A stretch of DNA of 64,000 nt from Bacteroidota bacterium (lineage in GTDB: Bacteria; Bacteroidota; Bacteroidia; Chitinophagales; BACL12). Position 1 is the first letter of the stretch; every line of letters starts with the position of its first letter. The stretch spans positions 1 to 64,000 of the forward strand of contig WGOA01000051.1 in the NCBI GenBank assembly GCA_016124275.1, in the 5' to 3' direction. Positions 1 to 64,000 of the stretch are shown one piece after another. A program made the translations under genes and the position numbers. Under the pieces are notes generated by a model. The model saw only the letters and a list, made by a program, of their open reading frames with translations. It had not been told where the DNA came from and did no database searches.

Positions 1-1
1 G

Positions 2-349
2 CTTCAGCCCCAAGGCACCTCATCCCTTTCTCTTTCGGGCGAAGGGCTTATCGGCATGGGGCACCGCGACCGCGCTGCTTTCAAGTACATCGCTTTTGGC
101 AACGACGTGGACTCTGTGCGGCTGCGGGTGCTTTCGCCGGAAGCCAAAGCCACCGTGCTCTTGCGGCTTGACCAGCCCTGGGGGGCGGTGATTGCGCGGG
201 TGGAGGTGCCGGCTTCAACGAACTGGCTGACCGTGCGGGGGGCAGTAACGGGCGTGGCCGGCACGGAACCCCGCGCGCTTTGGGTGCAAGTGCTTGTGCC
301 TGAAGACCCCGAGGCCACACTCGCGTTGGACTGGCTGGAGTTCTGGTGA
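2..349 (+). CDS. C-terminal part of a CBM6-type carbohydrate-binding protein (5' truncated by window)
   Basis: The reading frame is open from the first bases of the window to a TGA at 347-349, so this is the 3' end of a longer gene. The visible ~115 residues match the closing half of a family 6 carbohydrate-binding beta-sandwich: FKYIAF near the start of the domain, a VRLRVLS strand, LLRLDQPWGAVIARVEVP, and the terminal LALDWLEFW strand typical of CBM6. Such domains usually end secreted glycoside hydrolases or polysaccharide-binding proteins. The catalytic part lies outside the window, so the enzyme cannot be named. Confidence 0.6.
   Translation, partial: LQPQGTSSLSLSGEGLIGMGHRDRAAFKYIAFGNDVDSVRLRVLSPEAKATVLLRLDQPWGAVIARVEVPASTNWLTVRGAVTGVAGTEPRALWVQVLVPEDPEATLALDWLEFW
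36..47 (+). repeat. CGGGCGAAGGGC copy (exact 12-mer, + strand)
   Basis: Exact copy of the interspersed polar motif, inside the CBM6 coding sequence where it encodes SGEG. Confidence 0.7.
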
Positions 350-401
350 GGGTTTTGATAAAGCTCGATGAGCGACACTCCAGACCCTCAACGGCAAAAG
401 C

Positions 402-1094
402 CTACCAGGTCAAAAACCACTGAACCGCCGTCCATAATGTTTGTTCTGTTGCGCCATTGACAAAACTGTTGATCCGGTAGTCCAATCCGAGCTCTACTTT
501 GTTGTTGTCGTTGAAGGCATAGCCCAGCGTTGGAATGGCGCGAATTTCCAGGTCTGCGCTGGTGGCCTGCCATGCTTGCAGGTATTCGTTGCCGAGTTTA
601 AGGTAAGGCTCGCGTGGGTCCAGCTCCTGTCCGGAAAGCGGCCACTCCGCAACAAGACGGTAGCGCAGCCGGAAAACCGGGGGCTCCTGTTCCGAAAAAG
701 TCTGGTCTGTTGAAATCCTGTGCGCCAGGCGAACCCCAGTTAAGGGTTGCACAAACGTAAACTGCTGCACGGACCGATGTGCATTGTCGCCCGGCCGCCA
801 GCGGAAAACATAGCCGGCAGCCACGCTGTGAGCAAGGCCCACCTTTCGGGAACCCAGTAGGATAAAATCGGTTAACACATAATCTGGATCCCAGATGTTT
901 TCCTGGTCCACTGCCGGCTGCCGAAGCATGGCCCGCGATTCCACCTTCATATTCAAACTCCAACCCTGATCAAACTTGCGGTTGATGTTGACCGCCGGCA
1001 ATACTCCCAGCTCAAAACTGCCTTGCGCCATTGCCGGTTGCCAATGGCCCAATAAGGTGAACAATCCAAGAAAGAACCAATACTTAATAAACAA
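402..1094 (-). CDS. DUF2490 family outer-membrane protein
   Basis: A 230-residue protein with an N-terminal hydrophobic signal peptide (FFLGLFTLLG, probable cleavage after AMAQ), followed by alternating amphipathic beta-strands ending in an aromatic residue (TAVQWFLTW), as in an outer-membrane barrel. The spacing and the LGLDYRINSF strand near the C-terminus match the Bacteroidota DUF2490 family, whose function is unknown. The start appears to be TTG at 1092-1094. It overlaps the stop of the upstream gene by 11 bases, so the two genes are probably co-transcribed and translationally coupled. Confidence 0.7.
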   Translation of the reverse strand: MFIKYWFFLGLFTLLGHWQPAMAQGSFELGVLPAVNINRKFDQGWSLNMKVESRAMLRQPAVDQENIWDPDYVLTDFILLGSRKVGLAHSVAAGYVFRWRPGDNAHRSVQQFTFVQPLTGVRLAHRISTDQTFSEQEPPVFRLRYRLVAEWPLSGQELDPREPYLKLGNEYLQAWQATSADLEIRAIPTLGYAFNDNNKVELGLDYRINSFVNGATEQTLWTAVQWFLTW

Positions 1095-1713
1095 GATTGT
1101 CCGTATTTCTTAGGAGGATAGTTGCGGTTTGCAGCATTTGCCCCTGTTCATCAAAAAGCACTTCATGCAGGGCCGCACCTTCTGCAGTGCGCACTTGAAC
1201 AACCACTTCGTAGCGCAGCAAGACTTTATTAATCGTGTTCGAAGCGCGCACGGCGCTGTTCGCACCTTCGTCGGCACCATCAGACTTGGTTTCGGACCGC
1301 CGTTCCCAATGCTCCTGAATGGCCGATAAACTGCCGCTGAGTTGCTCTTGCACTTTGCGCAAACGATGCTTCAGGTAGGCACTGTCAAAGTGGGCTTCCA
1401 TGGCTTTCGCCGCCGACAGGGGAACTTCCTTCCACTTGAGCTCAATTTCAACATCTTCCAACTCGCCTTCGTGATTGAATTCTACACTGTATCGCCTGCC
1501 ATTCAACGTGTACTTCGCTTCATAGGAAATGCCGTCCAAACGCTGTTCCTGGTACCACTTAATTCGCGAACCCGTAGAAATTTCATTAACTACCTTTTGC
1601 GCAGTATCCGGTACCACCTGCTGAGCAATTTTGCGCTCCTGCTCAAATTTAACTTGTGCCCTGAGTGGGACTAAAAAGAGTAGAAAATAAATATATAGAA
1701 CAATTTGTTTCAT
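1084..1713 (-). CDS. Secreted protein, possibly PepSY-like
   Basis: I chose the ATG at 1713 (MKQIVLYIYFLL) because it begins a good signal peptide with cleavage after LRAQ; the ORF track extends 7 residues upstream. The mature ~190 residues contain a YEAKYTLNGRRYSVEFNHEG strand pair resembling PepSY-like periplasmic domains, then charged helices (KVQEQLSGSLSAIQEHWERR) and a second beta-rich segment. No catalytic residues were recognised. It overlaps the downstream DUF2490 gene by 11 bases. The PepSY assignment is an inference from the strand pattern. Confidence 0.5.
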   Translation of the reverse strand: MKQIVLYIYFLLFLVPLRAQVKFEQERKIAQQVVPDTAQKVVNEISTGSRIKWYQEQRLDGISYEAKYTLNGRRYSVEFNHEGELEDVEIELKWKEVPLSAAKAMEAHFDSAYLKHRLRKVQEQLSGSLSAIQEHWERRSETKSDGADEGANSAVRASNTINKVLLRYEVVVQVRTAEGAALHEVLFDEQGQMLQTATILLRNTDNLVY

Positions 1714-1777
1714 GATATACCTTATGTTATTCAAATACTTTTGTCCATCCTCAATGAACTTAATTCGATCACCCTTG

Positions 1778-2125
1778 CTACTGATTGGATGATCGCCCCA
1801 TCCGGAAGCTCACTTCCTCGTCAAGATTGCTGAACAAAACTTCATGATTTGCTTCAATATTCGCGTGAAAGCTTTCTGGCAATCGCGTCCAATCAAAAAG
1901 TTCAACCACAATTGGAATGCTGCTTTCTTGTATTTTATCTTGCAAAATCACATAAACATCAATGGGAAATTTCTGTAAGTCCTTTGTCCGGATAACTAGG
2001 TCCAGATCACTGCCTTCATGTGCTTCGCCAGAGACCCGGCTACCGTATGCCCATACTTCAAAGGGTAGGTTAACCGCTGAAAATATTGCCAATAACCGCT
2101 CCCTATCTTTACTCCTCAATTGCAT
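1778..2125 (-). CDS. mntA: MNT-type minimal nucleotidyltransferase antitoxin
   Basis: A 115-residue minimal nucleotidyltransferase. The signature GSx10DxD is present: GS at about residues 28-29 (AYGSRVSG), then SDLDL ten residues later. A downstream acidic residue in IVVELFDW fits the third metal ligand. In HEPN/MNT (type VII) toxin-antitoxin pairs, MntA neutralises the partner by adding AMP to a tyrosine next to the toxin's catalytic motif. The gene overlaps the upstream HEPN gene by 17 bases, the expected arrangement. The intact motif suggests an active antitoxin. Confidence 0.88.
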   Translation of the reverse strand: MQLRSKDRERLLAIFSAVNLPFEVWAYGSRVSGEAHEGSDLDLVIRTKDLQKFPIDVYVILQDKIQESSIPIVVELFDWTRLPESFHANIEANHEVLFSNLDEEVSFRMGRSSNQ

Positions 2126-2540
2126 GATTCTGGAGGTTTATGGCATCAATAAAGAGACGTGCATCTCGGATAAAAGCTGGTAAAAGGACTAAAGTTTCCC
2201 GCGCAAAGTTAACACCGTAATCGTGGGCGGTGTTGTTCCGATTGTCTCTATACTCCATAAAACGCTCACAAAGTTCTGGGGTAATAATCGTTCTCAACAC
2301 AGCTTGTCTAAATATATCTTTAAAGTGAAGTTTGTCTACTGCCCTTGAAGAATGCAAATATGGCTTCAACGCCCTTTTCATCAACTTACCGCTCTGCTCC
2401 AAAATTATTTCAAACTCCTTGACGCAGGCTGAACGATACATGTCGTAGTGAATTTCCTCTGGATTAGCTTTCAGCAGCAACCCATACGCCATATCCAAGG
2501 TATTCACGCAACGCTCGTAATAGGTTGTGTCAATTTTCAT
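2109..2540 (-). CDS. hepT: HEPN-domain toxin (HepT / HI0074 family)
   Basis: A 143-residue all-alpha protein of the nucleotidyltransferase-substrate-binding (HI0074) type. The HEPN RNase motif Rx4HxY is exact: RNNTAHDY at about residues 102-109. Its Arg and His are the predicted RNA-cleaving residues and its Tyr the likely AMPylation target of MntA. The upstream helix YRSACVKEFEIILEQ is also typical. It is transcribed first, overlapping mntA by 17 bases. The pair sits in the most AT-rich part of the window, consistent with acquisition by horizontal transfer. Confidence 0.88.
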   Translation of the reverse strand: MKIDTTYYERCVNTLDMAYGLLLKANPEEIHYDMYRSACVKEFEIILEQSGKLMKRALKPYLHSSRAVDKLHFKDIFRQAVLRTIITPELCERFMEYRDNRNNTAHDYGVNFARETLVLLPAFIRDARLFIDAINLQNHAIEE

Positions 2541-2849
2541 CTTTTTGTCCTCACCCTGTTTTCCTGATAAATTCCATGCTTAAATGACCCTACTAAACGC
2601 ATGACCAATAACTGGTATAAAGCTAAGGCCAAACTACCGATCGTGAAACAGCTTTACTGTGCATTAATAAACTCACAAGAATCCTATGAATGATCTATCC
2701 TGCGTTGCGCGCAAACATAACCGTACCCATTTATAGCAGTATATTCTTGCTGCAACATTTGGGCAAAACTTAGCGATAGGATCGCTCGTGTTGCCCCCAA
2801 TTCATTCTACCTTTCCACAACTTACCATTGCGCCTTCTGAGCCATCCCA
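2541..2849. other. AT-rich intergenic region (309 bp)
   Basis: No supported gene lies between the divergent hepT and phoD-like starts. The segment is AT-rich compared with its surroundings. It contains a degenerate ATCCTGCGTTGCGC (about 2696-2709) resembling the 3' half of the dispersed CTGCGTTACGC element, and no clear terminator. Confidence 0.5.
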
Positions 2850-4343
2850 ATGCGTCAACTCCTCTTCATCCCCGTCTTCCTTTTATGCATTTCTGCGGTG
2901 CATCCCCAATCCCTCCCCCCCCAGCTCTACCCTGACTCCAAGCACGCCCCCTTTTCACAAGGCATAGCCTCCGGCGATCCGATGACTGACCGAGTCATGC
3001 TTTGGACGCGCGTGGATGGGTTGGGACCAGACGAGCGTGCTGAGCTAATCTGGCAAGTTGCCGCTGATTCCATGTTTGTGCAATTGATCGCAACAGGCAA
3101 TACCGTGGCAAAACCAAACCGCGATCATTGCGTTCACGTTGATGCGGTTGGCCTGGAGCCTGACTTCGAATACTACTACCGCTTTGGCACTTCAGCGGGC
3201 ATCTTTTCTGCCGTGGGCCGGGTACGAACACTGCCGGAAGAAACGGATCACGTAAAACTAGCCGTGTTCTCCTGTGCCAGCATCTGGGCAGGCTACTTCA
3301 ATGCCTACCGAATGGCAGCATCTAACCATAACATAGATTTTATTGTCCATTTGGGGGACTATGTTTATGATTACCCCGACGAAAGGCAGCTCAACCGAAT
3401 GCCGCCATTCGAACAAAACGATGTGACCAATTTGGAGGAATGGCGGGAACGGCACCGCTACTACCTGCTCGATGCAGATTTGCGCATTGCCCGACAAAAC
3501 AAGACTTGGATCGCCATGTGGGACAACCACGACATCGATGTGCCGGATAAAAGCCGAACGGGTGAAGCCATCCAGGCTTTCTACGAATACTTGCCTATCC
3601 GCATGCCGGATTCGCTGCATCCCGAGCGGCTTTACCGGAGTTTTGCGTTCGGCAAACTGGCAACCTTGCACATGCTGGACATGTTCTACTTCCGGGGCCA
3701 GGAAACCCATCCTGACGGCGATCTGTCGGTGCTGGGCTTGCAACAGGAAGCCTGGCTTGATCAACAATTGCGTCAGTCAAGCGCCACCTGGCAATTGCTG
3801 GGTAACCAAGAAATCATGAGCGACTGGCTGAGCCAAGGCACCCCTAAATTCATCCGGAACCGCCGCGGCAACGGCAAGGTATTCGACCCCGGAAACTGGA
3901 ACGGTTTTCCCCAGGCCCGCGAGCGCCTGTTCCAGACGTTGGAAGAACTTAGCCTGCGCAACACCATTGTCCTGAGCGGCGACATGCACATGACCTTCTT
4001 TATGGAGTTGACCAGTTGGCCTAATTGCAAGGAGCTGTATCACCCGCGCCGCGCACCGGGCAGCCTCGGCGTAGAAATTGCCGGACCCAGCGTAAGCCGG
4101 GTCAACATGCGCGAGGCCGGTGTACCAGTCGTGCTGCTTCCAATAATCAAGGGAATCAGCAACCGCGCCAATCCCCACCACAGTTGGGTCAACTTTGGCC
4201 GGCACGGCTACTTTACTGTAGATCTGACCGCGGAAAAAGCCGAGGTGGACGTCTGGTTTGTGCCCATTGATCGCATGACCGACCAAGAAAAATTGGGCAA
4301 GCGCATGACTGTGCTAACAGGCGAAGGGCATTGGCAGCGTTAA
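2850..4343 (+). CDS. phoD: PhoD-like alkaline phosphatase / phosphodiesterase
   Basis: A 497-residue secreted metallophosphoesterase. After a signal peptide (LLFIPVFLLCISAVHPQS) comes the N-terminal PhoD fibronectin-like domain (FSQGIASGDPMTDRVMLWTR, FEYYYRFGT). The catalytic domain follows: FSCASIWAGYF, DFIVHLGDYVYDYPDE, AMWDNHDID and LSGDMHMTFF provide the metal-binding Asp, Asn and His residues. Known PhoD enzymes release phosphate from phosphodiesters and monoesters outside the cytoplasm. There is no T9SS sorting domain at the C-terminus, so it is probably periplasmic or membrane-associated. It is monocistronic and converges on the export operon. Confidence 0.9.
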   Translation: MRQLLFIPVFLLCISAVHPQSLPPQLYPDSKHAPFSQGIASGDPMTDRVMLWTRVDGLGPDERAELIWQVAADSMFVQLIATGNTVAKPNRDHCVHVDAVGLEPDFEYYYRFGTSAGIFSAVGRVRTLPEETDHVKLAVFSCASIWAGYFNAYRMAASNHNIDFIVHLGDYVYDYPDERQLNRMPPFEQNDVTNLEEWRERHRYYLLDADLRIARQNKTWIAMWDNHDIDVPDKSRTGEAIQAFYEYLPIRMPDSLHPERLYRSFAFGKLATLHMLDMFYFRGQETHPDGDLSVLGLQQEAWLDQQLRQSSATWQLLGNQEIMSDWLSQGTPKFIRNRRGNGKVFDPGNWNGFPQARERLFQTLEELSLRNTIVLSGDMHMTFFMELTSWPNCKELYHPRRAPGSLGVEIAGPSVSRVNMREAGVPVVLLPIIKGISNRANPHHSWVNFGRHGYFTVDLTAEKAEVDVWFVPIDRMTDQEKLGKRMTVLTGEGHWQR

Positions 4344-4380
4344 ACAGCGCATTCGAAAAGCAGCGACAAGCATAGCAGCA

Positions 4381-5055
4381 TCAAGCCAAAATCCGGCCAT
4401 CCTCCATGCGAATAATCCGGTCTGTCTTTCGCGCAAAATCGTCGTCATGCGTGACAATGAGCAGCGAAAGGTTGCGCTCCTTGCCGAGCTGCTTGAAAAT
4501 CGTAAACACATTGTCCGCATTATGGCTGTCCAAATTGCCAGTGGGTTCATCGCCCATGATAATCATGGGATCATTGATCAACGCCCTGACAATGGCCACC
4601 CGTTGCTTTTGACCACCAGAAATCCTGTTGGCGAGCTTGTTCGCCTGGTCGGCAATATCCAACAAGGCCAGTTTCTCCAGGGCATCAATCCGAATCTGCC
4701 CGGTGGTTTTACGACCTAACTTTTGCGCAGGCAACATCACGTTTTCCAGGATCGTGAATTCAGGCAGCAAAAAATGAAACTGAAACACAAAGCCAATGTG
4801 CTCGTTTTGCACCTTCGACAGTTCAGCAGGCGACTGGCCAGTGAGTTTTCGGCCCTCCAAAAACAAATTGCCGGTATAATCGCGGTCCATCGTGGATAAT
4901 ATGTACAACAGCGTTGACTTGCCGCAACCCGACTTGCCCATAATGGTCACGAACTCCCCCTTCTCCACCTGGAAATTGATGTCCTTCAACACGTGAAAAT
5001 TCACCGGATCGGTGAACGACTTATTAATGTCCTGAGCCACTAAAACTGGTTCCAT
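4381..5055 (-). CDS. ABC transporter ATP-binding protein (LolD/MacB type)
   Basis: A ~224-residue ATPase with Walker A GKSGCGKS, Q-loop VFQFHF, signature ISGGQKQR, Walker B IIMGDEP and H-loop VTHDD. The VFQFHFLLPEFTILENVMLP segment is typical of the LolD/MacB subfamily that powers FtsX-like permeases. I start it at the ATG at 5053-5055 (MEPVLVAQDI), one base after the permease TAG; the ORF track adds 8 residues. It is the third gene of an adaptor-permease-ATPase operon. Substrate is unknown; lipoprotein or small-molecule export across the envelope is the family role. Confidence 0.9.
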   Translation of the reverse strand: MEPVLVAQDINKSFTDPVNFHVLKDINFQVEKGEFVTIMGKSGCGKSTLLYILSTMDRDYTGNLFLEGRKLTGQSPAELSKVQNEHIGFVFQFHFLLPEFTILENVMLPAQKLGRKTTGQIRIDALEKLALLDIADQANKLANRISGGQKQRVAIVRALINDPMIIMGDEPTGNLDSHNADNVFTIFKQLGKERNLSLLIVTHDDDFARKTDRIIRMEDGRILA

Positions 5056-5056
5056 C

Positions 5057-6316
5057 CTATTGCCCGCGTAAAATTTCAACCGGGTCTATTCGCTCTGCGC
5101 GCAAGGCGGGCAGGTAGCCGGCAAAAAAGGTGGAAATCATGGCAAACACCATTCCGATGACATAGTACACCGGATTGAAGTTTACCGGAAAGGTCTTAAT
5201 CGTGGGAAGGGCATCTGTTTCAAAAGGCGAGTGATCGATTAAAACAGAAAAGAAATACCCGGCAACCAACCCTATCACTCCCCCGACAAAACCAATAGCC
5301 ACAGCCTGCAAAATGAAGATCCATTTTACATCCCTTCCCGAAAACCCCGTGGCCTTTAAAATAGCGATGTCATTCATCTTTTCGTAAATGACCATGTTCA
5401 GAATGTTGTAGATACCAAATCCCGCCACAACAAGCAATGTTATGGATACGGCGTAGGTGATCAGGTTGCGGATAGAAGTTCCGGTTTCAAACTGTGCATT
5501 GGCACTTTTAATGTCGATGGCCCGGATGTTAAACTGCCGCTGCAGGCGAGCGGCCATCGGAGCCGCAAGCTCAATATCGTACAGTTTTACATTGATGTCG
5601 GTGATGTAATCGCGGGACTCTCCCAAAATGCGCTGGGCCGTTACCAGGTTGACATAACTTTGCTTATCATCTATTTCTGCCAAGCCGCTCTGGTAAATGC
5701 CCACAATCTGCAAGGGGAAAATACCGCCGCCCACCGTACTGATTTGAATCTTGTCGCCCACTTTGACAGCCATTTTAGCGGCTATTCCCGCCCCGAGCAA
5801 AATCCCGTTCTGGTTGTTTTTCAAGGCGCGGGCGCTGCCTTGAACAATATAGTCGCTCATGTTAAACAAGCGCTCTTCGTCCAGAATATTGACCCCGTAA
5901 ACCACGCCATTCAACTCAATGGATCCGGATATGTAGAAAACCTAGGCCATCACTTGGGGCGTCACACCTTTTACCTCTGGCATTTCTTGCAGGTAACTGA
6001 TGATGGGAAGGGCGTTGTGCACCCGCTTCAGGCTCTGCTTGGGCTTGATGGAGTGCACGATATTGATTCCATCTTTGTATTCCTCTGCCAAATCAACCGG
6101 CTGTTGCTCGCTGGGCCTGATTTCATTAAACAGGTGAATGTGCGGTGTCCGGTTCAGAATGAGTCCGTCCAACAGACCGTTGAGGCCGGTCATGAAACTG
6201 ACCAGGATAATGAAGGTGCCAATGCCAAAGGTGACCCCAAGCGCAGCAACACTGGTTTGCCTTTTTCGGGCAAGCAAGTGCTTTTTAGCAATGCGCAAAA
6301 GGATGGTCCAGTTCAA
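5057..6316 (-). pseudogene. FtsX-like ABC permease (LolC/MacB type) interrupted by in-frame TAG
   Basis: Two ORFs, 5942-6316 (124 aa) and 5057-5914 (285 aa), lie in the same reading frame and together give one ~419-residue permease, the normal family length. The first part has the N-terminal helix and start of the MacB periplasmic domain (SVAALGVTFGIGTFIILVS). After the TAG at 5942-5944 the frame continues directly with VFYISGSIELNGVVYG, then the periplasmic domain and three C-terminal helices of the FtsX module (VIYEKMNDIAILKATGF). A single C-to-T change from CAG (Gln) would explain the stop. The start is TTG, one base after the adaptor stop. It is either a nonsense mutation or a base-call error. 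Confidence 0.75.
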
Positions 6317-6317
6317 C

Positions 6318-7421
6318 CTAATCGGGTTTAGTTAAGACTGCCGCTGCGTCAATTCCCGACAGTATTTCCACCTTCTCCATGCTGCGGATTCCGGTAGTCA
6401 CTGAAACGGTGTCGCCATGGGCAATAACCCGATTTCCCTCCAGCAAATAAACCAGCGGAATGGTCAGGGCGGATTGCTTTTCGGTGATCAAAATATTGGC
6501 CTCTCCCGCTAAACCGTAATAAAGTTTCTGCGGCGCTGTTTCAAACACAGCTTCCGCTTTAAAGGTCTGAGTGCGCTCATCCTTTTTTTGATATACTTTG
6601 GTTAAACGGGCATTAAACACTTCTGAACCGTAGGCATCCAGATTGACCAAAATCTTCTGGCCCTCGGCAATGCGGGTAATGTCCACCTCGTCTAAGCGAA
6701 GGTTGAGCAAGTAGTCCTCGCTGCTGCCGATGGTTGCCAAAGCGGTTTGCGGCGTGACTAACTCGCCCATTTCCACAAACACGTCATAGACGGCACCGTC
6801 AAGCCTGCTTGTTACAGCAAACTCACCGGCATTGGATTGCGCCAGTTTATAATTGTTCTCTGCCTGCTCCAGTTGCGTCTGCAAGTCATTGCGCGTGCGA
6901 GCGACCTGGTTTTGCAAACGGCGCAGGGTGTTGCGCGAGGCCTCTAAGGCCAGTGCGCGCTGCTCCAAATCACTTTTTGAGCCAATCTTCTGCTCCCATA
7001 GGTTCCGCTGCCGGGCGTAATTCAGTGAATCGTTGTGAACCACGGATCGGGCATTCGAAAGTTGGGTGCGCAAATCATCCAACACCGTTTGATTGCCGCG
7101 CAGGTTTGCCCTGGCCAGTTCAAGAGAGGCCAGCGCATTGCTCGCATTCAGCGACGGATTTTCATTTCGAATCCGGAACAGCAGTTGACCCGCTGCAACG
7201 GAATCGCCTTCCTGCACCAACAGTGCCTCCAAAATTCCGGTTGCGTTGGCATTGGCCTGGTAGAGAAACGCCGGCTCCACCAAGACAGCCGCATAGACGG
7301 ACTCCGTCAGTGGACCCATGGTAGGCGTTATCGTTTCCGGCTTGTCCTGACATGAAAGGATCAGGGAAAGGGCAATACCCAGGCCTGCCCAGCCGGTATA
7401 AATCATCAGCGAACGCTTCAC
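6318..7421 (-). CDS. Efflux periplasmic adaptor lipoprotein (MacA/HlyD family)
   Basis: A 367-residue membrane-fusion protein. The N-terminal lipobox (LILSC, Cys at about 24) indicates a lipoprotein. It has the split biotinyl-lipoyl hairpin (ATGILEALLVQEGDSVAAGQLLF ... VTSRLDGAVYDVFVEMGELV), a long coiled-coil hairpin between the two halves (residues ~95-200), and a beta-barrel domain (VDITRIAEGQKILVNLDAYG). Start is GTG at 7419-7421. It leads the operon and feeds the FtsX-like permease and ATPase, forming a MacAB-like exporter. The damaged permease casts doubt on whether the complex is functional in this strain. Confidence 0.87.
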   Translation of the reverse strand: MKRSLMIYTGWAGLGIALSLILSCQDKPETITPTMGPLTESVYAAVLVEPAFLYQANANATGILEALLVQEGDSVAAGQLLFRIRNENPSLNASNALASLELARANLRGNQTVLDDLRTQLSNARSVVHNDSLNYARQRNLWEQKIGSKSDLEQRALALEASRNTLRRLQNQVARTRNDLQTQLEQAENNYKLAQSNAGEFAVTSRLDGAVYDVFVEMGELVTPQTALATIGSSEDYLLNLRLDEVDITRIAEGQKILVNLDAYGSEVFNARLTKVYQKKDERTQTFKAEAVFETAPQKLYYGLAGEANILITEKQSALTIPLVYLLEGNRVIAHGDTVSVTTGIRSMEKVEILSGIDAAAVLTKPD

Positions 7422-7511
7422 ATCATTGGCCTTGAATGGCTCACCAAACTAAGCCTTTTCAGGCAATACAAAATATAGGAATCCTTAAGAACAGCTTGAT
7501 ATTCCACACCA

Positions 7512-8501
7512 ATGCGGAACTTTATTGCGATTATGCCACCGTCTCACCAAACCCTGTGCAAGGACGACGTTGCCGAAGCCGCTTCCCTGCTTCGCCGGGG
7601 TGAGCTTGTGGCCATCCCCACGGAGACGGTCTATGGCCTGGCCGGACTGGCCCTGAATGAAGCCGCCGTTGCCCGCATATTCGCAGTAAAAAACCGACCG
7701 CATTTTGACCCGCTGATCGCACACCTGGCCGATGCATCCTGGTTAGATCGCTATGTGCGGCATGTGCCCGAACCTGCGCTCGCATTGGCCCGCCGCTTCT
7801 GGCCCGGACCGCTGACGCTGGTCTTGCCCAGGCAGGAAAACATCCCCGACCTGGTCACAAGCGGTTTGGATACGGTCGCCGTCCGCGTGCCCGATCATCC
7901 GCTGACGCTTCAGCTGCTCCGCGAACTTGATGCACCCCTTGCGGCCCCTTCGGCCAATCCCTTCGGCTACATCAGCCCCACCACGCCCCAGCATGTGCTG
8001 GACCAGCTGGGCGGGCGCATCGCCATGGTGCTGGATGGCGGACCCTGCCGCGTGGGGCTGGAAAGCAGCATCATTGGTTTTGACGGCGATAAACCGCTGC
8101 TGTACCGACTCGGTGGCCTGTCGCGGGAGCAGATTGAAGCCGTGGCAGGTCCGGTGGAAATGTCCCTGCACCAGAGCAGCGATCCGCGCGCACCCGGCCA
8201 GCTCCTCAACCACTACGCGCCCCGCACGCCCTTGCTGCTCGGCGACCCGGCCTTGCTCGCCTGGGAGCACCCTGGTCGTCGGCTGGGGTATCTGGCGTTT
8301 CAAGCGCCCCCTGACGGACCGTGGATGACCGGACGCGTCCTTTCTGCCAGCGCTGACCCCGAAGAAGCGGCGCGCAACCTGTTTCGCATGCTCCGCGAAC
8401 TCGATGCGCAACCGCTGGACTACATCCTCGCAGAACGGCTGCCAGACCAAGGCCTGGGCCTCGCCATCAACGACCGGCTGGAACGGGCGGCACAGCGCTG
8501 A
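7512..8501 (+). CDS. sua5: L-threonylcarbamoyladenylate synthase, Sua5 type
   Basis: A 329-residue Sua5/YrdC-family enzyme that makes threonylcarbamoyl-AMP from threonine, bicarbonate and ATP for the t6A modification of tRNAs. The YrdC domain occupies residues ~15-210 (PTETVYGLAG, FAVKNRPHFDPL, APSANPFGYISPT, LESSIIGFDG). The C-terminal Sua5 domain is also present, introduced by the linker APGQLLNHYAPRTP, so this is the long form rather than TsaC. Start chosen at 7512; an internal ATG at 7533 (MPPSHQ) is an equally good alternative. Divergent from the export operon. Confidence 0.93.
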   Translation: MRNFIAIMPPSHQTLCKDDVAEAASLLRRGELVAIPTETVYGLAGLALNEAAVARIFAVKNRPHFDPLIAHLADASWLDRYVRHVPEPALALARRFWPGPLTLVLPRQENIPDLVTSGLDTVAVRVPDHPLTLQLLRELDAPLAAPSANPFGYISPTTPQHVLDQLGGRIAMVLDGGPCRVGLESSIIGFDGDKPLLYRLGGLSREQIEAVAGPVEMSLHQSSDPRAPGQLLNHYAPRTPLLLGDPALLAWEHPGRRLGYLAFQAPPDGPWMTGRVLSASADPEEAARNLFRMLRELDAQPLDYILAERLPDQGLGLAINDRLERAAQR

Positions 8502-8549
8502 GGACAGAAAACCTCCAGTGCGCCAGGCGGCGCGCCCTACCGCACTCCG

Positions 8550-8611
8550 TCGCTTATAGCCAAAAAAACACGCAGACCCATCGCTTACGGCCAACAAAAC
8601 CCCGCAAGCCC
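8550..8611 (+). repeat. Imperfect direct repeat of about 31 bp, two copies
   Basis: Two adjacent similar units (8550-8579 and 8581-8611), each beginning TCGCTTA and followed by GCCAA, an A-rich run and CGCA-GCCC. They lie just upstream of the promoter-like box of the next gene. No function can be assigned. Confidence 0.4.
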
Positions 8612-8619
8612 GGCTTCCG

Positions 8620-8627
8620 TATCTTAC
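8620..8627 (+). promoter_or_regulatory. Possible Bacteroidota -7 box (TATCTTAC)
   Basis: Matches TAnnTTTG at six of eight positions and lies 4 bases before the ATG at 8632, so transcription from it would give an almost leaderless mRNA. No -33 TTG box is evident. Confidence 0.3.
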
Positions 8628-8631
8628 AGGC

Positions 8632-9723
8632 ATGAAGGCAACTTTCGTCCTTTCCGTCCTGCTCGGGGTGCTTACAACTGCCGCCAACGCCCAGCTAACC
8701 CTGACCAGCGCCGATTTCCCGGCCACCGGCCAAACCTACCGGATCAGCCTGGCCGATACCCTCCTTGCCATTGACCCCGCACCCACCGGCGAGGACTTTA
8801 CCTGGGACTTTTCCTTTCTGGAGCCGGTTTCGCAAAGCGAAGAAGGTTGGGTAACTCCGTTTGAAACAAATATTCTTTACTTTTTCCTGTTTGGAACCTC
8901 CAACATGGCGCAGGAATTATCCCTGCCTGTAATACCCGGGTTGGAACTGACAGACGCCTTCAATTTTTACCAGCGCAACAGTGGAGCATTTTCGCAGACC
9001 GGGCTGGCCGGCCTGTTTACCGGCATTCCGATCGTGATCGCGTTTGAAGACGCCGACCGCATTGCGGCTTTTCCCCTGACCTACGGCAGCATTGACAGCG
9101 ATGCCTCTGCGTTTGAATTTGAGGTGCCTACCCTTGCCGCTTTGCGCGAGGAACGGCAGCGCGAAAGCCTGGTGGACGGTTGGGGCACCCTGATTACTCC
9201 TTACGGAACTTTTGATGTGTTGCGGCAGATTGCCATCCTGAACATTCGCGATTCGCTGAGCGGTTCACTCGGCGAATTTGTGCTGGAGCGCCAAACCATT
9301 GAATACCGCTGGCTCGGTGCCGGTACCGGCGTGCCCCTGCTGCAAATTGACGTGCAGGTGCTGGGCGAAACGGCGGTCATCAGCCGCATCGCGTACCAGG
9401 ACAGCTTGCGCAGCGTGGAGCCGCCTGTTGGTCTGACCACTCCGCTGTTGAGCAACGCGCAGCTCTTCCCCAATCCGGCGCAGAATCAGGTATGGCTGCA
9501 GGGCACGACCTCCCGACCCACCGAAATGTCACTGCAACTCCTTGATGCGCTTGGGCGCACGGTGCGCACATGGCCCCCACAACAGTTGCCCGCAGGCAAC
9601 TTCTCCCTTCCCCTGAATCTGAACGGATGTTCAGCTGGGCTGTACTGGCTGCATGCCTGGTCAGGGGCTGCACGTTCGGGCGAAGGGATTCCGCACTTCG
9701 TGCAACCGCTTCTGATAGAGTAA
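8632..9723 (+). CDS. Secreted T9SS type A sorting-domain protein of unknown function
   Basis: A 363-residue protein with a Sec signal peptide (VLLGVLTTAANAQ). It ends in a type A T9SS sorting domain: LFPNPAQNQVWLQ begins it, LLDALGRTVRTW is the central strand, and LNLNGCSAGLYWLHAW precedes the C-terminus. The ~270-residue passenger (SADFPATGQTYRISL, TYGSIDSDASAFEF) belongs to a group of Bacteroidota cargo proteins I cannot assign to a function. It should cross the outer membrane by T9SS and be anchored or released. Confidence 0.8.
   Translation: MKATFVLSVLLGVLTTAANAQLTLTSADFPATGQTYRISLADTLLAIDPAPTGEDFTWDFSFLEPVSQSEEGWVTPFETNILYFFLFGTSNMAQELSLPVIPGLELTDAFNFYQRNSGAFSQTGLAGLFTGIPIVIAFEDADRIAAFPLTYGSIDSDASAFEFEVPTLAALREERQRESLVDGWGTLITPYGTFDVLRQIAILNIRDSLSGSLGEFVLERQTIEYRWLGAGTGVPLLQIDVQVLGETAVISRIAYQDSLRSVEPPVGLTTPLLSNAQLFPNPAQNQVWLQGTTSRPTEMSLQLLDALGRTVRTWPPQQLPAGNFSLPLNLNGCSAGLYWLHAWSGAARSGEGIPHFVQPLLIE
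9677..9687 (+). repeat. CGGGCGAAGGG copy (+ strand)
   Basis: 11-mer copy inside the T9SS protein gene near its 3' end, again encoding SGEG; the twelfth base is A instead of C. Confidence 0.65.
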
Positions 9724-9933
9724 GCTCGCCGCTCCGCACTTCGTCAGGTTTTCGTCATCTCCTGCAGGGTGCATAACTGCTGGGAGCGCTGTGCCGTTTT
9801 ATGTACGTCGCAACGATTATTGCCCATTTCCCATTTTCCACGCGCACTTTTTTCCGTTGCGCGTTATGGAAAACAGGTGGGGCACGCATCGTACGCTTAG
9901 GCTTGTCCCTCGTCACCGCCAAAACAGCACACC

Positions 9934-10740
9934 ATGTCGTTCAAAAAATCAAGCGCGAACCAAAAACACGACCAGCAAAAGCGCCGCCATTGGAGCCAGC
10001 TGTTCCATACTTCCAGCAACAGTCCCCGCGCTGCCATAGCACCCGAACAGCTTGACCGATTGTCCAAAGAGCGCTCAAACTCGCACCTGTATTTTCTGGT
10101 GGGCTTAGTGTTCAGTATTCTGGTGGTGCAAAGTGCATTCAGCTGGAAACCTTCAGCAACACCCCATACGCCCCTCCCGCGACCGGACGAAGTCAGCATT
10201 GAACTGGTGGAAATGATGGATCCGGTTAAAGTCATCGAAGAAGAGAAGAGTGCAGCAGAGCCTCAACCCAACACGCCCCCCCTGATCATCGACCTCAGCG
10301 TTATTACGGTAAGCAAAAAACCCTTGCTCGACACCAAACCCGAACCGCCGCCTTCCATTGACCGGGCCCAGGCGTTTCGCCGCGATGATGAAGAAGTTGA
10401 CGACCCGTTTGTCACGGGCAACATTATCACCGACCGCGCGGATGTAAACCCCATGTTTCCCGGGGGTCAGGAAGCGTTCGATGCCTTTCTGAAAAAACAC
10501 ATCCGCTATTCATCCGCAGCATTGTCCTACGGAATCGAAGGCGCCGTGGAGGTCAGTTTCGTCGTGGACACGGCCGGCAACCTGTCTGATTTCAAGGTTT
10601 TGAAAGGCATGCCTTATGGCATGGACAAAGAAGTGTTGCGGGTTATGGCCCAAAGCCCGCGCTGGATTCCCGGCAGCATCAAAGGTCACGCCGTTGCCGT
10701 GCGCTACAAAAAGAGCGTGCGGTTTGAGATCAAGAATTGA
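9934..10740 (+). CDS. tonB: Energy transducer TonB
   Basis: A 268-residue TonB protein. A basic cytoplasmic N-terminus of ~45 residues precedes a single membrane segment (YFLVGLVFSILVVQSAFSW, ~50-70), a Pro/Glu-rich periplasmic linker, and a C-terminal TonB domain (~175-268) with PMFPGGQEAFDAFL, IEGAVEVSFVVDTAG and the closing MAQSPRWIPGSIKGHAV. TonB couples the proton motive force via ExbB/ExbD to outer-membrane receptors such as the one at 21-23 kb. No exbBD lies nearby. The long N-terminal cytoplasmic extension is unusual but seen in Bacteroidota homologues. The 210 bp upstream hold no supported gene. Confidence 0.88.
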   Translation: MSFKKSSANQKHDQQKRRHWSQLFHTSSNSPRAAIAPEQLDRLSKERSNSHLYFLVGLVFSILVVQSAFSWKPSATPHTPLPRPDEVSIELVEMMDPVKVIEEEKSAAEPQPNTPPLIIDLSVITVSKKPLLDTKPEPPPSIDRAQAFRRDDEEVDDPFVTGNIITDRADVNPMFPGGQEAFDAFLKKHIRYSSAALSYGIEGAVEVSFVVDTAGNLSDFKVLKGMPYGMDKEVLRVMAQSPRWIPGSIKGHAVAVRYKKSVRFEIKN

Positions 10741-10741
10741 G

Positions 10742-10767
10742 GCGTAACGCAGTATATGGGGTTTTTA
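10742..10767 (-). repeat. Dispersed ~26-bp element, copy 1 (minus orientation)
   Basis: On the minus strand it reads TAAAAACCCCATATA followed by CTGCGTTACGC. It begins one base after the tonB stop, in the gap between the convergent tonB and binding-protein genes. Near-identical copies lie at 23509 and 52697. Confidence 0.6.
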
Positions 10768-10777
10768 GAGGTACCCT

Positions 10778-12559
10778 CTACTTATATCCGGCCTGTTGCA
10801 GCAAATACCGCGCTCGGTCAGGGTCAAACGTGAAGCCCTTGACCTCCTTGTGCGGGTACTGCGGGTATGAGGGAGGAACGATGCCGTAGTAGGCCGGAGC
10901 CGCATTTCCCTTGAGCACAAAGTCGCAAATTTTGTCGCGGTCAATGGCGTAGTTGAAGGCCTGGCGCACCAGCGGATTGCTGAAAATGCCATCGGGGTCC
11001 GGGTGCAGAAAGCCGTAGTACTCCACCATCATGTTCTGCACATACTGGAGCTGATACTTGCTGTACTCCGGCGTAAACTTGCGCTCCGTGCCGCTCCGGT
11101 CCACGATTTGGTCGTACATGTCCAGAGGCAAGCGAAACTTCAGATCGAATTCCCCTTTCTGGAAGGACAACATCTCGGACTTCTCCTCGGAGATAAAGCG
11201 CACATTGATGCCGTCCAGGTAAGGCAGTTGGTTGCCGTGCGCATCGCGGCCCCAATAGTTATCGTTGCGCACCATGACCACGTTGTCGTTGTCTTTGACT
11301 TTGCGCATCAGAAAAGGACCGGTGCCCACTGCCTTGGCGCGCATTTCGGTGCCGTACTTTTCATAGGCTTCCTGCGGCCATACCGCACAAAAAGGCATGC
11401 TGAGCATGCTTAAAAAAGCGGCGAAAGGATCGTTCAATTCAATTTGAAACGTGTAGTCATCCAGTGCGCGGACGCCCGCAATGGCCGGGGCATCGGGGTT
11501 CTTAGCGCCGTTGGCATCGTAATAGGCCCGCGCCCCTTTGATGCGATCCACGAAGAAGCTGAAGCCTTTGTTGGCGCCATCCGGCGTGCAGAGCTGGTTG
11601 AAACAATAGACGAAATCCTGCGCGGTGACGCCGCGGCCCTTTCCCCCTGCAAAAGAAGGGTCATCGTGAAAACGGACATCCCGGCGAAGCTTAAACGTAT
11701 AGACGCGGGCGTCATCCGAAATTTGCCAGCTTTCGGCTATGCAGGGCTCAACTGCCAGTGTCGTGTGGTCCAAGGTGATTAACCCTTCGTACACCTGGTT
11801 GACGATGCGGTGGCCTACCACTTCGCTGACATTGAGCGGGAACATGGAGCGCAGGTACTGGGTTTCGTTGTAGCGGAACACGCCGCCGCGCTTCACTCCG
11901 CCTGGCAATGGCTTGATGTCGGCATTGTAGGGGTTGTCGGGGTGGTTGTCCATCCAGACTTCGGTGAACAGGCGGTACTCCATCGGGTTCTGCGGGCAGT
12001 TGCGCACATAGGGCTGGAGCAAACGGTGGTCAATGTTGTAGTACAGGGGAAGCATGGCTGCGTCCTGCACCAGCAGCTGATCCGCCTGACGGTAGAGGTC
12101 CATGCGGGCGGTTTCATCCACGGTGCGCAGCGCGCGGACAAACAGCGTATCAAAGGCGGCACTCTGGTAGCGCACCGAATTGATGTACGAATTGGTGCTG
12201 AGTTCAGGCGGCACGTGCGCGCCGTACATCAGGTTCAAAAAGTTCTCCGGGTCGGGATAGTCGGCCACCCAACCGGCGCGCCAAAAACGGGCCTTTCCCG
12301 ATTCCAGGTTTTCGTAGTGCTGTGCAAACTCCACCTGCTGAATCTGCACGGTGATGCCCAAATTTTCCTGCAACATTTTCTGCACCGCTTCCGCTACCTG
12401 AGCGTTGCGGCCGCCGCCTGCGTTAATCTGCAAAGTCACCACGGGAAAATCCTTGGCCTGGCCGGAGTCCGAGCCGGAATCAGCACCGGAGCCGCAGGAA
12501 GGGGCCAGAAAACCGAGGGCCGCAAACACTGCGGCCATAACATAATTTTTAATGTGCAT
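10778..12559 (-). CDS. Circularly permuted SBP_bac_5 (oligopeptide-type) substrate-binding lipoprotein
   Basis: A 593-residue lipoprotein (lipobox LAPSC, Cys at 22). In ordinary family members the order is signal peptide, N-terminal lobe, AESW/GTGPF region, RQAFNYAID, AGY, then the C-terminal lobe with DYPDPENFL and the final helices. Here the C-terminal lobe comes first: DFPVVTLQINAGGG at ~37, DYPDPENFL at ~100-108, YRQADQLLVQDAAMLPLYY at ~156-174, VWMDN at ~201. A ~17-residue linker leads to the usual N-terminus (KRGGVFRYNE at ~223), AESW at ~275, GTGPF at ~412 and RQAFNYAIDR at ~532. The protein stops right after LLQQAGYK. All parts seem present once, so this is a permutation, not a truncation. 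No permease or ATPase genes adjoin it. Confidence 0.85.
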   Translation of the reverse strand: MHIKNYVMAAVFAALGFLAPSCGSGADSGSDSGQAKDFPVVTLQINAGGGRNAQVAEAVQKMLQENLGITVQIQQVEFAQHYENLESGKARFWRAGWVADYPDPENFLNLMYGAHVPPELSTNSYINSVRYQSAAFDTLFVRALRTVDETARMDLYRQADQLLVQDAAMLPLYYNIDHRLLQPYVRNCPQNPMEYRLFTEVWMDNHPDNPYNADIKPLPGGVKRGGVFRYNETQYLRSMFPLNVSEVVGHRIVNQVYEGLITLDHTTLAVEPCIAESWQISDDARVYTFKLRRDVRFHDDPSFAGGKGRGVTAQDFVYCFNQLCTPDGANKGFSFFVDRIKGARAYYDANGAKNPDAPAIAGVRALDDYTFQIELNDPFAAFLSMLSMPFCAVWPQEAYEKYGTEMRAKAVGTGPFLMRKVKDNDNVVMVRNDNYWGRDAHGNQLPYLDGINVRFISEEKSEMLSFQKGEFDLKFRLPLDMYDQIVDRSGTERKFTPEYSKYQLQYVQNMMVEYYGFLHPDPDGIFSNPLVRQAFNYAIDRDKICDFVLKGNAAPAYYGIVPPSYPQYPHKEVKGFTFDPDRARYLLQQAGYK

Positions 12560-12601
12560 AACTAATAAAATGTTGTGTTACAGAAATTAAATGCTTGTTC
12601 T

Positions 12602-13378
12602 TTACCAACCCGGCAGATCCAAATCTACGGTAATGGGGCAATGATCGCTGTGATGTGCATCTGGCAAAATAGCCGCACTTTTCATGCTTGCAGCCAACGG
12701 CTGCGACACCGCGTGGTAATCAATGCGCCATCCTTTGTTGTTATTGCGGGCATTGGCCCGAAAGCTCCACCAGGTGTATTGGTGCGGTAATTCCGGGTGA
12801 AAATGCCGGAAACTGTCCACCATGCCCGTGGCAAAATACTGCTCCATCCACTCCCGTTCTTCGGGTAAAAATCCCGAAGAATTCTTGTTGCTCACCGGAT
12901 CGTGGATGTCAATGACGCGGTGGCAAATGTTGTAGTCGCCGCAGATGACCACCTTGGGCCGGGTTGCGCGCAAAGCCTTTTGGTAGGCCATGAAGTCTTC
13001 CAGAAACTGCATTTTCACCACCTGCCTGTGGTCGCCGGATGAGCCGGAGGGCAGGTAAGCAGACACCACGGTCAGCTCGCCAAAATCGGCGCGGATTACC
13101 CGTCCTTCTGCGTCGTGAGCCGGCACCCCCATTCCCTCGATAACCTGATCAGGCTTGCGGCGGCTCAGAACAGCTACCCCGGAATACCCCTTTTTCTGCG
13201 CCGGATGCCAAAAGCAGGCGTAACCCATCTGCTCAAAAAGGCTGGTATCAAACTGCTCCGGATTGGCCTTGATTTCCTGAAAACAGACTACGTCCGCGTT
13301 GGCAGTAGCCAGGAAATCGAGCAACCCGCGGTTCATGGCGGCGCGAATACCGTTTACATTGTAGCAGAGAATGCGCAT
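12602..13378 (-). CDS. xth: Exodeoxyribonuclease III
   Basis: A ~258-residue EEP-fold AP endonuclease/3'-5' exonuclease of base excision repair. The family hallmarks are complete: LCYNVNGIRA at the start (metal-site Asn), CFQEIKAN (catalytic Glu), GDYNICHRVIDIH (Asp/Asn), WRIDYHAVS, and HHSDHCPI near the end (general-base His). I start it at the ATG at 13378 (MRILCYN), where the family begins. The same frame is open upstream through a 15-bp tandem repeat to an ATG at 13471, which would add a 31-residue KATISK-repeat tail. The binding-protein gene follows it 42 bases downstream. Confidence 0.93.
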   Translation of the reverse strand: MRILCYNVNGIRAAMNRGLLDFLATANADVVCFQEIKANPEQFDTSLFEQMGYACFWHPAQKKGYSGVAVLSRRKPDQVIEGMGVPAHDAEGRVIRADFGELTVVSAYLPSGSSGDHRQVVKMQFLEDFMAYQKALRATRPKVVICGDYNICHRVIDIHDPVSNKNSSGFLPEEREWMEQYFATGMVDSFRHFHPELPHQYTWWSFRANARNNNKGWRIDYHAVSQPLAASMKSAAILPDAHHSDHCPITVDLDLPGW

Positions 13379-13390
13379 GCTTTGTTTCTC

Positions 13391-13465
13391 CTTACTGATG
13401 GTGGCCTTACTGATGGTGGCCTTGCTGATGGAGGCCTTGCTGATGGTAGCCTTGCCGAAGGAGGC
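13391..13465 (-). repeat. Tandem repeat, five 15-bp units
   Basis: Five units of CTTACTGATGGTGGC and variants. The first two are identical and the later three diverge, ending CTTGCCGAAGGAGGC. Because the unit is 15 bp it keeps the xth frame open and could encode an (ATISK)n N-terminal extension of exonuclease III. Confidence 0.85.
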
Positions 13466-13483
13466 TGGCATTACCCCAAACGC

Positions 13484-14299
13484 TCACTCATTGTCCAGGA
13501 CGCGCACCTTCATTTTGACATCCTTAGCAGGGCGGTCGCCTGCTCCGGTTTGCACTGCTGCAATTTTGTCAATCACGTCCAGCCCGTCAATGACCTCACC
13601 AAAAACGGTGTAGCCGCCGTCCAGTTGGGGCGTGCCGCCAACGGAAAAGTAGGTTTCCTTCTGCGCTCCGGTATAGCCGTTTTGCGCTTCCATTGGGCCC
13701 AGGCTTTGTGGCGTGTGGAGCGTTCCCTGCACAATGTAAAACTGCGAGCCGGAAGAGGCCCGCTCGGGATTGATCTGATCGCCCATGCGAGCCGCCGCCA
13801 GCGCACCTTTTTTATGCACATACTCCGGACGGATTTCGGCGGGAATCTTGTACTCCGGGCCACCCTGGCCCAGTTGAACAGACGGCGCAGCTCCGCGCGA
13901 ATCCGGGTCACCGCCCTGAATCATGAAACCGGCAATGACGCGGTGAAACAACAAATCATCGTAGTACCCTTTACTGGCCAGCTTAATGAAATTTTCGCGG
14001 TGTTTGGGCGTGCCGTTGTAGAGCTTGGCGGTCATGGTGCCATAGTCCGTGGTAATTTCCACCAGCGTTTCCGGGCCTTCGGGTATCGGGGGAAGGGCCG
14101 GTTTGGGTACCTCTGCCGTAGCGCCGCTGCCATAGAGGCCGCTCGTTCCCGTACCCGATTCCCCCGAGTCTGCGGCGGAATCCGCGCCGCTGCCGCAACC
14201 GGCAAGGCCCGTCATCAGCAGCCCGGCAACCAGCAGGCACAGTCTGGAATGGGTGGTCAGGCCCCGAAGGCCGCGAAGGGTAGGAACGTTTGCAAACAT
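13484..14299 (-). CDS. Cyclophilin-type peptidyl-prolyl isomerase lipoprotein
   Basis: A 271-residue protein with a lipoprotein signal (GLLMTGLAGC) and a low-complexity linker starting CGSGADSAADSG, then a cyclophilin domain (~85-270). Catalytic-pocket motifs are present: FHRVIAGFMIQGGD (Arg and Gln), SGSQFYIVQG, and VFGEVIDGLDVIDKIA. Compared with minimal cyclophilins it has an insertion between the last two motifs (LHTPQSLGPMEAQNGYTG), shared with the paralogue at 17.2-18.0 kb. It should assist folding in the periplasm or at the outer membrane. A TAAATTTG box about 100 bases upstream may be its promoter. Confidence 0.9.
   Translation of the reverse strand: MFANVPTLRGLRGLTTHSRLCLLVAGLLMTGLAGCGSGADSAADSGESGTGTSGLYGSGATAEVPKPALPPIPEGPETLVEITTDYGTMTAKLYNGTPKHRENFIKLASKGYYDDLLFHRVIAGFMIQGGDPDSRGAAPSVQLGQGGPEYKIPAEIRPEYVHKKGALAAARMGDQINPERASSGSQFYIVQGTLHTPQSLGPMEAQNGYTGAQKETYFSVGGTPQLDGGYTVFGEVIDGLDVIDKIAAVQTGAGDRPAKDVKMKVRVLDNE
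14087..14098 (+). repeat. CGGGGGAAGGGC copy (+ strand variant)
   Basis: One-mismatch variant of the polar motif, on the + strand, inside the minus-strand cyclophilin gene (linker region PPIPEG). Confidence 0.5.
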
Positions 14300-14397
14300 G
14301 GTGTGGTGAGTTTGGCTATGGATTGAGGCTTAAGAAGAAGCTTAACGATAGCAGGCCAACAGGCGCGCCACAAAGCTTCCCGAAGCGGAGCGGAGCA

Positions 14398-14405
14398 CAA
14401 ATTTA
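14398..14405 (-). promoter_or_regulatory. Candidate -7 box TAAATTTG
   Basis: Exact match to TAnnTTTG on the minus strand, in the gap between the flavin monooxygenase stop and the cyclophilin start, about 100 bases before that start. No -33 box was recognised. Confidence 0.4.
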
Positions 14406-14428
14406 GGCGAAGCGCGGCAACTGGCGGC

Positions 14429-15898
14429 TTATCGGTAAACCAAATACGCATCGCGGACCGAACCGTAGCGAAGCGCCAGTGTATCGCGCAGGTAATTCTG
14501 GTACACTTTCCAGGGCTTGCGGCTACCCTGGCGCGGCAAGACATCCAATGCGCGCTTGATGTACCCGGCATCAAAGTCCAGCAAGGGTTCAGAACCAAAC
14601 TGCGCCTGGTCGTACTGCGGCGTGCAAACCCGGTAGCCTTTGCGGTCCATGTGGTTGAGCAGCCGCGCCACAAACAGGCAGTTCAGGTCGCATTTTAAGG
14701 TCCAGGAAGCATTGGTATAGCCGATGGCCACCGCAAAATTGGGCACACCGCCAAACAGCACGCCTTTGTAACAGTGCATGTTGCCGGAGTCCAGAAGCTC
14801 GCCATTGACGCGAACCGCCATTCCCCCGAGCAACTGGATCTTGAGCCCGGTAGCCGTCACGATCAGGTCGGCCTCCAACTCCTGCCCGGAGCTCAGCTGA
14901 ATTCCGCGTTCCGTAAATGTTCGTATGGTATCGGTGACCACCTGGGCCTTGCCGCTTTTAAGCGCGTGGAACAAATCACCGTCGGGAACCAGGCAGAGGC
15001 GCTGATCCCAGGGGTCGTAGGCCGGGTCGAAGTGCCGCTGTTCGTAGCTCGACCCCAGTTCTTTTTGAATGCCCTTTTGGATGAAGCGGCGAATGGTTTG
15101 CGGCCAGCGCTTGGAGACTTTGTAGAACGCCAGGTTCAACAGGATGTTCTTCCAGCGAACCAGGTTGTGCGCCGTCTGGTCTGGCAATACCTGCTTGAGA
15201 AAATTGGCCACCCGGTCTTCGCTGGGCAGGGTCATGATGTAGGTGGGCGAACGCTGCAACATGGTAACCTGCTGTGCCTTTTTGGCTAGCTCTGGCACCA
15301 GGGTTACCGCCGTTGCACCGCTGCCAATGACCACCACTTTCTTGCCTTCGTAGGCCACATCGTCGGTCCAGTGTTGCGGGTGCAGCATGCGCCCGGCAAA
15401 GGTTTCGCTGCCGGGAAACACCGGTTGATACGCTTCCTGGTAGTGGTAATAGCCGCTGCACATAAACAGAAAACCCGCGCTGATGCGGCGCTCCGGCATG
15501 TCGCCCTGGGCGGCCAGGGTCAGGGTCCAGCGGGCGTCTGCATCGCTCCACGCCGCTTCCGCTACCCGGGTATTGTAGTGAATATGCTGGTCCAGCCCAA
15601 ACTTGCTGGCCGTGTCTTTGATGTAGCACAAAATGGAAGGACCGTCGGCAATGGTTTTGGGGTTCGGCCAGGGGTTGAACGAAAACCCTAGCGTGTACAT
15701 GTCCGAATCCGAGCGAATGCCGGGGTAGCGAAACAAGTCCCAGGTGCCGCCCATGGCTGCGCGTCCTTCCAAAACGGCGAAGGTCTTGCCCGGGCATTTG
15801 TCCTGGATGTGGTATGCCGCAGCAATGCCCGACAAGCCCGCCCCCACGATCACGACATCCAGGTGATCGGGCAGTTTCTGATGTTCCATGTTCTTCAT
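14429..15898 (-). CDS. Flavin-containing monooxygenase (Baeyer-Villiger type, EthA-like)
   Basis: A 489-residue class B flavoprotein monooxygenase. The FAD Rossmann motif GAGLSG lies at ~18-23 with MGGTWDLFRYPG just after it; the NADPH motif GSGATA is at ~190. The Baeyer-Villiger fingerprint FxGxxxHxxxW is met by FAGRMLHPQHW. Family members insert oxygen into ketones or oxidise S and N centres using NADPH and O2; the substrate cannot be told. ATG at 15898 overlaps the stop of the SDR gene by 4 bases, so the reductase and monooxygenase are probably co-expressed and may act in sequence on an alcohol/ketone. Confidence 0.88.
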   Translation of the reverse strand: MKNMEHQKLPDHLDVVIVGAGLSGIAAAYHIQDKCPGKTFAVLEGRAAMGGTWDLFRYPGIRSDSDMYTLGFSFNPWPNPKTIADGPSILCYIKDTASKFGLDQHIHYNTRVAEAAWSDADARWTLTLAAQGDMPERRISAGFLFMCSGYYHYQEAYQPVFPGSETFAGRMLHPQHWTDDVAYEGKKVVVIGSGATAVTLVPELAKKAQQVTMLQRSPTYIMTLPSEDRVANFLKQVLPDQTAHNLVRWKNILLNLAFYKVSKRWPQTIRRFIQKGIQKELGSSYEQRHFDPAYDPWDQRLCLVPDGDLFHALKSGKAQVVTDTIRTFTERGIQLSSGQELEADLIVTATGLKIQLLGGMAVRVNGELLDSGNMHCYKGVLFGGVPNFAVAIGYTNASWTLKCDLNCLFVARLLNHMDRKGYRVCTPQYDQAQFGSEPLLDFDAGYIKRALDVLPRQGSRKPWKVYQNYLRDTLALRYGSVRDAYLVYR

Positions 15899-16722
15899 TC
15901 CTTCCAGCCAGCGGCCACTTCGCGTCGCGTCTTGTCCAGGATCTTGTTGACGAGCCTTGTGCCAAAAACAGGGGCCAGCCGAACCACAAAATCAAGCCGA
16001 TGGGCGTCAGCCCCGATCAAAATGCGCGCTTTCTTGTTGCGGATGCCCCTGATGATGACATCGGCGGCGTACTCCGGACTCAGCTTGAGGAAGCGCTTGT
16101 GGAACAAGTCAAACTTGGGCTGGTAGTCAATAGCGTTGCGCGTGATGTTGGTGTTAATTCCCCCGGGATGAACGCTGTGTACCCGCAGGCTGCTGTCGCG
16201 AAATTCCTGTATGAGGCACTGGTTCAACCCGTTGACCGCAAACTTGGAGGCGCAGTAGGCGGTTCCCTCGGCAATTCCAGCCAACCCGTACACGCTGGAA
16301 ACATTGACCAGCGCGGCTTCCGGCTGCTTGAGCAAGTGGGGCACAAAAGCCCGGCTGCCATACAAAACGCCGTAGAAATTGACCTGCATGATTCGCTCAA
16401 AATGCTCCAGGTCAAACTCCGCAAAGGGGTAATTGCCCAAACCCAAGCCGGCGTTGTTGACCACCACGTCCACTTGTCCGAAGTGGCCAAACACCTGGTC
16501 TGCGAAGGCAAAGACGGCATCTTTATCGGACACGTCAAACGCAGACGAAAGCATGGAAACGCCGTTTTGCTGCAAGCGGGTGGCTGTCTCGGCCAAAGCC
16601 TGCGTGTCCCGATCGTTGATCGCCAGCCGTGCACCTTCCTTGCCTAAGGCAAACGCAAGCGCCTGCCCAATGCCTGAACCAGCACCCGTAACAACTACCA
16701 CTTTAGACTGGAAGTTTTTCAT
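15895..16722 (-). CDS. Short-chain dehydrogenase/reductase (SDR)
   Basis: A 275-residue classical SDR: NAD(P)-binding TGAGSGIGQ at ~12-20, NNAG at ~90, catalytic Ser in VNVSSVYG and YCASK (Tyr and Lys) at ~155. The C-terminal ~60 residues (RILIGADAHRLDFVVRLAPV) resemble acyl-chain or steroid-type SDRs commonly paired with EthA-like monooxygenases. It overlaps the monooxygenase start by 4 bases, consistent with oxidation of a secondary alcohol to the ketone used by the monooxygenase. That pathway link is inference. Confidence 0.88.
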   Translation of the reverse strand: MKNFQSKVVVVTGAGSGIGQALAFALGKEGARLAINDRDTQALAETATRLQQNGVSMLSSAFDVSDKDAVFAFADQVFGHFGQVDVVVNNAGLGLGNYPFAEFDLEHFERIMQVNFYGVLYGSRAFVPHLLKQPEAALVNVSSVYGLAGIAEGTAYCASKFAVNGLNQCLIQEFRDSSLRVHSVHPGGINTNITRNAIDYQPKFDLFHKRFLKLSPEYAADVIIRGIRNKKARILIGADAHRLDFVVRLAPVFGTRLVNKILDKTRREVAAGWKE

Positions 16723-16770
16723 AGGGATGCTTTGAAGGAGAAAAACAACGACTCCCGCCTTGCAGGGACC

Positions 16771-17211
16771 TTACCCAAGGCCCACTCCGCGCGCCACCAA
16801 GGTAGCCAGCAGCGGCATGATGAACACAATCAACAGTTCCATGCGGAGAAACATGACAATGCGCTTGGGGACCGCCACAACTTCTTCGGCATTGCCTTTG
16901 CGCTGCTTCAGAAAAAAGACCGTCGGCCAGATGGACAAAATGCCCATGATGACAAACAAGGTCACTTTGGTGTGGAAGATCGGGTTCTGCGTGTAGTAAT
17001 CGGCATTCTTAAAACCGCCCAACCACATGCCCAGACCACAACCGAGCACCAGCAGTGCACCGGCCCCATAGATGCCGTCAAGGGTGGCCAGCCTGGAAAT
17101 CTCCTTGCGCGTCAGGCTCGGTTTGATCAACAAGTGTTCAGCCACCAACGAGGAGGCAATGGCCAGAATGCCCAGAAAATGACCGTAGCGAATCAGAATT
17201 TCTGCATTCAT
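16771..17211 (-). CDS. DUF2214 family integral membrane protein
   Basis: A 146-residue protein with four predicted membrane segments (ILAIASSLVAEHLL, GAGALLVLGCGLGMWLGG, KVTLFVIMGILSIWPTVFF, ELLIVFIMPLLATLVARG). The N-terminal RYGHFLGILAIASSLVAEH and the LDGIYGAGAL segment fit the DUF2214 family, whose function is unknown. The start codon overlaps the stop of the upstream cyclophilin gene by 4 bases, so the two are translationally coupled. Confidence 0.75.
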   Translation of the reverse strand: MNAEILIRYGHFLGILAIASSLVAEHLLIKPSLTRKEISRLATLDGIYGAGALLVLGCGLGMWLGGFKNADYYTQNPIFHTKVTLFVIMGILSIWPTVFFLKQRKGNAEEVVAVPKRIVMFLRMELLIVFIMPLLATLVARGVGLG

Positions 17212-18005
17212 AAAGACAGCTCCTTCATGAGCTTTTCCAACTTCTCCGCTTTGAGCAGCGTCATGGTCATCTTAACGTCCTCCACGGGTCGGTCGCGCGA
17301 ATCGGTGGATGTTGCCGCAATCTGATCAATCACTTCCAGCCCTTTGATGACCTGGCCAAAAACCGTGTACTGGCCATCCAGTTGCGGGGTGCCGCCAACG
17401 GTGGCATAAGCGGCCTTCTGCTCTTCGGTGTACTCGCGACCGGTGCGGGCCGCTAAACCGGTAAGGTTCTCCGGGGCATACGTCTGGCCCTGGACAATGT
17501 AAAATTGAGAGCCGGAGCTGGCGCGTTGCGGGTTGACGTTGTCGCCGGTGCGGGCTGCAGCCAGCGCACCTTTTTTGTGAATCAAGGCATTGTTAAACTC
17601 TCCAGGTACGGTGTAACCCGGACCGCCGGAACCCAGCGATGCCCCTGCTTCAGCACCTTTTGAAGCGGGATCGCCGCCCTGCACCATGAATTGCTTGATG
17701 ACGCGGTGAAAAATCAGGTCGTTGTAAAAACCTTCCTGAACCAGGCGGACAAAGTTGTCGCGGTGTTGCGGGGTTTCGTTGTACAGCAGGATGGTCATGC
17801 TGCCGAATTTGGTGCTGAGTTCTACAAGTTGCACGATCTCTTTGCTTTTTTTGGCCTTCTTCGACGGTTTTGGCGCTGGGCTGGCCGCCGCATTGCTTTC
17901 CTGGCTGCCTGTTTGAGCCTGGACCGAAGACGCGAAGGGGGTTAGGGTAAAAATCAGGCCGAGAATCAAGGCCTGGGCGCGAAATGGGCTTTGGAAAAAG
18001 CGCAT
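17208..18005 (-). CDS. Cyclophilin-type peptidyl-prolyl isomerase, secreted
   Basis: A 265-residue paralogue of the cyclophilin at 13.5-14.3 kb. It has a signal peptide (LILGLIFTLTPFASSVQAQ) instead of a lipobox, then a Lys/Pro/Ser-rich linker (PKPSKKAKKSKE) and a cyclophilin domain with FHRVIKQFMVQGGD, SGSQFYIVQG and VFGQVIKGLEVID. The insertion before VGGTPQLDG is shared with the other copy. It heads a probable four-gene run cyclophilin-DUF2214-SDR-monooxygenase (4 bp overlap, 48 bp gap, 4 bp overlap). Confidence 0.9.
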   Translation of the reverse strand: MRFFQSPFRAQALILGLIFTLTPFASSVQAQTGSQESNAAASPAPKPSKKAKKSKEIVQLVELSTKFGSMTILLYNETPQHRDNFVRLVQEGFYNDLIFHRVIKQFMVQGGDPASKGAEAGASLGSGGPGYTVPGEFNNALIHKKGALAAARTGDNVNPQRASSGSQFYIVQGQTYAPENLTGLAARTGREYTEEQKAAYATVGGTPQLDGQYTVFGQVIKGLEVIDQIAATSTDSRDRPVEDVKMTMTLLKAEKLEKLMKELSL

Positions 18006-18037
18006 AGGATTATGTTGGGTAATTGGGGTGAAGGCCG

Positions 18038-18421
18038 CTAAAGATCGGCAAAATAGCGAATTACCTGCCTTTTCAGCATCCGCTCCTGCTCGTCCACCGA
18101 AAGTTGGGGCAACGCAGCGGTGGCTTCGTAATGGGGCCAGCCTTCGTCATCGCGGCCGATGTAGCGGTACAGTTTTTGCTCGCTGAGCAAGCGGCAGACG
18201 GCAATGTGCATGAGGTCCTGTTTCTGCTCTTTGCTCACTTTTTCCAGCACCTGGCCGAGCTCTTGCAGCCCAATGAGAAACAGCAAGGCCTGCAAATCGG
18301 GCTTTTTGCCAAAGCGCTCCTGCACCTTTTTCAGCACGGCGATCCACTCCGGGTCGAAGTCGATCAATTCGTCGGGCAACGGCGCCGAATCCTTTCCCCC
18401 GATGTATTCAAAATCTTGCAT
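18038..18421 (-). CDS. Conserved hypothetical protein
   Basis: A 127-residue soluble, acidic protein without signal peptide. The N-terminal half (FDPEWIAVLKKVQERFGKKPDLQALLFLIGLQELGQ) looks helical; the C-terminal half has a conserved-looking YIGRDDEGWPHYEA segment. I recognise it only as a small Bacteroidota hypothetical; no function is assigned. An exact TATCTTTG promoter box lies 15 bases before its ATG, so it probably has its own short-leader transcript, separate from the peroxidase gene behind it. Confidence 0.7.
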   Translation of the reverse strand: MQDFEYIGGKDSAPLPDELIDFDPEWIAVLKKVQERFGKKPDLQALLFLIGLQELGQVLEKVSKEQKQDLMHIAVCRLLSEQKLYRYIGRDDEGWPHYEATAALPQLSVDEQERMLKRQVIRYFADL

Positions 18422-18436
18422 AACGCGCTAAAGCCC

Positions 18437-18444
18437 CAAAGATA
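18437..18444 (-). promoter_or_regulatory. Candidate -7 box TATCTTTG
   Basis: Exact TAnnTTTG match on the minus strand, 15 bases upstream of the 18421 start codon, implying a leader of roughly ten nucleotides. Confidence 0.45.
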
Positions 18445-18449
18445 ACCGG

Positions 18450-19577
18450 TTAAGGCCATGGGTTTTGGTATTCCGGGCGAAGGGCCAACGAGTCATCGCT
18501 CAAACTCAACAGAAACAGCTCCAGTTTGTCTTTTTCGTCCTCGGTCAGCAGCGCCCCGCCTTGAAAAGCGAACTCCATCAGCTGATCGGTGAAAGGGGTA
18601 TGCTGCACGCCTTCGCTGTAAAAATCGATGACCTCGCGCAACGTGGCGAAGCGCCCGTCGTGCATGTAGGGCGCGGTGTACTTGAGGTTGCGCAGGCTGG
18701 GAACCTTGAACTTGCCGTAATCTGCGGTGTCGCCGGTGACGGCTCCAAGTCCGCGATCGGGAAAATCGGCTGCCCGGGTGTAAGGGTCCAGCCCGTTGCT
18801 GCGGTAGGTAAAATCGGTAAACAATCCGCCGGAGCCGTGGCAATGGAAGCAATCGCCGCCAAAGAGGTCCAGGTAGAGCTCGTAGCCGTCAAAGACGTCG
18901 TCGTCCCAGAAAATCTGGCCGCTGAGCATGCGGTCGAAGGGCGTATTGCCGGACACAATGCTGCGCTCAAACTGCGCGATGGCCTGGCCGATGCGCTCGG
19001 GGGTGATGACGCTGTCGCCGAATGCGTAGAAGAAGTCAAGCGGATAACTGGGGTGGCGCTGCAGGCTGAGCACGGCCTGGGGCAGGGTATTGTGCATTTC
19101 AATCGGGTCCGTGATGGGCACCAGGGCCTGCTGCTCCAGGTTGGGCGAGCGGCTGTCCCAGAACAGTCCGCCGCGTGGTCGCCCTTCGGGGGTGATGCTG
19201 AACGCTGGCGAATAGGCCAGGTTAAAAAGCGGCATGCTGTTGCGGGTGCCCGCGATACCGTCAATGCCAATGCTGACGGCGTTCGCATCGTCCACCAGGC
19301 CGGAGGAAGGGTTGTGGCAACCGGCGCAACTTAGCGTGGAGTCCGCAGAAAGGATGGGGTCAAAGAAGAGCTTGCGACCCAACAACACCCCTTCGACCGT
19401 CATGGGATTTGCCAGATTGTCTTCAAGCGGCGGGAGCCCCAACGGGCGATTGATGGTCAGCGGCGTCGGGTCAAAAATCGGTCCATCCGGCTCAGGTCCG
19501 GGATCGGGCCTGCAAGCCGCCAGGGCAAACAGCACAGCAACGAGGGGGAATAGGGCTGTAATCCGGGTATGACGCAT
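18450..19577 (-). CDS. Di-haem cytochrome c peroxidase / MauG family (MbnH-like)
   Basis: A 375-residue lipoprotein (lipobox LFALAAC) with two c-type haem sites, CAGCH at ~80 and CFHCH at ~245. Other features fit bacterial CcpA/MauG enzymes: LGRKLFFDPILS, GTRNSMPLFNLAY, FWDSRSPNLEQQ, KVPSLRNLKYTAPYMHDGRF (distal-haem Met/His region). Start chosen at the ATG at 19577; the longer ORF form lacks a signal peptide at its N-terminus. It follows the MbnP gene by 98 bases on the same strand. In known MbnP/MbnH pairs the MauG-like enzyme oxidises a Trp of MbnP to kynurenine, which makes that role more likely here than simple peroxide removal. Confidence 0.85.
   Translation of the reverse strand: MRHTRITALFPLVAVLFALAACRPDPGPEPDGPIFDPTPLTINRPLGLPPLEDNLANPMTVEGVLLGRKLFFDPILSADSTLSCAGCHNPSSGLVDDANAVSIGIDGIAGTRNSMPLFNLAYSPAFSITPEGRPRGGLFWDSRSPNLEQQALVPITDPIEMHNTLPQAVLSLQRHPSYPLDFFYAFGDSVITPERIGQAIAQFERSIVSGNTPFDRMLSGQIFWDDDVFDGYELYLDLFGGDCFHCHGSGGLFTDFTYRSNGLDPYTRAADFPDRGLGAVTGDTADYGKFKVPSLRNLKYTAPYMHDGRFATLREVIDFYSEGVQHTPFTDQLMEFAFQGGALLTEDEKDKLELFLLSLSDDSLALRPEYQNPWP
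18474..18485 (+). repeat. CGGGCGAAGGGC copy (exact 12-mer, + strand)
   Basis: Exact copy lying on the + strand within the 3' end of the minus-strand peroxidase gene, where it is read as LRPE. Confidence 0.7.
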
Positions 19578-19675
19578 TAGGAAATGTCGTTCCAGGGCTA
19601 GGGGGGTTGCTTTGAACCTGGCGCTGTTAGTAGTGGGCATGCACGGAAAAACACCCGCGCACCCTTGTGTTGGCA

Positions 19676-20425
19676 TCAGGGAACCAACGAGAACGCAGCG
19701 GGTATATTGGCTTTTACCTGCATGGCCATGGGCAGGTTGTCCATGGTATGCGTGGTGTTGACAGTGGGGAAGTCAATACTCGTGAACAACGCCAAAGGGT
19801 CATAGTTCAGGGTCAGGGTCAGCGTTTCTGCGTCATCACCGCCAAACGAGCCGGGTATGCTCAGTGTACTGAGAAAGTTGTCTGCGCCTAAATGCACTTC
19901 AAACCCGCTTCCGGATTCCGGCGTGCCGTCTCCATCGCCGTCGTAGATGCCGTCAATTCGCAGAAAAATATAGCCCGACGTCCAGCTCCAATGCATGTTC
20001 GGCGACTGGGGTGCCAACGGGTTGCTGGAAGCGTATTGCGTCGGGTCCAGGTGGTTGGTGGCCGAATCAATGCCTACGTTGAAGTTGAAGGCGGTGTAAG
20101 CCTGTGGCGGAACATTTCCCAGGGAGTAAGCGTCATCGTTGGGTTGGGCCAGCACGTAGGCATTTGTGCTGACGGTATTGCCGGCAATATCTTCTAACTG
20201 AATGCCGCTTAGGTAAAAGCGAAGCGTGTTAAACTGCACAGCAGTGCCGTTAATGGTGTAAATCGTGGCTGGGTTAAAAAGTGCTCCGCCAGGGGTAAAA
20301 CGCACTTGAAGTTCTACCGGGGTATCGTCGGTTTCTTCGTCGCAGGAGGGAAACAGACTAAGCACCGCAATCAGGCCTCCAAGCAGCCCAAATCGCTGCG
20401 CAGCAGGCAAAAAAGAACGGGTCAT
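19676..20425 (-). CDS. mbnP: MbnP family copper-binding lipoprotein
   Basis: A ~249-residue lipoprotein starting at ATG 20425 (lipobox LFPSC at ~25-29, acidic CDEETDD after the Cys, as in surface-exported Bacteroidota lipoproteins). MbnP features: VRFTPGGALFNPATIYTING, FNTLRFYLSGIQLED, FNFNVGIDSATNH, and the hallmark NMHWSWTSGYIFLRIDG with adjacent His and Trp. Family members bind Cu(I), and a Trp is converted to kynurenine by the di-haem partner MbnH. The partner-like gene follows at once on the same strand. Which Trp is modified cannot be told from sequence alone. Confidence 0.82.
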   Translation of the reverse strand: MTRSFLPAAQRFGLLGGLIAVLSLFPSCDEETDDTPVELQVRFTPGGALFNPATIYTINGTAVQFNTLRFYLSGIQLEDIAGNTVSTNAYVLAQPNDDAYSLGNVPPQAYTAFNFNVGIDSATNHLDPTQYASSNPLAPQSPNMHWSWTSGYIFLRIDGIYDGDGDGTPESGSGFEVHLGADNFLSTLSIPGSFGGDDAETLTLTLNYDPLALFTSIDFPTVNTTHTMDNLPMAMQVKANIPAAFSLVP

Positions 20426-20449
20426 GAGAAACGGGTTTTTGAGGAACCC

Positions 20450-20457
20450 TAAAGATA
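20450..20457 (-). promoter_or_regulatory. Possible -7 box TATCTTTA for mbnP
   Basis: Seven of eight positions of TAnnTTTG, 24 bases upstream of the mbnP ATG on the minus strand. Confidence 0.35.
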
Positions 20458-20616
20458 CGCCGCACTGGTTTTGGTTAGGACGCGTATGCAGCCGGATCCT
20501 TTCCAACAATGGCAGTAATTCAATATAGGGCCGTCCTATAATCGCGGATTTGTAAGCAGTTATGCTTTCTTCAGGGCTACTCTAAAAAACCCTTCAACTA
20601 AATGCGGGAAATAGCG

Positions 20617-20624
20617 TATCTTCG
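20617..20624 (+). promoter_or_regulatory. Possible -7 box TATCTTCG
   Basis: Seven of eight positions of TAnnTTTG, six bases before the ATG at 20631; it would start the receptor/HMA transcript divergently from mbnP. Confidence 0.35.
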
Positions 20625-20630
20625 GGATTA

Positions 20631-21080
20631 ATGCGCTCGTTTACCGCCCAAATCAGTACCCTTTTCACCCTTGTGGCCTTTCTGGTGACCACAAGCGGTT
20701 GGGTGTTGCACCGGCATTACTGCCCGGAGAGTGAGCAACAAATTATTTCTCTGCTGGACGTTAGGCATTGTAGCGAGCCTGTGGCTGAGCTGCCTGCTTC
20801 TTGTTGCGAGAAGCCCGTATCCCTCCCCGAGCCCGCTTGTGGCGCCGATGATGGCTGCTGCAAAGACCAGGTGATTTTGCTGGAATTGCCCAGCCCCTAT
20901 TCGCTTCCGGTTTATCAGCATGGATCTGTTTTAAGTGATGCCGCTGTTGTTGCACCTTTCCGTACCGAGATCGTCCTTTGGGTGAACCTCCCGGAGGCTG
21001 CGGTGCCCATGCATCCCATTCCCCCGCCCCCCCTGCGCTGCCTGGATCGGCTCAACGAGCTCCAGGTTTACCGAACCTGA
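20631..21080 (+). CDS. HYC_CC_PP family protein
   Basis: A 149-residue protein with a hydrophobic N-terminus (ISTLFTLVAFLVTTSGWVL) that directly precedes the HRHYC motif, followed by several Cys pairs (ASCCEK, DGCCKD) and a C-terminal proline run before RCLDRL. These are the three hallmarks (HYC, CC, PP) of the Bacteroidota family of that name. Members usually sit beside TonB-dependent receptors of metal loci, as here (76 bp before the receptor). The Cys/His content suggests metal handling at the membrane, but no function is established. Confidence 0.8.
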   Translation: MRSFTAQISTLFTLVAFLVTTSGWVLHRHYCPESEQQIISLLDVRHCSEPVAELPASCCEKPVSLPEPACGADDGCCKDQVILLELPSPYSLPVYQHGSVLSDAAVVAPFRTEIVLWVNLPEAAVPMHPIPPPPLRCLDRLNELQVYRT

Positions 21081-21156
21081 TTCTTTTTTCGGACTGTGCC
21101 TGCCCCCCAACAACGTTGGGAGGCCTTAGCCTTTATGTACCCCGAAAAGAATTGGA

Positions 21157-23472
21157 ATGATCTCTTTATCCTTTTACGTCCGGATTGTGCCCCTTGCGGC
21201 GCTGCTCTATGCGCTGCCGGCACGCGGACAATCGCCCCGGCATGACATCCAGGGCCGCATTACCGATGCCGAAACAGGGCTGCCCCTGCCCGGAGCCAGC
21301 GTCTATTGGTTGGGAAGCGCCACCGGAACCAGCTCGGACCCCGATGGCTATTTTGCCCTCGGTTTACCCGGCCAAGCCCCGGCCGCTGGCCAAGCGCCAG
21401 CAGCTGGCCAAGCCCCGGCTGCAAGCCAAGCGCCAGCTGGAGACCAAGCTCCGGCTGCAGGCCAAACGCCAACCCAACTGGTCATCAGCCAGGTCGGCTA
21501 CCAGAGCGATACGCTGCTCGTGCAGGATCAGGATGACCTGGTGGTTACACTCGTACCCGGTCAGGTGCTGGACGAAGTTTCCATTGAGGGTCGTCAGGAC
21601 GCTGCCAGCCTGCTTTCGCCCATCAACCAGGTCACTATCTCCGAGCACGAACTGACCCGCGGTGCCTGTTGCAATCTTTCAGAAAGTTTTGAAACCACCA
21701 CCGACGTGGATGTCGAGTTCACGGACGGCATCAGCGGCGCGCGGCAAGTGCGCATGCTTGGCCTGGACGGCCGCTACGTGCAAATGCTCACAGAGAACCG
21801 CCCTGGAGCGCGGGGACTTGCCTTGCCCTACGGCCTGACCTTTGTGCCCGGCACCTGGATGTCATCCATTCAGGTAACCAAAGGGCCAGGTTCCGTGATC
21901 AACGGCTATGAAGCCATGAGCGGGCAGCTCAATGTGGAATACCACAAGCCCGAAGCCATGGACAAGCTCTTTCTCAATGCCTACGGCAGTGTTATGGGCC
22001 GGCTGGAAGCCAATGCGCACGGCAGCGCAAAGGTCAGCGACCTCACCAGCATGGGTTGGTTCGGACACGGGGCATGGGTGGGCCGCCAAAATGACCACAA
22101 CGATGACGGCTTTCTGGATCTTCCGGAATCCCAATCGTTTGTGCTCATGAACCGCTGGTCGTTTACAGGTCGAAGGGCTGTGCACGGTCAGGCAGGAGCA
22201 GAATATGTGCACCAGGATTTGTTCGGCGGCCAACTGGACAGCCGAAATGCCGACATTGGCGACTTGTACAGCAATCCGGTCAGCACGCGCCGCGCACAAG
22301 CCTGGAGCAAAATTGGCTGGATTCACCCGGACAAAGCGCGCCGCAGCAGCGGTCTGGTGTTGCAAGGCACCTGGCACCAGCAAGAAAGCCGCTACGGCAA
22401 CCGCTACGCGTATGCGGGAGAATCCAAAACGCTGCACGCCAACCTGATCAACGACGTGCCCATTGGTTCGGGCACGGAACACATGTTCCGCACCGGTGCT
22501 TCGCTGCTGCTGGACGATGTTTCCGAAACACTGAGCGACCCGACGGCCAGCAACGAAACCTTCAACGGTCAACTTGGCGAGCGCATGGAAACAGTTCCGG
22601 GCGTTTTTGCCGAGTACTCGCTTGATTTGCGCGACTGGTCTTTGGTGGCCGGTGTCCGGGCCGATTACCACAACACGCTCGGCTGGCAGGGGGCACCGCG
22701 CGTGCACGTCCGCAAGTGCTGGAACGAAAAGTCCACGCTGCGGGTGTCGGGGGGGCGGGGCTGGCGCACGGTCAACCCCATCCTTGAGTTTAGCAACTGG
22801 TTGAACAGCGCCCGCGTGTTCAGCGCCGATGAAGGCCTGTTGTGGGAATCATCCTGGAACACCGGCGGCGGTTTTCAACAATTGGTAACGTTGGGGCAAC
22901 GCGCGTGGTCCCTTCGCCTCGATTACTTCTACACGGGCTTTGACCAGCGCGTGGTTGTGGATTTGGACACCGATGCGGACGCGGTACTGGTGCAACAGTC
23001 GCCGAGCTATTCGCGCTCGCACGCTGGCCAAATTGAACTGGACGGTGAAGTGTGGAACGGGCTAACGATGCGCCTGGCCTGGAAGTACGAAGACGTGCGG
23101 GCCGAAACGGCCGGGGAACTTCGCCGCGAAACGTTCGTGCCGCAATGGCGCAGTCTGGCCAGTGTCGGCTACGAAACACCCAACGATCGCTGGCAGGCCG
23201 ATGCCACGCTTCAGTTGGTTGGCCCTTCGCGCCTGCCGCTGAGTTTTGAAGATACCGAGTCGCCGGTTTACCCGCAATTGCTGGCCCAGGTGACCCGGCA
23301 TTTTGAGGCCTGGAGCCTGTACGTGGGCTCTGAAAACATCACCGGATTTCACCAGCACGACGCCATTCGCGGCGCGGCAAACCCTTTTGGATCAAACTTT
23401 GATGCAGCGGGGCTCTGGGGACCGGTCATGGGCCGAAACGTTTACGCAGGCGTGCGCTTCACCTTAAATTGA
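21157..23472 (+). CDS. TonB-dependent receptor with carboxypeptidase-regulatory-like N-domain
   Basis: A 771-residue outer-membrane receptor: signal peptide (AALLYALPARGQ), CarboxypepD_reg-like domain (IQGRITDAETGLPLPGASVYW) interrupted by a Gly/Gln/Ala/Pro tandem repeat at ~72-107, plug domain (~150-260; MLGLDGRYVQMLTENRPGA, VTKGPGSVINGYEAMSGQLNVEY) and a 22-strand-type barrel to the C-terminal aromatic-rich strand. The plug resembles copper/metal or siderophore receptors that cluster with HYC_CC_PP and HMA proteins. The gene lies between those two types. Substrate (probably a copper complex) is inferred from context only. Confidence 0.9.
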   Translation: MISLSFYVRIVPLAALLYALPARGQSPRHDIQGRITDAETGLPLPGASVYWLGSATGTSSDPDGYFALGLPGQAPAAGQAPAAGQAPAASQAPAGDQAPAAGQTPTQLVISQVGYQSDTLLVQDQDDLVVTLVPGQVLDEVSIEGRQDAASLLSPINQVTISEHELTRGACCNLSESFETTTDVDVEFTDGISGARQVRMLGLDGRYVQMLTENRPGARGLALPYGLTFVPGTWMSSIQVTKGPGSVINGYEAMSGQLNVEYHKPEAMDKLFLNAYGSVMGRLEANAHGSAKVSDLTSMGWFGHGAWVGRQNDHNDDGFLDLPESQSFVLMNRWSFTGRRAVHGQAGAEYVHQDLFGGQLDSRNADIGDLYSNPVSTRRAQAWSKIGWIHPDKARRSSGLVLQGTWHQQESRYGNRYAYAGESKTLHANLINDVPIGSGTEHMFRTGASLLLDDVSETLSDPTASNETFNGQLGERMETVPGVFAEYSLDLRDWSLVAGVRADYHNTLGWQGAPRVHVRKCWNEKSTLRVSGGRGWRTVNPILEFSNWLNSARVFSADEGLLWESSWNTGGGFQQLVTLGQRAWSLRLDYFYTGFDQRVVVDLDTDADAVLVQQSPSYSRSHAGQIELDGEVWNGLTMRLAWKYEDVRAETAGELRRETFVPQWRSLASVGYETPNDRWQADATLQLVGPSRLPLSFEDTESPVYPQLLAQVTRHFEAWSLYVGSENITGFHQHDAIRGAANPFGSNFDAAGLWGPVMGRNVYAGVRFTLN
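21370..21477 (+). repeat. In-frame tandem repeat, six 18-bp units
   Basis: Six degenerate 18-bp units encoding GQAPAA variants inside the receptor gene, located between strands of its N-terminal regulatory-like domain. Because the unit is a multiple of three, gain or loss of units changes protein length without a frameshift. Confidence 0.9.
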
Positions 23473-23508
23473 ATCGTGTTTATCGCGAACCAACGCCAGG
23501 GCATCGCT

Positions 23509-23533
23509 TAAAACCCCATAGCCTGCGTTACGC
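23509..23533 (+). repeat. Dispersed ~26-bp element, copy 2
   Basis: TAAAACCCCATAGC followed by CTGCGTTACGC, in the 133-bp gap between the receptor and the first HMA gene. Its end lies exactly 72 bases before the HMA start codon. Confidence 0.6.
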
Positions 23534-23605
23534 TCCAAAGGGGGCTTGGTAAGCGACCCATACTGCCTTGCAAACAACCTTAAAAAACACAACAAAAGTT
23601 ATCTT

Positions 23606-23968
23606 ATGAAATTTCAAATGAGTTCCTTCCTGATGGTATTTTTCCTCAGCGCCCTGGCTTACTCCTGCTCCACTGCACAAGCAGGCGGCAGCGAGACGCA
23701 ATCCATTGAAATTCAAACTTCGGCAGTTTGCGGCACCTGCAAACAAACCCTGGAAAAAGCTATGGCAAATGCGGATGGGGTCAGCTCCAGCCGATTGGAC
23801 TTGGGCAACAAGGTATTGACCGTGGAGTTTGACCCGGATAAAACCAATGCCGAGGCCCTTCGCAAACTGGTTACGGAAACCGGCTACGATGCCGATGGCC
23901 AACCCGCCAATCAAACCTCGCACGACAACCTTCCGGCTTGTTGCCAGAAAGACAGCGGTCTGCATTAA
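23606..23968 (+). CDS. Secreted heavy-metal-associated (HMA) domain protein
   Basis: A 120-residue protein. I use the ATG at 23606 (MKFQMSSFLMVFFLSALAYSC), which starts a lipoprotein-like signal with lipobox ALAYSC. The mature part is one HMA domain: ferredoxin-like fold with the metal-site CGTC at the first loop (TSAVCGTCKQTLEKAM) and VEFDPDKTNAEALRKLVTETGYDA as the last strand-helix. The tail has an extra Cys pair (LPACCQK). It probably binds Cu(I) or a similar soft metal in the periplasm, handing it to or from the adjacent receptor system. Confidence 0.85.
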   Translation: MKFQMSSFLMVFFLSALAYSCSTAQAGGSETQSIEIQTSAVCGTCKQTLEKAMANADGVSSSRLDLGNKVLTVEFDPDKTNAEALRKLVTETGYDADGQPANQTSHDNLPACCQKDSGLH

Positions 23969-23998
23969 GGGCACGGGCAAACCAGCATAGCCATCCTT

Positions 23999-24247
23999 AT
24001 GAAATTCAAGACCAACATCAACTGTGCCAATTGCATCCGCGCCGTTTCGGGCATGCTCAACCAGGAAAAACGCATTGCATCCTGGTCGGTGGACACCGAA
24101 AATCCGGATAAGATTCTGACCGTTCAGGGGCAGCTGAGCCCTGAAGAGGTGGTGCAAACAGTTTACCAGACCGGCTTTGATGCCGTGTGGTTGCCGGAGG
24201 CAGAAGCTGCATCTACAGCGGATTCTCCAACAGCACAAAACCGTTGA
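23999..24247 (+). CDS. Small HMA-domain metallochaperone-like protein
   Basis: An 82-residue cytoplasmic protein with CANC as the metal-binding pair (INCANCIRAVSGML) and the usual second half (LTVQGQLSPEEVVQTVYQTGFDA). It resembles CopZ-type chaperones. It follows the secreted HMA gene by 30 bases on the same strand, so the two are likely co-transcribed with the receptor. The last 35 bases overlap the 3' end of the convergent lipoprotein gene, which could permit antisense interference between the two transcripts. Confidence 0.8.
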   Translation: MKFKTNINCANCIRAVSGMLNQEKRIASWSVDTENPDKILTVQGQLSPEEVVQTVYQTGFDAVWLPEAEAASTADSPTAQNR

Positions 24248-24863
24248 TAAACGCCTCCACATCTGCCGGCTGGGGATACTTGCCATCGCGCAGGACCCCG
24301 AGCTGGTAGAGGCGGTTGTTGACCAGAATCAGTTCGTACACGGCGTGGAAATGGGCGTCGCGGGCGCGAAAGCGCTGGCTTGGGTATTGCTGTCGCACGG
24401 AGTCAAAAATCACTTCGAACTGCGTGCCCTTGCCAAGGCCTTCTACCACCGATTCGCGGGCTTCCTGCAAAATCTGCCGCGCCGGGCGGCTGTAAATCAC
24501 CGCTGTGGGATAATCGGAGTAACTGGCCCAATACGCTTTGGTGATGCTGTAGTCGTAGGCAATGGTGATCAATTCAATTTGCCCCTGCGGCGAGGGTATC
24601 ATGGCCGAACTGACCTTGGGAGGACCGGGAAAGCGCAGTTGAAAATCCTCGCCGCTGCTTTGATACAAGTAAGATAACGGGGGAAGGCGATCCGGCGCTA
24701 AGCGAACGTCTTCCAGCGTTGGGACACTGTCGGGTTCCAGCACCAGCACGTTGCTGACACCGTTCGTGCTGCGCGGGCGATGCTCGCACGAGCTTGCACC
24801 GAGCAGCTGGATGAACCCCAGCATGGCCAGCCATCCGGCCCTTATGAAAGTTTTTTGCCACAT
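24213..24863 (-). CDS. Hypothetical lipoprotein
   Basis: A 216-residue protein with a lipoprotein signal (MLGFIQLLGASSC) and a mature domain containing FQLRFPGPPKVSS, ITIAYDYSITKAYWASYSDYP and a closing YELILVNNRLYQLGVLRDG...FINGFVLLENPL. The pattern suggests an alpha/beta domain found in several Bacteroidota lipoproteins, but I cannot name a family with certainty. It has its own promoter-like box ten bases upstream and overlaps the convergent HMA gene by 35 bases. Confidence 0.6.
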   Translation of the reverse strand: MWQKTFIRAGWLAMLGFIQLLGASSCEHRPRSTNGVSNVLVLEPDSVPTLEDVRLAPDRLPPLSYLYQSSGEDFQLRFPGPPKVSSAMIPSPQGQIELITIAYDYSITKAYWASYSDYPTAVIYSRPARQILQEARESVVEGLGKGTQFEVIFDSVRQQYPSQRFRARDAHFHAVYELILVNNRLYQLGVLRDGKYPQPADVEAFINGFVLLENPL

Positions 24864-24873
24864 GTCCCAAGGG

Positions 24874-24881
24874 CGAATATA
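24874..24881 (-). promoter_or_regulatory. Possible -7 box TATATTCG
   Basis: Seven of eight positions of TAnnTTTG, ten bases before the lipoprotein ATG at 24863 on the minus strand. Confidence 0.35.
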
Positions 24882-24897
24882 GGAATCCGCGTGTGGG

Positions 24898-25950
24898 CTA
24901 GTGCATTTTTGGCAAAGCCAGTGCGCGATCGGGGTAATCGGTGATCAAACCATCCACCCCCATTTCCCGCATGCGGAGCATATCGGCGGGCTCGTTCACC
25001 GTCCAGGGAATGACGCGAATGCCGCGCTTGTGGGCTGATTTGACCATAGCCGGTGTAACCAGTTTAAACCAGGGGCTGTACACGGCAGGTTCAAAACCCA
25101 GCCGCTTTAGCTCCAGGGCCATGACCGGATTTTCTTCCACCAACTGCACCAGCGGCAGCGAAGGCTCCAGCGCGCGGGCAAGCCGGAGCACCCGGTAGTC
25201 AAAACTCTGCAGGTGCCAGCGCGTCCAGACGCCGCTTTCTTTCATTACCGCAAGCAAGAGCGGCAGCGCTGTTTCCGGGCCGGGTTGCTCCAACCCGTCC
25301 CATTCCGGCCTGGATTTAAGTTCGATGTTGTAAGCAACCGGCTGGCCCGTTTCTCGCGCGCGCGCTTCCGTTTGCAGCAGCAGGTCGCGCAAGAGCGGTT
25401 TGACGGTGGGCTGGGTTTTTTGCCCGGGAAATCGCGGATGGGGTTGGCTGCCGCAATCGTATCGGACAATGTCCGCGTAGGTCAGCACCCCAAAGTGCAG
25501 CGCCTTGCCCCGTTCAGAATCTTCAGCCTGAAGTTCCGTTGCGCCGGTTGGCTCTTGTGCCACTGGGCCCGAGCCGATCCGGCATATTTCCGGATTGATC
25601 CAGGGCTCGTGCGAAACCACCACTTGCCCATCCGCACTGATGACCACGTCCAGTTCCAATACGGTGATGCCCAGTTCCATGGCGTGCAAAAATGCAGGCA
25701 GCGTGTTCTCCGGCATCAGGCCCCGGCATCCGCGGTGGCCCTGAATTTCAAAGGCGATGCTTTCGGGCGAAGGGCTTCCGTTGCGGTTCACGGCATGGTG
25801 TTGAGCATGGCGGGTTTGGGCGCTGGAAGCTGGGGAGGAGCGTGCACAAGCGGCCAGCGTAAACATCACCACCGTCAAAATCAGGAGCGCGGCAACAACA
25901 CGCGTTGACGCGCTGGTCCATACGCTGCGGTGCTGCTGCACCTCAGCCAT
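24898..25950 (-). CDS. Glycerophosphodiester phosphodiesterase lipoprotein
   Basis: A ~350-residue enzyme of the GDPD TIM-barrel family, which hydrolyses glycerophosphodiesters to glycerol-3-phosphate and an alcohol. Active-site motifs are present: EIQGHRGCRGLMPENTLPAF (His-Arg, Glu), LELDVVISADGQVVVSHEP (Glu, Asp, second His). C-terminal strand VIPWTVNEPADMLRMREMGVDGLITDYPD is typical. An N-terminal lipobox (MFTLAAC) places it in the envelope. I use the ATG at 25950 (MAEVQQH), overlapping the omega-amidase stop by 8 bases; the ORF track start is 8 residues longer. Confidence 0.9.
   Translation of the reverse strand: MAEVQQHRSVWTSASTRVVAALLILTVVMFTLAACARSSPASSAQTRHAQHHAVNRNGSPSPESIAFEIQGHRGCRGLMPENTLPAFLHAMELGITVLELDVVISADGQVVVSHEPWINPEICRIGSGPVAQEPTGATELQAEDSERGKALHFGVLTYADIVRYDCGSQPHPRFPGQKTQPTVKPLLRDLLLQTEARARETGQPVAYNIELKSRPEWDGLEQPGPETALPLLLAVMKESGVWTRWHLQSFDYRVLRLARALEPSLPLVQLVEENPVMALELKRLGFEPAVYSPWFKLVTPAMVKSAHKRGIRVIPWTVNEPADMLRMREMGVDGLITDYPDRALALPKMH
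25764..25775 (+). repeat. CGGGCGAAGGGC copy (exact 12-mer, + strand)
   Basis: Exact copy on the + strand within the minus-strand GDPD gene, read there as SPSPES. Confidence 0.7.
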
Positions 25951-26716
25951 GCAGCACAAAGGAATCCCGGTCATTCAAAAAGGGAAAACGCGCGCGGGTT
26001 TCCGACACCGTGGCTGCGGGGAGCACAAAGCTGTAAACGCCTTCCTGATCGCCGGCGTGCAGCACCGGTTGGCCAAGAGGATCGTGCAAGACACTGTCCC
26101 CTTGGTAAACTTCGCCATTTCCATCGCTGCCTACGCGGTTCAAGCCCGCTACCCAACATACGTTTTCGATGGCGCGCGCCTGCAGCAGAACTTTCCAGGG
26201 CAGGGCCCGCCGCTGGGGCCAACTGGCCACGTACAGCAACAGATCAACCGCATCGGTGTTGCGGCTCCAAACCGGGAAACGCAAGTCGTAACAAACCAAT
26301 GGCTGAATTTTCCAGCCCCGCCATTGCACCAGCAATCGGGAGCCGCCCGCCTGGTACACTTCGTGCTCGCCAGCCAGACTGAACAAGTGGCGTTTGTCGT
26401 AGTGCAGGACACGGCCTTCCGGCTCTACCCAAAACAGCCGATTGAAATACTTGCCCCCTTCGCCCGCAATGATGCTGCCGCAAACGGCTGCCTGATGTTT
26501 GTTAGCCAATTCGGCCATCCAACTGACCGTAGGTCCATCCGACGACTCGGCCAGCCGGGCGGCCTGCATCGAAAATCCGGTGCTGAACATTTCCGGCAGC
26601 AAAATGAGATCGGTGGCCGGCAAACCCTCCAGAGCAGCGGCCAAACGCTCGCAGTTGGCCTGGGGATTTTCCCAAACCAGGTCTTGTTGAACCAGGGCGA
26701 GGGTTAAATCGCGCAT
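25943..26716 (-). CDS. Omega-amidase / nitrilase-family carbon-nitrogen hydrolase
   Basis: A 257-residue nitrilase-superfamily amidase with the catalytic triad Glu (LLPEMFSTGF, ~43), Lys (YDKRHLFS, ~108) and Cys (VCYDLRFPVWSR, ~143). LPEMFSTGF and CYDLRFP are characteristic of the omega-amidase (Nit2/YafV) branch, which hydrolyses alpha-ketoglutaramate or alpha-ketosuccinamate. The start overlaps the end of the aminotransferase gene by 13 bases. The two enzymes form the known transaminase/omega-amidase route, where glutamine donates the amino group (for example in methionine salvage) and the amidase makes the reaction irreversible. Confidence 0.88.
   Translation of the reverse strand: MRDLTLALVQQDLVWENPQANCERLAAALEGLPATDLILLPEMFSTGFSMQAARLAESSDGPTVSWMAELANKHQAAVCGSIIAGEGGKYFNRLFWVEPEGRVLHYDKRHLFSLAGEHEVYQAGGSRLLVQWRGWKIQPLVCYDLRFPVWSRNTDAVDLLLYVASWPQRRALPWKVLLQARAIENVCWVAGLNRVGSDGNGEVYQGDSVLHDPLGQPVLHAGDQEGVYSFVLPAATVSETRARFPFLNDRDSFVLHG
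26456..26466 (-). repeat. CGGGCGAAGGG copy (the only minus-strand copy)
   Basis: The single 11-mer copy found in the opposite orientation, inside the omega-amidase gene (coding AGEGG, in the gene's own direction). Confidence 0.65.
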
Positions 26717-27861
26717 AGTTTGGCGGCCGCTTTTTCCAGCGTTTCATCCGACTTGGCAAAGCAAAAACGAAGCACCTTGTTGTCTTCCTTGCTGCGGTAA
26801 AACACGCTGACGGGAATGGCGGCAACGCCGTAATCGCCAGTCATGCGCACGGCAAAGGCGTCGTCGGCCTCGTCGGTGATGTCGCGGAAGCCCAGCAGCT
26901 GAAAGTAGGTGCCTGAGCAAGGCAGGAGCGTAAACCGGCTGCCGCTGACCAGATCGCTAAAGCGATCGCGCTTGGCTTCATAGAACGCCGCCAGCTCCAG
27001 GTAGGCCTCCTTTCGAACCATAAAATCAGAAAGGGCCAGCTGAATGGGGTGGTTTACCGCAAAAACCTGGTACTGGTGCACAAGCCTGAACTGCTTCATC
27101 AGGTTTTCGGGGGCCAAGCAATACCCGACCTTCCAACCGGTATTGTGGTACGTTTTGCCAAACGAAAACACGGCAAAACTGCGCTCGGCCAGGCGCGGAT
27201 AGCGCAACACGCTTTGGTGGGGCTCCTGGTTGAAAATGATGTGCTCGTAAACTTCGTCGCTGAGCAGGATCACATCCGTGCCGTCGGTGAGCTTGATGAG
27301 CTGCTGCATGTCCTCCTCGCGCAAAATGGCCCCGGTGGGGTTGTGCGGGCTGTTGAGGATGATCATGCGCGTCCGGTTGGAAATGCGCTGCTTGACCGAT
27401 TCCCAGTGGTAGCGGTAATCCGGGTACTGCAGGGGAATGTGAATGGGCATTCCCCCGGCCAGCTTGATGGCGGGCACGTAACTGTCGTAGGCCGGGTCAA
27501 ACACAATGACCTCGTCCCCTTCACGCACCACCGATTGAATGGCGGTGAATAGGGCTTGCGTACCGCCTGCAGTAACGGTTATTTCCTGCTCGGGCGAAAA
27601 CACGGCCCCGTAAACGGACTCGGTTTTTTCGGCAATGGCCTCGCGCAGGCCCATCACACCCGGCATTGGGGCGTATTGGTTAAAGCCTTTGCGCATGTAT
27701 CCCGCCACCGCGTTGATGAGCTCTTTGTGGGGAGGGAAATCCGGGAAGCCCTGCGACAGGTTAATGGCCCCGGTTTCATTGGCCAACGCCGTCATCTTGC
27801 TAAAGATGGACGTACCGGTGTTGGGCAGTTTGCTAATGAGGGAGGAAGGGAAAACGGGCAT
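26704..27861 (-). CDS. PLP-dependent aminotransferase (methionine/glutamine transaminase type)
   Basis: A 385-residue fold-type I aminotransferase. Landmarks: INLSQGFPDFPP at ~33, TAGGTQALFTAI at ~96, NSPHNPTGAI at ~165, LSDEVYEH (Asp/Tyr contacts to PLP) at ~195, the PLP lysine in SFGKTYHNTGWKVGY at ~228, and the substrate carboxylate Arg in LRFCFAK near the C-terminus. It is closest to YbdL-type methionine aminotransferases/kynurenine-glutamine transaminases. It overlaps the omega-amidase gene downstream by 13 bases, supporting a glutamine-linked transamination pathway. Confidence 0.9.
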   Translation of the reverse strand: MPVFPSSLISKLPNTGTSIFSKMTALANETGAINLSQGFPDFPPHKELINAVAGYMRKGFNQYAPMPGVMGLREAIAEKTESVYGAVFSPEQEITVTAGGTQALFTAIQSVVREGDEVIVFDPAYDSYVPAIKLAGGMPIHIPLQYPDYRYHWESVKQRISNRTRMIILNSPHNPTGAILREEDMQQLIKLTDGTDVILLSDEVYEHIIFNQEPHQSVLRYPRLAERSFAVFSFGKTYHNTGWKVGYCLAPENLMKQFRLVHQYQVFAVNHPIQLALSDFMVRKEAYLELAAFYEAKRDRFSDLVSGSRFTLLPCSGTYFQLLGFRDITDEADDAFAVRMTGDYGVAAIPVSVFYRSKEDNKVLRFCFAKSDETLEKAAAKLCAI

Positions 27862-27900
27862 ATTCGGGCGGGATCGTCACTGCGTTACCAGAAGGAAACC

Positions 27901-28977
27901 TTATAGGAAGCGGTCACCTTTCTTTCGTTTTACGTCGCTGGCAATTTCTCGGATGAATTGTTCCTTTTCTTTTTGGCAGATCAACAGGGCATCCGGAGTG
28001 TCGATGACGATGAAGTCATCCAAGCCCTGTAAAACCACAAGCTTATCATCCGGTGCCATGATCATGCAATTGGTGGCGTCGTAGATCATCACGTTGTTTC
28101 CCTGTGCAGCATTGCCCAGGTAGTCCCGGTGGTATTTCTCGTACAAAGAACCCCAAGTGCCCAGGTCGGACCAACCAAAACTGGCCGGGATGACCATGAC
28201 GTTGTCTGCCTTTTCCAATACGCCATAGTCGATAGAAATGTTCGTGACCACGGAGTATGCTTTTCGAACAAATTCCTTCTCCTCGGCTTTGCCAAAATGC
28301 GGGCGCAAATCGCGGAAAGCATCGCCGATTTCCGGCAGGTGCTGTTGAAACGCTTGAAGAATGGTTTGGACCCGCCAGACGAAAATGCCGGAATTCCACA
28401 GGAAATCGCCGGAACGCATAAAGGTCTTGGCCAGTTCAAGGTTGGGTTTCTCGGTAAAGGTTTTTACCGGGAACACGTTTTGGTGACCCTCTTCAACAAA
28501 CTGGATGTACCCATACCCGGTATCGGGCCGCGTTGGGCGAATTCCCAGGGTAATCAGGTCATCATGGGTGCCTGCATAGGCGACTGCCTGCTCAATAACT
28601 GACTGGAAATCAGCATCATTGAGAATCAGGTGGTCTGACGGGGCAATGACCATGCGCGCCTCCGGATCGCGCTCGGCGATCACATTAGCTGCAAGAGCTA
28701 TGCAAGGCGCGGTGTTTCGCCGCATGGGCTCAGCCAAAACCTGGCTTTCGTGCAGGTCTGGCAATTGGCTGCGGACTAATTCCACATAGTCTTCGTTGGT
28801 GACCACGAAGATGTTTTCCTTGGGGCAAATGGGCAAAAAACGGTCGTAAGTAGCCTGTAACAGTGATTTGCCGGTGCCCAGCACATCAATAAACTGTTTG
28901 GGCCTGGCGATGCGGCTCATCGGCCAGAATCGGCTGCCGATTCCGCCTGCCATAATGGCAACGTAGGTATTCCTCAT
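27901..28977 (-). CDS. manC: Mannose-1-phosphate guanylyltransferase
   Basis: A 358-residue nucleotidyltransferase that forms GDP-mannose from mannose-1-phosphate and GTP for surface polysaccharides. The activation loop is AGGIGSRFWPMSRIARPKQF at ~9-28, followed by NIFVVTNEDY, EPMRRNTAPCIALAA, IAPSDHLI (metal Asp), PDTGYGYIQ and FTEKPN. The C-terminal left-handed helix region has DYGVLEKADNVMVIPASFGWSDLGTW. The bifunctional C-terminal isomerase domain is absent, giving the short form. An exact -7 box lies 16 bases before its start. Confidence 0.93.
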   Translation of the reverse strand: MRNTYVAIMAGGIGSRFWPMSRIARPKQFIDVLGTGKSLLQATYDRFLPICPKENIFVVTNEDYVELVRSQLPDLHESQVLAEPMRRNTAPCIALAANVIAERDPEARMVIAPSDHLILNDADFQSVIEQAVAYAGTHDDLITLGIRPTRPDTGYGYIQFVEEGHQNVFPVKTFTEKPNLELAKTFMRSGDFLWNSGIFVWRVQTILQAFQQHLPEIGDAFRDLRPHFGKAEEKEFVRKAYSVVTNISIDYGVLEKADNVMVIPASFGWSDLGTWGSLYEKYHRDYLGNAAQGNNVMIYDATNCMIMAPDDKLVVLQGLDDFIVIDTPDALLICQKEKEQFIREIASDVKRKKGDRFL

Positions 28978-28993
28978 AACCCCAATTTGGGTG

Positions 28994-29001
28994 CAAACTT
29001 A
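28994..29001 (-). promoter_or_regulatory. Candidate -7 box TAAGTTTG for manC
   Basis: Exact TAnnTTTG match on the minus strand, 16 bases before the manC ATG. No -33 TTG at the expected distance. Confidence 0.45.
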
Positions 29002-29015
29002 GCCTTATTTGATGA

Positions 29016-29027
29016 CGGGTGAAGGGC
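29016..29027 (+). repeat. CGGGTGAAGGGC copy (+ strand variant)
   Basis: One-mismatch variant of the polar motif in the 258-bp gap between the divergent manC and recQ genes. Confidence 0.5.
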
Positions 29028-29073
29028 TGCCGGGTACTTGCAGTTTTCGGTACAGAAAAGCTTGCCTAAATGG

Positions 29074-29081
29074 TACTTTTG
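29074..29081 (+). promoter_or_regulatory. Candidate -7 box TACTTTTG for recQ
   Basis: Exact TAnnTTTG match about 155 bases upstream of the recQ start, implying a longer leader than most genes in the window. Confidence 0.35.
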
Positions 29082-29235
29082 CAGGCGTTTTTGTTAAATT
29101 GAGACTGATTAGCGGATTGCAACCTTTTACCCCCCGTTTGTGCTGTTTTTAGCCAGAGTGCGGGATTCGTGGTGGATTGTTTCGCCGGTCATTATCACTT
29201 GATCGAGGTTTTTTTTAATTTTTTTCAGGGTTCTG

Positions 29236-31437
29236 ATGGAAGTTCAAGACATGCAACTGCAGGAAGCCCTGCAGGCCAACTTTGGCTTTGATTCCTTTAA
29301 GGGGAATCAGGAGGCCATTATCAAAAGTGTGCTGGAGGGCAAGGACACTTTTGTTATCATGCCAACAGGAGGGGGCAAGTCGCTTTGCTACCAGTTGCCC
29401 GCTATGATCAGCGAAGGCACGGCCATCATCATTTCACCGCTGATTGCCCTGATGAAAAACCAGGTGGATCAGGTGCGCGGATACAGCAACCAGGACAACA
29501 TTGCGCACTTCCTCAATTCATCGCTGAACAAAAACCAGATCAGGCAGGTCAAGGATGACATCACGGAGCGAAAAACCAAATTGCTCTATGTGGCTCCGGA
29601 AACACTGAAAAAAGAAGAGAACATCGCTTTTTTCCAGCAAATCCAGATCTCGTTCGTAGCCATTGATGAAGCGCATTGCATTTCCGAATGGGGCCATGAC
29701 TTCCGTCCGGAATACCGCCACATCAAAACCATGATCAATGCTATTGGCGAGCACATTCCGCTGGTAGCGCTCACAGCCACAGCAACACCCAAGGTTCAGT
29801 CTGACATTATCAAGAACCTGAACATGACTGAGCCGGAGGTCTTCATGTCCTCCTTCAATCGGGATAACTTGTATTATGAAGTGCGCCCCAAGCCGGACAA
29901 GGCTGAAATTCAGCGCGAAATCACGCGCTTTATCAAGGAGCGCGGCAGCAAATCGGGCATCATTTACTGCCTGAACCGCAAAACCACGGAGGAGATTGCC
30001 GCATTGCTGAACGTTAACGGCATCAAGGCTGCTCCTTACCATGCCGGGCTGGAAGCTGCGCGCCGGGCCAATATTCAGGACGATTTCCTCATGGAGGAAA
30101 TTGATGTGATTTGCGCTACCATAGCTTTTGGTATGGGAATTGACAAGCCGGACGTCCGTTTTGTCATTCACTACGACATTCCAAAAAGCATTGAAAATTA
30201 CTACCAGGAAACAGGTCGCGCCGGTCGCGATGGACTGGAAGGCGACTGTGTGGCGTTTTACAGCCACAAAGACATCCTGAAGCTGGAAAAATTCATGCGC
30301 GACAAGCCGGTGGCCGAGCGCGAAATGGGCTCGCAGTTGTTGATGGAAATGGTGGCCTACTCGGAAACCGGTACTTGCCGGCGCAAATTTTTGCTCCACT
30401 ATTTCGGCGAACAATACGACGAAGGCCAATGCACCGGGCGCTGCGATAACTGCCGCCATCCCAAAGAATCGCTGGAGGTCACCGCCGAGCTCAAAATGGC
30501 GATGAAAAGCATCCTCGAAATTGGGGAGAACCAGGGCATTCCGCACATCGTTGATGTGCTGACAGGCAAAGTGTCCCGCAGTGTCATGGGTGCCGGACAC
30601 GAATCGCTTTCCGCTTTTGGCTCGGGCAAAGAAAAGGACGAGCGTTTCTGGAACAGCGTTATTCGCCAGGGCCTGATGTTGGGACTGCTGCACAAAGGCA
30701 TTGAAAACTATGGCCTGATCCGCCTCAATCCGGAGGGGCACAGCTTTCTGAAAAAGAGTTTCCCGGTCAAGATTTCGCTGAACCACGACTTTAAGTCCAT
30801 GGCTGCCCAGGCGGAAACGGATCGCGCCGAAGAGAAGAATGTGGTCGATCCGGTATTGCTGGATCTGCTGGGCAATTTGCGCCGAAAAGTTGCGCGGGAG
30901 ATAAAACTTCCCCCGTACATCATTTTTCAGGACACTTCTCTGGAAGATATGGCCACGCAGTACCCCATCACGATGGAGGAACTGACCAACATTACCGGAG
31001 TCAGCCAGGGCAAGGCCAGCCGCTACGGCAAGCCGTTCGTGGAACTGATTGCCGATTATGTAGAAGAAAACGACATAGACCGTCCCAACGATTTTGTCAT
31101 GAAGTCGGTGGCTAAAAAGGGCGGGAATAAGATATACATTATTCAGAACATTGATAAGAAAATTTCGCTTGAAGACATCGCCCAATCCAAGGGCATGACC
31201 ATGCCGGAGCTTATCGATGAATTGGATTCCATTGTTTCGTCAGGCACCCGCATCAACCTGGACTACTACCTGGATTCCATATTAGACGAGTACCAACAGG
31301 AGGACGCGCTGGAATTCTTTCGGACCATGGAAATGGACGACATCGAAGCGGCCTACGACGAGCTTAAAGAAGAGGGCATGACCCTGGAAGAGGTCAAACT
31401 GATGCGCATCAAGTTCTTCAGCGAGATGGGCAATTAA
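29236..31437 (+). CDS. recQ: ATP-dependent DNA helicase RecQ
   Basis: A 733-residue superfamily 2 3'-5' helicase. Domains in order: helicase N-lobe with motif 0 FKGNQEAI, Walker A MPTGGGKSLCYQLPA, DEAHCISEWGHDFRPEYR; C-lobe with YHAGLEAARRANIQDDF, ATIAFGMGIDKPDVRFVIH and QETGRAGRDG; zinc-binding CRRKFLLHYFG...CTGRCDNC; RQC winged helix; HRDC domain (~530-600, FQDTSLEDMATQYP). A further ~110-residue C-terminal extension (KISLEDIAQSKGMTMPELIDELDS) is common in Bacteroidota RecQ. ATG at 29236 is used; MQLQEAL at 29251 is an alternative. A strong terminator follows. Confidence 0.96.
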   Translation: MEVQDMQLQEALQANFGFDSFKGNQEAIIKSVLEGKDTFVIMPTGGGKSLCYQLPAMISEGTAIIISPLIALMKNQVDQVRGYSNQDNIAHFLNSSLNKNQIRQVKDDITERKTKLLYVAPETLKKEENIAFFQQIQISFVAIDEAHCISEWGHDFRPEYRHIKTMINAIGEHIPLVALTATATPKVQSDIIKNLNMTEPEVFMSSFNRDNLYYEVRPKPDKAEIQREITRFIKERGSKSGIIYCLNRKTTEEIAALLNVNGIKAAPYHAGLEAARRANIQDDFLMEEIDVICATIAFGMGIDKPDVRFVIHYDIPKSIENYYQETGRAGRDGLEGDCVAFYSHKDILKLEKFMRDKPVAEREMGSQLLMEMVAYSETGTCRRKFLLHYFGEQYDEGQCTGRCDNCRHPKESLEVTAELKMAMKSILEIGENQGIPHIVDVLTGKVSRSVMGAGHESLSAFGSGKEKDERFWNSVIRQGLMLGLLHKGIENYGLIRLNPEGHSFLKKSFPVKISLNHDFKSMAAQAETDRAEEKNVVDPVLLDLLGNLRRKVAREIKLPPYIIFQDTSLEDMATQYPITMEELTNITGVSQGKASRYGKPFVELIADYVEENDIDRPNDFVMKSVAKKGGNKIYIIQNIDKKISLEDIAQSKGMTMPELIDELDSIVSSGTRINLDYYLDSILDEYQQEDALEFFRTMEMDDIEAAYDELKEEGMTLEEVKLMRIKFFSEMGN

Positions 31438-31483
31438 TCCAGCCTGCGGCCCTCGCTGCAAAATATTTTTTTATACTTCATAG

Positions 31484-31520
31484 AACGCCTGGCAATCCCC
31501 TGATTGTCAGGCGTTTTCTT
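31484..31520 (+). terminator. Rho-independent terminator after recQ
   Basis: An 11-13 bp stem (AACGCCTGGCAAT paired with ATTGTCAGGCGTT, one G-T pair) around a 6-base loop, followed by TTTTCTTTT. It lies about 45 bases after the recQ stop. Confidence 0.85.
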
Positions 31521-31659
31521 TTGGTCGGCTCAGACGCAATTGGGAGTCTTTTGCACAAAAGTTGCAAAAACTTAGTGCTTCCTGTGAACCGCCATGCCCT
31601 TTCGATGTTTTACCCGCTCAGAGGAAATGATTTCCACACTCAAAACATCCATTCGTACC

Positions 31660-33264
31660 ATGAAAAACTTGATCCTTGTTGCCCTGGTGTTAGTCACAGG
31701 AGCCTTATCTGCCCAAACAGCCCGTCTGCAGGTCATTCACAACTCCCCGGAGCCCACCGTTGACGTGTACGCCAACGGCGGCCTTTTGCTGAACGACTTT
31801 GTCTTCCGCACGGCTACCCCGTTCATTGATGTTGCCGCTGGTGTGCCAATCACCCTGGATGTGGCACCCGCTACCTCCACTTCGGCAGCCGAAGCCATTT
31901 ACAGCGTTACCGTAACGTTCAACGCTGGCGAAACTTACGTGGCCATTGCCAGTGGTGTCGTTGGTGACCCCCTCACCCCCTTTAACATTTGGGTACAAAG
32001 CGGTATTCGCGAAGCAGCGCTTGCTGCCGGTACCGTTGATTTCATTGGCATTCACGGCTCACCTGATGCGCCCACCGTGGACATCATTGCCCGCGACGTA
32101 GCCATTTTGCTTGACGACGTTTCTTACGGCGCCATTAGCGGTTACCTGACGGTTCCCGCTGGTGCCTATGTGCTTGACGTTACCCCAGGTGCCGACAACT
32201 ACAACATCGTAGCCAGCTTTGCCGCTGACCTGAGCGGTTTGGGTGGTGGTTCCGCTGTTGTTTTTGCTTCAGGCTTCCTGAGCTCGACGCCTGGTTTTGG
32301 CCTTTTTGCTGCATTGGCTGACGGAACAGTAGTTGCTTTCCCGGTTGAGGCACCCGTTTTTACTAACCTTCAGGTTATTCACAACAGCCCGGAGCCTACG
32401 GTTGACATTTATGTAAACAACACCTTGTTGTTGGACGATTTCAACTTCCGCACCGCCACTCCTTTTGTGCCCGTGCAGGCTTTGGTTCCTGTTAAAATTG
32501 ACGTAGCTCCAGCTACATCGACCAGTGTTTCCGAATCCATTTACACCATCACTGGCCGTTTCCGCAACCCATCCAACGATTACGTAGCCATCGCTACCGG
32601 CGTGGTTGGTGATCCGACAACTCCTTTCAATATCATTCTTCAGGGCAACATTCGCCAAAGCAACTCGGTTGGTCAGGTACAATTGGTTGCCTCACACGGT
32701 GCACCCGATGCCCCAACCGTTGACGTTGTTGCCGATGGTGCGTTGACCCTTTTCGACAACCTCGAGTACAACACCATCAGCCGCTACATTAGCGTACCAC
32801 CAGCTTCGTACGTCATTGACATTCGCACCGAAGATGGGTTGAGCACCGTCGTGAGCTACGATGCTGACCTGAGCGGTTTGGCCGGTGGAAACGCTGTGGT
32901 CTTCGCTTCAGGCTTCCTGGGTTCTTCACCCGCCTTTGGTCTCTACGCTGCACTGCCCGACGGTACGGTTATTGCCTTCCCGGTTGCCGCGCCCCGTTTA
33001 TCTGGCGAAGTTTCCTTTGAAGGGTTGTTCCCCACCGTAGCTGATGAGCAAATCACCCTGACATTGACCGGCACCACCACCGATCAGGTAGGAGTTACCG
33101 TGTTCAACGCTTCCGGTCAAATGGTCATCGCAGAAGTTGCCAACGTGGACAACGGCCGCATCACCCACAACATGAACGTTTCTAACCTGGCTCCAGGTCA
33201 GTACTTCGTAACGGTTTACACCCAGGAAGGCCCCCGCACTGAGCGTTTTGTGATTGCTCAATAA
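31660..33264 (+). CDS. Secreted protein with repeated DUF4397 domains and T9SS sorting domain
   Basis: A 534-residue protein starting at the ATG at 31660, where a signal peptide begins (MKNLILVALVLVTGALSAQ). It contains two copies of a ~215-residue DUF4397 unit, each opening with LQVIHNSPEPTVD(V/I)Y and containing VAPATSTS, VVGDPxTPFNI, HGxPDAPTVD and a FASGFL...VVAFPV closing strand. A type A T9SS sorting domain (GLFPTVADEQITLTL ... VFNASGQMVI ... LAPGQYFVTVYT) ends the protein. DUF4397 is a beta-rich extracellular domain of unknown function. The gene is flanked by terminators at both ends, suggesting a single-gene, perhaps well-expressed unit. Confidence 0.88.
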   Translation: MKNLILVALVLVTGALSAQTARLQVIHNSPEPTVDVYANGGLLLNDFVFRTATPFIDVAAGVPITLDVAPATSTSAAEAIYSVTVTFNAGETYVAIASGVVGDPLTPFNIWVQSGIREAALAAGTVDFIGIHGSPDAPTVDIIARDVAILLDDVSYGAISGYLTVPAGAYVLDVTPGADNYNIVASFAADLSGLGGGSAVVFASGFLSSTPGFGLFAALADGTVVAFPVEAPVFTNLQVIHNSPEPTVDIYVNNTLLLDDFNFRTATPFVPVQALVPVKIDVAPATSTSVSESIYTITGRFRNPSNDYVAIATGVVGDPTTPFNIILQGNIRQSNSVGQVQLVASHGAPDAPTVDVVADGALTLFDNLEYNTISRYISVPPASYVIDIRTEDGLSTVVSYDADLSGLAGGNAVVFASGFLGSSPAFGLYAALPDGTVIAFPVAAPRLSGEVSFEGLFPTVADEQITLTLTGTTTDQVGVTVFNASGQMVIAEVANVDNGRITHNMNVSNLAPGQYFVTVYTQEGPRTERFVIAQ

Positions 33265-33303
33265 GTCCCTTCTTTTTTAGTTTTCCCTCCCCGTTTCCTC
33301 TGC

Positions 33304-33336
33304 AAAGGCCGTCCCAATTGGGGCGGCCTTTCTTTT
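33304..33336 (+). terminator. Rho-independent terminator after DUF4397 gene
   Basis: A 12-bp stem (AAAGGCCGTCCC / GGGGCGGCCTTT, one G-T pair) with loop AATT, followed by CTTTTT, 40 bases after the stop. Confidence 0.85.
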
Positions 33337-33351
33337 TGAAGCCAAGGCAAC

Positions 33352-33363
33352 CGGGCGAAGGGC
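33352..33363 (+). repeat. CGGGCGAAGGGC copy (exact 12-mer, + strand)
   Basis: Intergenic copy just after the terminator and upstream of scpA. Confidence 0.7.
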
Positions 33364-33493
33364 TGCCGCGCGCCTGGCAACGGTTTTACCAGGGTACTCA
33401 AGCACGAACCAGCGCCCTTCGCCGTTCCTTAACAGGTTATCCACAACGCAACACAGCCCTTGCAAGAAACGGTGCAGGGGGCCCTCAGCGGGT

Positions 33494-33501
33494 TATCTTT
33501 G
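33494..33501 (+). promoter_or_regulatory. Candidate -7 box TATCTTTG for scpA
   Basis: Exact TAnnTTTG match, 15 bases before the scpA ATG at 33517. It supports the shorter start over the ORF-track start at 33460, which lies upstream of the box. Confidence 0.45.
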
Positions 33502-33516
33502 AACTTCTGCCCGACC

Positions 33517-34275
33517 ATGATCGAAACCTCCACGTACGAAATCAAGTTGCCCCAGTTCGAAGGCCCCTTCGACCTGCTGTTGTTTTTTATTGAACGGGAC
33601 GAACTGGATATCTACGACATCCCAATTGCCCGCATCACCAGCGATTTCCTGGGGTACCTGCATGAAATGAAGGCGCTGAACATTGATCTGGCGTCGGAGT
33701 TTATTTTGGTGGCGGCTACCCTGATGCGCATTAAGGCCAAAATGTTGCTGCCGCGCAAGGAAATTGACGAGCAGGGCAACGAGATTGACCCGCGCCAGGA
33801 TTTGGTGCAAGCGCTGCTGGAGTACAAGCGCTACAAAGAAGTGGTGGAGCAAATGCAGGATCTGGAAACGCAGCGGAGGCTCATGCATCCGCGCGGGTTG
33901 GATGCCAAAGAACTGCGCAGCATGGCCGAATCCGGAGAGCAGGATACGGATTTAGGCGATCTGACGTTGTACAAGCTCATGCGCGTGTTTCAGCGCGTGC
34001 TCGGCCGCCTGGAAGAACGGCGTGAAACCCTGGCCCACCAGGTCGTGCCCTATCCTTTTACGGTGGATAGCTGCAAAGAAGAATTGCTCGATCGCCTGAA
34101 GGCGCATCCCCGTATGGATTTTGCGGTAGCCTTTGAGGGGGTACGCGAAAAAGTGCATGCCGTTTTCTTGTTGCTGGCTATTCTTGACCTGGTGCAATCC
34201 GGGTTGATGCGCATTCAGGTTGGCCTGGGGTTCAACAATTTCTGGTTGGACGCTGCCGTACCGGAAGCTGCCTGA
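33517..34275 (+). CDS. scpA: Segregation and condensation protein A
   Basis: A 252-residue kleisin that bridges the SMC dimer and ScpB in chromosome condensation. The family N-terminus FEGPFDLLLFFIERDELDIYDIPI begins 14 residues after the chosen Met. ASEFILVAATLMRIKAKMLLPR follows, and a C-terminal winged helix (AFEGVREKVHAVFLLLAILDLVQSGLMRI) ends the protein. The start at 33517 (MIETSTYEIKL) is preferred because it fits the family length and the promoter box. scpB is not adjacent in this window. Confidence 0.93.
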   Translation: MIETSTYEIKLPQFEGPFDLLLFFIERDELDIYDIPIARITSDFLGYLHEMKALNIDLASEFILVAATLMRIKAKMLLPRKEIDEQGNEIDPRQDLVQALLEYKRYKEVVEQMQDLETQRRLMHPRGLDAKELRSMAESGEQDTDLGDLTLYKLMRVFQRVLGRLEERRETLAHQVVPYPFTVDSCKEELLDRLKAHPRMDFAVAFEGVREKVHAVFLLLAILDLVQSGLMRIQVGLGFNNFWLDAAVPEAA

Positions 34276-34348
34276 GGCCGGTGGGTTCCCAATGCCTTTC
34301 CGTATTGCGTAACTTGCGCTAACGGGCCAGTCAATTGCCCGCTATGCC

Positions 34349-35809
34349 ATGCAACACCTCTTCACTTCTACCTGGCGCCCTGCGCTGGTCCTTTTTGTTT
34401 TAACCCTCGGGCTCAATGCACGCGGGAGCGCCCAAACCCTGGATGCTTTTCTAAGCCATTTGGCCGGTTTGCCCAGCCCGGCCGCGCGCGAAACGGCCAT
34501 TGACAGTTTTTGGGCGCAGTTACCCGCTGTGCCCTGGATTGATGGCGACACCGCTCATTTTTTGTACCGCGGTACAGCCACGAGCATGGCTGTTGCCGGC
34601 GATTTCAATGGGTGGAACCCAGCGGGCAGCAGCTTAACCCAAGCCTCTGCAAGTACCCTTTGGCATCGGTCGCTGGTATTTGAACCCGAGGCACGCCTGG
34701 ACTATAAATTGGTGCGCAACGGTTCGGAATGGATTTTGGACCCGGCAAACCCCAACACGGTTTCCGGCGGCTTTGGCCCCAACTCGGAATTGGCCATGCC
34801 GGCATACGTTCAACCCTGGGAAATTGAAACCTATGCCGGTGTACCAGCAGGAACAGTAAGCACAACAACCCTTGCCAGCACAGAAACCGGCAAGACTTAT
34901 TCGCTTCAGATTTACCTGCCGCCGGGTTACGACGAAGAACGCGCCGAGGGTTACCCGGTAGCCTATTTTCAGGATGGCCATGAATACGTAGCCCTGGCCA
35001 ACGCCGCCCGCATCTTTGACAATCTTTTGGACAGCGGCCTGATTGAGCCTGTCATCGGGGTATTCGTGCGGCCTACCAACCGCAATGACGAATACGCCGG
35101 CGCTTTGCGCAACGCCTATGCCGATTTCTTTGGCTTGGAATTGATTCCCTACATCGACGAAACATACCATACGGTATCTTCTCCGTTGCGCCGCGCCGTC
35201 ATCGGCGCTTCGTTTGGCGGCAACATTTCGGCCATTATTACGCTGGCTTATCCCGACTTGTTCAGCAATTGCGGGCTGCACTCCGGTGCGTTTTGGCCCA
35301 ACGCCTACGACACATACAACGACTGGCTCGCCAGCACGCCAGCTCCGGATTTACGCGTTGCAGCGGCCTGGGGCACCTACGAAGGCAGCCTGGTCGGCAA
35401 CATGAACGATTTTGTGGGTGTCTTAGAAGCGGAAGGCACCGAGCATGTTTGGCAAGAGCGTCCCGAAGGCCACAGCTGGGGGTTGTGGCGCTCCACACTG
35501 GATGACATGCTCGTTTTGTTCTTCCCACCCGAAGGCCGGCCCGTGGGCATCACGAGTCCAAGCTCGCCCGAAGCACTGTCGCTTTTCCCCAATCCGGCAT
35601 CAAACCGCGTATGGGTGGCTACGCCAGCGGCGCATGCAACCACCATTCAGCTCGTTGATGCCGGGGGAAGGGTGATCCAACGCGCAGCAACCGCACCGGG
35701 CTCTTCCAGCACCGAGCTCAACCTGAACGGTTTGGCTCCCGGCCTTTACCAGGTGTTGCAGCAATCCGCCGCCGGCGTTTCCGTGGGCAGGCTGGTTGTC
35801 CTCCCTTGA
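34349..35809 (+). CDS. Secreted esterase-fold (Fes/esterase D-like) protein with T9SS sorting domain
   Basis: A 486-residue secreted protein: signal peptide (VLFVLTLGLNARGSAQ), an immunoglobulin-like CBM48/E-set domain (~65-150, VAGDFNGWNP ... YKLVRNGSEWILDPANPN), an alpha/beta hydrolase esterase domain (~170-410) and a type A T9SS domain (LFPNPASNRVWVATP ... LVDAGGRVIQ). The nucleophile elbow is GASFGGN and the catalytic His is in EGHSW. This layout resembles enterochelin/feruloyl esterase-like enzymes; the natural ester is unknown. It should act at the cell surface or outside the cell. Confidence 0.87.
   Translation: MQHLFTSTWRPALVLFVLTLGLNARGSAQTLDAFLSHLAGLPSPAARETAIDSFWAQLPAVPWIDGDTAHFLYRGTATSMAVAGDFNGWNPAGSSLTQASASTLWHRSLVFEPEARLDYKLVRNGSEWILDPANPNTVSGGFGPNSELAMPAYVQPWEIETYAGVPAGTVSTTTLASTETGKTYSLQIYLPPGYDEERAEGYPVAYFQDGHEYVALANAARIFDNLLDSGLIEPVIGVFVRPTNRNDEYAGALRNAYADFFGLELIPYIDETYHTVSSPLRRAVIGASFGGNISAIITLAYPDLFSNCGLHSGAFWPNAYDTYNDWLASTPAPDLRVAAAWGTYEGSLVGNMNDFVGVLEAEGTEHVWQERPEGHSWGLWRSTLDDMLVLFFPPEGRPVGITSPSSPEALSLFPNPASNRVWVATPAAHATTIQLVDAGGRVIQRAATAPGSSSTELNLNGLAPGLYQVLQQSAAGVSVGRLVVLP
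35662..35672 (+). repeat. CGGGGGAAGGG copy (+ strand variant)
   Basis: Variant copy within the T9SS-domain codons GGRV, spelled with GGA AGG rather than the GGC CGC forms common in the window. Confidence 0.45.
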
Positions 35810-35827
35810 GGATGTTTTAGCGGCGGG

Positions 35828-35908
35828 CGGCAGCAGGAACGGAGCCTGCAGCAGCAACGGTGGTAGAAGCTGCACCAGGAACGGAGGCTGCAGCAGGAAC
35901 GAAAAACG
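35828..35908 (+). repeat. Degenerate GCAGCAGGAACGGAG-type tandem repeat
   Basis: About four imperfect units of 18-24 bp with GCAGCAGGAACG or GCACCAGGAACGGAGG cores, in the gap between the esterase and reductase genes. It keeps an open frame into the reductase ORF, but the encoded stretch does not resemble the reductase family. Confidence 0.65.
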
Positions 35909-35994
35909 GTTCGACCAGACCTGGCCAGACCTGCAAAACCCTGCGCTGCGTTCTACCCATAAACCAAACGCAGATTTCTGTTGTTTTGGCCTTC

Positions 35995-37053
35995 ATGAAG
36001 AACCTGACCAAAGACAGACCCGTGCTGGTTACCGGCGCAGCCGGCTACATTGCCAGTTGGCTGGTGCGCTATCTGCTGGAAGCGGGCTATAGCGTTCGCG
36101 GCAGCGTGCGAAGCCTGAAAGACCAAAGCAAAACGGAACACCTGCTTCGGCTTTCGGACCAGTTCCCCGGAAAGCTGACGCTGCACGAAGCTGATCTGTT
36201 GAAAGAAGGCAGTTTTGATCAGGCAGCTCAAGGATGCTCGGTGGTTTACCATACAGCCTCGCCGTTTATCATTGGCAAAATCAAGGACCCGCAGCGCACC
36301 CTGGTGGACCCGGCTGTCCGCGGTACGCGAAACGTGTTGGATGCGGCTACTAAAAGCGGTACCGTGCAACGGGTGGTGTTGACCTCCAGCATCGCCAGCG
36401 TTTACGGCGACCCGGCAGACATCCGCCAAACTGCCAATGGCGTCTTCACGGAAGTGGATTGGAACACGTCCAGCAGCCTGACGCACGAACCCTATGCCTA
36501 TTCAAAAGTGATGGCGGAGAAGGAGGCCTGGAGCTGCTGGAGCAAGCAGGCCAGCTGGGACTTGGTGACGGTTAACCCGGGCTTTGTTTTGGGTCCTTCG
36601 CTCAGCAAGCGCGTTGACGGGGCGAGCATGGGTTTGTTGTTGGACAACCTGAAAGGCAAATACAAAGGCGGAACCATTGCCCTGTACATGAGCCATGTGG
36701 ATGTGCGCGATGTGGCGAATACCCACCTTTTTGCAGGAACCCGACCGGAAGCCAAGGGCCGCTACCTGTGCTGTTCTGAAAACATCAATCTTCTGGAAAT
36801 GGCCCAGCGCATAGAACGGGAGTTCCCCGGAAAATTTGCGCTGCCTAAGCAACTGGTGCCTAAACCGTTGCTTTACCTCGCTGCTCCATTTCTTGGCCGC
36901 ACCTGGAAGTTCGTTACCCGTGCCATCGGCATTCCCGCACCGGTAGACGGCACCCGCTGTACCAAAGAATTCGGGTTCACTTACCGACCTTTGTCGGAAA
37001 CCTACCGGGATCATGTCCTTCAACTGAAGGCCGATGGGTTAGTGTCCTTCTAA
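35995..37053 (+). CDS. NAD(P)-dependent reductase of the dihydroflavonol-4-reductase-like (extended SDR) family
   Basis: A 352-residue extended SDR starting at ATG 35995 (MKNLTKDRPVLVTGAAGYIASWLV). The upstream 45 residues of the ORF are translated tandem-repeat sequence. Cofactor motif is TGAAGYIA; the catalytic site is Ser in LTSSIASVYG and Tyr/Lys in YAYSKVMAEKEA. VYHTASPF and DVRDVANTHLFA are typical of dihydroflavonol reductase/cinnamoyl-CoA reductase-like bacterial enzymes. The physiological carbonyl substrate is unknown. The DinB gene follows by 10 bases, so they are likely co-transcribed. Confidence 0.88.
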   Translation: MKNLTKDRPVLVTGAAGYIASWLVRYLLEAGYSVRGSVRSLKDQSKTEHLLRLSDQFPGKLTLHEADLLKEGSFDQAAQGCSVVYHTASPFIIGKIKDPQRTLVDPAVRGTRNVLDAATKSGTVQRVVLTSSIASVYGDPADIRQTANGVFTEVDWNTSSSLTHEPYAYSKVMAEKEAWSCWSKQASWDLVTVNPGFVLGPSLSKRVDGASMGLLLDNLKGKYKGGTIALYMSHVDVRDVANTHLFAGTRPEAKGRYLCCSENINLLEMAQRIEREFPGKFALPKQLVPKPLLYLAAPFLGRTWKFVTRAIGIPAPVDGTRCTKEFGFTYRPLSETYRDHVLQLKADGLVSF

Positions 37054-37063
37054 AAACGCGCAT

Positions 37064-37546
37064 ATGCTTACCGAGCCCCAAGTCATCGCAGACATTTTTC
37101 ACAACACCCGCGGTTTAACCCGCTGGTACCTGAAAAAAATGAGCGACGAGCAGTTGATGGTGCGGCCGTTGCATGATGGCAAACCTTTAAATTCTGCCTA
37201 CTGGATACAAGCCCACCTGGCCTGGGCAGAGGCCTTTTTGCTCATTCGCGCTTCCGGAGGCGAGGTTCCCCCCATCGGATGGTTATCACAATTTGGCATT
37301 GGCTCCAACCCGGAGGCTGCCAAGGACGGGCCCGATCTGGAAACCCTGCGCAGCGACTTTGCCGCCATCCACGAGCTGGCCATGAACCATGTGCGCCAGC
37401 TTGACCCCGAATCGCTGGGCGAAGCCAGCGGTGTGCCCATGTTCCCAACACGGCGCATCGCGCTATACCACGCCATTCGCCACGAAGCCACCCACACCGG
37501 ACACTTGGGCTGGTTGTGCAAAATGCACGGCGTGGCAACGGTTTAG
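37064..37546 (+). CDS. DinB family protein
   Basis: A 160-residue four-helix-bundle protein of the DinB/YfiT superfamily. The three metal-ligand histidines fit positions in IQAHLAWAEAF (~46) and HAIRHEATHTGHLGW (~137-151). Members include thiol-dependent S-transferases that use bacillithiol or related thiols, and damage-inducible proteins of unknown role. It ends with TAG, one of several genes here that do. It is convergent with the DUF58 gene, with only 10 bases between the two stops. Confidence 0.85.
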   Translation: MLTEPQVIADIFHNTRGLTRWYLKKMSDEQLMVRPLHDGKPLNSAYWIQAHLAWAEAFLLIRASGGEVPPIGWLSQFGIGSNPEAAKDGPDLETLRSDFAAIHELAMNHVRQLDPESLGEASGVPMFPTRRIALYHAIRHEATHTGHLGWLCKMHGVATV

Positions 37547-37556
37547 GGAGCTACCT

Positions 37557-38936
37557 TCAAATCATGCCCCGGGCTTTTAGCTCCAGGTACTTGTTGACGG
37601 TCTGGATGGTCAATTCCTCCGGTTTGGTTAAAATGGTTTGAATGCCCGCGCGGCTGGCGCGCAACGCCATTTGCTTTTTCTGGTGCAGGAAGCCTGCGGC
37701 GATGGTTCGCCGGTAAATGCCGGAAATGTCTTCAGCGGGCTCTGAGGCCGCCGCTGTTAACTCCGTGTTTTCAAACAAGACCAACAGCAACACATGACGC
37801 CGCTGCAAACGCTGCAGTACGGGCATTGCCCGTTGAAGGGCGTAATCGCTCTCAAAATTGCTGAACAGCACCAACAGGCTTCGCGCGGGATTGAGGCGCG
37901 CAAACGCGCGGTAAAACAAATCGAAATCGGCTTCCAGGCCATTTTCCTCCAGGCGGTACAAAGCCTCCAGCAAACGCGGCAACTGCGTGCGCTTTCGCTC
38001 GGCTAACACCGCCGTGTGCACCGTTTTGTCAAAGCAAACCAAGCCTGCCCGATCGTGTTTGCGCAACGCCACATTGCTCAACACTAAACTGGCATTGACC
38101 GCATAATCCATGAGGCTCATGCCCGCAAAAGGCAATTTCATGGAACGGCCCGTATCAATAGCGCAGTAAATCTGCTGGCTGCGCTCGTCTTCATACTGAT
38201 TAACCATCAGGCTGCTGCGCTTGCTGGTAGCCTTCCAGTTGATGGCGCGGCGGTCGTCTCCGGCAACATATGTTTTTATCTGTTCGAATTCATAGCTGTG
38301 CCCGATGCGGCGAATTTTTCGCAAGCCTTGCCCCCGGCTCACGTTGGCCAGCGCCAGCAATTCAAAACGCTTCATCTGAAGCACAGACGGATAAACGAGC
38401 ACTTCCTGTGCGATGCCCGAAGACACGCGCCGTTCGGCCAGCCCAATGGCCGTGCGCAGAAAAACGTGCAACTGCCCAAAGCGGTAAACCCCGCGCCGCA
38501 GCGGCTTGATGGGGTAACCCAGTGCTACCGTAGCCCCGGGTTCCAACAGCCCTTCCCTTAAAAAATTGCGCACCTGCAACTGGTACGGCAGCTCGTCAAT
38601 CAGTTGAAAACGCCAGGCCCTGCGGGTGTTGTTTTGCAGCGTCAGGCGAAGGGCATTGTCCTCTCCGAGCGACAGCAGGCGCGGAACCTCGCGCTGCACC
38701 GTGCAAGGCTTCACCCCCCCAAACAGCAACGCTAAATCCAAAATGAGAAACCCACACAACCCCGCGAGCGACACGTGCGCCACCACCATCAGCGGAAGCC
38801 AGGCAAACGAAACCGCATACAACACCACCAGCACGCCCAGCCCGTAAAACAAGCGGTTGCGCAGGTACACAGCAGCCCAGCCTGCGCGGAACGCAGCCAG
38901 GCCAGCGCCTCTTCTGGTACTGGCGGCTTCGCTCAT
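37557..38936 (-). CDS. DUF58 domain protein (MoxR-associated, von Willebrand-like)
   Basis: A 459-residue protein with two N-terminal membrane helices (YGLGVLVVLYAVSFAWLPLMVV, GLCGFLILDLALLFGG), an immunoglobulin-like region (~80-190) and the DUF58/vWA-like part with IGHSYEFEQIKTYVAGDDRRAINWKATSKR, AIDTGRSM (MIDAS-like DxGxS) and LVLFSNF. DUF58 proteins act with MoxR ATPases, probably in assembling envelope complexes. It is the last gene of the operon and overlaps MoxR by 4 bases. Confidence 0.9.
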   Translation of the reverse strand: MSEAASTRRGAGLAAFRAGWAAVYLRNRLFYGLGVLVVLYAVSFAWLPLMVVAHVSLAGLCGFLILDLALLFGGVKPCTVQREVPRLLSLGEDNALRLTLQNNTRRAWRFQLIDELPYQLQVRNFLREGLLEPGATVALGYPIKPLRRGVYRFGQLHVFLRTAIGLAERRVSSGIAQEVLVYPSVLQMKRFELLALANVSRGQGLRKIRRIGHSYEFEQIKTYVAGDDRRAINWKATSKRSSLMVNQYEDERSQQIYCAIDTGRSMKLPFAGMSLMDYAVNASLVLSNVALRKHDRAGLVCFDKTVHTAVLAERKRTQLPRLLEALYRLEENGLEADFDLFYRAFARLNPARSLLVLFSNFESDYALQRAMPVLQRLQRRHVLLLVLFENTELTAAASEPAEDISGIYRRTIAAGFLHQKKQMALRASRAGIQTILTKPEELTIQTVNKYLELKARGMI

Positions 38937-39991
38937 CGCGGCACTTCAAGCGTTTCCAGAATCTCGCGAATGACGTGCTCGGGTTCAACCCCTTCCAACT
39001 CGCGATCGCTCGTGAGCATGATGCGGTGGTTGAGCACCGGATAGGCCATGGCCTGAATGTCTTCGGGGGCCACGAACGAGCGTCCTCCAATCATAGCAAA
39101 GGTTTTGGAAGCGCGCAACAAAGCCAGCGACGCGCGCGGCGATGCCCCCAGGTAAATGCCCGGATTGTTGCGGGTGGCGGCAACAATGGCCGCCACATAA
39201 TCACAGAGCGAATCGGTGATGTGCACCTGCTCGGCCAGCGCCTGTCCTTCCAGAATTTGTTGTGCGCTCAAGACAGGCTCCGCTTGCTCGCCGCGCAAAC
39301 CGGCGTAATTGTCGCGAAAACGCCGCAGCAACTGCTGCTCCTCTTCCACCGATGGGTAACCCATGCGCACGCGGAACAAAAAGCGATCCAGTTGTGCTTC
39401 GGGCAGCCGGTAGGTGCCCTCCTGCTCAATCGGATTCTGGGTGGCCACCACAAAAAAGGGCGGCGCAAAGGGATAGGTCACCCCGTCGTAGGTGATCTGG
39501 CGCTCTTCCATGACTTCAAACAGTGCAGACTGCGTCTTTGCCGGTGCCCGGTTGATCTCGTCAATCAACACCACTTGCGCAAAAACAGGGCCTCGCTGAA
39601 ACTGGAAACGGCTCTGCGCCAGGTCGTAAACGGACGTTCCGATCACATCTGACGGCATCAGGTCAGGTGTAAACTGAATGCGCGAATAGTCCAGTTGCAG
39701 GCTACGCGAGAGCAATTTGGCCATCAGGGTTTTGGCAATGCCCGGCACCCCTTCCACCAACACATGCCCGCCGCACAGCAAGCCGGTGAGCATGTGTTCC
39801 AGCACTTGTTGCTGCCCGAGCACTACCTGGTTAATCTGATCGCGCACGCGGTCCAGGTTTTGGCCAAAGCGGTCAAGGGCATCCTGCGAAGGGCCTTTCT
39901 GGGCCTCGCGAGCGGGTTGCAGCTCGGAAGGATCGGCGTGCCTCGCCGAAGGTTCGGGTTGCAGCTCGGAAGGATCTTGATCATCCATCAT
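38933..39991 (-). CDS. MoxR family AAA+ ATPase
   Basis: A 352-residue AAA+ chaperone-like ATPase: Walker A GVPGIAKT at ~81, Walker B VLIDEINRAPAKTQSALFEVMEE at ~140, sensor-1 ATQNPIEQEGTYRLPEAQLDRF, and the C-terminal lid with SPRASLALLRA. GIAKT replaces the classic GxGKT, which is normal for MoxR. The first ~35 residues are a low-complexity leader with a duplicated DPSELQP. The gene lies between DUF4350 (3 bp gap) and DUF58 (4 bp overlap). Confidence 0.93.
   Translation of the reverse strand: MMDDQDPSELQPEPSARHADPSELQPAREAQKGPSQDALDRFGQNLDRVRDQINQVVLGQQQVLEHMLTGLLCGGHVLVEGVPGIAKTLMAKLLSRSLQLDYSRIQFTPDLMPSDVIGTSVYDLAQSRFQFQRGPVFAQVVLIDEINRAPAKTQSALFEVMEERQITYDGVTYPFAPPFFVVATQNPIEQEGTYRLPEAQLDRFLFRVRMGYPSVEEEQQLLRRFRDNYAGLRGEQAEPVLSAQQILEGQALAEQVHITDSLCDYVAAIVAATRNNPGIYLGASPRASLALLRASKTFAMIGGRSFVAPEDIQAMAYPVLNHRIMLTSDRELEGVEPEHVIREILETLEVPR
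39913..39976 (-). repeat. Duplicated 22-bp block in MoxR leader
   Basis: CGGGTTGCAGCTCGGAAGG plus ATC occurs at 39913-39934 and 39955-39976, 42 bases apart and therefore in frame, producing the repeated DPSELQP. Confidence 0.8.
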
Positions 39992-39994
39992 GGG

Positions 39995-41413
39995 TCAGGT
40001 ACATTTTTGGTAAAACTGTTGCAATTCACGGTGCAGACGAAGCAGGGAATAGTCTTGAAACTCATAGCCTGCATCCAGTTCGCGCAGCCGGCTGAACAGC
40101 GATCGCACCGATTCGGCATCCAGTCCGCTCAGGCTGCTCAGCCGCAGCGCAGTTTCTTCGGTCAGACCCGGCTGCCGCAAGTGAAAACGCTCGCGAAGAA
40201 AGCCCATAAATTGTTCCCGCATCATCTCGCCGATGGCGCGGTGGTCGCTGCGCTGCTGGTAGTACAACTTGGCCACGGTGTTGAGGTACTCCAGGCTCTG
40301 GTTGGTTTTGGGGTTCAACAGGGGAATTGCCGCCTGCCTCCTGCGGCTGCGGAACACTAAATACAACAGCGGAATAAGCAACAACAGGTACCAGGCCATG
40401 CGCAGCGCGGGGTGGTTCAACACAAAACGGAGCGGGCTTTCAGCGGGTTGGTATGGCGTCGTGGTTTTGCGGGTTCCGGCATCCCAAAGCAAGTCGCCGG
40501 GAGCGAGGTGGGAGAGTACCCGCTCCGCATAATCGCGACCGTCAGGCTGCACAAGGTAAAAATTGGAGAGCGCCATGGGTGTGGTAAAGAGCAGGATTCG
40601 CCCGCGGCCAACTGGCAATTCCACCAGATTAGCCCCCTGGATTTTTTGCTGGTCCGCTGCCCGACCTTCGGCTAAACCCAGCGCTCGGACTTGAGGGAAC
40701 ACAACGCGCAGACTGTCCGGCTGAATCAGCGACCACAAAAAAGGCTGGTCTTTGTTGTACACCCGGAAAACCAGTTTGTGGTCTTCTGTTGTTTTAAACG
40801 GTGGCTGGGAAAAATTCAACCGCAGCGCGAGCAGCTCTTCTTCCAAGTGCCAGTCGGGTTGTTCCTGGATAGGTTCTACCAAGTAAAACGGGTCCGTCAA
40901 GCTGTCTTCGCCAGAAGGTTGCTCGTTGTGGGCTTTGATGCTGTCCCAGTTGTTGCTGTGGGCTGTGATGCTGTCCGGGCTTGCGCTGGATGCAGTGCTG
41001 CTGTCGGCAAGAGGGGCCTGCACGCTGCCCATAGAGAACGGCACTTGACTGGTGTCCATGCCCGGTAAATACTCCGGTAGCGTTTCGTGCGCCAAAAAAA
41101 CAGTATTGCCCAGCGCGGCCCAGGCCGCCAGGCTGTCCATATCTTCGCGGCTCAGGCCAGCGTTGTGTCCGATTGAAAAAAAAGTGCCCGAATACGCGCG
41201 CAAATCCAGTTCGGCCGGTGCTTGCGTGACCATGCGCCGCTCGCCGGCATTGTAGGCTGGAAGCAGGTCATAGAGCACGGACATACCATATGGATTGTTG
41301 TCTTCGTGCGCATAACTCAAATACCAGCTCCAGTTTTTTCCCGAGCCGCGCAACCCAATGACGAGCGCGGCAATCAGCAGAACAGCTCCGCCAATAAGAA
41401 GCAGCCTTTGCAT
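39995..41413 (-). CDS. DUF4350 domain-containing membrane protein
   Basis: A 472-residue protein (ATG at 41413; a TTG at 41431 would add six residues and overlap the DUF4129 stop by 4). An N-terminal helix (LLLIGGAVLLIAALVIGL) is followed by the DUF4350 domain (NPYGMSVLYDLLPAYN, GTFFSIGHNAGLSREDMDSLAAW, GNTVFLAH), a Ser/Asp-rich insertion with repeated DSI-AH units, a second helix (WYLLLLIPLLYLVFRSRRRQ) and a helical cytoplasmic tail. A standard member of MoxR operons in Bacteroidota, possibly interacting with the SpoIIM/DUF58 components. Function unknown. Confidence 0.85.
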   Translation of the reverse strand: MQRLLLIGGAVLLIAALVIGLRGSGKNWSWYLSYAHEDNNPYGMSVLYDLLPAYNAGERRMVTQAPAELDLRAYSGTFFSIGHNAGLSREDMDSLAAWAALGNTVFLAHETLPEYLPGMDTSQVPFSMGSVQAPLADSSTASSASPDSITAHSNNWDSIKAHNEQPSGEDSLTDPFYLVEPIQEQPDWHLEEELLALRLNFSQPPFKTTEDHKLVFRVYNKDQPFLWSLIQPDSLRVVFPQVRALGLAEGRAADQQKIQGANLVELPVGRGRILLFTTPMALSNFYLVQPDGRDYAERVLSHLAPGDLLWDAGTRKTTTPYQPAESPLRFVLNHPALRMAWYLLLLIPLLYLVFRSRRRQAAIPLLNPKTNQSLEYLNTVAKLYYQQRSDHRAIGEMMREQFMGFLRERFHLRQPGLTEETALRLSSLSGLDAESVRSLFSRLRELDAGYEFQDYSLLRLHRELQQFYQKCT

Positions 41414-41427
41414 GGAACTCAGGCCGC

Positions 41428-42150
41428 TCAAGGTTGCTGCGTTGGGTTGGTTGAAGAAAATCGGGAAGCCGGTTGCCCGAGTCTTTCAAGAAACGCGTTG
41501 AACTCAGGACTCCATTGCTCGGCATCCTGCCGGCTAACGGCGGCATCCCCGTAGCGCGACCATTCAAAAACACCACTTAGCCGCCGGAAATTCACGCGCA
41601 ACCCGGCTTGCGCACCCAGCTCCAGCGCGTAGTCGCGGTTGGTTTTTTCGGGCCGCCAGGCGATGTGACCGCTTTGGCTCAGGGCGCGCATGACGGTTAA
41701 AAACTGGAAGCGAATAACATCGCGGTAGCGCTCTTCGCGCCAGGCCAGGTGCAGTTGCGCCTCCAGGTCGCTGTCTAACAAACGCCGGGGATCATCGGGA
41801 TCAAGCAAGGCTCCCACCTGAACTTTTACCGGATTTGGCGCGGGCGAAAGGCGCCGGTACACCAGCCACAGCAGCAGGATCAGCAAGCCGCCGAGCAGCG
41901 AGTAGCCCAACACCACCAACAAGTCCCCAACCCAAGGGGCCACGGCATTGGCGGATTGTTGGCTGGGGGCCTGCTCTTCCGGTGCCTGATCGGTGTAATT
42001 CAGGTCATCGGTGGCTTCCCGCCAGGCTGATTCCTCCAACCGACGCAAGGTTGTTGCGCTGTCGGAGGCCTGGCTCCAGCCGGCCAACCCGCTCAGGCAA
42101 AACGCGAGCAGCAGCCCAAACATAACATAATATCTGGTACAGGTGCTCAT
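41428..42150 (-). CDS. DUF4129 domain-containing protein
   Basis: A 240-residue protein with signal sequence (LLLAFCLSGLAGWSQA), one membrane helix (~80-105, LLVVLGYSLLGGLLILLLWLVYRR) and a C-terminal cytoplasmic DUF4129 domain (AWREERYRDVIRFQFLTVMRALSQSGHIAWRPEKTNRDY). The family is found next to MoxR genes and transglutaminase-like proteins. Starts two bases after the SpoIIM stop; its own end overlaps the alternative start of DUF4350. Confidence 0.87.
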   Translation of the reverse strand: MSTCTRYYVMFGLLLAFCLSGLAGWSQASDSATTLRRLEESAWREATDDLNYTDQAPEEQAPSQQSANAVAPWVGDLLVVLGYSLLGGLLILLLWLVYRRLSPAPNPVKVQVGALLDPDDPRRLLDSDLEAQLHLAWREERYRDVIRFQFLTVMRALSQSGHIAWRPEKTNRDYALELGAQAGLRVNFRRLSGVFEWSRYGDAAVSRQDAEQWSPEFNAFLERLGQPASRFSSTNPTQQP

Positions 42151-42152
42151 GA

Positions 42153-44048
42153 TCAGGTCCAGCGGTTACGCGATTGACCAAACCCTTCGACCCGCGCCTT
42201 TAACCCCTGGCTCTCGCTAAGTTCCAGCGCATGAAAGTAGTAGCCGACCAGCACGGCCAGGTTCAGGGGCAGGAGCAAAAAGGCTGCCGCATACGTTTGA
42301 AACACCAACATGAATGCAGGGACCCGCCGAAGCACTTGCTCTTGAAAGGGCAGGTTGGCATGCAGGATGTCCAGGAAAAAACCCGACACCGGAGAATTGA
42401 CCAACGCCATGCCCACAACGCTGAGCAGCACCATGGACCCAAAACCGCCCGCCAGGGTGGCAAGATCAACGCGGATTAACTGAACAGCGCGCAGCAGCGA
42501 AGTCCAGGGCAGACTGCGCTCCCACCAAGCGGAGCAGGCCCAGAGCATGCAAATCGGAAAGCACAGGCCAAATGCGAAGGGGCCCCAAAAGCCGGGCAGA
42601 AACAAAGGCAGCTGTGCAGCCGCCAGAGGAGCCAAAATCCCCAGCCAGCGCGGTGTGCCGCGGCCAGCGTTTTCTTGCGTGGAAGCCGCCATGCGGGCCG
42701 GAATGCCGGGATACGCACCAAACAGCTTCAAGACCAACAAGGTCAGCAAAAAGAAGCCCAACAGGTTGATGGGCGCCAACCACGGAGCCGCGTGGTATGC
42801 TCCAAATTGGGCGGTTAACCGCAAGTAATACCCGGCGCGAAACAGAAATCGAAAGGGACTGTCGGTGGTGAAGGCTTCGGTCAAAAACAAATTGTGCGTG
42901 GGCAATCGATCTATAAAAAGCGCAGCCAATACCCCCAAGCCCAGGGCCCCAAACAAAACACCGCGCAACACCGCTTTGTAGAAGCCACTGTAATGCGAAA
43001 ACGCCAGTGCAAACAATTCGCCGGAACTGCGCAGCCGGCTGAGGGAAAAGGGAAGACTTTGCCGCGCGGGAAGCGACGCTGGCAGGGTGTCCGCCAACCG
43101 GCCGCTTCTGGCCAAACGGTAGGGATACCACACCAGATAGCCCAGTACCAGCGTCAGCCAGCCTAAAATTGCCAGAAGCCTGAGCGCATCGGGAAGCGCG
43201 GTCTGTCGCGTGATCCAACTTTCCAGGAAAGCAGCCACCAGGGTCATCAGCACCACGGGGGCCATGATCCGCAACCCGCGCACAGCCGAAAGCCGAAAGG
43301 CCTGCATGCGGGTGAAGGTGCCTGGAAACGCTATGCCGCGGCCCATGGTTAACCCAGCCGCTCCGGCCAAAACCATGGCGCTGATTTCCAGCGTGCCGTG
43401 TTGCCAAATGGTCAGCGCTGACTGGCGGAACAAATCATACTCTACAAAAAAGTATTGAAAAGAACCCACCATGATACCGTTGTACAAAACCACAAACAAG
43501 GTGCCGATGGCAAACAACATCCCCGAAACAAACGTGAGAACATCCACCAGCAGGTTGTTGAGCAAAATTCGCAGAAACATATCAAAAGGTCTGCTGTCTT
43601 TGTAAACCTTCATCGGGTCACCGGCCTCAATGTTTTCGCGGGTCATGCTCACGTAATCAGCCCCCAGAATCAATTCGGCAAAACCGGGGTCCTGCACGCT
43701 GGACAACAAGCCAATGCACAGGGCGCCCACAAAGACCATAAACGAAAGCAACAGATCCACTCGGGCCGCCCAAAGTTCCCGGGGCAATTCCAACGTCCAA
43801 AAATTGCGGATGCCCGCCCAGGTTTGGTGGCGGTTGCGGTAAACGCGCTGAAAAATGCGCTGGGAGAGCTGATTCAGGTATGCCCGAACCGAGCGATTGG
43901 GGTAAAAGGTTTGCGCGTAGGCCAGATCTTCGGTAATCTGCACGTACAAATCGGTCAGCCGCCGCGGCTCCGGTTTTGGGCTGTTGAACAGCGCCTCAAA
44001 TTCCGTCCATTTGGCCTGGTTCTGGCGGATAAATTCGCTTTCGCGCAT
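42153..44048 (-). CDS. Stage II sporulation protein M-like membrane protein fused to a second multi-spanning domain
   Basis: A 631-residue integral membrane protein. Residues ~1-320 are a SpoIIM/DUF95 protein: MRESEFIRQNQAKWTEFE, DLAYAQTFYPNRSVRAYLN, VDVLTFVSGMLFAIGTLFVVLYNGIMVG and ISAMVLAGAAGLTMG. Residues ~325-631 form a second membrane region (FALAFSHYSGFYKAVLRGVLFG ... LGYFFH-type end) that in related clusters is usually a separate ~300-residue protein. ATG at 44048 chosen because SpoIIM homologues begin MREs/xxF. First gene of the five-gene operon SpoIIM-DUF4129-DUF4350-MoxR-DUF58. Confidence 0.85.
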   Translation of the reverse strand: MRESEFIRQNQAKWTEFEALFNSPKPEPRRLTDLYVQITEDLAYAQTFYPNRSVRAYLNQLSQRIFQRVYRNRHQTWAGIRNFWTLELPRELWAARVDLLLSFMVFVGALCIGLLSSVQDPGFAELILGADYVSMTRENIEAGDPMKVYKDSRPFDMFLRILLNNLLVDVLTFVSGMLFAIGTLFVVLYNGIMVGSFQYFFVEYDLFRQSALTIWQHGTLEISAMVLAGAAGLTMGRGIAFPGTFTRMQAFRLSAVRGLRIMAPVVLMTLVAAFLESWITRQTALPDALRLLAILGWLTLVLGYLVWYPYRLARSGRLADTLPASLPARQSLPFSLSRLRSSGELFALAFSHYSGFYKAVLRGVLFGALGLGVLAALFIDRLPTHNLFLTEAFTTDSPFRFLFRAGYYLRLTAQFGAYHAAPWLAPINLLGFFLLTLLVLKLFGAYPGIPARMAASTQENAGRGTPRWLGILAPLAAAQLPLFLPGFWGPFAFGLCFPICMLWACSAWWERSLPWTSLLRAVQLIRVDLATLAGGFGSMVLLSVVGMALVNSPVSGFFLDILHANLPFQEQVLRRVPAFMLVFQTYAAAFLLLPLNLAVLVGYYFHALELSESQGLKARVEGFGQSRNRWT

Positions 44049-44101
44049 GGGCTGGATATCCGCTGGCAAGGCCTGGTTCTGCTGGGTTGCCCGGATTTTG
44101 C

Positions 44102-44109
44102 TAAAGATA
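44102..44109 (-). promoter_or_regulatory. Possible -7 box TATCTTTA for MoxR operon
   Basis: Seven of eight positions of TAnnTTTG on the minus strand, 53 bases before the SpoIIM ATG, in the divergent gap shared with the RDD gene. Confidence 0.35.
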
Positions 44110-44180
44110 AGTTTCTTCTCCTGCGCCTTGAACCCCGCTTCTCAAAAAGCCGCCGCTTTCGCGCGCAGGGCCTTATTTTG

Positions 44181-44192
44181 CGGGCGAAGGGC
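44181..44192 (+). repeat. CGGGCGAAGGGC copy (exact 12-mer, + strand)
   Basis: Intergenic copy between the divergent SpoIIM and RDD genes. Confidence 0.7.
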
Positions 44193-44264
44193 CCTCGTTC
44201 CCGCAGCAACCTTGCGCGGTGTGCCCGTCTCCTTTCGCCCGAAATTGCCCCAACCAACCCCGCG

Positions 44265-44999
44265 CTGAAAACTGCCGACATCCATACGCCGCAACAAGTG
44301 GTCATCCGCTACGAGCTGGCCTCGCTTCGCGAGCGCATCATGGCTTTTCTGCTGGACCAGGCGACCATTTGGTTTGGTCTGTTTCTTTTATTTATACTAT
44401 TTGCAATAGTTGGTGGATTTGATTCCCGCCCGATGCAATTGTTGATGATGGTGTTGGTCATTGCCATTTTTTGGACCTACAGCCTGGTGCTGGAGATTAT
44501 GCTGGATGGTCAGACGCTGGGCAAACGCCTGATGGGCCTCAAAGTGGTGAAACTGAGCGGCGTTGAGCCGCGGCCGGGCGATTTTGTGATGCGCTGGATG
44601 TTTCGGCTTTTGGACATTTGGGGCAGCCTTGGGGCTTTGGGAAGCCTGATGATCGGCACTACGCCCAATGCGCAGCGCATCGGTGATTTGTTGGCGGACA
44701 CAATCGTGATTCGGATTCGCCCGGTGCAACACGTGGCTTTGCCAACGCTGCTGCGCATGCACGAAGCAACGGTGGAGTCTGCCGTGTACAGCCGGGCCGG
44801 GCGTTTTACGGAAGAAGAAATGCTGCTGGCCATGGAAGTTTTAGACCGCGTGCAAAGACTTCCCAACCCGGCAAACCTCGCCCTGTTAGACCAGCTCAGC
44901 ACCAAACTTGGGCAAGAATTGGCGCTGCCGGCAGTGCCGCGCGATCAGGATCGTTTTGTGCGCCAGGTGATCCGGGATTATGTGCTGTTGACGCGCTGA
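44265..44999 (+). CDS. RDD family membrane protein, probable CTG start
   Basis: A ~245-residue RDD protein. Homologues in this gene neighbourhood begin with a short segment like M-T-DI-T-QNV-I-YELA; here TADIHTPQQVVIRYELASLRER has no ATG, GTG or TTG before it, and CTG at 44265 sits exactly where the Met is expected. The next ATG (44340) would remove the conserved N-terminus. RDD features: RIMAFLLDQATIW (Arg, Asp), three membrane helices, and LDGQTLGKRLMGLKVVKL. A C-terminal soluble region (RFTEEEMLLAMEVLDRV) follows. Upstream of 44265 the + strand ORF is antisense to SpoIIM and not real. Confidence 0.75.
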   Translation: MKTADIHTPQQVVIRYELASLRERIMAFLLDQATIWFGLFLLFILFAIVGGFDSRPMQLLMMVLVIAIFWTYSLVLEIMLDGQTLGKRLMGLKVVKLSGVEPRPGDFVMRWMFRLLDIWGSLGALGSLMIGTTPNAQRIGDLLADTIVIRIRPVQHVALPTLLRMHEATVESAVYSRAGRFTEEEMLLAMEVLDRVQRLPNPANLALLDQLSTKLGQELALPAVPRDQDRFVRQVIRDYVLLTR

Positions 45000-45182
45000 G
45001 GGCTAACCTTGCAGCGCGGGCTTGGACGTTCGGGGCAACAAGGTCTTGCGGAGCTGCATCTGCTGAAGGATCCGCTCTACCACCCTTTGTCCATGACGGG
45101 TATCGGCGTATTTTGGTAGAGCAGTAGGGCATGGAGCCCAGGAGGATCGGGCCCTTCCCCGCCAGTACCCCGTCGCAAACTC

Positions 45183-46895
45183 ATGAACACTTCCACCAAC
45201 GCCGCGCGCTATTACATAATAAAAACTATGGTTGTTCGCGCATTGGCGTTTTTCGCTTGCAGTCTCAGCGGCACCTGGGCATTGGGGCAAAACACCGTAG
45301 GCACCTTGTTTTACCAGAACAATGCCGACACGGGCTACCTGCTCATGGCGCCGGCAGTGAGCGATGACACCTGGCTTATCGACAATTGCGGCCGCGAAGT
45401 GCACCGCTGGACGGCCGATGCACCGCCGGCTCTGTCGGCTTACCTGCTAGACGACGGCAGCCTGCTGCGACCCTCCAAGGTGTCCAACACGTTTGACGCC
45501 GGCGGCTCCGGTGGCCGGGTTGACCGCATTCTGTGGGATGGGCTCAACGTGTGGACGTTTCTCTATTCCAGCGATACCGGCCACCAACACCACGATGTCC
45601 AACCGTTGCCCAACGGCAATGTTCTGGTGCTGGCGTGGGAAAAGCACAGCGCTGCCGAGGCTATTGCACTTGGCCGCAGGCCGGAAACAGTGCCCGATGA
45701 GTTGTGGTCAGAAAAAATCGTGGAACTGCGCCCTACCGGACCCACCAGTGCGGAGTTTGTCTGGAGCTGGCGGTTGTGGGATCACCTGATCCAGGACCAG
45801 GACCCGCTCAAACCCAATTTCGGCAATCCGGCTGATCACCCCGAGCGGGTGGACATCAACTACCTGCTCGATGAGGGTCTGGCTACGCTGCGCGACTGGA
45901 CCCATGCCAACAGCGTGGATTACCACGCCGGATTGGACCAAATTCTGATCAGTGTGCGCAATTTTCATGAAGTCTGGATTTTGGACCACAGCACTACCCG
46001 GGCAGAAGCGGCCGGCAGTACCGGTGGCAACAGCGGAATGGGCGGCGACCTGCTCTACCGCTGGGGCAACCCGCAAGCCTATGGTCGCGGTACAGCCGCC
46101 GACCAGGTTTTCTACCAGCAACACGACGCCGCCTGGGTGCCGGAAGGCTATCCCGGCCAGGGCAACATAACCGTGTTCAACAACGGCAAAGGCCGCCCTG
46201 AAGGTGCTTTTAGTTCGGTCGAAGAGTTTTCGCCGCCGCTTGCAAGCGATGGCAGTTATTTGCTGGCCCCGAGCGCTCCTTACGGCCCGGCAGCTGCAGC
46301 CTGGACCTTTGTAGCGGATCCGCCCGGTTCACTGAATTCCAAAAACCTTTCGGGCGCCCAGCGCCAACGCAATGGCAATACCCTGCTCTGCGCCGGTGCT
46401 TCGGGAGATGCCTGGGAAGTCACGCCAGAGGGCAGCCTGGTATGGCGTTACGTTTGTCCGGTTAATGCGGGTGGCCCTGTGGCGCAAGGATCGGTGCCGA
46501 CCAACAACCAGCTGTTCCGCTTGCCCCGCTATTCGCCTTCCCATCCTGGCCTTTCCGGAAGAACGCTCCTGCCAGGTGCCACCGTTCAAATTGAAGCCGC
46601 AGAACCGGAATGCGTCATTCTGAATACGGGTTTGGACCCCGTAACAGCCGTTCAGAAAGATTTTATCCACCCCAATCCTTTTCAGGACGAGCTTTGGATA
46701 AACACCGCTGTGGGCCTTAACTTTCGGTTGCGCGCTGTTGACGCAACGGGCAGGCTGGTTTACGACCAATTGTTGCCTGATGGCGCGGGACCCATTTCCA
46801 CCGAAAGCTGGCCTTTGGGGCTTTATGTGCTGTTGCTTTTTGACCCCAACCAACACTTGATTGGACGCACAACGCTGATCAAATCGGATCGCTAA
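45183..46895 (+). CDS. Arylsulfotransferase (ASST)-like secreted protein with T9SS sorting domain, copy 1
   Basis: A 570-residue protein; an internal ATG at 45228 (MVVRALAFFACSLSG) gives a cleaner signal peptide and may be the real start. The body is a beta-propeller of the arylsulfotransferase/aryl-sulfate family: NTVGTLFYQNNADTGYLLMAP, LIDNCGREVHRW, GHQHHDVQPLPNGNVLVLAWE, WRLWDHLIQDQDPLKPNFG, DWTHANSVDYHAGLDQILISVRNFHEVWILDH. The end is a T9SS domain (IHPNPFQDELWIN ... LPDGAGPISTESWPLGLYVLLLF). True sulfotransfer activity is not shown; many family members may only share the fold. Tandem paralogue follows 26 bp downstream. Confidence 0.85.
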   Translation: MNTSTNAARYYIIKTMVVRALAFFACSLSGTWALGQNTVGTLFYQNNADTGYLLMAPAVSDDTWLIDNCGREVHRWTADAPPALSAYLLDDGSLLRPSKVSNTFDAGGSGGRVDRILWDGLNVWTFLYSSDTGHQHHDVQPLPNGNVLVLAWEKHSAAEAIALGRRPETVPDELWSEKIVELRPTGPTSAEFVWSWRLWDHLIQDQDPLKPNFGNPADHPERVDINYLLDEGLATLRDWTHANSVDYHAGLDQILISVRNFHEVWILDHSTTRAEAAGSTGGNSGMGGDLLYRWGNPQAYGRGTAADQVFYQQHDAAWVPEGYPGQGNITVFNNGKGRPEGAFSSVEEFSPPLASDGSYLLAPSAPYGPAAAAWTFVADPPGSLNSKNLSGAQRQRNGNTLLCAGASGDAWEVTPEGSLVWRYVCPVNAGGPVAQGSVPTNNQLFRLPRYSPSHPGLSGRTLLPGATVQIEAAEPECVILNTGLDPVTAVQKDFIHPNPFQDELWINTAVGLNFRLRAVDATGRLVYDQLLPDGAGPISTESWPLGLYVLLLFDPNQHLIGRTTLIKSDR

Positions 46896-46921
46896 GGCCG
46901 AACGCTTATTCCCTCCTGACC

Positions 46922-48595
46922 ATGAAAAAGTGTACACTGCTTCTCTCCCTGGCCATCTTGGCCGGAAATCTGGCACTCGGCCAGACCCGCACCGTTGGGT
47001 TGCTTTCGTTTGATCATGAAAAGGCAATGCCGGGCTACAACTTGCATTTCCCCCACAACCAGGGCAATGCCTACCTGTTGGACAATTGCGGGCAAATCGT
47101 GCACCGATGGGACGATGCTGTGTACAAACCAGGAAACGGCATTAAGCTGATGCCCAACGGCGATATCGTGGTCTGCAAAGGCAGAAATGCGGCGTCCAAC
47201 CCGACTTTTCACGCTGGTGGCGGCGGGGAGCTCATTGAGCGCCGCGACTGGGACAATAACCTGATCTGGCAATTCGTGTACAATGATGCCCAGTTCCGCC
47301 TGCACCACGACATGGCCGTAATGCCTAATGGCAACGTTTTGGCCATTGCCTGGGAAGTCATTGACAGTGCCGACGCGGTTGCCGCTGGCCGCAATCCGGC
47401 ATTGCTCACCGAAACCAATCTTTGGCCGGACAAGGTCATTGAAATAGAGCCGGATGGGGCAGGGGGTGCATCAATTGTCTGGGAATGGCGCGCCTGGGAC
47501 CACCTGGTGCAGGATTTTAACGCTTCGGCACCCAACTTCGATGTGGTGGGCAACCGCCCTGAGCGCATCGATGTCAATTACGATACACAAGGCGGTATTG
47601 CCGACTGGCATCACGCCAACAGCATTGACTACAACGCAGACCTGGACCAAATTTTGCTGTCCGTCCCGCACTACAACGAAATCTGGATCATAGACCACAG
47701 CACCACCACAGCAGAGGCCAGTGGAACCACCGGCGGTCTTGCCGGCAGCGGGGGCGATTTGCTTTTCCGCTGGGGAAATCCTGCTGCCTATGGTCAGGGC
47801 GGCCCAGGGGATCAGAAACTCTTCTTCAACCACGATGCGCACTGGGCCGATCAGGAATTGACCAGTGCCAGTCCGGACTACAACAAAATAGTGGTCTTCA
47901 ACAACCAGGTAGGGCCCGATTACTCCACTGCGCATTTGCTGGTCGCCAATTTCGACACCTACGAATGGGAATATCCAATAGCCGGAAGCACCTGGGGACC
48001 TTCCGGTTTTGACTGGACGTACCAGCGCCCGGTGCCCCAGGACATGTACTCTTCCGGGCTTAGCAGCGTGCAATTGCTGCCCAATGGCAACACGTTAATT
48101 GCCTCGGGTCGCCAGGGCTATGCCTTTGAATTGACCCCTGATGAAGAAATTGTCTGGGAATACGTCAACCCTATGCAAGGCGGAAATCCGGTGGATCAGG
48201 GCACGGTGGTGCCGCCTGGTGCTAACCAACTCTTCCGCTTTTTGCGCTATTCCAAAGATTATCCGGCCTTTGACGGTCGCGAACTGACGCCTTTAGGTTT
48301 TTTGGAATTGCTTCCCGATCCGGCGTTCTGCGCCTTGCCTACGGGTTTGGCCGCCGCACCGGAAGCTGGCGTTCGCCGCATTTTCCCCAACCCGGCCAAT
48401 GACCTGGTGTACCTGGAGCTGGATCCCGCTGCTTCCGGCCAGTTGCTCCAGATTTTTGACATCGGGGGAAGGGCCGTTTTTCAAACCACTACACAGGGTT
48501 CGCGCATAAGCGTTTCCGTGCAAAACTGGCCTACCGGCACTTATGCAGTCCGGCTAAACGGCGTCGGCGCGGGTCGCATCGTTCTGGTGGATTGA
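46922..48595 (+). CDS. Arylsulfotransferase (ASST)-like secreted protein with T9SS sorting domain, copy 2
   Basis: A 557-residue paralogue of the preceding gene, with signal peptide (LLLSLAILAGNLALGQ) and the same landmarks: YLLDNCGQIVHRWDD, RLHHDMAVMPNGNVLAIAWE, WRAWDHLVQDFNASAPNF, DWHHANSIDYNADLDQILLSVPHYNEIWIIDHSTTTAEA. The His residues of the HHD and HAN motifs are kept in both copies. The T9SS domain starts IFPNPANDLVYLEL and contains FDIGGRAVFQT. It lies 26 bases after copy 1 on the same strand, so they form an operon produced by tandem duplication. Confidence 0.86.
   Translation: MKKCTLLLSLAILAGNLALGQTRTVGLLSFDHEKAMPGYNLHFPHNQGNAYLLDNCGQIVHRWDDAVYKPGNGIKLMPNGDIVVCKGRNAASNPTFHAGGGGELIERRDWDNNLIWQFVYNDAQFRLHHDMAVMPNGNVLAIAWEVIDSADAVAAGRNPALLTETNLWPDKVIEIEPDGAGGASIVWEWRAWDHLVQDFNASAPNFDVVGNRPERIDVNYDTQGGIADWHHANSIDYNADLDQILLSVPHYNEIWIIDHSTTTAEASGTTGGLAGSGGDLLFRWGNPAAYGQGGPGDQKLFFNHDAHWADQELTSASPDYNKIVVFNNQVGPDYSTAHLLVANFDTYEWEYPIAGSTWGPSGFDWTYQRPVPQDMYSSGLSSVQLLPNGNTLIASGRQGYAFELTPDEEIVWEYVNPMQGGNPVDQGTVVPPGANQLFRFLRYSKDYPAFDGRELTPLGFLELLPDPAFCALPTGLAAAPEAGVRRIFPNPANDLVYLELDPAASGQLLQIFDIGGRAVFQTTTQGSRISVSVQNWPTGTYAVRLNGVGAGRIVLVD
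48463..48474 (+). repeat. CGGGGGAAGGGC copy (+ strand variant)
   Basis: Variant copy within the T9SS-domain codons IGGRA, with Gly-Arg spelled GGA AGG as in the copy at 35662. Confidence 0.45.
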
Positions 48596-48755
48596 CCTTG
48601 AAGAGTAGCCGGGAGCGTTTCGCCCTTGGTTGCTGGAACAATTGTATCGGCCTTGATTTGCCGGAGCGCGGGCGGAGCGGAGCGTGGGCGCGGGCGTGGC
48701 ATCGGCTTTACGCTTGCCGCCGCCCTTTTTTTTCTGACGCCTCGGCTGGTATCCT

Positions 48756-49952
48756 TCAGGCTGTTTTGAGCACGTCCAACTCCCGCCCCACTTTGATAAA
48801 GCCGGCGATGGCGCGGTCCAGGTGCTCCCGGGTGTGCGCTGCAGAGATTTGTACGCGGATTCTGGCCTGGCCTTTGGGCACCACCGGGTAGTAAAAACCA
48901 ATGACGTAAATGCCTTCGGCCAGCAGGCGTTCGGCCATGTTCTGGCTGAGCCGGGCATCGTAGAGCATGATGGGTACAATGGCGTGTTCCCCTGGTTTGA
49001 TGTCAAAGCCCGCCGCTGCAATCTGCTCCCGGAAGTAACGGGTATTGTCTTCCAACCTGTCGCGCAATTCGGTGGTTTGGCTCAGGAGGTCAAACACGGC
49101 AATCGAAGCCCCGACAATAGAAGGAGCAACGGTATTGCTGAACAGGTAAGGCCGCGAACGCTGGCGAAGCAATTCCACAATTTCGCGCCGGCCGCTGGTA
49201 AAACCACCGGATGCGCCGCCCAGAGCCTTGCCTAAGGTGCCGGTGATGATGTCTATTCTGCCCATGACTCCGCGGTATTCGTGGGTACCCCGGCCGGTTT
49301 TTCCCATAAACCCGGAGGCGTGGCATTCGTCCACCATGACAATGGCGTCATAGCGGTCAGCCAAATCGCAGATTTTGTCCAACTGGGCCACCGTGCCGTC
49401 CATGGAGAACACCCCATCCGTTACAATAACCCGGTTGCGCTGGGCTTGTGCAGCCTGGAGCTGCGTTTCCAGATCGGCCATGTCATTGTGCTCGTAGCGG
49501 TAGCGAACCGCTTTGCACAACCGAACCCCGTCAATGATGGAAGCGTGGTTCAACGCATCAGAAATGATGGCGTCTTCCGGACCAAAGAGAGGCTCAAAAA
49601 CACCGCCATTGGCATCAAAAGCAGCCGCGTAAAGAATGGTGTCTTCCGTGCCCAAAAACGCAGCAATCTTCTGTTCCAACTCCTTGTGGATGTCCTGCGT
49701 GCCGCAAATGAATCGAACCGATGAAAGTCCGTATCCCCGATGGTCAATGGCTGCTTTGGCCGCTTCAACCACCTGCGGATGCGAAGACAGGCCCAGGTAA
49801 TTGTTCGCGCAAAAATTGATGACCTTGCTGCCGTCAGCAAGGGTGATCTCCGCGCCTTGCGGCGAACTGATGATCCGCTCTTTTTTGAATAAACCTGCGG
49901 ATTCAATGTCCTTGAGTTCGCTTTGAAGGCGTTGGCGTAGGCTGTCGTACAT
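48756..49952 (-). CDS. kbl: Glycine C-acetyltransferase (2-amino-3-ketobutyrate CoA ligase)
   Basis: A 398-residue PLP enzyme of the alpha-oxoamine synthase family, which interconverts 2-amino-3-ketobutyrate plus CoA with glycine plus acetyl-CoA in threonine breakdown. Typical segments: [83 protein letters not shown], and the PLP lysine in [28 protein letters not shown] and SVRFICGT separate it from serine palmitoyltransferase-type paralogues. No threonine dehydrogenase gene is adjacent. The 160 bp between it and the ASST gene show no gene. Confidence 0.94.
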
Positions 49953-50568
49953 GGTTTTCGTGGGTTACAGGCGCTAAAATGACCTGAATGGGCGAATGAG
50001 AAGAAAATTTCTTTAGCGCAACACTGAAAAAAAACTGAGAAATTTTTTGGCGAAATTATCCCAAGTTTTCGGTCTGGCAGGGCGAAACAAGCGTCAAAAA
50101 CGCCCTTTAAAGTAGCCTAAGATACGCTGGTAACCTTTCTGCCATGTTTCTGTGCCATTCCGCGTGCCCATTGCCGAATGTAAAGAACATCGGATACAAA
50201 ACATGTCACAAATTCCGTAAAAACTATTGTGTTTGTTGGCTTTAAAGTTTTTCAAAATACCAAAATAGTACTTCCTAAATGCCTGTCACACAAGGTCATA
50301 AGTGGACATGGCAGTCAAAAATATGTCGAAGGTCCGGGAGCAAAAGCTTCGTTTCTGCGGCAACGCTCCCTACCTTCATAATCGCAATCCGGCAGCGCTT
50401 TCTATTCATCCGCGCGCCATTCGCCCCTCCTGGCGACCATCACTCCTGGTTTGTTATCGCTGAAAGGCGAGTTCGTCCCTCCAAAAAACACGCCCACAAA
50501 AACGGTGTGTCCAGGGCCTGGCTCCCTCCGGGAATGATTTTTTCATTGTTTACCCCTAGAAAGCAAGA
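49953..50568. other. Intergenic region (616 bp), no supported gene
   Basis: The largest gap in the window, between the divergent kbl gene and the duplicated-domain T9SS gene. It is AT-rich near kbl and in the middle. A TAATTTCG box (50051-50058, minus strand) could serve kbl. The 97-aa + ORF at 50279 ends at the next gene's start and looks non-coding (basic, no domain). No hairpin, tRNA or repeat recognised by eye. Confidence 0.5.
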
Positions 50569-52617
50569 ATGACGTTGATTACCCCTGCGCTGCGACTGGT
50601 TGCCACCCGAGTCGCCTATTTGTTAACCCTGCTCAGTGTTTCTTCCCTCCAGGCTCAGCCCGGTTGGGAAAGCGGCTGCGGAAACGGTCATTACGACCTG
50701 GCCGGCGCTGGAATACACAACCTGGCCAGCTATGACCTGGCTATCCCGGACGGACTGAGCGCCGACAGCATCGTCGTTGAAGTAGTGGGCAAGGGCGCTG
50801 TCGTGCCTACCCTCTGTACTTTTTCGTCCGATACAGAAGCAGCCGCTGCCGAAACAGGCAATAGCCTCATTCAAATTGGCACGGGCTCGCACCTGACCAC
50901 AGTTTTTCGCCGCACCATGGCCCCGGCATCGCAAATCACCGTAGCAACCGATGATCCGGCCAATACCTGGTCGGTGGTTGCTTATGTGTACCGCGCAGAC
51001 GGCTCCGGGCAGTCTTCCATCGGCGAATACGCCAACTATTACATTTACCGCGCAAACTGGACGGCTTCCTACTCCCTCGCTCCCGCCTCCGCCGCCCGCG
51101 ACATCACTGTTCGCATTCCCATCACCGATCTGGATGCCGACACCCGTGTCGCTTACGTGGCAGCCAGTGCCGGAGGAGTCAGTGCAAGTGAAACTGTGGC
51201 CATTTCTGATCTGGGCGAAAGGCTCCGCATCGTTGAGCTGCTGTTGAGCGGTGTTCCGGCCGATGTCACTTCGGTAGATGTACAGGTTACCAGCCCCAAC
51301 CCAACCACCAGTGGTTCACACGGTGATTCGTTCATCTTTGGTGTAGGCATCAGCAGCCGTTGCGACGGAGATTTCTCCCTCGCGTGCGATGGCGGTCAGC
51401 GCCTTGAGGTAATCGGCGCAGGTGCGCAAGGCAACCCAAGCACTTCGCTCCCAATTAGCGACCCGGCCAGCATTGACCGGATCGTGGTTGAAGTGGTGGC
51501 CAAAGGCACCTCGCTGCCCGAGTACTGCACCTTTTCTTCCGATGCAGAAGGCCCGATTAATGTTAGCGGCACCGATGTTCCCCCCACCGGCTTAGGTACC
51601 GAAGCAGTGCGCGTTTTCCGCCACACCATGGCCCCTGCCAGCAACATAACTGTTTCTACGGATGATCCCGATAACACGCAGTCTGTGGTGGCCTACATCT
51701 TCCGCAACGAAGACGGAGCTGCAGCCGTTGGCCACTTTGCCAACACCTACCTGTTCCGCGACGACTGGAACCACAGTTACCCGATTGCCACGGCCGATGC
51801 CCCGCGCGATGTCACCCTGGTTGTGCCTATCTCCGAAATTGACCGGGTTGGTCGCTACGCCATCATTCAAGCTACCGCAGGTGGCGTGACCAACAGCATC
51901 ACCATCAACACCTCTGACCTGGGCGACTACCTGACCATCGCACAATTGGTGTTGCCCGCCGTTCCCGGCAGCGCAAGCGTTGTTGATGTGACCGTATCTT
52001 CTCCTATGCCCAGCGGAAGTGATCCAGGCGGTGATTCCTTCATCTTTGGTGTGGTGGTCCAAACAGATTGTCGCAGTGCATGCGAAGCCCCAGCCTTCAC
52101 GGATTACAACTTTGTAACCCCAGTTTCCCCTATTGTTACGTGGGAAGAAGTTCCCGGTGCTATCCGCTACGAAGTGTGTGGCCGCCCAGTAGGTAGCTCT
52201 GTCTGGCGCTGCCATACCCGCACGGTCAACTTCAAGCGATTCTTCAACATGATCCCCGGCATGGGCCATGAATTGATCGTCCGGGTCATGTGTGCTGATG
52301 GCAGCATCAGCGAGTACAGCCCTGCCGATACCATCTACCCCATGGTCGGTCGCGAAAGCGAATCCATGTTGCCAGCACTTGCTGAAATCTATCCAAACCC
52401 TGCAGCACACGAAGTGTTTGTTACGCTGAACAGCGAAGCAGGCAAAACCCAGGTGGAGCTCCGCGATTTGTCCGGCCGCGTTGTGGCCATGGACCAGGCT
52501 GGCGAAGGCCAGGAAATCATTCGCCTGGATGTTGCCAATTTGCCTTCCGGCATGTACCTGGTGCACGTGTTGAACGGCGAAAGCAGCCGCACCGAGCGCT
52601 TGCTGATTGCCCGCTAA
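50569..52617 (+). CDS. Large secreted T9SS protein with an internally duplicated unknown domain
   Basis: A 682-residue protein: signal peptide (LLTLLSVSSLQAQ), two homologous ~225-residue blocks (~35-265 and ~270-500), a short fibronectin-like segment (~505-590, VSPIVTWEEVPGAIRYEVC) and a type A T9SS domain (IYPNPAAHEVFVTLN ... LRDLSGRVVAMD). Each block repeats (S/D)xIVVEVV(G/A)KG, (L/Y)CTFSSDxE, VFR-TMAPAS-ITV-TDDP-NT-SVVAY, and GDSFIFGV. I do not recognise the block as a named family; the motif set suggests a beta-sandwich adhesin or surface repeat. A strong terminator follows. Confidence 0.82.
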   Translation: MTLITPALRLVATRVAYLLTLLSVSSLQAQPGWESGCGNGHYDLAGAGIHNLASYDLAIPDGLSADSIVVEVVGKGAVVPTLCTFSSDTEAAAAETGNSLIQIGTGSHLTTVFRRTMAPASQITVATDDPANTWSVVAYVYRADGSGQSSIGEYANYYIYRANWTASYSLAPASAARDITVRIPITDLDADTRVAYVAASAGGVSASETVAISDLGERLRIVELLLSGVPADVTSVDVQVTSPNPTTSGSHGDSFIFGVGISSRCDGDFSLACDGGQRLEVIGAGAQGNPSTSLPISDPASIDRIVVEVVAKGTSLPEYCTFSSDAEGPINVSGTDVPPTGLGTEAVRVFRHTMAPASNITVSTDDPDNTQSVVAYIFRNEDGAAAVGHFANTYLFRDDWNHSYPIATADAPRDVTLVVPISEIDRVGRYAIIQATAGGVTNSITINTSDLGDYLTIAQLVLPAVPGSASVVDVTVSSPMPSGSDPGGDSFIFGVVVQTDCRSACEAPAFTDYNFVTPVSPIVTWEEVPGAIRYEVCGRPVGSSVWRCHTRTVNFKRFFNMIPGMGHELIVRVMCADGSISEYSPADTIYPMVGRESESMLPALAEIYPNPAAHEVFVTLNSEAGKTQVELRDLSGRVVAMDQAGEGQEIIRLDVANLPSGMYLVHVLNGESSRTERLLIAR

Positions 52618-52649
52618 TCCGCTATTACCCGCCTAACCCTTTCTCTAAG

Positions 52650-52688
52650 ACAAGGCCCGACCTTAACCGGTCGGGCCTTGTTGTTTTT
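52650..52688 (+). terminator. Rho-independent terminator
   Basis: A 13-bp perfect stem (ACAAGGCCCGACC / GGTCGGGCCTTGT) with loop TTAACC, followed by TGTTTTT, 33 bases after the stop of the duplicated-domain gene. Confidence 0.9.
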
Positions 52689-52696
52689 AGGCGTGT

Positions 52697-52722
52697 TAAA
52701 ATCTTCATATTCTGCGTTACGC
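52697..52722 (+). repeat. Dispersed ~26-bp element, copy 3
   Basis: TAAAATCTTCATATT followed by CTGCGTTACGC, directly after the terminator. Its end is exactly 72 bases before the ATG of the next gene, the same distance as copy 2. Confidence 0.6.
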
Positions 52723-52794
52723 CCAATTTTCGGCACGAATTTGGCGTTGTTGCCCAGCAGATGCCCGTCCAAACATATCCCAAATCGCAAGCCC

Positions 52795-53265
52795 ATGAAA
52801 CACCTCCTCGTTGCCGCAGCCTTGTTGTTTAGCACCGCTTCGCTGTTCGCCCAATCCGACTACCAGGGCGCATTTGGCTTGCGCGCGGGCTCGGGTTTTG
52901 GCCTGAGCGGCAAGTATTTCCTCAACCGGGATCTGGCGCTCGAAGGGCACTTTACCAGCCGGCGGCGCGGTTACGAGCTCACGGCGCTGGGTCTCAAACA
53001 CCGCGATATCGGCTGGCACCGCGAGTTTAACTGGTTCTATGGGGGTGGTGCCCACGTGGGCTTTTCGGAATACACGGACACGGAATCCGGGTTGGATCGC
53101 ACGCAAACCACCGTGGGCATTGATGGAATGATTGGCGCAGAATACACGTTTCAACCCATCCCGCTCAACCTGGCCCTGGATTTCAAACCGGAGATCAATT
53201 TCACCGGGGCCAGCGGCGTTTGCCTGCTCTGCGGGGCGCTGAGCATTCGCTACGTGTTCCAATAA
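52795..53265 (+). CDS. Small outer-membrane beta-barrel protein
   Basis: A 156-residue protein starting at ATG 52795 (MKHLLVAAALLFSTASLFAQS signal peptide); the ORF-track start is 39 residues upstream and spans the dispersed repeat, so it is unlikely. The mature chain has about eight amphipathic strands (AFGLRAGSGFGLSGKYFLN, ALEGHFTSRRRGYELTALG, WFYGGGAHVGFSEYT, MIGAEYTFQPIPLNLALDFKPEINF) ending in IRYVFQ, the C-terminal aromatic signature of outer-membrane barrels. A Cys pair (VCLLCG) near the end is unusual. Function unknown. Confidence 0.78.
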   Translation: MKHLLVAAALLFSTASLFAQSDYQGAFGLRAGSGFGLSGKYFLNRDLALEGHFTSRRRGYELTALGLKHRDIGWHREFNWFYGGGAHVGFSEYTDTESGLDRTQTTVGIDGMIGAEYTFQPIPLNLALDFKPEINFTGASGVCLLCGALSIRYVFQ

Positions 53266-53307
53266 AGCTTCAGATACTGCCCAAAGACCGGGCAGCGCAG
53301 CGGCCTA

Positions 53308-53514
53308 TTAACCTTCAATCCGGTTGTGGGTGCCATCGCAAAAGCAGCCCTTGGCGCTTTGGCGGCAACCGCACCACGCTACGCGCTGGTCGGCCTCAAA
53401 TGTTTGCAGCACCGGCTTAAAGCCGGTATTGAGGTGCGAACCGTCGCAAAACGGTTGTTTCCCAGCTCGACCACAAGCACACCAAGCATAGGTTTTGCCT
53501 GCTTCTACTTCCAT
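53308..53514 (-). CDS. CDGSH iron-sulfur domain protein with two CDGSH motifs
   Basis: A 68-residue protein. It contains two complete CDGSH-type [2Fe-2S] motifs in tandem: CACGRAGKQPFCDGSH (~12-27) and CGCRQSAKGCFCDGTH (~48-63), each with the three Cys and one His ligands. Such short bacterial double-CDGSH proteins fold as one unit holding two clusters and are thought to act in redox or Fe-S transfer. It is a single gene, lying between the outer-membrane barrel and the anti-sigma gene. Confidence 0.9.
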   Translation of the reverse strand: MEVEAGKTYAWCACGRAGKQPFCDGSHLNTGFKPVLQTFEADQRVAWCGCRQSAKGCFCDGTHNRIEG

Positions 53515-53635
53515 TTATAGGGGCCCTTCTGGGCCATCACCGGTTTGGGCTGGTCGGACATAATCTTGCTGTTGAAAAATTCTGTTTGGGGCGGTAGCGG
53601 ACAAAAGAAGCATGCCCGCCCTTAACTGGCCGAGG

Positions 53636-53896
53636 CTATATCCGCGCAATGTTGGGCATGCCCAAGGTATCACGGAGCTTTTGCAGGGCGTTTTCCGGCA
53701 TGCAACGCCGTTCAATTTTGTTGACCAGAAACGTGCGGAAAGCCTTTTCCTGCTCGAAGCTTCTAAAACAACAGGAGCAACGGTCCAGTTCAAACAAAAA
53801 TTCCTGCATCTCCGTTGTGCTCAATTCCCCGTCCAAAGCCAGGTACATTTTGAGAACAACCTTGTTGCAATCGTGCGAAGTCATGGCATTACTCAT
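53636..53896 (-). CDS. Zinc-binding anti-sigma factor (ZAS family)
   Basis: An 86-residue protein with a helical N-terminal unit containing C (SHDCNKVVLKMYLALDGELS) and a downstream CSCC (ELDRCSCCFRSFEQEKAFR), the HxxxCxxC-like zinc centre of anti-sigma factors. Short length and absence of a membrane helix suggest a soluble type such as RsrA, which releases its sigma factor when the cysteines are oxidised. It follows the sigma-factor gene by 3 bases, supporting that pairing. Confidence 0.78.
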   Translation of the reverse strand: MSNAMTSHDCNKVVLKMYLALDGELSTTEMQEFLFELDRCSCCFRSFEQEKAFRTFLVNKIERRCMPENALQKLRDTLGMPNIARI

Positions 53897-53899
53897 CCC

Positions 53900-54511
53900 T
53901 CATCTGTTTTCTTTAAACCCCTGACTGGCGGCGTACGTCTTCAATTCCTCTTTGAGCATGTTCCTGGCTCTGTGCAACCTGGAGCGCACAGTGCCAATCG
54001 GCACATCCATTATACTGGCAATCTCTTCATACGTAAAACCCTCAATATCACACAGCAGCACAACAGTTCGGAAGTCCACTGGCAGATGATTGAGCGCGAT
54101 AGTGACTTCGTCGCCCATCAATCCCTGAAAAATCTCCTGCCGCAGGTCTACATAGCCGCTGTAACTGGCATCTTCCCGGTCCTGGTAATGAACAACCTCC
54201 TCGTAATCAATCGGATCGGGTTGCCGCGCCCGTTTCCGGTACTCGTTGATGAAAGCGTTCTTCAGGATTCTGAACAGCCAGGCTTTCGCATTGGTTCCTT
54301 CCTGGTAAGAATGAATGAACCGGTAGGCTTTTAAAAGGGTCTCCTGCACTAAGTCCTGCGCATCCACCTCGTTGTACGTCAGGTGAAACCCAAAGTTGTA
54401 CAACGTATCCATATGGGGCACGAACTCGCGCTGGAACAGGGCGTCTCGGCGAATCTTTTCTTCGGGGCTGATTTCTGGCGTTTCCAAAGCAGGAGGTGAG
54501 GGGACCAACAA
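53900..54511 (-). CDS. ECF-type RNA polymerase sigma factor
   Basis: A 203-residue sigma-70 family ECF factor. Region 2: LYNFGFHLTYNEVDAQDLVQETLLKAYRFIHSYQEGTNAKAWLFRILKNAFINEYRKR; region 4: LPVDFRTVVLLCDIEGFTYEEIASIMDVPIGTVRSRLHRARNML. The sequence resembles SigR/SigE-like ECF sigmas that pair with soluble zinc anti-sigma factors, which fits the next gene. The ORF starts with TTG at 54511, and a TATATTTG box lies 22 bases upstream. It probably controls an oxidative or thiol-stress regulon; that is inference. Confidence 0.9.
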   Translation of the reverse strand: MLVPSPPALETPEISPEEKIRRDALFQREFVPHMDTLYNFGFHLTYNEVDAQDLVQETLLKAYRFIHSYQEGTNAKAWLFRILKNAFINEYRKRARQPDPIDYEEVVHYQDREDASYSGYVDLRQEIFQGLMGDEVTIALNHLPVDFRTVVLLCDIEGFTYEEIASIMDVPIGTVRSRLHRARNMLKEELKTYAASQGFKENR

Positions 54512-56038
54512 ATGCGATCAAAAGCAAAGAGGGCAAATATAGGCAAGACGCCCGGGCATTCCTCGCTGTTCAGGCAGCGCCTGTTTACCGGTAATCTTAT
54601 CTTTATCGGGCGAAGGGCCGCCGTTCATTCAGCAGCTTTCCGGCAAACCCCATTCCCTGGCACCTATACCCGGCTTTCTGCCTGGCCAGGCAACTCCTCT
54701 CTCCCCTTGCGATTGCCCTTACCATTTTCAGCCACTGCACTCGCCCTTCTGGCCATGGGCTTTGTGCTCGTGGGGCTGGTCAGTTCCAATTTGTTGATGA
54801 GCATGGGCACCATCGGGCTGTTTATGCTCGCCTTGCTGCAGTTGGATCTGAGGCAAAAAATCAAACGCTTTCTGCACGATCCCGCCCTGCTCGGCCTCAC
54901 CGCATTGTTCTTCCTGTATTTGTTTGGCGGGATAGGTACGCAGGATCAGGACTTCTGGCTGGACAAGGTTCGCATAAAACTGCCCTTCGCCATCCTGCCC
55001 TTCGCTTTCGTCGCACTCCCCGACTTTTCCCCAAAAACATTGCGAAACCTCATGGCCGCGTTTGTGGGCATCACCACCTTGAGCGTCCTGGTTGTTTTGT
55101 TTCGCTACGCCATTCAACCCGCTGAATTTGCTCAGCCCTATATCCAGGGAATGGTTATGCCCACGCCCCTCAACCACATCCGGTACAGCCTGGTGGTTGC
55201 CTTTGGTATGGCCGTTTCCGTCTGGCTTGCCCGGCCATCCGAACAAGTGCCAACTGCCGTGCTGCAAATGGCGGGCCGCCGCTTTCCAAGCCGTTGGCTA
55301 TGGTTCCTTCCCGCCCTCTTTTTACTGGGATTTTTGCACATCCTGGCCGTCCGAAGCGGTTTGCTAGCCGCCTACCTGGTGGTCGGGTACTTGCTCATCC
55401 ACGCCATGGTCAACCGCCGGCGATACGCCCTCGGGACGCTGGTCATTGTCGGAGCCTTAGCCGCCGGTTGGGCCGCTCAGGAATACGTACCCACCCTTCG
55501 CAACAGGATATCGTATGCCCGCTATGATTTGGAGCAGTATTTCAGCGGCGAAGTGAACCCGGACTTATCTGATGCCAAAAGGATTGGTTCCATCCAGGCA
55601 GGCCTGCAACTGTTGGCCGAAAATCCGCTGACAGGTGTGGGCATAGGCAACATCAAGCCAGCGCTTAAGGCTGTTTACCAGGAGCACTTTCCCGGTCTGG
55701 TCGAAAACAACCCCTTGCCGCACAACCAGTTTGTCCTGGTAGCGGCCTGTACCGGTCTTATCGGGTTAGCCACCCTGTTGTGGGCCTTGGCAGCACCCTT
55801 TTTCGCTCCAGGTATGTTGCACAACACGCTCTTCATTTCCCTTCAACTGGTCATGCTGCCCTCCATGCTCACCGAAGCCACACTGGAGACCCAATACGGC
55901 CTGACGATTTACCTGTTCTTCACGCTCCTGTTTCTGCGCTACTGGTCGGTTGCACCGGCCGTCAAGGCAGCCGATACCAACCTGGAAAAACCCAAACGCG
56001 TTCCCGCTTCCGCTACCCCATGGCAAAAAGACGCCTAA
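54512..56038 (+). CDS. O-antigen ligase-like (WaaL/Wzy type) membrane protein
   Basis: A protein of up to 508 residues with ~10-12 predicted membrane helices and a large periplasmic loop (~290-370) in the style of the O-antigen ligase/polymerase family; GVGIGNIKPALKAVYQEHFPG with a following His-Asn (PHNQFVLVAACTGLIG) matches the Wzy_C signature. The ORF begins with ATG at 54512, but its first ~65 residues are not typical and overlap the sigma-factor promoter, so the true start may lie near 54700. It overlaps the downstream glycosyltransferase by 19 bases. Confidence 0.78.
   Translation: MRSKAKRANIGKTPGHSSLFRQRLFTGNLIFIGRRAAVHSAAFRQTPFPGTYTRLSAWPGNSSLPLRLPLPFSATALALLAMGFVLVGLVSSNLLMSMGTIGLFMLALLQLDLRQKIKRFLHDPALLGLTALFFLYLFGGIGTQDQDFWLDKVRIKLPFAILPFAFVALPDFSPKTLRNLMAAFVGITTLSVLVVLFRYAIQPAEFAQPYIQGMVMPTPLNHIRYSLVVAFGMAVSVWLARPSEQVPTAVLQMAGRRFPSRWLWFLPALFLLGFLHILAVRSGLLAAYLVVGYLLIHAMVNRRRYALGTLVIVGALAAGWAAQEYVPTLRNRISYARYDLEQYFSGEVNPDLSDAKRIGSIQAGLQLLAENPLTGVGIGNIKPALKAVYQEHFPGLVENNPLPHNQFVLVAACTGLIGLATLLWALAAPFFAPGMLHNTLFISLQLVMLPSMLTEATLETQYGLTIYLFFTLLFLRYWSVAPAVKAADTNLEKPKRVPASATPWQKDA
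54534..54541 (-). promoter_or_regulatory. Candidate -7 box TATATTTG for sigma-factor gene
   Basis: Exact TAnnTTTG on the minus strand, 22 bases before the TTG start at 54511. Confidence 0.45.
54607..54618 (+). repeat. CGGGCGAAGGGC copy (exact 12-mer, + strand)
   Basis: Copy between the sigma-factor promoter and the first hydrophobic segment of the ligase-like protein; probably non-coding if the ligase starts downstream. Confidence 0.7.
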
Positions 56039-56802
56039 CCGCCATCGTTCCGGTCTTTAACGAAGTCCATAACCTGCGCGAGGTGCTGGATTCCGTGCGT
56101 TTTGCTGATGAAGTTCTGGTGGTCGATTCTTTTTCCACGGATGGAAGTGTGGCGCTGGCCGCATCGCTGGCCGACCGGGTGATCCAGCGGGAATACCAAT
56201 ACAGCGCCAGCCAAAAGAACTGGGCCATTCCCCAGGCAGCAAACGAATGGATTTTGTTGGTGGATGCCGATGAAAGAGTATCCGAAGCCCTTCAAAGGGA
56301 GATAACGGCTTTGCTCAACCGGGAATCCTTGGGTGAAACAGCCTTTTGGGTCAAGCGGCGGAATTGGTTTTTAGGCAAACGCGTCCGCTTTAGCGGCTGG
56401 CAGAACGACCGCGTCATTCGGCTTTTCCACCGCGACTTGCGCTACGAAGACAAACATGTGCACAGCGAAATTCGCGTGCAAGGCAAGGCCGGTCAATTGC
56501 AGAACGCGCTTCATCACAACACGGCGCGCAACATGGAAGCCTACCTGGAAAAATGGAAACGCTACGCGCGTTGGAAAGCAGAGGACGCTTTTGCGAAGGG
56601 CGTTAAACCGGGCTTTGTGCAATTTTTCCTGGAACCGCCTTTTCGCTTTTGGCGGCAGTATTTGCTGCAAGGCGGCATTCTGGACGGCTGGACCGGACTG
56701 GTCATTTGCGGGCTGGAGGGCAGCAGTGTGCTGCTCCGCTACTTTTACCTCTGGGGAATGTGGCGCGAATCCGAAGCAACCGCTCGGCTCAACAAGCCCT
56801 AA
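56020..56802 (+). CDS. Family 2 glycosyltransferase (WaaE/KdtX-like)
   Basis: A 260-residue GT-A glycosyltransferase starting at ATG 56020 (MAKRRLTAIVPVFNEVHNLREVL). Family markers: DEVLVVDSFSTDGSVALA, YQYSASQKNWAIPQAANEWILLVDADERVSEAL (DAD metal motif), LGKRVRFSGWQNDRVIRLFHRD, and the C-terminal hydrophobic region. Members such as WaaE add glucose to the inner core of lipopolysaccharide. The 19-base overlap with the ligase-like gene links it to surface-glycan assembly. Confidence 0.88.
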   Translation: MAKRRLTAIVPVFNEVHNLREVLDSVRFADEVLVVDSFSTDGSVALAASLADRVIQREYQYSASQKNWAIPQAANEWILLVDADERVSEALQREITALLNRESLGETAFWVKRRNWFLGKRVRFSGWQNDRVIRLFHRDLRYEDKHVHSEIRVQGKAGQLQNALHHNTARNMEAYLEKWKRYARWKAEDAFAKGVKPGFVQFFLEPPFRFWRQYLLQGGILDGWTGLVICGLEGSSVLLRYFYLWGMWRESEATARLNKP

Positions 56803-56865
56803 AAACCCGCAAGACCCTTCTGATGTACCGGCTCAAGGGGCTGTTCTCTCCGTTCCGACTAAGCC

Positions 56866-58161
56866 TTACAACCCCGCAGGTCCCCGCGACTGAATCAACA
56901 GCGGCTTGACCGTTGAGCGTTCGCTGTTGCCAACGCGGAGAAAATATACCCCTGGGTCAAACCCACCCCAGTTGATGGACCAACGCTGCACCGGTGCCAG
57001 AAACTCGCGGTTCTCTAAAATCAACAGGCGGCCAGCTGAATCGTACAATTCAATGGGAATCACTTCGTCGCGGGGACCCGATAAAACAATCTGAAACGAT
57101 CCATTGCTGGGATTGGGGAATATAAACTCCAGGGTAGTGCGTTTTCCAGACCGGTCAGCACAGACGTCGGTTTTGCTGATTCGCTCGTAGAATCGGGTCT
57201 CGCAATTATCGCAGAAAAGTGACTGCATGAATTCAGCCATATAAACTACTACGGTGTCGTCAGAAACGGCTCCATGCCCCTGACCAACGTTTTTGTACAA
57301 AGTGTAGCATTGCCCGAGTCGCTCCATTTCAGCAGCGATGTCTCCCGAGCCGTAAATGTCAATGAACTTATCCGGGGCGTAACAATGAAAAATGGCTCCG
57401 TTGGTATAAGGCACAGTGAGGTCGCAAGTGCCATGAAACATAAGTTTTGGTATGTTTTTGCGACTCAACACGGCCAGGTTATCCAATGCTGCAGACTTCG
57501 TCACGATAGCAACGGGATTAATGGCATGGCGGTAATCATTTCCCGAACCGTCCAGGGGGCCGAGCTCCTCCGTTAAATAAGCACCCAAATCACCTTCTGC
57601 GGAATAGGTAGCGAACATGGCTGCTCCGCTGCCTGCACTGGTGCCAAGCAGCACGATCTGGTTGGTGTCTATGCCCCAGGATTCGCTGAATTCAACCATC
57701 CAACGATACGCGGCGCGAACGTCTTGCGTAGCCCGGTAAACGGCCCGCATGTACAAAGCAGTATCGGCAGCACAGGAATCGACCGCCGGCCATCCCAACC
57801 GGTAATCAGCCGCTACAAAAACATAGCCCCTTCGAACAAAATCAATGGCCCATTCCCTGCCTTTCTGGTTTGACTTTGAGCCCGCGTGAAATCCGCCACC
57901 GTGCAGGTACAGAATAACCGGGCGAAGGGCTGCTGTATCCAGCGCGGGGTTGGGGTAGTAAACATCCAGCTTTAGCGCTACCGTATCCCCCAGCCAGTCC
58001 ACCGCCCTGCCGTACTCCAGATCAAAATCAAGCCTGACGTCTGCCTGGGTAAAAATGGTGTCGTTTACCCCATAGCGGCCCTCCACACAGTACTGGGCGC
58101 GCGCGTGCATACCTGAAAGCAAGCCTGCCAAAACTGCCATTAAAACCTGAAATGCTCTCAT
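56866..58161 (-). CDS. Secreted alpha/beta-hydrolase (carboxylesterase-like) with T9SS sorting domain
   Basis: A 431-residue secreted protein: signal peptide (LMAVLAGLLSGMHARAQ), an alpha/beta hydrolase of the BD-FAE/carboxylesterase type (LKLDVYYPNP, oxyanion motif LHGGGFHAGS at ~90, FVAADYRLGWP, nucleophile elbow GTSAGSG at ~170, GQGHGAVSDD with likely catalytic His) and a type A T9SS domain (FIFPNPSNGSFQIVL ... LYDSAGRLLIL ... PGVYFLRVGN). It is likely exported to the cell surface, hydrolysing acetyl or other esters on polysaccharides. A possible TATCTTTC box is 14 bases upstream. Confidence 0.86.
   Translation of the reverse strand: MRAFQVLMAVLAGLLSGMHARAQYCVEGRYGVNDTIFTQADVRLDFDLEYGRAVDWLGDTVALKLDVYYPNPALDTAALRPVILYLHGGGFHAGSKSNQKGREWAIDFVRRGYVFVAADYRLGWPAVDSCAADTALYMRAVYRATQDVRAAYRWMVEFSESWGIDTNQIVLLGTSAGSGAAMFATYSAEGDLGAYLTEELGPLDGSGNDYRHAINPVAIVTKSAALDNLAVLSRKNIPKLMFHGTCDLTVPYTNGAIFHCYAPDKFIDIYGSGDIAAEMERLGQCYTLYKNVGQGHGAVSDDTVVVYMAEFMQSLFCDNCETRFYERISKTDVCADRSGKRTTLEFIFPNPSNGSFQIVLSGPRDEVIPIELYDSAGRLLILENREFLAPVQRWSINWGGFDPGVYFLRVGNSERSTVKPLLIQSRGPAGL
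57919..57930 (+). repeat. CGGGCGAAGGGC copy (exact 12-mer, + strand)
   Basis: Exact + strand copy inside the minus-strand esterase gene, read there as ALRPVI. Confidence 0.7.
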
Positions 58162-58175
58162 TACCAGTATGAAAA

Positions 58176-58183
58176 GAAAGATA
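58176..58183 (-). promoter_or_regulatory. Possible -7 box TATCTTTC
   Basis: Seven of eight positions of TAnnTTTG on the minus strand, 14 bases before the esterase ATG. Confidence 0.35.
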
Positions 58184-58219
58184 CGCTATACCTGTGGTAT
58201 GTGCCGCCGCATTGGTGTT

Positions 58220-59221
58220 TCAAGATGCCTGATGTGCAAAAGTGTCGCCCATTACCTGCTCGGGCAACAGCGCTCGGGCACAGGAAAAATGGCCTTCCGG
58301 ACAAGCGTTTGCTCCGTGAATGCCTTTGGAGCAACACGGTGCCTCGCTGAACACAACACGGCTTTTATCAGAAAGCGGTCCAAAGCCCAGTTCGGGGCGC
58401 GTGCTGCAAAAAATCGCCGTCACAGGAGCATTGACAGCAGAGGCCAGGTGCATGGGTGCACTGTCGTTTGTGAATACGTGAATGGCTTTTTGCATCAGCG
58501 CCGCTGTTTCGCGAAAGCGCAAGGCGCCGGCGAGGTTTTCCGACCCGGGTCTGGTTTTTGCCAGCCGCTCGCAGAGCGCGACGTCCTCCTTTCCCCCGAC
58601 TAAAAACACCGTCAGCGCTGCAGGCAGCAAGGCCAGCAATCCGACCCAACCTTCTTCATGCCATTGCTTGGTAAACCAATTGGATGCGGGAGCAATAACC
58701 ACGGCCTTGCGGGCAGCCAACAGCGATTCCGCACGGGCGATTTCAGCAGGACCCAGAAACAACTCCGGCCGGCGCGGTGCTGGAATGTTGTCGTGCAACA
58801 ACTGCCGATTGCGCTGCACCTCATGCAAAAAACTGCCTTGGTGGGGGTGCGGAATCCGGTGCTCTACCCGCTTGTCAAAAGTCCAGGACCATGGATTCTG
58901 CCGGAAACCCGCGCGAAATGGGCTGCCCGTCCGCCAGGTCAAAAAACCAGAGGAGGCATAGCGCTGCAAATTGTACACACGGTCAAACTTTTCGCGGCGC
59001 AATTGCTTTGCCAAAGCCAGCAGTTGCTTATACCGCCCATCCCGCTTGTCCCAGCTCCAAACGCGCGTCAAACGCGGGTTGTCGGCCAGGATGTCTTCGC
59101 AACCCCTGCGCACCACCATGTGCCGTTCAGCATTCGGGAACGCTTCCGCCAGATCGGCCAAAAACGCTGTTGCGAGAATGACGTCACCGGGAAACGCGGT
59201 TTGGATCAGCAGAATCTTCAC
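58220..59221 (-). CDS. Family 9 glycosyltransferase (ADP-heptose:LPS heptosyltransferase type)
   Basis: A 333-residue GT-B enzyme of lipopolysaccharide core synthesis. The family N-terminus MKILLIQTAFPGDVILATAFLADL is intact; the donor-binding half has VVIAPASNWFTKQWHEEGW, VFLVGGKEDVALCERL, and HVFTNDSAPMHLASAVNAPVTAIFCSTRPELGFGP. The start is GTG at 59219-59221 and shares one base with a copy of the polar repeat. It lies 97 bases after the infB stop on the same strand, and may be read from the rimP-nusA-infB operon or its own promoter. Confidence 0.88.
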   Translation of the reverse strand: MKILLIQTAFPGDVILATAFLADLAEAFPNAERHMVVRRGCEDILADNPRLTRVWSWDKRDGRYKQLLALAKQLRREKFDRVYNLQRYASSGFLTWRTGSPFRAGFRQNPWSWTFDKRVEHRIPHPHQGSFLHEVQRNRQLLHDNIPAPRRPELFLGPAEIARAESLLAARKAVVIAPASNWFTKQWHEEGWVGLLALLPAALTVFLVGGKEDVALCERLAKTRPGSENLAGALRFRETAALMQKAIHVFTNDSAPMHLASAVNAPVTAIFCSTRPELGFGPLSDKSRVVFSEAPCCSKGIHGANACPEGHFSCARALLPEQVMGDTFAHQAS

Positions 59222-59231
59222 GGGCGAAGGG
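59221..59231 (+). repeat. CGGGCGAAGGG copy (+ strand)
   Basis: 11-mer copy in the infB-heptosyltransferase gap, touching the heptosyltransferase GTG start. Confidence 0.65.
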
Positions 59232-59318
59232 GGACCGCGTTGAACACGGCTTTGCAGGCAGGTTTGAAACGAATGGTTACGTTACACCGAAGGGACCCGG
59301 GCATGCGCGCATGCGGGA

Positions 59319-62291
59319 CTACCCGAGCTTGCGCTTGACTTCGAACTCTTCGTAGCCCTCAATAATGTCGCCGACGCGAATGTCGTTGTAATTGGCAATG
59401 TTCATGCCGCACTCCATGCCTGCAGAAACTTCCTTGACGTCGTCTTTGAAGCGTTTTAGCGATGCCAACGTGCCGCTGTACACCACGATGCCATCGCGGA
59501 TCAAACGCACTTTGGACTGGCGGTTCATTTTGCCTTCCAGGACGTAACAACCGGCAATGGTGCCCACTTTGGTAATCTTGAACACCTCGCGAACTTCGAC
59601 GTTGCAAATGATCTTCTCTTCGATCTTGGCGTCGAGCATGCCTTCCATGGCCGCGCGGATCTCCTCAATGGCGTCGTAGATGATGGAGTACAAGCGAATT
59701 TCCACCTGCTCCTTCTCGGCCAATTTGCGCGCTGCCTGCGATGGTCTTACCTGGAAGCCCAGAATAATGGCATCGGAGGCGGTAGCCAACAACACGTCTG
59801 ATTCGGTGATCTGGCCCACACCTTTGTGGACCACATTGACTTGAATTTCTTCAGTGGTAAGCTTGAGCAAGGAGTCGGTAAGGGCCTCGACCGATCCGTC
59901 CACGTCGCCGCGGATGATGATGTTGAGTTCTTTGAAGGAGCCCAGGGCCAAACGGCGACCGATCTCGTCCAGAGTAAGGTGTTTTTGGGTCCGGATGCCC
60001 TGTTCGCGCTGAATCTGCGCGCGGCGACCAGCAATCTCCTTGGCTTCCTGCTCGTCTTCATACACGCGGAACCGCTCCCCGGCCTGCGGTGCACCGTTGA
60101 GCCCTAACAAAAGCAAGGGAGTGGACGGTCCGGCTTCTGTAACAGGTTTGCCGCGCTCGTTGAACATGGCCTTGACCTTGCCGTAATGCGATCCGGCCAC
60201 CACCATGTCGCCAACCTTCAGCGTGCCATCCTGAACCATCACATTGGACACGTAACCCCGGCCCTTGTCCAGCGATGCTTCTACGATAGAGCCCATGGCC
60301 TGCTTGTTGGGATTGGCTTTCAAATCCAACAACTCCGATTCCAACAGGATTTTGCCCAGCAAATCGCTGATGCCTTCCCCGCTTTTGGCCGAAACGTTTT
60401 GCACCTGGAATTTACCGCCCCAGTCTTCGACCAGAATGTTCATCCCGGCCAACTGCTCCTTGATTTTCTCCGGATTTGCGCCCGGCTTGTCAATCTTGTT
60501 GATGGCGAAAATCATGGGCACACCTGCTGCCTGTGCGTGGCTGATGGCTTCCTTGGTCTGGGGCATAACCGCATCGTCTGCCGCCACAATGATGACGGCA
60601 ATGTCGGTGACTTTGGCACCCCTGGCGCGCATAGCGGTAAAGGCTTCGTGACCTGGCGTATCCAGGAAAGCAACGCGCTGTCCGGATTCAGTGGTGACTT
60701 CGTAAGCCCCAATGTGCTGCGTAATTCCACCTTTCTCGCCCGCAACCACATTGGCCGAGCGGATGTAGTCAAGCAACGACGTTTTACCGTGGTCCACGTG
60801 GCCCATAATGGTAACAATCGGTGCGCGGTTTTCTAAATCTTCCGGGCTGTCATCCTCCTCTTCGGCGTCTTCATCACCTGCTGCGTTAGCGTCGATGAAT
60901 TCTACCTGAAAGCCAAACTCGTCAGAAACGAGCTCAATCACCTCGGCGTCCAAACGCTGATTGATGGAAACAAAAATGCCCAGTCCCATACAGGTTGAAA
61001 TGACCTGCGTAGGGGAAACACCAATTAAACTGGCCAATTCGGCTACGGAAATGAACTCCGTTACCTGCAGCACGCTTTCGTCCTGCGACGATGCAGCTTC
61101 GTCCGCGCGGACCGCATGGTCATCGCGCTTGGCCTTTCGCAGCTTGGAACGGGTGCTTTTCCCTTTGGCACCCCCCCCCAACTGAATCATGGTCTTTTTG
61201 ATCTTCTCGCGGATCTCCTTTTCGCTGACCGCTTCGCCCGGCTTGCCGGTTTTGCGGCCGGGAGGAGTTCCCGGACGGGCAGCACCCCCACCCCCCGGAC
61301 GAGCTCCGGCACCCCCTGCGCCACCGGTACCCGGTCGCGCCGTTCCGGGACGGGCTGCGCCCCCCCCTTGACCACCAGCGGGTCGAGCGCCTGTTCCGGG
61401 CTGCTGACCGCCGCCGGCCGGCTTATCCGTGCGCTGAATACGCTTGCGCTTGCGCTTCTGCTCCATGGACTCGCGCGGGCGATCAACAGGCAATTCTATT
61501 TTACCGACAATACGGGGGCCATCAAGCGTTACTTTCTCCGGACGAATGATGTCGCTGTCGTCTTTTGGCGTTTCCAGCTGACGCACCGTTTCTGCACCCG
61601 GTTCAGCGGCCAACTCCTTCACTTCAGCTGCGGGTTGGCTTTCAGCAACCGGTTCTGCCTGTTTCGGGATTTCAACTTCCGACTCAGCAGCAACAGCCGG
61701 GGCTGCTGCTTTTTCCGCTTTGGCTGCAGCTGCTTTGGGCTTCTTTTTGCCGGCATCCAGATCCACCTTGCCAACCACTTTGGGTCCGGCCAAACTGGCC
61801 TTGGCGGGGGCCGCCTCCACAGCGGGAGCGGGCTCCGCCGGAGCAGTTTCTGCAACAGGTGCCGGAGTTGCTGCCTCAGGAGGCTCCGGAGCTTCCACTT
61901 TGGCTTCCTTCTTTGGCGCCGGGGCTTCTTCGGTTTTGGGCGGGGCAGTTGTTACTCCCGCATTCCCTACTGAACCCCCTACCAGCCGGCTTTGGATCAG
62001 GACATCCTCCTTCTGTTCCTCCCGTTTGTGCGGGACATGCGCTTGCCGTTCATCCAAGGCCACTTCTTCCCGCTTGCGGGTGCCAATGGAGATCTGGTCG
62101 GCTTGCTCGCGCACCCCCTTGTCTTTGTGGAAGGCTTTGAGCAGGACGCCGTACATATCTTCCGAGAGCTTCGTGGTCGGACGGTTCTCCACGTCGTACC
62201 CGCTTTTCTTCAGGTGTTCGACGATGGTGGCCGTGGCCACATTAAACTCTTTGGCTGCTTCAGCGAGCCGAATGGTCTTGATTTCGGGCAT
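59319..62291 (-). CDS. infB: Translation initiation factor IF-2
   Basis: A 990-residue GTPase that places initiator tRNA on the 30S subunit. The N-terminal ~400 residues hold a short IF2_N helix unit ([28 protein letters not shown]), a long Ala/Pro/Glu-rich region and a Gly/Pro/Arg-rich segment, then a second IF2_N-like unit ([26 protein letters not shown]). The G domain has [17 protein letters not shown] and NKIDKPGA; domains II-IV follow, including the C-terminal [22 protein letters not shown]. Third gene of rimP-nusA-infB; 26 bases after nusA. Confidence 0.97.
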
Positions 62292-62317
62292 AAAAGGTTG
62301 ACAAAGTTATCAATTTC

Positions 62318-63565
62318 TCAGGGTTCGTCGTCGAACTCGGCGCTGAGAATGCGCAAGATTTCCTTGACGGTCTCTTCTTCCAGGTCGGTGCGGCGCACCA
62401 ATTCTTCCGGAGCAAGCGACAAAACACTGCGGGCCGTATCGCATCCGATGGCCTTGAGTTCGTCAATAATCCATGCATCAATTTCATCGGTGAATTCCTC
62501 CAAATCCACGTCGTAGTTCTCGTCGTTGGAGTCGCGGAACACATCAATGGTGTAGTCGGTCAGGCGGCTGGCGAGTTTAATGTTCAATCCGCCCTTGCCG
62601 ATGGCCAGAGAAACCTGGTCAGGAGCAAGGTAAACGCTGGCTTTGTTCGTTTCCTGGTTCAGCTCCATGCTGGTGATTTTTGCGGGGCTGAGCGCGCGCG
62701 TAATCAGCAATTGAATGTTGTTGGTCCAGTTGATGATGTCGATGTTTTCGTTGCGCAATTCCCGGACAATACCGTGAATTCGCGAACCTTTCATGCCCAC
62801 GCAGGCACCCACGGGATCTATCCGGTCGTCGTAGCTCTCTACGGCCACCTTAGCGCGCTCACCGGGCTGGCGCACAATCTTGCGAATGGTGATCAGGCCA
62901 TCGAAAATTTCAGGCACTTCCAGCTCCAGCAACTTGGCCAGAAACGCATTGTCGGTGCGGGACAAAATGACCTGCGGGGTGGTGGCGTTTTTCATCTCTA
63001 CCGCCTTGACCACGGCGCGAACCGTATCGCCCTTGCGGAAAAAGTCAGCGGGAATCTGTTCCTTTTTGGGCATCACCAACTCGTTGCCTTCGTCGTCCAG
63101 CAACAGAATTTCTTTCTTCCACACTTGGTACACTTCGCCGGTCACGATGTCGCCGACGCGCTTGCTGTACTTCTTGTAGAGTTCGTCTTTTTCCAGTTCC
63201 AACACCCGGCTAACCAGGGTTTGCCGGGCAGCCAGAATAGCGCGACGGCCAAAGCTTTCAATGGTAATTTCCTCAAAGGTTTCCTCGCCTACTTCAAAAT
63301 CGGGCTCGATTTTCACCGCTTCGGCAAGGGCGATTTCTTTGACGGGATCTTCCACTTCACCATCCGGGACAATGATGCGGCGGTGCCAGATTTCCAAGTC
63401 GCCCTTATCGGTGTTTACGATAATGTCGAAATTGTCATCTGACTCGTACTTTTTCCGCAACAAGGTGCGAAAAACGTCTTCCAGCACCCGCATCAGTGTG
63501 GGGCGGTCAATATTTTTAAACTCCTTGAATTCGGCGAAGGAATTGACTAGCTCTGTGCTGTTCAT
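62318..63565 (-). CDS. nusA: Transcription termination/antitermination factor NusA
   Basis: A 415-residue NusA. Domains in order: N-terminal RNA-polymerase-binding domain (LVNSFAEFKEFKNIDRPTLMRVLEDVFRTLLRKKY), S1 domain (VGDIVTGEVYQVWKKEILLL), KH1 with DPVGACVGMKGSRIHGIVREL, and KH2 with LAIGKGGLNIKLASRLT, then a short acidic C-terminal region with a helix-hairpin-type unit (LSLAPEELVRRTDLEEETVKEILRIL). It regulates pausing, termination and antitermination. Located 31 bases after rimP. Confidence 0.97.
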   Translation of the reverse strand: MNSTELVNSFAEFKEFKNIDRPTLMRVLEDVFRTLLRKKYESDDNFDIIVNTDKGDLEIWHRRIIVPDGEVEDPVKEIALAEAVKIEPDFEVGEETFEEITIESFGRRAILAARQTLVSRVLELEKDELYKKYSKRVGDIVTGEVYQVWKKEILLLDDEGNELVMPKKEQIPADFFRKGDTVRAVVKAVEMKNATTPQVILSRTDNAFLAKLLELEVPEIFDGLITIRKIVRQPGERAKVAVESYDDRIDPVGACVGMKGSRIHGIVRELRNENIDIINWTNNIQLLITRALSPAKITSMELNQETNKASVYLAPDQVSLAIGKGGLNIKLASRLTDYTIDVFRDSNDENYDVDLEEFTDEIDAWIIDELKAIGCDTARSVLSLAPEELVRRTDLEEETVKEILRILSAEFDDEP

Positions 63566-63596
63566 GGTGTTTGAGAATTTACAGTCTGCACGTCAC

Positions 63597-64000
63597 TTAG
63601 AATTCAAATTTGCGTTTGGTTGATTTAATCTGGCTGAAAGCGATGGACATCCGCTCCGTATCGGGAGCAATGTTTTTCTTTTTGGGGTCCTTTCCTGCGG
63701 GCAATTTAACGGGCAATTTTCCGGACAGTTTACCGGGCGAAATGCCCTGAGCGCTGCTCAGAAATCGATCAAGAACAATACCCTCTTCGCTGCTGTCTGC
63801 CAGAATGCCCTCCAATTTCCGGCCATCCAGCAACAGCACCTCTACCCGCGCTCCCTGGTATTTTTGGTACTGACGAAGCACTTTGAACGGATTGTCCATG
63901 CCTGGTGAGGACACTTCAAGAATGTAGTTCTTGGGTGTGCCTTCGCCGTGATCCAGTTGAAACTGCAGGTAGCGACTCACCACGGCACAGGTGTCAATAT
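63597..64000 (-). CDS. rimP: Ribosome maturation factor RimP (5' end beyond window)
   Basis: The minus-strand frame is open to the window edge. The visible 134 residues match the central and C-terminal parts of RimP: DTCAVVSRYLQFQLD, then YILEVSSPGMDNPF (family LEVSSPG), followed by the SH3-like C-domain (GARVEVLLLDGRKLEGIL). A Pro/Lys-rich insertion (SGKLPVKLPAGKDPKKKN) sits within the C-domain. RimP helps 30S subunit maturation. The gene heads the classic rimP-nusA-infB operon. Confidence 0.92.
   Translation of the reverse strand, partial: IDTCAVVSRYLQFQLDHGEGTPKNYILEVSSPGMDNPFKVLRQYQKYQGARVEVLLLDGRKLEGILADSSEEGIVLDRFLSSAQGISPGKLSGKLPVKLPAGKDPKKKNIAPDTERMSIAFSQIKSTKRKFEF

Follow-up and report, generated by a model that had tools for sequence, protein, structure and literature searches.

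The window, a stretch of 64,000 nucleotides, carries a gene that is very probably a genuine and fixed circular permutation of a substrate-binding protein (SBP) of the SBP_bac_5 family (cluster C), the type that serves oligopeptide and dipeptide ABC importers, and we infer that its product closes as OppA does. The parts of the gene are as follows.

10778 to 12559, minus strand: complete permuted SBP_bac_5 reading frame, 593 aa, open throughout
12494 to 12559, minus strand: signal peptide and Cys22 (residues 1-22, ending LAPSC), recognised in the sequence; LAPSC is also present in the congener
12452 to 12493, minus strand: spacer after Cys22 (residues 23-36, GSGADSGSDSGQAK)
11942 to 12451, minus strand: C block (residues 37-206), the C-terminal part of normal orthologues
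12260 to 12262, minus strand: Asp100 in WRAGWVADY, aligned with OppA Asp419
11894 to 11941, minus strand: linker (residues 207-222) that connects the former C-terminus with the former mature N-terminus, of equal length in the congener
10781 to 11893, minus strand: N block (residues 223-593), usually the first two thirds of the protein, ending LLQQAGYK

PF00496 (SBP_bac_5) is the sole Pfam family matched in the 593-residue reading frame, in two stretches that together cover the whole domain and score 281.9 bits against a curated cut-off of 32.4. Both profile 2-283 (E 1.5e-69) and profile 286-362 (E 4e-14) are matched in the genome profile search, the latter nearer the N-terminus, so that the order is swapped. 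A phmmer search against the PDB places residues 231-565 on OppA 18-322 and residues 50-188 on OppA 369-498, once each. With E. coli OppA (3tcf) the first match ends at query residue 592, chain residue 354, and the second starts at query residue 32, chain residue 352; the matches adjoin at chain residues 352-354, which places the cut near OppA residue 353. The NCBIfam OppA model NF011684 aligns with a normal orthologue in one stretch and with the permuted protein in two. The rotated block order that the initial annotation described relative to SBP_bac_5 proteins is thus borne out to the residue by Pfam, OppA and orthologue alignments, and its statement that each block is present in single copy and without a frameshift holds throughout the 593 open codons. 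The blocks depart from the collinear N-to-C order of the domain: they occur once each and are rotated, with the old termini joined and the new termini at a point where relatives are continuous, which makes the protein a circular permutant rather than a collinear family member.

Both junctions can be read directly. At the cut site normal orthologues read AGYPNGKGFPKxTLQINSGGGRN or similar, with the loop PNGKGFP uncut. The permuted protein ends in QAGYK, immediately followed by the stop codon, and its first block after the signal and spacer starts with DFPVVTLQINAGGGRN; the sequence with which it restarts past the AGYK cut point is DFPVVTLQINAGGG. Comparison with the normal orthologues confirms the earlier observation that the C-terminal LLQQAGYK marks the exact point where relatives continue. 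At the other junction, the segment preceding the linker extends to the normal C-terminus, and the end of the linker (PGGVKRGGVFRYNE) resembles the boundary between spacer and mature N-terminus of the normal orthologue L011 (KGGVKYGGVFRYNE).

The initial annotation had proposed looking for the same order in related genomes, and an independent genome of the same genus (G001) shares it. Its rotated gene (L005, ORF 1420-3231) aligns with the permuted protein without gaps over 557 aa, linker included, at 72% identity, and both species have in common the flanking sequence of cyclophilin, exonuclease III, SBP and convergent TonB-C gene, which in the window are:

13484 to 14299, minus strand: cyclophilin-type prolyl isomerase (PF00160), a neighbour conserved in the congener
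12602 to 13471, minus strand: exonuclease III-type gene (PF03372), directly upstream of the SBP
9934 to 10740, plus strand: TonB-C protein (PF03544), encoded convergently next to the SBP gene and present in the congener too

The permuted genes lie inside contigs of 80.8 kb and 21.4 kb in the two species. Between them dN is 0.21 and dS 1.44, the latter near saturation, which gives a dN/dS of about 0.15; the values for the neighbouring exonuclease III gene (dN 0.28, dS 2.03) are close to this. Judged by these substitutions, the permuted gene is under purifying selection. Of 70 columns that do not vary among 24 normal orthologues, 68 and 67 are retained in the two permuted proteins, and only one such residue is absent from both, the glycine of the interrupted loop. 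This retention is our strongest indirect evidence for an intact fold and function.

Full-length orthologues, about 25 in all and belonging to other families within the order, have their blocks in the normal order. The orthologues L006-L030 have the same invariant residues as the permuted protein, to which they are 44-54% identical in the N block and 46-66% in the C block, and several lie beside the same exonuclease III gene; they differ in their normal chain order and in the uncut PNGKGFP loop. Exonuclease III neighbours the SBP in seven normal-order loci (L010, L018, L020, L021, L025, L026 and L027), and since normal orthologues are also found beside it, the gene appears to have been permuted in place, at what seems to be the ancestral locus. 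In a tree built from the blocks put back into one common order, the permuted pair forms one 100/100 clade, nested among the normal orthologues and with ordinary branch lengths; as reconstructed from these alignments, the permutation arose once. No orthologue was found in the other four members of the family (G002-G005), which have exonuclease III without an adjacent SBP, plus a paralogue at about 40%, and none of the viral contigs searched for a deeper alignment held further relatives. Judged by eye, exonuclease III in these four genomes (L119-L122) lies mostly beside sulfatase-like genes. More generally, genes for exonuclease III and a peptide SBP have stayed close together in several families of the order, with no obvious functional link between them.

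The permuted arrangement seems to be rare. Of 399 genomes of the order, only the two that belong to this genus gave junction-spanning matches, and of 395 genomes of the class and 396 of the phylum only G000, the genome of the window, did so, the three samples overlapping and the query reaching only SBPs of this phylum's type. Two survey matches that extend past the junction, in G125 and G1008, have the normal order on checking. A generic junction profile applied to another phylum is uninformative on independent permutations, since even the permuted protein described here gives two separate matches with it.

What route could have produced the rotated gene? Most likely, a tandem duplication that preserved the frame and reached from the spacer to a point shortly before the stop codon would have given the arrangement signal-spacer-N-C-spacer'-N-C. 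If the first N block was then deleted and the last C block cut short within the loop, signal, spacer, C, spacer' and N would have been left. As the signal peptide is kept once and the linker contains no second signal, the duplicated segment must have begun after the signal and lipobox. The initial annotation had suggested a tandem duplication followed by loss of the outer halves; the duplication fits, but, given the single signal, one that starts in the spacer, with internal deletion and C-terminal truncation, would fit better than loss of the outer halves. Both the end product and the retained junction remnants agree with the general mechanism of permutation by duplication and partial loss, from which this case differs in that the signal and lipobox stay in place. 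No remnant of the intermediates is visible, and a regional search for repeats or mobile-element remnants at the junctions found nothing but short, imperfect repeats, none visibly linked to the junctions.

Other origins of the block order have to be weighed against duplication and partial loss. It might have been introduced during assembly, or be a rearrangement confined to one strain that yields no functional product, and both genomes are indeed fragmented drafts (96 contigs for G000 and 420 for G001). However, the order, the junctions, the linker length and the neighbours are common to two independent genomes with 72% protein identity, and a dN/dS this low is not expected of a dead gene, so that we assign this reading a negligible chance; misassembly in particular is rejected, since two unrelated assembly errors could not yield identical order, linker length and synteny. 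The initial annotation would have taken normal-order homologues with the same flanks as a sign of misassembly, and such homologues do exist, several of them adjacent to exonuclease III, but they represent the ancestral state. A residual copy in normal order was not found in G000, where the only other SBP_bac_5 gene is distant and adjoins its own permeases. The C block could also have been cut and pasted into the spacer, which would give the identical end product (signal, spacer, C block, spacer', N block), and this product by itself hardly distinguishes the two routes. Yet such a transposition would need a traceless landing inside the spacer, and the regional repeat search shows no mobile-element remnant; we therefore regard it as unlikely and prefer duplication with partial loss.

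The structural consequences can be drawn from the domain limits of OppA, in which domain I comprises residues 1-44, 189-269 and 487-517, domain II residues 45-188 and domain III residues 270-486 (PMC6305025). By these limits the normal termini are both in domain I, whereas the new cut near OppA residue 353 is in domain III, and the C block is equivalent, with domain limits from the same source, to the second half of domain III and the last segment of domain I (PMC6305025). The permuted chain would thus run through the second half of domain III, the last segment of domain I, the linker, domain I, domain II, domain I and the first half of domain III, and on this domain map it would cross between the lobes twice, like the normal chain. 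The bilobed fold would close as in OppA, with the linker of about 16 residues joining the old termini in domain I and the new termini sitting in a loop at the surface of domain III. The better of our AlphaFold2 models is mediocre, with a pTM of 0.62 and a mean pLDDT of 66.7, with a low-confidence linker region at residues 185-250; its alignment was made from distant unpaired fragments and screened for C-block fragments misplaced by MAFFT. An earlier AlphaFold model reached a pTM of 0.46. Foldseek retrieves OppA and DppA structures at E of about 1e-17, with about 400 columns aligned and TM values of 0.33-0.43 by query length, in a sequential alignment that cannot score a permutation.

With respect to ligand binding, D100 corresponds to OppA Asp419, and the surrounding RAGWxADY context is conserved. 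OppA Asp419 binds the peptide N-terminus through its amine (PMC6305025, PMC5736914), and the equivalent residue in DppA is D436 (PMC12136057). Like the OppA/DppA-type SBPs (PF00496, cluster C), the permuted protein contains the whole domain once and shares the peptide-amine Asp, and it differs from them in a chain rotated at OppA residue 353 or thereabouts, in termini located in domain III instead of domain I and in the added linker. We consider it most likely a working peptide-binding protein, which would bind short peptides via D100 and pass them to a dispersed DppB/DppC-type permease. Only two SBP_bac_5 genes were found in G000, one of which adjoins its own permeases on contig C36. Dispersed DppB/DppC-type permease genes lie on contigs C79 and C66 (L110 and L111), away from any SBP gene. 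As no other candidate SBP was found in G000, the permuted protein may serve this permease pair; the assignment is by elimination, and the G000 assembly is 93% complete. Genes for SBP and permease are on separate contigs also in normal-order relatives, where contig positions were compared, and several SBPs are known to share one Dpp permease in Pseudomonas (PMC4206461).

How the protein is held at the membrane depends on its N-terminus. In both species a hydrophobic signal is followed by Cys22 within LAPSC, with Pro at position -2. Proline at this position of the lipobox is atypical of the motif. The lipoprotein signal named in the initial annotation is supported by the Cys, conserved in both species, and weakened by the atypical LAPSC lipobox. 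We regard it as a probable lipoprotein signal with predicted lipidation, and if the Cys is lipidated, the anchor has probably moved from domain I to domain III.

The permuted protein could instead be functional without a lipid anchor, with LAPSC cut by signal peptidase I or left unprocessed and the change of termini a neutral accident for anchoring. The Pro at -2, present in both species and atypical of the motif, speaks for this, but in both species a hydrophobic signal leads to a Cys at the same position, with a spacer rich in Ser, Gly and acidic residues, and in most normal orthologues, too, the signal ends in a Cys, so that we hold an unanchored protein to be improbable in comparison with a lipidated one. 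A more radical departure would be a protein that folds and is maintained but no longer works in import: released from the permease through its new point of anchorage, it would act as a tethered peptide sensor, buffer or chaperone. The gene forms no operon with permease genes, and the side of the anchor has probably changed; however, almost every residue that is invariant among the normal orthologues persists and no class of these residues has disappeared, SBP and permease are on different contigs in the compared normal-order relatives too, and the genome retains a permease pair that has no other candidate SBP. This makes a role outside import very improbable, and a peptide importer component is the function that we favour.

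The initial annotation knew of no described case in this family, and our literature search agrees: under the terms tried, no earlier report of a permuted oligopeptide-binding protein was found, although natural permutation is known in another SBP cluster. The closest precedent, Tp0684 (MglB-2) of Treponema pallidum, a lipoprotein SBP assigned to 'Type Ic / Cluster Bc', is likewise naturally permuted, still binds ligand and closes, and its authors propose membrane tethering as the driver (PMC4990184). It differs in belonging to SBP cluster B, in binding sugar, in its cut and in a fourth lobe crossing; its permuted part is barely recognisable by sequence (13% identity), and its topology occurs in several bacterial groups (PMC4990184). 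The present protein falls outside the MglB-2-like Type Ic, as SBP_bac_5 is the only family matched and the cut lies in domain III of an OppA-type protein. Unlike that of MglB-2, the SBP_bac_5 permutation is recent enough for residue-by-residue reading.

Natural circular permutations are usually so old that their origin, cut and ancestral state have to be guessed. For the permuted SBP_bac_5 protein, sequence comparison reveals the cut and the linker, shows which order is ancestral at this locus, and traces the rearrangement to a single origin. If the protein folds as proposed, the OppA fold tolerates termini in domain III in nature, biosensor design gains a naturally tested cut site, and the tethering idea put forward for MglB-2 becomes testable with permuted and normal orthologues that are about 50-60% identical. 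The new termini might, hypothetically, alter the geometry of docking. It is possible, though somewhat doubtful, that this recent cluster C permutation shifted the tether out of domain I, in lobe I, to domain III, in lobe II, and was selected for altered opening, closing or permease docking. If so, the moved tether, together with close relatives that still have the ancestral order, would amount to a natural experiment on the reasons why some anchored SBPs become permuted.

Elsewhere in the window, the cyclophilin-type prolyl isomerase at 13484-14299 (minus strand) has a paralogue 3 kb away at 17208-18005 (minus strand), the two being about 59% identical. A protein with a Por_Secre_tail sorting domain, a cargo of type IX secretion and as such indicative of Bacteroidota, is encoded at 8632-9723 (plus strand).
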